A stretch of 15,484 nt of DNA from Actinomycetes bacterium (lineage in GTDB: Bacteria > Actinomycetota > Acidimicrobiia > Acidimicrobiales > Microtrichaceae): positions 1-15,484 of the forward strand of contig JAFAFZ010000340.1 of the NCBI GenBank assembly GCA_023423215.1, written 5' to 3'. The notes beneath the pieces were generated by a model. The model saw only the letters and a list, made by a program, of their open reading frames with translations, was not told the origin of the DNA and made no database searches. Position numbers and translations under genes: made by a program. This document shows positions 1 to 15,484 of this stretch, piece after piece (the first letter of the stretch is position 1; each line of letters starts with the position of its first letter).

Positions 1-749
1 TGGACGGGTCGAAGATGTCGAAGTCGAAGGGCAACCTGGTCGCGCCCGAGGAGATCATCGACACCCTCGGCGCCGACACGCTGCGGCTGAGCCACCTGGC
101 GGTGAAGCCGCCCGAGGACGACGTCGATTGGGAGGACGTCGGCCTGGAGGGCTGTTCGCGCTTCCTGCACCGCGTCTGGCGGCTGGCCGTGCCGGGGTCG
201 GGCCTGGTGCCCACGGTGCGCGACGGCGTCCGCAGCTCGGCGGACGAGGCCGTCCACCGGGGCACCCACGTCCTCATCGACGACATCACCGCCAGCTACG
301 ACCGCTGGTCCTACAACGTGGCGGTCGCCAAGTACTTCAGCTTCCTCAACGAGCTGTACCTCTACGTGCAGTCCGACGAGGGCGCCCACGGCGAGACGTT
401 GGCGTTCGCGGTCGACACGCTCCTGCAGCTGCTGGCGCCGGCGTGCCCGCACGTGACGGCCGAGCTGTGGGCGCTGCGCCACGGCGACGGATCCGACGGC
501 GGCCCCGCCCACGTGCACACCACGCCGTGGCCGGTCGCCGATCCGGCGCTGCTGGTCGAGGACACGGTCACCATGGTCGTGCAGGTGAACGGCAAGGTCC
601 GCGCCCGCATCGAGGTCGGCGCGGACGCCTCCGAGGAGGACTGCCTGGCGGCCGCGCTGGGTTCGGAGAAGGTCCGTGGGCAGCTCGACGGCGCAGAGCC
701 CCGTAAGGTCATCGTCCGTCCGCCGAAGCTCGTGAACCTCGTCGTCTGA
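1..749 (+). CDS. leuS: Leucyl-tRNA synthetase, C-terminal part (5' end outside window)
   Basis: This is the 3' part of a class I aminoacyl-tRNA synthetase that charges tRNA-Leu in the cytoplasm. The reading frame enters at base 3 and reads DGSKMSKSKGN, which contains the KMSKS ATP-binding loop that closes the catalytic site. The helical anticodon-binding domain follows, with a Trp/Tyr-rich stretch around bases 290-370. The C-terminal compact domain follows, with VVQVNGKVRARIEV near base 575 and a KVIVRPPKLVNLVV end. Both endings match bacterial LeuRS. About 249 residues are visible, so more than two thirds of the usual protein lies upstream of the window. The ATG at base 15 is the Met of KMSKS, not a start codon. 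A 74-base gap separates it from the fatty acyl-AMP ligase gene. The identification is very secure. Confidence 0.96.
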   Translation, partial: DGSKMSKSKGNLVAPEEIIDTLGADTLRLSHLAVKPPEDDVDWEDVGLEGCSRFLHRVWRLAVPGSGLVPTVRDGVRSSADEAVHRGTHVLIDDITASYDRWSYNVAVAKYFSFLNELYLYVQSDEGAHGETLAFAVDTLLQLLAPACPHVTAELWALRHGDGSDGGPAHVHTTPWPVADPALLVEDTVTMVVQVNGKVRARIEVGADASEEDCLAAALGSEKVRGQLDGAEPRKVIVRPPKLVNLVV

Positions 750-776
750 ACCCCATCCGAACACCCGGCGGCGCAG

Positions 777-787
777 GGATGACATCC
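777..787. promoter_or_regulatory. Small palindrome between leuS and the acyl-AMP ligase gene
   Basis: GGATG-A-CATCC is a perfect 5-bp inverted repeat with a 1-base centre, extendable to about 15 bases with one mismatch. It sits 37 bases before the ligase start, where an operator or promoter element could lie. The same 74-base gap holds two copies of TCCGAACACC, at 756-765 and 814-823, the second abutting the GTG start. No convincing -10/-35 pair is visible. A regulator site is possible but unproven. Confidence 0.25.
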
Positions 788-823
788 TTGTAACCCCACC
801 GTCCCCAGGAGCGTCCGAACACC

Positions 824-2482
824 GTGTTGTCACTGATCGATCGAATCGAGGACGTCGCCGGGCGGGACCACGGCCAGATCACCTTCGTCAACGGTGACGT
901 CCACGACACGATCCGCTGGCCCCAGCTCCACGCCGAGGCCCGACTCGCCGCCGCCGGCCAGCAGGCCCGCGGCGTGCGTCCCGGGGACCACGTGGCGCTG
1001 CTCGGCCCGACGACCCGCCGCCTGATCACCACCATCCAGGCCACGTGGCTGACGGGCGCCGCGCTCGTCACGATGCCGCTGCCCATGCGCATGGGTGCGC
1101 TGGACCGCTTCATCGAGGACACCCGCAACCGCATCCGCCGCTCCGACACGAAGGTCGTCGTCATCGATCCCGAGCTCGCGGCGTTCGTCGAGCCCCAGCC
1201 GGGCGACCCGCCCTTCGTGACGCTGGACGAGCTGTACGCGGACCAGGGCCTCTCGGACTCGGACTACACCCGCCCGGACAGCGATCCCGACTCGCTGGCC
1301 GTGCTGCAGTTCACCTCGGGCTCGACCTCCGAGCCGAAGGGCGTGATGCTCCCGCACCGCGCCATCTGCAACAACCTGGACGGGGCCTGGCAGGCCGCGA
1401 AGATCAGCCCGGACGAGGTCATGGTCTCGTGGCTGCCGCTCTACCACGACATGGGTCTGGTCGGCTTCCTGACCATCCCGATGACGCTCGGCTGCACGTT
1501 GGTCCAGGGCGCACCGCAGGACTTCCTCGCCAAGCCGCTGCGCTGGCTCGAGTGGATCTCGACCCACGGCGGCACCGGCACCGCCGGGCCGAACTTCAGC
1601 TACGCGCTCGCCGCCCGCGCCCTGCGTCGCACGGACGCCGAGCTGGACCTGTCCAGCATGCGGGTGTGGCTCAACGGCGCCGAGCCGATCGACCCCGACA
1701 CCTTCCGGAGCTTCTTCGCAGCGGGCGAGCGGTTCGGTCTGGACCCGGCCGGTGCCTTCCCGGCGTTCGGCATGGCAGAGATCTGCATCGCCGGCTGCTT
1801 CCCCGAGCCCAGCGCCGGCCTGCACACCGACTGGGTCGACAAGACCGCGCTCGAGCACGACCGCCAGGCCGTGCCCGTCGACGCGGATGCCGAGTCCGCC
1901 ACCGAGCTGGTCCTGCTGGGCCGACCGGTGCCCGGCCTCGAGATCTCGATCATCGACACGGTGACCGGCGAGCCCTGCGGCGACCGCCAGGTGGGCGAGC
2001 TGCGCATCGCCGGCAACTCGCTGACCGCCGGGTACTACCGCCAGCCGGACGAGACGGCCGAGCTGATCATCGACGGCTGGCTGCACACCGGCGACCTCGC
2101 CTACACGGTGGACGGCTCGCTCGTCGTGTGCGGGCGCATCAAGGACGTAATCATCGTCGGCGGCCGCAACGTCTACCCGCAGGACATCGAGAAGGTCGCC
2201 GGCGACGTGCCCGGCGCGCGCACCGGCAACGTCATCGCCTTCGGCACCGAGGGGCGCCAGGGTGCGCAGAACATCATCGTCGTGGCCGAGGCGCGGGCGG
2301 ACGACCTGGATGCCGTCGTGAAGGGCATCACCGTCGCGGTGACCGAGGCCGTCGGCATCCCGCCGAAGCAGGTGCTGCTCGTCCAGCCGGGCACCGTGCC
2401 GAAGACCTCGTCGGGCAAGCTGCAGCGCTCGGCCTGCAAGCAGCAGTTCGTGGAGGGCACCCTCTCCCTGCTCGAGGGCTGA
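824..2482 (+). CDS. Fatty acyl-AMP ligase (FAAL), FadD-like adenylate-forming enzyme
   Basis: A 552-residue member of the ANL superfamily. It is predicted to activate a fatty acid with ATP to an acyl-adenylate and pass it to a carrier protein or CoA. The P-loop-like motif LQFTSGSTSEPKG is at residues 161-173. Further motifs are WLPLYHDMGL near 204, NGAEPI near 286, FGMAEI near 318, GDLAYTVDG near 424 and the C-terminal PKTSSGKLQR lysine loop near 525. GRNVYPQDIEK in the C-terminal hinge is typical of FAALs; ordinary acyl-CoA ligases usually have GENV-P-EVE. The GTG start at 824 fits an AGGAG at 807-811, though the 12-base spacing is long; TTG at 827 is an alternative. No carrier domain is fused, and no PKS or NRPS gene adjoins. 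True acyl-CoA synthetase activity cannot be excluded from sequence. Confidence 0.88.
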   Translation: MLSLIDRIEDVAGRDHGQITFVNGDVHDTIRWPQLHAEARLAAAGQQARGVRPGDHVALLGPTTRRLITTIQATWLTGAALVTMPLPMRMGALDRFIEDTRNRIRRSDTKVVVIDPELAAFVEPQPGDPPFVTLDELYADQGLSDSDYTRPDSDPDSLAVLQFTSGSTSEPKGVMLPHRAICNNLDGAWQAAKISPDEVMVSWLPLYHDMGLVGFLTIPMTLGCTLVQGAPQDFLAKPLRWLEWISTHGGTGTAGPNFSYALAARALRRTDAELDLSSMRVWLNGAEPIDPDTFRSFFAAGERFGLDPAGAFPAFGMAEICIAGCFPEPSAGLHTDWVDKTALEHDRQAVPVDADAESATELVLLGRPVPGLEISIIDTVTGEPCGDRQVGELRIAGNSLTAGYYRQPDETAELIIDGWLHTGDLAYTVDGSLVVCGRIKDVIIVGGRNVYPQDIEKVAGDVPGARTGNVIAFGTEGRQGAQNIIVVAEARADDLDAVVKGITVAVTEAVGIPPKQVLLVQPGTVPKTSSGKLQRSACKQQFVEGTLSLLEG

Positions 2483-3634
2483 CCCGGTCGGGCGACGACG
2501 GCCCGACCGTCGTGCGCCGCGGCAGCGGCGCCAGATCTCGGTCACGAACGAGCGCTCCATGCCGTCGTTCTCGACCGCGAGCACCGCGGAGCCGGTCGAG
2601 AACACCTGGTCCACCCGGCGACCGCCCGTGTCGACCGGACCCCAGTCGCCGTCGCCGACACGTGACAGCAACCCCTGGCTCGTCAGGACGAACGCTGTCT
2701 CGCCGTCCGGTGCGGACGCGACGCGACCTGCGTACAGCAGGCAGCATCCGCTGCCACCTGCGGCAGCGAGGTTGCTCGGACCGAGCGTCCAGGTACGTGC
2801 GTCGACGTCGAGCACGGCTTCGGTCGCGTCGTCGAGGATCGTGAACCGGCCGGCCACGCACAGCACCTGCCAGGCCGGCCCGACTCCCTCGGGTGGTGGG
2901 TCCACCCGAGTGCCCGGCGGCTTCCGGTCGATCGGTCGCAGCCGGACGTCCTGGCCGAGGACCAGCGCAGGCAGCGCTGCGACGCCCTCAGGCGGCGGCA
3001 CGAGGCTGTGGTCGACGGTCACCTCGGTGTCGTCGACGGTGCATCCCGTGCGGGTGCGCCCGTCGGCGTCGTAGCCCGGTGCGCGCTGGACGTGTCCGTC
3101 GCTGCTGACGAGGTAGCCCGTGGCACCCACGGCGAACTGCGCGAGCTCGCCGCGGCCGGCACTGCTCGTGAGCTCGGTCTCGTCGACCGGGAGCGTGTCG
3201 TGCGGCGCGTCCAGGCGGATCCAGCGCTGCCGGTGCGGGTCCAGCATCGCGAACGCGACCTCACCGCCCTCGCAGCTCCCGTCGGTGCAGGCGATGCCGC
3301 CGACGACCGCGCGCCCGTCCGCGGTGGCCAGCTGGAGGAAGCCGCTGAAGGGCAGGTCGGGCAGGTCGACCCACGTCCCGTCGTCACGACGCAGGACGGC
3401 GCGCAGCGGGTCGTCGCCGTCGCCGACTCCGCGGCTCTCGATCACCACGAGGTCGTCGCCGTCGCCCGCCGCCGCACCCCGGGAGATCGGGAACGGCACC
3501 TCTTCGACCGAGGAGCTCGGCACCGAGGTCGTCGTGGCGGCGCTCCCGTCGCCGATCGAGCAGGCCGGCATCGTCGCCGCGGCCAGGCACAGGCCGATCA
3601 CCGCCCGGGCGCGTCGTCGGTGGTGCGTGGTCAT
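2483..3634 (-). CDS. Putative exported lipoprotein with beta-propeller-like repeats; stop codon unresolved
   Basis: I do not recognise the family. The ATG at 3634 follows a strong AGAGGAG ribosome site (3643-3649) at 8-base spacing. The N-terminus has an Arg-rich n-region, a hydrophobic core and MPAC with Cys25, a slightly atypical lipobox, followed by an Ala/Ser/Thr linker, so export and lipidation are likely. The mature part has recurring Asp-Gly/Trp turns (DGTWVDLP, RQRWIRLD, ARTWTLGP, DGDWGPVD), each followed by a hydrophobic strand pair. This is what a Kelch-like or other beta-propeller looks like. Cys occur at C-x5-C and as a CC pair. Convincing protein sequence ends near EIWRR (about residue 370, base 2525). 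The frame has no stop there and stays open antisense to the acyl-AMP ligase down to base 830; that extension reads as a shadow. The low coordinate given here is simply the edge of the ligase gene. Confidence 0.62.
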
Positions 3635-3662
3635 CCGAAGGGCTCCTCTCCCCGAGGCGCCG

Positions 3663-3668
3663 ACGCTA
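3663..3668 (-). promoter_or_regulatory. Candidate -10 box for the lipoprotein gene
   Basis: On the minus strand TAGCGT fits the actinobacterial TANNNT -10 pattern about 29 bases before the lipoprotein start. No recognisable -35 lies at the usual distance, so this is a weak call. It is the best -10 candidate I see in this divergent intergenic region. Confidence 0.25.
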
Positions 3669-3782
3669 GCCAGGACCCGCCCGGCGGCTCCGTCGCGGCC
3701 GATTCCTCAATGTCGTCGGTGCTCCGGGCGATGGGAAGGGCGTGAGGATGCGCACGACGGACGAGCGGGACGAGGTGCGCTG

Positions 3783-4688
3783 ATGGCGCCGACCCTGGTC
3801 GCGTCCGCGCTGCTGGTCGGCGCGCTGCTGCTCTGCGTGCTGGCGACGATGGTGGTCGAGAACTGGCACCGCCTGCGCGTGCGCGTCGCCGTCCCGGCGG
3901 CCGAGCCGGAGCGGGTCCCGTCGCCGGCTCCCGCGCAGCTCGAGGTCGGGGACCTCGACGAGCCACTGGTGGACCACCTGGCGCTCGACGTGGCGGGGCT
4001 GGACCTCTCGACGCTCGACCTCTCGAACCTGGACCTGTCCGGCGTCGAGCTGGCGCAGCTGGAGCTCGTCGAGGAGGCGCCGGTGCCGTCGGCGCGCCCC
4101 GAGGTCCTGCACGTCGTCGGCGGACGCGAGCGCGCCGACCAGCTCATCGGCGCCCTCTTCGCGGCCTACGCCGCAGCGCGGCTCCCCGAGGCCGGCCGCG
4201 TCGCTGCGTGGGTCAGCGCGGTGGGCCGCCCGCCGGGCGAGGACGGCCGCGAGTTCGAGCCCGGAGCAGACCTGCGGGGCCGACCGGCAGCCGTCGCACG
4301 CCTGCTCGCGTGCGCCGTCGACGACCGCACGTGGGTGACCCTCAACCCCTCGGTCGACATCGCCCTCGGCGTCGCCCGCCGCCCGCCGACCTGTCCGACG
4401 CTCGCAGGGCTGGTCGCCCTGTGGGCCTCGACGCGTGCCGCGCTGTCGCAGGTGCCGGGCGAGCAGATCGCCCGGGTGGCCGACGCGATCACCACGCTCG
4501 AGGGCCGCTGGCGTGGCACACCGGTCGCGGCGGACGTGCTGTCGCTGCTCGTGGCGCTGACCGAGGCGGTCGAGCAGGATGCCACGCTGCGGCTCCAGGT
4601 GAGCCTCGTCCCCCTCGGCGGCGACGGCGGTGCGCCGGTGCACGCACCGGAGCCGCGTTCCACGTCGGCAGCGCTCCGGACGGTGTAG
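3783..4688 (+). CDS. Unrecognised membrane-anchored protein with tandem (L/V)(D/E)xxx pentapeptide units
   Basis: A 301-residue protein of no family I recognise. Residues 5-26 form one hydrophobic membrane segment. An Arg-rich stop and a Pro/Glu linker (about 27-52) follow. Residues 53-97 are nine uninterrupted five-residue units, each beginning Leu or Val then Asp or Glu; the clearest are LDLST, LDLSN, LDLSG and VELAQ. The rest (about 105-285) looks like a cytoplasmic alpha/beta domain, with ADQLIGALFAAYAAARLPEAGRVAAW and a later helical stretch. The ATG at 3783 was chosen because it starts the membrane segment. The frame is open further upstream, but only antisense to the lipoprotein promoter and gene. 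The start overlaps the stop of an 11-codon mini-ORF (TGATG). It ends 59 bases before the permease fusion on the same strand, so co-expression with the transporter is plausible; a functional link is only inferred. Confidence 0.7.
   Translation: MAPTLVASALLVGALLLCVLATMVVENWHRLRVRVAVPAAEPERVPSPAPAQLEVGDLDEPLVDHLALDVAGLDLSTLDLSNLDLSGVELAQLELVEEAPVPSARPEVLHVVGGRERADQLIGALFAAYAAARLPEAGRVAAWVSAVGRPPGEDGREFEPGADLRGRPAAVARLLACAVDDRTWVTLNPSVDIALGVARRPPTCPTLAGLVALWASTRAALSQVPGEQIARVADAITTLEGRWRGTPVAADVLSLLVALTEAVEQDATLRLQVSLVPLGGDGGAPVHAPEPRSTSAALRTV
3939..4073 (+). repeat. Nine in-frame 15-base units encoding (L/V)(D/E)xxx
   Basis: Residues 53-97 of the membrane-anchored protein fall into nine units of exactly five residues, starting at residues 53, 58, 63, 68, 73, 78, 83, 88 and 93. 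Position 1 is Leu or Val and position 2 is Asp or Glu in all nine. The middle units are close copies at DNA level (ctcgacctctcg-type), while the outer units have drifted. The phase resembles pentapeptide-repeat proteins, but the A(D/N)LXX consensus is not met, so I do not assign that fold. Confidence 0.75.
4634..4650 (+). repeat. Hairpin repeat copy 1 (inside the 3' end of the membrane-protein gene)
   Basis: GCCGGTGCACGCACCGG forms a stem of CCGGTG/CACCGG with a 4-base loop. A second copy differing at one base lies 67 bases downstream at 4701-4717. This copy is inside the coding sequence, encoding the Ala-Pro-Val-His-Ala-Pro segment. Confidence 0.55.
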
Positions 4689-4700
4689 AAACTCCGGAAC

Positions 4701-4718
4701 GCCGGTGCCCGCACCGGC
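4701..4718 (+). repeat. Hairpin repeat copy 2 (between the membrane-protein gene and livHM)
   Basis: GCCGGTG-CCCG-CACCGGC is a 7-bp perfect stem with a 4-base loop. It lies 12 bases after the stop of the upstream gene and 30 bases before the GTG start of the permease fusion. It shares 16 of 17 bases with the hairpin at 4634-4650. There is no T-tract, so a classical intrinsic terminator is doubtful. An mRNA processing or attenuating hairpin, or a protein-binding site, are alternatives. Confidence 0.5.
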
Positions 4719-4747
4719 CGGGGGATGGTCGGACACCGGGGGGTGGA

Positions 4748-6979
4748 GTGGGCCAGACGGCGCGCAGCAGTTCGCGACCGCTCGCCGACGCGAGCCTCTT
4801 CCTGCCCGCGATCGCGATCGTCGCGGTCCAGCTGATCTGGTTCCCGATGCCGTCGGGGGCGATCCTCTCGGGTGCGGTGCTCGGCGTGCTCGGGGCCCTG
4901 GCCGCCATCGGCATGGCGCTCGTCTGGCGGGCGAACCGGATCGTGAACTTCGCCCAGGGCGACCTCGGGGCGCTGCCCGCGACGCTCGCGGTGCTGCTCG
5001 TGACGCTCGGGGGGCTGCCGTGGCTGCTCGGCGTCACGATCGGCCTGGCTGCGGCGATCGTCGTCGGTCTGCTCGCCGACGTGCTCGTCGTGCGCCGCTT
5101 CTACCGGTCACCCCGTCTGCAGCTGACCGTCGTCACGCTCGGCCTGGCGCAGGTGCTGGCGTTCGGCGCGCTGCTCCTGCCGCGCTGGTGGGACGCGGGG
5201 CCGGCGATCCGCACGATGCCGCCACCGTTCGACGCCTCGTTCACGGTCGGCGGCGTGGTCTTCGACGCGAACGACCTGATCGCGATGGTCGTCGCCCCCG
5301 TGCTGATGGTCGTCGTGGCGCTCGTCCTGCGGTTGACCGACACCGGCGTCGCGATCCGTGCCGCGGCCGACCGCACCGACAGGGCGTCGATGCTCGGCAT
5401 CCCGGTGCGACGGCTCGAGGCGCAGGTGTGGGTGCTGGCCGCGGTGCTGGCCTACGTGTCGGTCGTGCTGACCGCGGGCGTGGCGAGCCTGCCGTTCGGG
5501 CTCGGCCTCGGGTTGTCGGTCGTGCTGCGGGCGCTGACGGCGATGGTCATCGGCCGCATGACCCACCTGGTCGTCATCGCAGTGACCTCGGTGACCCTCG
5601 GCATCCTCGAGGCCGGCGTGCGCTGGAACATGGGTGACGCGACGCTCGTCTCGCCGTTCCTCGCTGCGCTCATCGTCATCGCCCTGCTGCTGCAGCGTCG
5701 TGGGGCGACCCGGGCCGACCGGGACGACAGCTCGGCCTGGGGCGCGACGGGCGAGGTGCGACCCGTCCCGCCCGTGCTCGCCCGACTGCCCGAGGTCCGC
5801 CTCACCCGCCTCGTGCTCGTCGTCGCCACCGGCCTGCTCGTGCTCGGACTGCCGCCGCTGCTCGGCACCAACGGCCAACTCAAGGCCGGCGTGATCGTCG
5901 TCTTCGCGACCATCGGCACCTCGGTGGTGGTGCTGACCGGCTGGGCCGGCCAGGTGTCGCTCGGCCAGATGGCCTTCGTCGGCGTCGGTGCCGCGATCGG
6001 CGCCTGGGCGACGGTCGAGCAGGGCTGGGACCCGCTGGCGGCGATGCTGCTGGCGGGACCGATCGGCGCCGTCGTCGCCGTGCTCGTCGGCCTGCCGGCG
6101 CTGCGGCTGCGCGGCCTGTACCTGGCGGTGACGACGCTCGCCCTCTCGCTCGCCGCGTCGGAGTGGATCTTCTCGAACCGCGCCGTCGACTGGATCCCCG
6201 AGGGGTCCTTCCCCCGTCCGGAGCTGCTGCACCGCATCAGCCTGGACAGCCCGCTGCGGCTCTACTACTTCGCGCTGGTCGTGCTGGCGCTGGCGGTGCT
6301 GGCCCTGCGTGGCGTGCGCCGCAGTCGCACCGGGCGCGTGCTGATCGCGCTGCGCGACAACGAGCCGGGCACCACCGCCTACGGCGTCGACACCACCCGG
6401 GCCAAGCTCGGCGCCTTCGCGCTGTCGGGGTGCATCGCGTCGATCTCCGGCGTGGTGCTGGTCATCCACCAGGCGGCCTTCCGACCGGTCACCTACAGCG
6501 CGGAGGAGAGCCTCACCGTCTTCACCGCGACCGTCGTCGGGGGCCTCGGCTCGGTGCTGGGGGCCGTGCTCGGTGCCGTGTTCCAGCGTGGGTCGCAGTG
6601 GCTGCTGCCGATGCCCTGGTCGGTCCTGGCGACCGGTCTGGGCGTGCTCGTGGTGCTCTCCGCGGTGCCCGACGGCCTGGGCGGGCTGCTGTTCCGTGCC
6701 CGCGACCGGTTGCTCGGTGTGGTCGCCCGCCGTCATGGCCTGGTCAACACCGCGTTCGACCGCTCGCACGCGGCGCCGCTCGATGCCCTCGCCGCCGATG
6801 CCGTCCCCGACAGCCCTGCGCCGTCAGCAGACGGCACGACCGGTGCGACCGTCGCGCCGACCCTCGATGCGCCGTCGGCCACGAACGGCAGCGTGCCCTC
6901 GGCCAACGGCACCGGTGCTGCCCACACCGCCGAGAGCGACGCGCCCACCCCGCGCCGCGACGAGGAGGTCGCACCGTGA
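4748..6979 (+). CDS. Fused branched-chain amino acid ABC transporter permease (LivH-LivM)
   Basis: A 743-residue inner-membrane protein carrying both permease subunits of a LIV/HAAT-type importer in one chain. Residues about 15-320 are the LivH half. It has the characteristic NFAQGDLG (N67-G74) after the second membrane segment and the cytoplasmic AAADRTDRASMLGIPV coupling loop. Residues about 345-695 are the LivM half. It begins with strong hydrophobic segments, then GWAGQVSLGQ at 398-407, and has the coupling loop ALRDNEPGTTAYGVDTTRAKLGAFALSG. The last 65 or so residues are a disordered Ala/Ser/Thr/Pro tail with three PSA-x-NG-like copies. GTG 4748 is the only plausible start in frame before the first membrane segment; the preceding bases are G-rich (GGTGGA) but the spacing is very short. 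Its stop overlaps the next start (GTGA at 6976-6979). Confidence 0.9.
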   Translation: MGQTARSSSRPLADASLFLPAIAIVAVQLIWFPMPSGAILSGAVLGVLGALAAIGMALVWRANRIVNFAQGDLGALPATLAVLLVTLGGLPWLLGVTIGLAAAIVVGLLADVLVVRRFYRSPRLQLTVVTLGLAQVLAFGALLLPRWWDAGPAIRTMPPPFDASFTVGGVVFDANDLIAMVVAPVLMVVVALVLRLTDTGVAIRAAADRTDRASMLGIPVRRLEAQVWVLAAVLAYVSVVLTAGVASLPFGLGLGLSVVLRALTAMVIGRMTHLVVIAVTSVTLGILEAGVRWNMGDATLVSPFLAALIVIALLLQRRGATRADRDDSSAWGATGEVRPVPPVLARLPEVRLTRLVLVVATGLLVLGLPPLLGTNGQLKAGVIVVFATIGTSVVVLTGWAGQVSLGQMAFVGVGAAIGAWATVEQGWDPLAAMLLAGPIGAVVAVLVGLPALRLRGLYLAVTTLALSLAASEWIFSNRAVDWIPEGSFPRPELLHRISLDSPLRLYYFALVVLALAVLALRGVRRSRTGRVLIALRDNEPGTTAYGVDTTRAKLGAFALSGCIASISGVVLVIHQAAFRPVTYSAEESLTVFTATVVGGLGSVLGAVLGAVFQRGSQWLLPMPWSVLATGLGVLVVLSAVPDGLGGLLFRARDRLLGVVARRHGLVNTAFDRSHAAPLDALAADAVPDSPAPSADGTTGATVAPTLDAPSATNGSVPSANGTGAAHTAESDAPTPRRDEEVAP

Positions 6980-9900
6980 CCGTGATGGACCCGACGGTCG
7001 CGACGACGGGCGAGGACCGCATCACCTGGACGGACCTGCGCGAGTCCTCGCGTGGCGTCGTGGACCCGCGCCGCTGGTACCGCACGGCGCGTGCGCCACG
7101 AGCCGCGCTGCGGACGATGGTGGGCACCGGGCCGATCTTCCCGCTGCTCATCCTCTTCGGGCTGAACGCCGTGGACGAGCTCGACCGCACCGGCTTCGGC
7201 ATCCTGCTGCCGAACATCCGCGACGCGTTCGGCATGTCCAACACCGGCATCCTCTCGCTGGTCGCCCTGACCGCACTCGGCGCGCTGCTCATGCAGATGC
7301 CGATCGCGGCGCTGGCCGACCGCGGCAACCGCGTCGCGCTCGCGCTCGGCGGCGCCGTGCTGTGGGCGGTGTTCTCGGTCATGACCGGCGCGTCCACGGC
7401 CATCTGGATGCTGATCGTCGCCCGCACCGGTTCCGGCATCGGACGGGCGGTGGTGGACCCGACCCACAACGCGCTGCTGTCCGACTACTACGCGGTCGAC
7501 CGTCGACCCGGCGTGTTCTCGTTCCACCGCGGCGCGAACGTGCTCGGCCAGTTCCTCGGCCCGCTCATCGCCGGCGGGCTGGCGGCGGCGTTCTCGTGGC
7601 GGGCGCCCTTCTACGTGTTCGCCGTGCCGACGATCGTGCTGGTCGCGCTGGGCACCCGGATGAAGGAGCCGGTGCGAGGCGCCCAGGAGCGACGGGCCTC
7701 GGGCGCTGCGGACGAGGTCGCCGAGACCGAGGAGCCCACGCCGAGCTTCGCCGAGTCGTGGCGGCTGCTGTGGAAGATCGACGTGCTGCGGCGCATCTGG
7801 TACGCCGTGCCGTTCCTCGCCGTCGCGATCATCGGCTTCGTCTCGCTCGCCGGCCTCATGTACGAAGAGGTCTACGACCTGGACACCTTCGCCCGCGGCT
7901 ACCTCGCGGCGCTGGTCGAGCCGTTCCAGTTCCTCGGCCTGGCGGTCGGTGCCCGTCTCGGCACCCGTCTCTTCCTGCGGGACCCGGCGCTGATCTTCCG
8001 CTTCCTGCGCGGCGTCGCGTTCGCCTGCGCCGTGCTCGTCGCGTGCTTCGCGCTGGCGCCGACGCTGTGGCTCTCGGTCATCGCCAACATCCTCCTCACC
8101 TCGGTGCTCGCCGTCCTGCTCCCCGGCATCTTCGCCACGCTGTCGCTCGCCATCCCCGGTCGTGCCCGCTCGGTCGGGTTCTCGATCGCCTCGTGGTGGG
8201 CGATCCCCGGCCTCGGCCTGCTGCCGCTCGTCGGCTGGGTCAGCGACAACATCGGGACCCGGCAGGGCATGTTGGTCATGTCGCCGATCCTGCTGGTCGG
8301 CGGCCTGCTGATCGCGTCGGGCGGTGCGGTCGTGCGACGCGACATCGCGGACGTGTGGACCTCGTCCGCCGCACGCTCGAAGGCGCTGATCGACCGCAAG
8401 GAGGGCCGTGCGAACCTGCTGGTGGTGCACGACCTGAACGTGTCGTACGGGCCGGTGCAGGTCCTCTTCGACGTCAGCCTGGACGTCGCCGAGGGCGAGG
8501 TCGTGGCGCTGCTCGGCACGAACGGCGCCGGCAAGTCGACGCTGCTGCGCGCCATCTCCGGGGTGACCGAGGCGGACTTCGGCGCGGTCGTGCTGGACGG
8601 CCGCGACATCACGCACGCGCCCCCCAACGAGATCGCCGCGCTCGGCGTCGCGCAGGTGCCGGGCGGCCAGGGCGTCTTCCCGTCGCTCACCGTGAGCGAG
8701 AACCTGCGAGCCGCCAGCTGGATGACCCGGCGCGACCGCGCCGAGACCGAACGTCGCGTGGCCCAGGTGCTCGAGACCTTCCCCGTGCTGGCCGAGCGCC
8801 TCGACGAGCCCGCGGTCGACCTCTCGGGCGGCCAGCAGCAGATGCTGGCGCTCGGCATGGCGCTGCTGTCGCGGCCGAAGCTGCTGCTGATCGACGAGCT
8901 CAGCCTGGGCCTGGCGCCCGTGGTCGTCGCCCGTCTGGTCGAGCTGGTCAAGGAGGTGGCGGCGGGCGGCACGACCGTCCTGCTGGTCGAGCAGTCCGTG
9001 AACGTGGCGCTCTCGATCGCCACGACGGCGCACTTCATGGAGCGCGGGCGCATCCGCTTCTCGGGCCCCGCCCGGGAGCTGCTCGAGCGACCGGACCTGT
9101 TGCGCGCGGTGTTCGTGACGGGCGAGACCTCGACCGCCTCGGTCGACCTCGGCTCCGAGCGCCGCCGCCCGGTCCGAGCCGTCGAGCGGCCATCGGCCGA
9201 CGACGCAGCCCCGGCCCTGCGCCTGACCGAGGCCACCCGACGCTTCGGCGGCATCGTCGCGGTGGACGCGGTGAGCTTCGACGTCGCGCCGGGCGAGGTC
9301 GTGGGCCTGATCGGCCAGAACGGCGCGGGCAAGACGACGCTCTTCGACCTGATCTGCGGGTACCAGCCCCTCGACGCAGGCCGCATCCTGCTGGCCGGCC
9401 ACGACCTGGCCCACGACGCGCCGCACCGCCGCGCCGCTCGCGGGCTGGGGCGCACGTTCCAGGGAGGCCAGCTCTACCCGGGTCTGACCGTCGCCGAGAC
9501 GGTGGCGGTCGCACTCGAGCAGTCGCTCGACGTGCGGGATCCGCTGAACGCGGCGCTGGCGCTGCCGGCCCACTACGGCAGCGAGCGCGCCGCGCGGCAG
9601 CGGGTCGAGGAGCTGCTCGGCGTCTTCGGGCTGGGGAGCTACGCGGACCACTTCACGCGGGAGCTCTCGACCGGCACACGTCGCATGGTCGAGTTCGCGT
9701 GCGCGGTCGCGCACCAGCCCACCGTGCTCCTGCTCGACGAGCCGGTGGCCGGCGTCGCCCAGCGAGAGGTCGAGCAGCTCGGCACGCTGCTCCTGCGGAT
9801 CCGCGACGAGCTGGGTTGCGCGATGGTCGTGATCGAGCACGACATGCCGCTCCTGACCGCGATCTCGGACCGGCTCGTCGCGCTCGAGCTCGGCGAGGTC

Positions 9901-10071
9901 ATCTCGATCGGCGAGCCGGCCCGGGTGCTCGAGGACCCGAGGGTCGTCGCGTCGTACCTCGGCGACGATGCGATCGCGGTCGCCCGGTCGGGTGCGGCGC
10001 CCACCGGCCCGGCGCCGACCCGTGCCCCGACGACCGACCCGCCCGCGAGCCCTCCGGAGGACCGACCATGA
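6976..10071 (+). CDS. MFS transporter fused to LivF-type and LivG-type ABC ATPases
   Basis: A 1031-residue three-part protein. Residues about 45-455 are a Major Facilitator domain with about twelve membrane segments. It has DELDRTGFGILLPNIRDAFG after the first segment and the loop 2-3 motif ALADRGNRVA at 112-121. From residue 480 comes a LivF-like ATPase: Walker A GTNGAGKST 514-522, signature LSGGQQQ 616-622, Walker B LLLIDE 636-641, and VEQ in place of the H-loop His, which is usual for LivF. After an Arg-rich linker (about 720-746) comes a LivG-like ATPase: Walker A GQNGAGKTT 780-788, signature LSTGT 897-901, Walker B VLLLDEP 917-923, H-loop His955. GTG 6976 is preceded by AGGAGGT (6963-6969) at 6 bases and overlaps the permease stop. 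The frame is unbroken, so I see a real fusion, presumably energising the LivHM permease. The MFS substrate is unknown. Confidence 0.9.
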   Translation: MTVMDPTVATTGEDRITWTDLRESSRGVVDPRRWYRTARAPRAALRTMVGTGPIFPLLILFGLNAVDELDRTGFGILLPNIRDAFGMSNTGILSLVALTALGALLMQMPIAALADRGNRVALALGGAVLWAVFSVMTGASTAIWMLIVARTGSGIGRAVVDPTHNALLSDYYAVDRRPGVFSFHRGANVLGQFLGPLIAGGLAAAFSWRAPFYVFAVPTIVLVALGTRMKEPVRGAQERRASGAADEVAETEEPTPSFAESWRLLWKIDVLRRIWYAVPFLAVAIIGFVSLAGLMYEEVYDLDTFARGYLAALVEPFQFLGLAVGARLGTRLFLRDPALIFRFLRGVAFACAVLVACFALAPTLWLSVIANILLTSVLAVLLPGIFATLSLAIPGRARSVGFSIASWWAIPGLGLLPLVGWVSDNIGTRQGMLVMSPILLVGGLLIASGGAVVRRDIADVWTSSAARSKALIDRKEGRANLLVVHDLNVSYGPVQVLFDVSLDVAEGEVVALLGTNGAGKSTLLRAISGVTEADFGAVVLDGRDITHAPPNEIAALGVAQVPGGQGVFPSLTVSENLRAASWMTRRDRAETERRVAQVLETFPVLAERLDEPAVDLSGGQQQMLALGMALLSRPKLLLIDELSLGLAPVVVARLVELVKEVAAGGTTVLLVEQSVNVALSIATTAHFMERGRIRFSGPARELLERPDLLRAVFVTGETSTASVDLGSERRRPVRAVERPSADDAAPALRLTEATRRFGGIVAVDAVSFDVAPGEVVGLIGQNGAGKTTLFDLICGYQPLDAGRILLAGHDLAHDAPHRRAARGLGRTFQGGQLYPGLTVAETVAVALEQSLDVRDPLNAALALPAHYGSERAARQRVEELLGVFGLGSYADHFTRELSTGTRRMVEFACAVAHQPTVLLLDEPVAGVAQREVEQLGTLLLRIRDELGCAMVVIEHDMPLLTAISDRLVALELGEVISIGEPARVLEDPRVVASYLGDDAIAVARSGAAPTGPAPTRAPTTDPPASPPEDRP
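8398..8405 (+). promoter_or_regulatory. Internal Shine-Dalgarno-like sequence at the MFS/LivF junction
   Basis: AAGGAGGG lies inside the fusion gene, 7-8 bases before the codons (8413-8419) where a free LivF protein would normally start. The nearest in-frame GTG codons are at 8422 and 8425, about 17-20 bases away; a GTG at 8408 is out of frame. It encodes Lys-Glu-Gly, so chance is possible. It may be a relic of a former gene start, or allow a free LivF-LivG product. Confidence 0.4.
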
Positions 10072-11795
10072 GCCCGATGCGCGCGCAGGACACCGGTCGC
10101 GGCAACGTCGTCGCCCGGTACGGCCCGCTCACCCTCATCTGCCTGGCGCTGGTCGCGGTCTTCGCCACCCTGGTCGTCACCTCGCCCGACGACGAGGCCG
10201 CGAGCAGCGCAGCGCCGTCGTCCGCCTCGGGCGGAGCGGGCGACTCCGCCGGCGAGGAGCTGCCCGAGGGCGTGCTGCCCTGGAGCGTCGCCGAGGAGCG
10301 CGGCGAGGTCGACGACATCGACTGGGGCGCACGCTGCGACACCGAGGAGGGCGTGCTCGCGATCCCGCTGAACCCGCGTGCGGAGTGCTTCGCCCCGTTC
10401 GACGGCGACAACGGCGGCGAGACGACGCCGGGCGTCACGGCCGACACGATCAAGGTCGTCGTGTACGTCGCGCAGGAGGACGACCCGATCCTCACCTTCA
10501 TCTACAGCCAGATCGGCAACGACGACACGCCGACCGACACCTTCGAGACGTACCAGGGCTACAACGAGATGCTCGCCACGTACGAGGAGACCTACGGGCG
10601 TCGCATCGAGCTGATCCGCTACGACGCGACCGGCGCGGCGAACGACGCGGTCGCCGCGACGACCGACGCCGAGACGATCGCCCGCGACATCCGCCCCTTC
10701 GCGGTCATCGGCGGTCCGATCCTGACCGAGGCCTTCGCCGACACGCTCGCCGCCAACCAGGTGATGTGCGTGACCTGCACCCCCGGCCAGACCATCGAGT
10801 GGTACGAGCAGCGAGCGCCCTACGTCTGGGACATCCAGAAGAACGTCAACCAGTCCGCCATCCTGGCCGCCGAGTACGTCGGCAAACGCCTCGCCGGCGG
10901 CATCGCCGAGTTCGGCGGCGACGCGGTCAAGGACCAGCCGCGCAGCTTCGGGCTGATCTACCTGTCCACCGGCCCGTCGACCGAGGCCGTGCGCGAGGAG
11001 CTCGAGACCACCCTGGCCGAGGACTACGACGTGCAGTTCACCGACGTCGCCTCGTTCGCCTCACCGGTCGGCATGGCCGCCCAGGCGCGCGAGATCCTGG
11101 CCCGAATGAAGTCCGAGGGGGTCACGACGATCCTCTACTCGGGCGATCCGCTCGCGCCACAGACACTGACGACCACCGCGACCGAGCAGGACTACTACCC
11201 GGAGTGGGTCATCACCGGCTCGTCCCTCGTCGACACGACGATCTTCTCGCGCACCTACGACCAGGCCCAGTGGGCGCACGCGTTCGGCCCCTCGAACCTG
11301 TTCGCCCGCATCTCGCCCAAGGTCGCCGGCGCATCGTTCCTCTACCAGTGGTTCTTCGGCGAGCCGCCGCCCGCACGCACCAGCGCACCGATCGTCCTGC
11401 CGAACCTGCAGTTCCTCTACTCGGTGCTGCAGGGCGTCGGCCCGAACGTCTCGCCCGAGATGTTCCGGGCCGTGATCTTCGGCGCGGACATCGTCGACAG
11501 CACCGTGATCAGCCCCCAGATCTCGTGGGGTGAGCGTGGCATCTGGCCGGGTGTGGACTACGCAGGCGTCGACGACCAGACCGAGGTCTGGTGGGACGCC
11601 ACCGCGGTCGGCGAGGACGAGACCGGCAAGGTCGGCTCGGGCATGTGGACCTACGTCGACGGCGGTGCCCGGTTCCTGCCCGGCCAGTGGCCCGACACGC
11701 CGCCGGCCGCGTTCGACCCCGACGGTGCCGTGACGCTCTACACCGAGCTGCCCGAGGGCATCACGCTGCCGGACTACGAACCGCTGCGCGGCTGA
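10068..11795 (+). CDS. Branched-chain amino acid-type ABC transporter substrate-binding protein, signal-anchored
   Basis: A 575-residue extracytoplasmic binding protein of the type 1 periplasmic-binding fold (Peripla_BP_6 / LivJ-like). ATG 10068 overlaps the previous stop (ATGA) and has GGAGG at 10056-10060 with 7-base spacing. Residues about 18-38 are a hydrophobic segment without a lipobox Cys at its end, so it is probably an uncleaved anchor. A Ser/Ala/Glu linker follows to about residue 65. The binding domain begins at VTADTIKVVVYVAQEDDP and contains YQGYNEMLATYEETYGRRIELI, FAVIGGPILTEAFADTLA, the MCVTCTPGQ cysteine pair, and a second lobe with QAREILARMKSEGVTTILYSGDP. It is longer than most LivJ proteins (about 370-420 residues), because of the anchor, the linker and a long C-terminal part. 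It should feed the LivHM fusion encoded upstream. The ligand cannot be told from sequence. Confidence 0.87.
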   Translation: MSPMRAQDTGRGNVVARYGPLTLICLALVAVFATLVVTSPDDEAASSAAPSSASGGAGDSAGEELPEGVLPWSVAEERGEVDDIDWGARCDTEEGVLAIPLNPRAECFAPFDGDNGGETTPGVTADTIKVVVYVAQEDDPILTFIYSQIGNDDTPTDTFETYQGYNEMLATYEETYGRRIELIRYDATGAANDAVAATTDAETIARDIRPFAVIGGPILTEAFADTLAANQVMCVTCTPGQTIEWYEQRAPYVWDIQKNVNQSAILAAEYVGKRLAGGIAEFGGDAVKDQPRSFGLIYLSTGPSTEAVREELETTLAEDYDVQFTDVASFASPVGMAAQAREILARMKSEGVTTILYSGDPLAPQTLTTTATEQDYYPEWVITGSSLVDTTIFSRTYDQAQWAHAFGPSNLFARISPKVAGASFLYQWFFGEPPPARTSAPIVLPNLQFLYSVLQGVGPNVSPEMFRAVIFGADIVDSTVISPQISWGERGIWPGVDYAGVDDQTEVWWDATAVGEDETGKVGSGMWTYVDGGARFLPGQWPDTPPAAFDPDGAVTLYTELPEGITLPDYEPLRG

Positions 11796-11831
11796 CGGCG
11801 GCTCACCGGCGGCTGGCCACCGGCTCGGCTG

Positions 11832-11848
11832 TCCGGCCGGCCGGCCGA
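11832..11848. repeat. GC palindrome between the convergent SBP and PAC2 genes
   Basis: A CCGG/GGCC run whose core CCGGCCGGCCGG (11833-11844) is self-complementary lies in the 67-base gap where two transcription units converge. It could help bidirectional termination, but it has no loop and no T-tract. I rate it as a weak terminator candidate only. Confidence 0.25.
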
Positions 11849-11862
11849 CCGCCACCGCAGTG

Positions 11863-12762
11863 TCAGGCGTCGTCGTCGGGGTGCTCGCGCAGGAACTCCT
11901 GCAGCTCCTCGGCCAGCTCGTCACCGCTCGGCAGGTGGTCGAAGCCGAAGGTCGGGGCGTCGTCCGGTCCGCCGAGGCCCTGGTCCATCATCTCCTCGAG
12001 CTGGCGGACCATCGTCTGGTGCTGGGGGTTCTCGGCGACGAGCTCGTCGAGGCGCAGACGCGTGGCGCGGGCGTCGGTCGGCAGCTGGCCCTGCTCGATG
12101 CGCAGCCCGGCGACCTCGCCCAGGCCCTCGAGCAGCGCGGCCGACGCGGCCGGGTACGGCATGGACGACACGTAGTGGGGCACCTGCGCCCAGAGCCCGA
12201 GCGCCGGGATGCCCGCGGCGTTGCAGTCGACGTCGAGCACCGCGTGGATGCCGCCCGGCACGTCGAGGGTGCCGCGCACGTAGCCGTGCAGCGTCGAGGA
12301 GAGCTCGGTCGACGACGTCGTGACCGACAGCGAGGTGCCGCGGGTGTGCGCGACCGGCGCCGGGTACGCGCCCAGCCCGACGACCATGCGGCAGCCGAAG
12401 TCCTCGGCGAGCTCGGTCACCGTCGAGGCAAACGCACGCCACTCGAAGTCGGGCTCCGCGCCGATCAGCAGGAGCATGTCCCGTCCGTCCGCGTCGCTGC
12501 CGGCCCGCAGCTCGATCGACGGCCAGGTCAGGTCGGTGATGAGCCCGTTGACCAGGTGCATCACCGGCCGGCGGGCCCGGTGGTCGAGCAGCCGGTCGGC
12601 GTCGAACTCGGCGACGGGGTCGGAGCCGGCGTGGCTCAGCAGGACCGACATGGCGTTGGCCGCGCCGAGCCCGGCGTCGATCCAGCCGTCGAGCGCGACG
12701 ATCATCACGGGATCGGTGAGCTCGGGCTGGAAGTGCACGTCGACGAGGGGGGCGTCGCTCAT
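11863..12762 (-). CDS. PAC2 family protein
   Basis: A 299-residue soluble protein of the PAC2 (proteasome assembly chaperone 2-like) family, whose bacterial role is not established. The N-terminal part has DPVMIVALDGWIDAGLGAANAM. The centre has MLLLIGAEPDFEWRAFA, GCRMVVGLGAYPAPVAHTRGTSL and HYVSSMPYPAASAALLEGL. The C-terminus, LPSGDELAEELQEFLRE, is typical of actinobacterial members. The ATG at 12762 overlaps the stop of the upstream phosphotransferase gene in an ATGA arrangement. GAGGAG lies 8-9 bases before it, so the two are translated from one transcript, probably with coupling. The gene converges on the transporter operon, with 67 bases between stop codons. No membrane segment or signal is visible. 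Confidence 0.9.
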   Translation of the reverse strand: MSDAPLVDVHFQPELTDPVMIVALDGWIDAGLGAANAMSVLLSHAGSDPVAEFDADRLLDHRARRPVMHLVNGLITDLTWPSIELRAGSDADGRDMLLLIGAEPDFEWRAFASTVTELAEDFGCRMVVGLGAYPAPVAHTRGTSLSVTTSSTELSSTLHGYVRGTLDVPGGIHAVLDVDCNAAGIPALGLWAQVPHYVSSMPYPAASAALLEGLGEVAGLRIEQGQLPTDARATRLRLDELVAENPQHQTMVRQLEEMMDQGLGGPDDAPTFGFDHLPSGDELAEELQEFLREHPDDDA

Positions 12763-13847
12763 CCGGTGGGCTCCTCGGGGGTGGGGACCTGCTGGGTGGC
12801 CTCGTCGGCCAGCTCGGCCAGCCGTTCGACCATGGCACGGAACCCGGCGACGGTGTCCTCGCCGACCTCGCCCATCGCGCCGCCGGCGTAGCGGGCGTAG
12901 ACCCCGGCGATGATGCAGGTGAGCTTCCAGTAGCCGAAGGCCACGTAGTAGGGGAGCGCGCTCAGGTCGCGGCCGGACACCTGGGCGTAGCGCTCGACGA
13001 GCTCGCGCTTGCGGGGGAAGCCCTCGAGCGCCGTCGGCGAGGCCTGGGGCATGACCGCGTCCTCGTCCGGGTCCGACCAGTAGACCCACAGCAGGCCGAC
13101 GTCCGCGAGCGGGTCGCCCAGCGTGCAGATCTCCCAGTCGAGGACCGCGGCCACGCTGCCGTCCGCGGCGAGCATGCAGTTGTCGAGCCGGTAGTCGCCG
13201 TGCACGATCGCCGCAGGCCCCTGGGGCGGGATCGACGCCGCGAGCCGGTCGTGCACCGAGTGCACCGTCGGCAGGTCCAGCCCGCCGACGACCTGCTCCT
13301 CGCTCTTGGCGAACTGCCCGTACCAGCGCTTCAGCTGGCGGGCGATGTAGTCCTCCTTGCGGCCGAGCTCGCCCAGGCCGACGGCGTCCACGTCCACCGC
13401 GTGGATCGCGGCGAGGACGTCGACGATCGACTCGCCCGCACGGCGGCGCGCCACCGGGTCGAGCGCCTCGGCCTGGGCGTGCGACCGGATGACCTGCCCG
13501 TCGACGAACTCCATGACGTAGAACGGCGCGCCGTTGACGGAGTCGTCGGCGCTCAGGCCGACCACCGGCGGGACGGGCACGGGGGAGTGCTGCAGCGCCG
13601 AGATGATGCGGTGCTCGCGGGCGACGTCGTGCGCGGTGGCCAGGACCTGGCCGAGCGGCGGAGGGCGCAGCACCCACCGGCGACCCCTGGCGCCGTCGGC
13701 CGCCGGCTGCTCGGTCAGCGCGTAGGTCAGGTTGGAGTGACCGCCGGCGATGAACTCGATCTCGAGCGGCAGCTGGACGTCGCTGACGTTGCGGGCGAAC
13801 CACGCGCTGACGTCGTCGGTGTCGATCCCCTCGACCTGTCCCGTCAC
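12759..13847 (-). CDS. APH-fold phosphotransferase family protein (ACAD10-like)
   Basis: A 362-residue protein with the aminoglycoside phosphotransferase/choline kinase fold. The nucleotide-binding N-lobe includes GGHSNLTYAL and VLRPPP; Arg61 stands where many kinases have Lys, as is common in the ACAD10-like branch. The catalytic loop is HGDYRLDN (216-223) and the metal-binding motif is LDWE (236-239). It is followed by LGDPLADVGLLWVYW, typical of the family. Such actinobacterial proteins are often near acyl-CoA dehydrogenases and are not antibiotic-resistance enzymes by default; the substrate here is unknown. The start is a GTG at 13847 with GAGGGGG about 5 bases upstream. TAGATT on the minus strand (13915-13920) is a possible -10 box. 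It heads a two-gene operon with the PAC2 gene and is divergent from the thioredoxin gene. Confidence 0.88.
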   Translation of the reverse strand: MTGQVEGIDTDDVSAWFARNVSDVQLPLEIEFIAGGHSNLTYALTEQPAADGARGRRWVLRPPPLGQVLATAHDVAREHRIISALQHSPVPVPPVVGLSADDSVNGAPFYVMEFVDGQVIRSHAQAEALDPVARRRAGESIVDVLAAIHAVDVDAVGLGELGRKEDYIARQLKRWYGQFAKSEEQVVGGLDLPTVHSVHDRLAASIPPQGPAAIVHGDYRLDNCMLAADGSVAAVLDWEICTLGDPLADVGLLWVYWSDPDEDAVMPQASPTALEGFPRKRELVERYAQVSGRDLSALPYYVAFGYWKLTCIIAGVYARYAGGAMGEVGEDTVAGFRAMVERLAELADEATQQVPTPEEPTG

Positions 13848-13973
13848 GTCGACCCCCTCGGCGCACGTGTCACACGGACGACCCCGGCGACGTGCGGCGC
13901 CGTGGGAGGTCCCAATCTAGTTCCCACCGGCTCGACGCCCGTCGGCCGGGTCGGGGCACCAGGGGCGCGGACG

Positions 13974-13979
13974 TAGGAT
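13974..13979 (+). promoter_or_regulatory. Candidate -10 box for the thioredoxin gene, possibly leaderless
   Basis: TAGGAT matches the actinobacterial TANNNT -10 pattern and ends 6 bases before the ATG at 13986. Transcription from it would therefore start at or near the A of the start codon, giving a leaderless mRNA. The same bases contain AGGA (13975-13978), which could equally be a ribosome site at 7-base spacing. The -35 region is not convincing, and the two readings cannot be separated by sequence. Confidence 0.35.
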
Positions 13980-13985
13980 GGTGCG

Positions 13986-14687
13986 ATGGCCGACGTCACC
14001 GATGCCACCTTCCAGACCGCCGTCATCGAGCGCTCCGCCACCGTTCCCGTGGTGGTTGACCTGTGGGCCGAGTGGTGCGGACCCTGCAAGACCCTCGGGC
14101 CCATCATCGAGAAGGTCATCGCCGAGACCGACGGCCGCGTCGAGCTCGCGAAGGTCGACGTCGACGCCAACCCGCAGGTCGCCCAGGCGTTCCGGGTCCA
14201 GTCCATCCCGGCGGTCTTCGCCATCGTGGACGGCCGACCGGTCGACCAGTTCCTGGGCGCGCTGCCCGAGGCGCAGGTGCGCGAGTTCGTCGAGCGGCTC
14301 GTGCCGGCGGCCGAGCTCACGCCGGTCCAGCCGATGATCGCCCCCGGCGACGAGGCCTCGCTGCGCCAGGCGCTCGAGCTCGAGCCGGCCAACGCGGACG
14401 TCATCGTGGCGCTCGCCGAGCTGCTCGCGCTGGACACCCGCACCGACGAGGCGCTCGCCCTGCTCGAGAAGATCCCCGAGTCGCCCGCGACCCGCCGCAT
14501 CGCGGCGCTGGCCCGCACGGGCCCCTCGAACCCGGCGGACGTCGAGATCCGCCTGATCGGCCTGCTCGACCAGGTGAAGGGCGACGAGGGCGCTCGACAG
14601 CAGTTCGTCGACCTGCTCGAGTTGCTGCCGGACGATGATCCGGCGAAGGCGCAGTGGCGCCGCAAGCTCACCGCCCGGCTGTTCTGA
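13986..14687 (+). CDS. Thioredoxin-domain protein with helical C-terminal extension (YbbN/CnoX-like)
   Basis: A 233-residue protein. Residues 1-105 are a thioredoxin domain with the active site WCGPC (W30-C34) and the cis-proline loop SIPAVF (Pro75). Residues about 115-233 form a TPR-like helical extension, with LRQALELEPANADVIVALAELLALDTRTDEALALLEKIP and a final helix LLPDDDPAKAQWRRKLTARLF. This layout is that of the YbbN/CnoX co-chaperone family, which protects proteins from oxidative damage and hands them to chaperones. Unlike E. coli YbbN, which has lost the usual CxxC pair, both cysteines are kept, so oxidoreductase activity is likely. The gene stands alone, divergent from the phosphotransferase gene and about 200 bases upstream of ahpC, another oxidative-stress gene. 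Confidence 0.88.
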   Translation: MADVTDATFQTAVIERSATVPVVVDLWAEWCGPCKTLGPIIEKVIAETDGRVELAKVDVDANPQVAQAFRVQSIPAVFAIVDGRPVDQFLGALPEAQVREFVERLVPAAELTPVQPMIAPGDEASLRQALELEPANADVIVALAELLALDTRTDEALALLEKIPESPATRRIAALARTGPSNPADVEIRLIGLLDQVKGDEGARQQFVDLLELLPDDDPAKAQWRRKLTARLF

Positions 14688-14720
14688 CCGGCTGAGCGCC
14701 ACCACGTCCGACCGCACCGT

Positions 14721-14748
14721 CGCGCCACCCGACTGCTGGTGGGGCGTC
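14721..14748 (+). terminator. Weak stem-loop after the thioredoxin gene
   Basis: CGCCACC (14723-14729) can pair with GGTGGGGCG (14738-14746), giving about 7 bp with a 2-base bulge and an 8-base loop. It lies about 35 bases after the thioredoxin stop. No T-tract follows, so it would be an atypical terminator at best. Confidence 0.25.
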
Positions 14749-14777
14749 GTCCCGGCGCGGGCGGTGTTCGCTGGGCG

Positions 14778-14823
14778 ATAGATGGAACCTATCGATCGAA
14801 TTCGATCAATCGATTGGAACTAT
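14778..14823 (+). promoter_or_regulatory. OxyR-like operator upstream of ahpC
   Basis: ATAG-N7-CTAT (14778-14792) is an exact OxyR-type half operator and sits in a perfect inverted repeat CGATAG-N7-CTATCG. A second unit, ATCG-N7-CTAT (14809-14823), matches seven of eight positions. The two are direct near-copies (about 19 bases each, sharing TGGAAC) spaced 31 bp apart, about three helical turns. They flank a perfect 14-bp palindrome GATCGAATTCGATC (14794-14807) centred exactly between them. The downstream unit overlaps the candidate -35 box, the usual place for an activating LysR-type regulator. The consensus for E. coli OxyR is four ATAG/CTAT elements spaced by 7; here the central spacer is 16. 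Confidence 0.6.
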
Positions 14824-14843
14824 CTATGGCGGCCACGTAGTTT
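14814..14843 (+). promoter_or_regulatory. Candidate ahpC promoter
   Basis: TTGGAA (14814-14819) as -35 and TAGTTT (14838-14843) as -10 are separated by 18 bases. This predicts a transcript start near 14850, about 40 bases before the ahpC ATG. Both boxes are imperfect, as expected for an activator-dependent promoter, and the -35 overlaps the operator. Confidence 0.45.
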
Positions 14844-14888
14844 CACCCCTGTCACTTCCACCCCCTCAACCCCAACGAGGTTTTCCTG

Positions 14889-15452
14889 ATGACCCTGGTC
14901 AACACCAAGATCAAGCCCTTCTCCGCCACGGCGTTCAAGGACGGCGAGTTCGTCTCCGTCTCGGACGAGGACGTGCTGGGCAACTGGGCGGTGTTCTTCT
15001 TCTACCCGGCCGACTTCACCTTCGTCTGCCCCACCGAGCTCGGTGACCTGGCGGACCACTACGAGGAGCTGAAGGGCCTCGGCGTCGAGGTGTACTCGGT
15101 GTCGACCGACACCCACTTCACGCACAAGGCGTGGCACGACACCTCGGACACGATCGGCAAGATCGACTACCCGATGATCGGCGACCCCACCCTCGAGATC
15201 AGCACCAACTTCGAGGTGCTGCGTGAGGGTCAGGGCCTGGCCGACCGCGGCACGTTCCTCGTCGACCCCGACGGCGTCATCCAGTTCATGGAGATCACCG
15301 CCGAGGGCATCGGCCGCAACGCCGCCGAGCTCCTCCGCAAGGTCAAGGCCGCTCAGTACGTGCGCTCGCACCCGGGCGAGGTCTGCCCGGCGAAGTGGGA
15401 AGAGGGCGAAGAGACCCTCGCCCCGTCGCTGGACCTGGTCGGCAAGATCTGA
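14889..15452 (+). CDS. ahpC: Alkyl hydroperoxide reductase C, typical 2-Cys peroxiredoxin
   Basis: A 187-residue cytoplasmic peroxidase reducing hydrogen peroxide, organic peroxides and peroxynitrite. The peroxidatic Cys47 is in [10 protein letters not shown], and the resolving Cys166 is in [10 protein letters not shown]. The conserved active-site Arg120 is in [14 protein letters not shown]. Length and motifs match the E. coli/Salmonella AhpC type (Cys46/Cys165, 187 residues). ATG 14889 has GAGG (14877-14880) with 8-base spacing. The electron donor, AhpF or AhpD, is not in the window; 32 bases remain after the stop, so a partner gene could follow outside. The OxyR-like operator in front predicts peroxide induction. 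Confidence 0.96.
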
Positions 15453-15484
15453 CCCCCCAGGTCGACGGCGTGCGGGACCCGTAC

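Follow-up and report, generated by a model that had tools for sequence, protein, structure and literature searches.

In textbooks, ABC importers and MFS carriers stand for opposite ways of using energy. The closest described relatives of the importer considered here are the Liv/HAAT branched-chain amino acid importers and the UrtABCDE urea importers (TC 3.A.1.4). Partnerships that bring a secondary carrier together with an ATPase or an enzyme are also known: ArsB works with the ATPase ArsA, and LplT, an MFS lipid carrier, is found fused to its enzyme Aas. Excerpts of two published accounts (PMC10710835, PMC3924187) further describe MFS carriers with fused C-terminal CBS, CNBD, PAS and UspA domains, as well as a sensor kinase-MFS family, 2.A.1.34.

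The window analysed here, a 15,484-nucleotide stretch of contig JAFAFZ010000340.1 from a Microtrichaceae bacterium, encodes on its forward strand LivH-, LivM-, LivF- and LivG-type parts side by side with a LivK-fold binding protein, as in the Liv/HAAT and UrtABCDE systems. Unlike in those systems, the permeases are fused together, and the two ATPases share one chain with an MFS carrier. The LivH-LivM permease (LivHM; 4748..6979, with a putative start near 4748) is followed by the MFS-LivF-LivG fusion protein that is our main subject (6976..10071, 1031 aa) and by a 575-aa substrate-binding protein (10068..11795). The stop of LivHM overlaps the start of the fusion gene as GTGA (6976-6979) and the end of the fusion gene overlaps the start of the binding protein as ATGA (10068-10071); the three genes therefore look like one translationally coupled unit. 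Both permease domains of a Liv/HAAT importer were present as two Pfam BPD_transp_2 (PF02653) stretches on 4784-6976 (2.6e-50), in line with the adjoining fused permease reported in the initial annotation. Assignment as a urea importer was rejected, with UrtB at 68.7 of 250.3 bits and UrtC at 82.4 of 296.2 bits, far below cut-off. The binding protein had no Pfam match and no convincing match in the PDB (best E 0.051 by sequence and 0.16 by profile) and was therefore placed by its fold, which is of LivK/LivJ type (type I). Its N-terminal helix was read as a membrane anchor, and residues C90 and C107 are invariant. Searches of the window revealed no tRNA and no Rfam family that reached its gathering score.

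An acyl-CoA/acyl-AMP ligase gene is also encoded upstream (824..2482, forward strand). A same-strand copy of this gene preceded the module in only 12 of 44 loci, while other loci had unrelated neighbours. Genes for PAC2, APH and thioredoxin recur in much the same loci as the ligase, so that its adjacency may reflect shared synteny, and a lipid link via the ligase was considered weak.

The frame at 6976-10071 is open throughout its 1031 codons and then stops. Pfam located MFS_1 at residues 61-406 (8.7e-39) and two ABC_tran stretches (4.8e-60), and thus the unbroken MFS, LivF and LivG chain that had been proposed is present; BCA_ABC_TP_C, the third domain looked for, reached 23.7 bits at residues 974-999, just below its cut-off of 25.5. 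NCBIfam models of UrtE/LivF type fell on residues 481-704 and those of UrtD/LivG/LptB type on 747-998, which agrees with the LivF- and LivG-type identities originally put forward. Scores were above cut-off for UrtE (310.5, cut-off 285.8) and LptB (279.7) and below it for UrtD (303.7 of 304.1), LivG (278.2 of 362) and LivF (250.8 of 441); since they cover the whole protein and sum both ATPases, they do not provide a clean test of any single family. The ATPases are of LivF and LivG type with intact motifs, the LivF and LivG equivalog cut-offs themselves not being reached. Specifically, the LivF-type ATPase (residues 482-713, 8419..9114) carries Walker A GTNGAGKST, signature LSGGQ and Walker B LLLIDE, and the LivG-type ATPase (748-996, 9217..9963) carries Walker A GQNGAGKTT, signature LSTGT, Walker B LLLDE and H955. 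We assembled an alignment of 59 rows (A1) from the window, 54 of 60 near-complete loci and four of the 119 protein-search matches described below, near copies and partial sequences being dropped. In this alignment K520 and S617-G618 of LivF were kept in 59/59 rows and D640/E641 in 58/59, while K786, S898-x-G900, D921/E922 and H955 of LivG were kept in all 59; judged from these residues, both ATPases look complete.

In order to establish how far the architecture extends, proteins and genomes were searched. Among the 120 best protein matches listed, the 119 besides the window's own were 69-90% identical to the query, and 118 of them spanned at least 93% of it. A scan of species genomes returned 244 encoding stretches; the 80 best were retained as loci. 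A clear MFS match (>100 bits) was found in 67 of these 80, and in all 67 a frame without stops runs through MFS and LivF. This frame also takes in LivG in 64 loci; a contig end truncates five of them. Of the other three, L059 lies on a short contig and its LivG match was false, L064 ends before LivG, and L053 has LivG out of frame with its ligase and binding-protein matches broken too. Among the 13 loci lacking an MFS match of this strength, three (L066, L067 and L070) are cut by contig ends and ten have an MFS-less LivF-LivG. LivHM lay upstream in all 53 loci whose flank was long enough, and 53 of 58 had the binding protein downstream. Two fused records are not labelled as MAGs, namely IMCC26207 (L003) and Ilumatobacter nonamiensis YM16-303 (L015). 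The initial annotation had allowed that a stop might separate the MFS and ATPase parts, or that the fused form might occur in one assembly only; neither was found, an artefact or missed stop being ruled out by the 67 uninterrupted MFS-LivF frames and restriction to a single assembly by the protein and genome matches. The survey that it had proposed thus revealed a conserved architecture.

Genome samples gave lower bounds on its frequency, as at most 15 (class-level) or four (phylum-level) candidates were scored per genome. In the class-level sample, at least 38 of 119 genomes matched the MFS part at 1e-15, stand-alone carriers counted in, and at least 25 of 119 at 1e-100 or better; in the phylum-level sample, at least 16 of 296 genomes had a match spanning MFS and LivF, with seven more matching in LivF alone. 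By record title, 78 of the 80 loci are from Actinomycetota, one (a short contig) is titled Acidobacteria and one has no resolved taxon. Some of these titles are doubtful, including that of the Acidobacteria contig and those of two MAGs titled Bifidobacterium breve, so that spread beyond Actinomycetota cannot be read from them.

The same partners were found to be fused in several other ways. The window represents type A, in which LivHM precedes MFS.LivF.LivG and the binding protein follows; in type B the binding protein comes first, ahead of LivHM and MFS.LivF.LivG (e.g. L060-L063, L141, L144, L145 and L150). Thirteen further loci were fetched with an MFS.LivF frame that does not include LivG. 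Ten of them form type C, with LivG in frame with LivHM (L139, L140, L142, L143, L153, L155-L158 and L165); L148 and L149 have a separate LivG, and no LivG was found within the fetched stretch of L154. In L165, considered as a possible split MFS/LivF pair, a run of N lies at the junction of MFS and LivF, which makes the frame change there uninformative. In L173, LivHM, MFS, LivF and LivG all occupy one open frame of 1729 codons, an arrangement seen once. MFS.LivF proteins are common, the 120 best matches to one of them being 669-779 residues long, all with MFS and ABC domains. Ten loci (L069 and L071-L079) have LivF-LivG without MFS. Neither the alternative fusions and MFS-less relatives nor the Spinster kinship described below figured in the initial annotation.

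The MFS lay N-terminal to LivF in every fused case examined. LivF must contact LivH or LivM to work, as in ABC importers in general, and the MFS should therefore sit in the ABC complex. A tree of 64 hand-picked MFS rows (53 fused and 11 stand-alone, with L165, L167 and L174 left out) recovered a type C set with support 91 and a set of types A, B and D with support 99. The two sets grouped together, apart from nine of the 11 stand-alone carriers; S_L159 took no firm position and S_L170 was nested among fused forms. This topology fits one founding fusion event. An unfused precursor, in which a stand-alone carrier adjoins Liv genes, was sought among 13 stand-alone relatives (L159-L164, L166-L171 and L174), and the stretches fetched for them contained nothing that matched the Liv parts of the window. 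In the LivF tree (68 rows), where 21 of the 65 inner branches were left open and the outgroup branches are long, MFS-less forms appeared among fused ones in three places, which suggests that the MFS can be, and in some lineages has been, lost. The existence of MFS-less relatives indicates that the ABC core can do without the carrier, and hence that the MFS adds a function.

The nature of the MFS domain (residues 54-451, 7135..8328) was then considered. An AlphaFold2 model of the fusion was built from 59 aligned sequences (mean pLDDT 86.1, pTM 0.75), and the helices of its MFS part were read as 12 membrane spans. As Foldseek with the whole fusion model returned ABC proteins among the 50 matches listed, the MFS was assessed by profiles and by VIA-align, which re-examines the matches of Foldseek itself. 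The profile search gave 6e8j as best match (profile residues 16-166), then SPNS1; VIA-align on the MFS placed SPNS1 (36.5) and SPNS2 (35.8) as tied, followed by SV2A (best 34.4), VMAT2 (best 33.4) and sialin (best 31.7). In the model, the MFS fold is closest to SPNS1, SPNS2 and HnSpns.

Like the Spinster proteins HnSpns, MsSpns, SPNS1 and SPNS2, the domain has the TM1 aspartate, the TM4 arginine, the motif A relay and the arginine of loop 6-7. The motif A charge relay of D115, R119 and D170 (counterparts of D87-R91-D142 of HnSpns) was kept in 59/59 rows of A1, and D70 (D41 of HnSpns, TM1) and R150 (R122 of HnSpns, TM4) in 55/59 each. The domain differs from these proteins in being joined to ABC ATPases and in lacking the TM4 glutamate (E129 of HnSpns), which excerpted accounts of two studied Spinster proteins identify as the proton switch. 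R157 (7444..7446) occupies this column, where A1 has K in 30 rows, R in 21, Q in 5 and A in 3, with no acidic residue in 59. The residue check that had been suggested earlier thus upheld the Walker residues and the charge relay, while the proton-switch glutamate is absent. With this column mostly Lys or Arg, an ordinary proton-driven carrier appears less likely; the hybrid primary/secondary transporter raised in the initial annotation may still hold. The column was acidic in 3/53 rows of the wider fused set and in 0/11 stand-alone rows, and loss of the glutamate is therefore not tied to fusion. R307 (7894..7896), near the outer end of helix 8 by the topology of the AlphaFold2 model, was Arg in 52/53 fused MFS domains versus 2/11 stand-alone ones; since fused and stand-alone forms fall largely into separate clades, this difference may reflect kinship.

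The absent glutamate would also suit a domain that no longer transports. The initial annotation had raised the idea that the MFS is mainly a membrane anchor, and such an anchor or assembly scaffold would keep the ATPase pair at the membrane and set stoichiometry, with transport vestigial. In five of the ten MFS-less loci (L073, L074, L076, L078 and L079) LivF-LivG is in frame with LivHM, as if a tether were wanted; in the other five, however, it shares no frame with either MFS or LivHM. Conservation was compared over 29 type A loci, made up of the window plus 28 relatives chosen by hand in which every part was present (L004, L007 and L034, equally complete, were omitted because they nearly duplicate L003, L006 and L030). 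Mean pairwise identity was 0.689 for LivF, 0.611 for LivG and 0.562 for the MFS (N half 0.601, C half 0.519), against 0.504 for LivM, 0.482 for the binding protein and 0.478 for LivH. Were the MFS no more than an anchor, faster drift than that of a working permease would be expected, whereas in type A the MFS, above all its N half (0.60), is more conserved than the permease parts and the binding protein, and its buried and gating charges are near invariant. The core varies more outside type A, H164 for example being His in 10/14 type B rows and 7/12 type C/D rows. The anchor proposal is disfavoured by the type A conservation, and we regard it as unlikely.

The model also bears on how the carrier and the ATPases might communicate. 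In the linking segment (residues 452-481, 8329..8418), which has no low-confidence stretch, helix 453-475 runs between the last membrane helix and LivF and stops just short of the latter (482), while the LivF/LivG linker (714-740, 9115..9195) is predicted to be disordered (pLDDT under 50). The MFS-LivF joint therefore looks direct in the model and the LivF-LivG joint loose. Such a helical link would suit a regulatory sensor, in which the MFS cavity binds the imported solute or its product and switches the ATPase on or off, in the manner of transporters turned receptors. Retention of the conformational charge relay while the proton switch is absent points the same way, and the fusion of regulatory domains to ABC importers and to MFS proteins is a recognised theme (PMC10710835). 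A whole 12-helix carrier would nevertheless be unusual as a sensor, and we consider this role rather improbable.

Fusion to LivF in every case examined, together with Lys or Arg in 51/59 rows of the proton-switch column, a change that could make the carrier independent of the proton gradient, might instead be taken to indicate a true hybrid pump, with ATP use by LivF and LivG powering the MFS itself. LivHM, the usual client of these ATPases, adjoins them in 53/53 loci with enough flank, however, and their motifs are the customary ones. The motors thus have a partner to power already, and we consider a hybrid pump highly improbable.

Overall, we read the system as a Liv-type importer that incorporates a carrier or sensor, is no longer classically proton-driven and would serve an anionic amphipathic solute. 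The MFS keeps its alternating-access hardware and a basic central column without the proton-switch glutamate of the studied Spinster proteins. We propose, at somewhat less than an even chance, that the fusion supplies the ATPases of a type I, Liv-type ABC importer and that the complete Spinster-like MFS joined to it ahead of LivF is a working auxiliary carrier or gate, a proposal that shades into that of a sensor. The binding protein would hand solute to LivHM, and import through LivHM would be driven by ATP use of LivF and LivG. As LivF must sit on LivHM, one MFS would be held beside each importer, where it may bind and move (or sense) an anionic, amphipathic relative of the imported solute. 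We further speculate that its position is linked to the ATPase via helix 453-475, the MFS then being a built-in second carrier or substrate gate and not an independent proton-driven pump. A stricter version, a distinct class of hybrid transporter in which the Liv-type ATP cycle is mechanically coupled to rocking of the covalently attached Spinster-like carrier such that one solute is imported by ATP and a partner is moved via the MFS, seems doubtful to us.

Both halves of the protein are from known superfamilies; we came across neither their combination nor its variants or spread in the open-licence literature searched, where no description of an MFS-LivF fusion appeared in titles and abstracts among the matches listed. 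The described MFS carriers with C-terminal fusions (PMC10710835, PMC3924187) resemble it, as far as the excerpts go, in having an MFS plus an added domain; in the present protein it is the motor domains of a second transporter that have been added, and the genes for the permease and binding protein of that transporter lie alongside. ArsB/ArsA and LplT-Aas, introduced above, are of other families and have no Liv permease or binding protein.

ABC importer ATPases and an MFS carrier are thus covalently joined in a form conserved in many actinobacterial genomes. Natural variants in which LivG has moved to the permease, everything lies in one frame or the MFS has been lost form a ready-made series in which control of a carrier by an ATPase, or the reverse, could be examined. 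Should the MFS have retained transport, this would also hint at what these environmental actinobacteria take up.

The binding protein of the module (window 10068-11795) is a divergent member of the LivK-fold proteins and is bigger than its structural matches. Ahead of the matched part it has a helix at its N-terminus and two cysteines that are invariant, C90 and C107. Downstream lie genes for a PAC2 protein (11863-12762, reverse strand), an APH-type phosphotransferase (12762-13847, reverse strand), a thioredoxin with a TPR-like tail (13986-14687, forward strand) and an AhpC-type peroxiredoxin (14889-15452, forward strand), the first three of which also accompany the module in several of the related loci. 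Two predicted proteins on the other side of the module, of 390 residues (2463-3634, reverse strand) and 301 residues (3783-4688, forward strand), showed no Pfam match; the latter has a match (48%) in locus L005. The module was also present in two metagenome-assembled genomes named Bifidobacterium breve and a short contig named Acidobacteria (L004, L031 and L052), names that look doubtful given the gene content.

Further degrees of fusion were observed among the relatives. In five loci (L073, L074, L076, L078 and L079) one unbroken frame of approximately 1215-1290 codons encodes LivH, LivM, LivF and LivG and lacks the MFS part, which puts an entire ABC core on a single chain. An open frame of 1729 codons in another locus (L173:6371-11557) combines LivHM, MFS, LivF and LivG; this is the sole example, predicted from the assembled sequence.

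A stand-alone MFS carrier, with no ATPase part in its frame (L170:7837-9780), was placed among the fused forms in the MFS tree and may have lost its motors. The genome G083 contains at least eight matches to the MFS part, and at least four of the matches in it span MFS and LivF. The family is expanded in some species.
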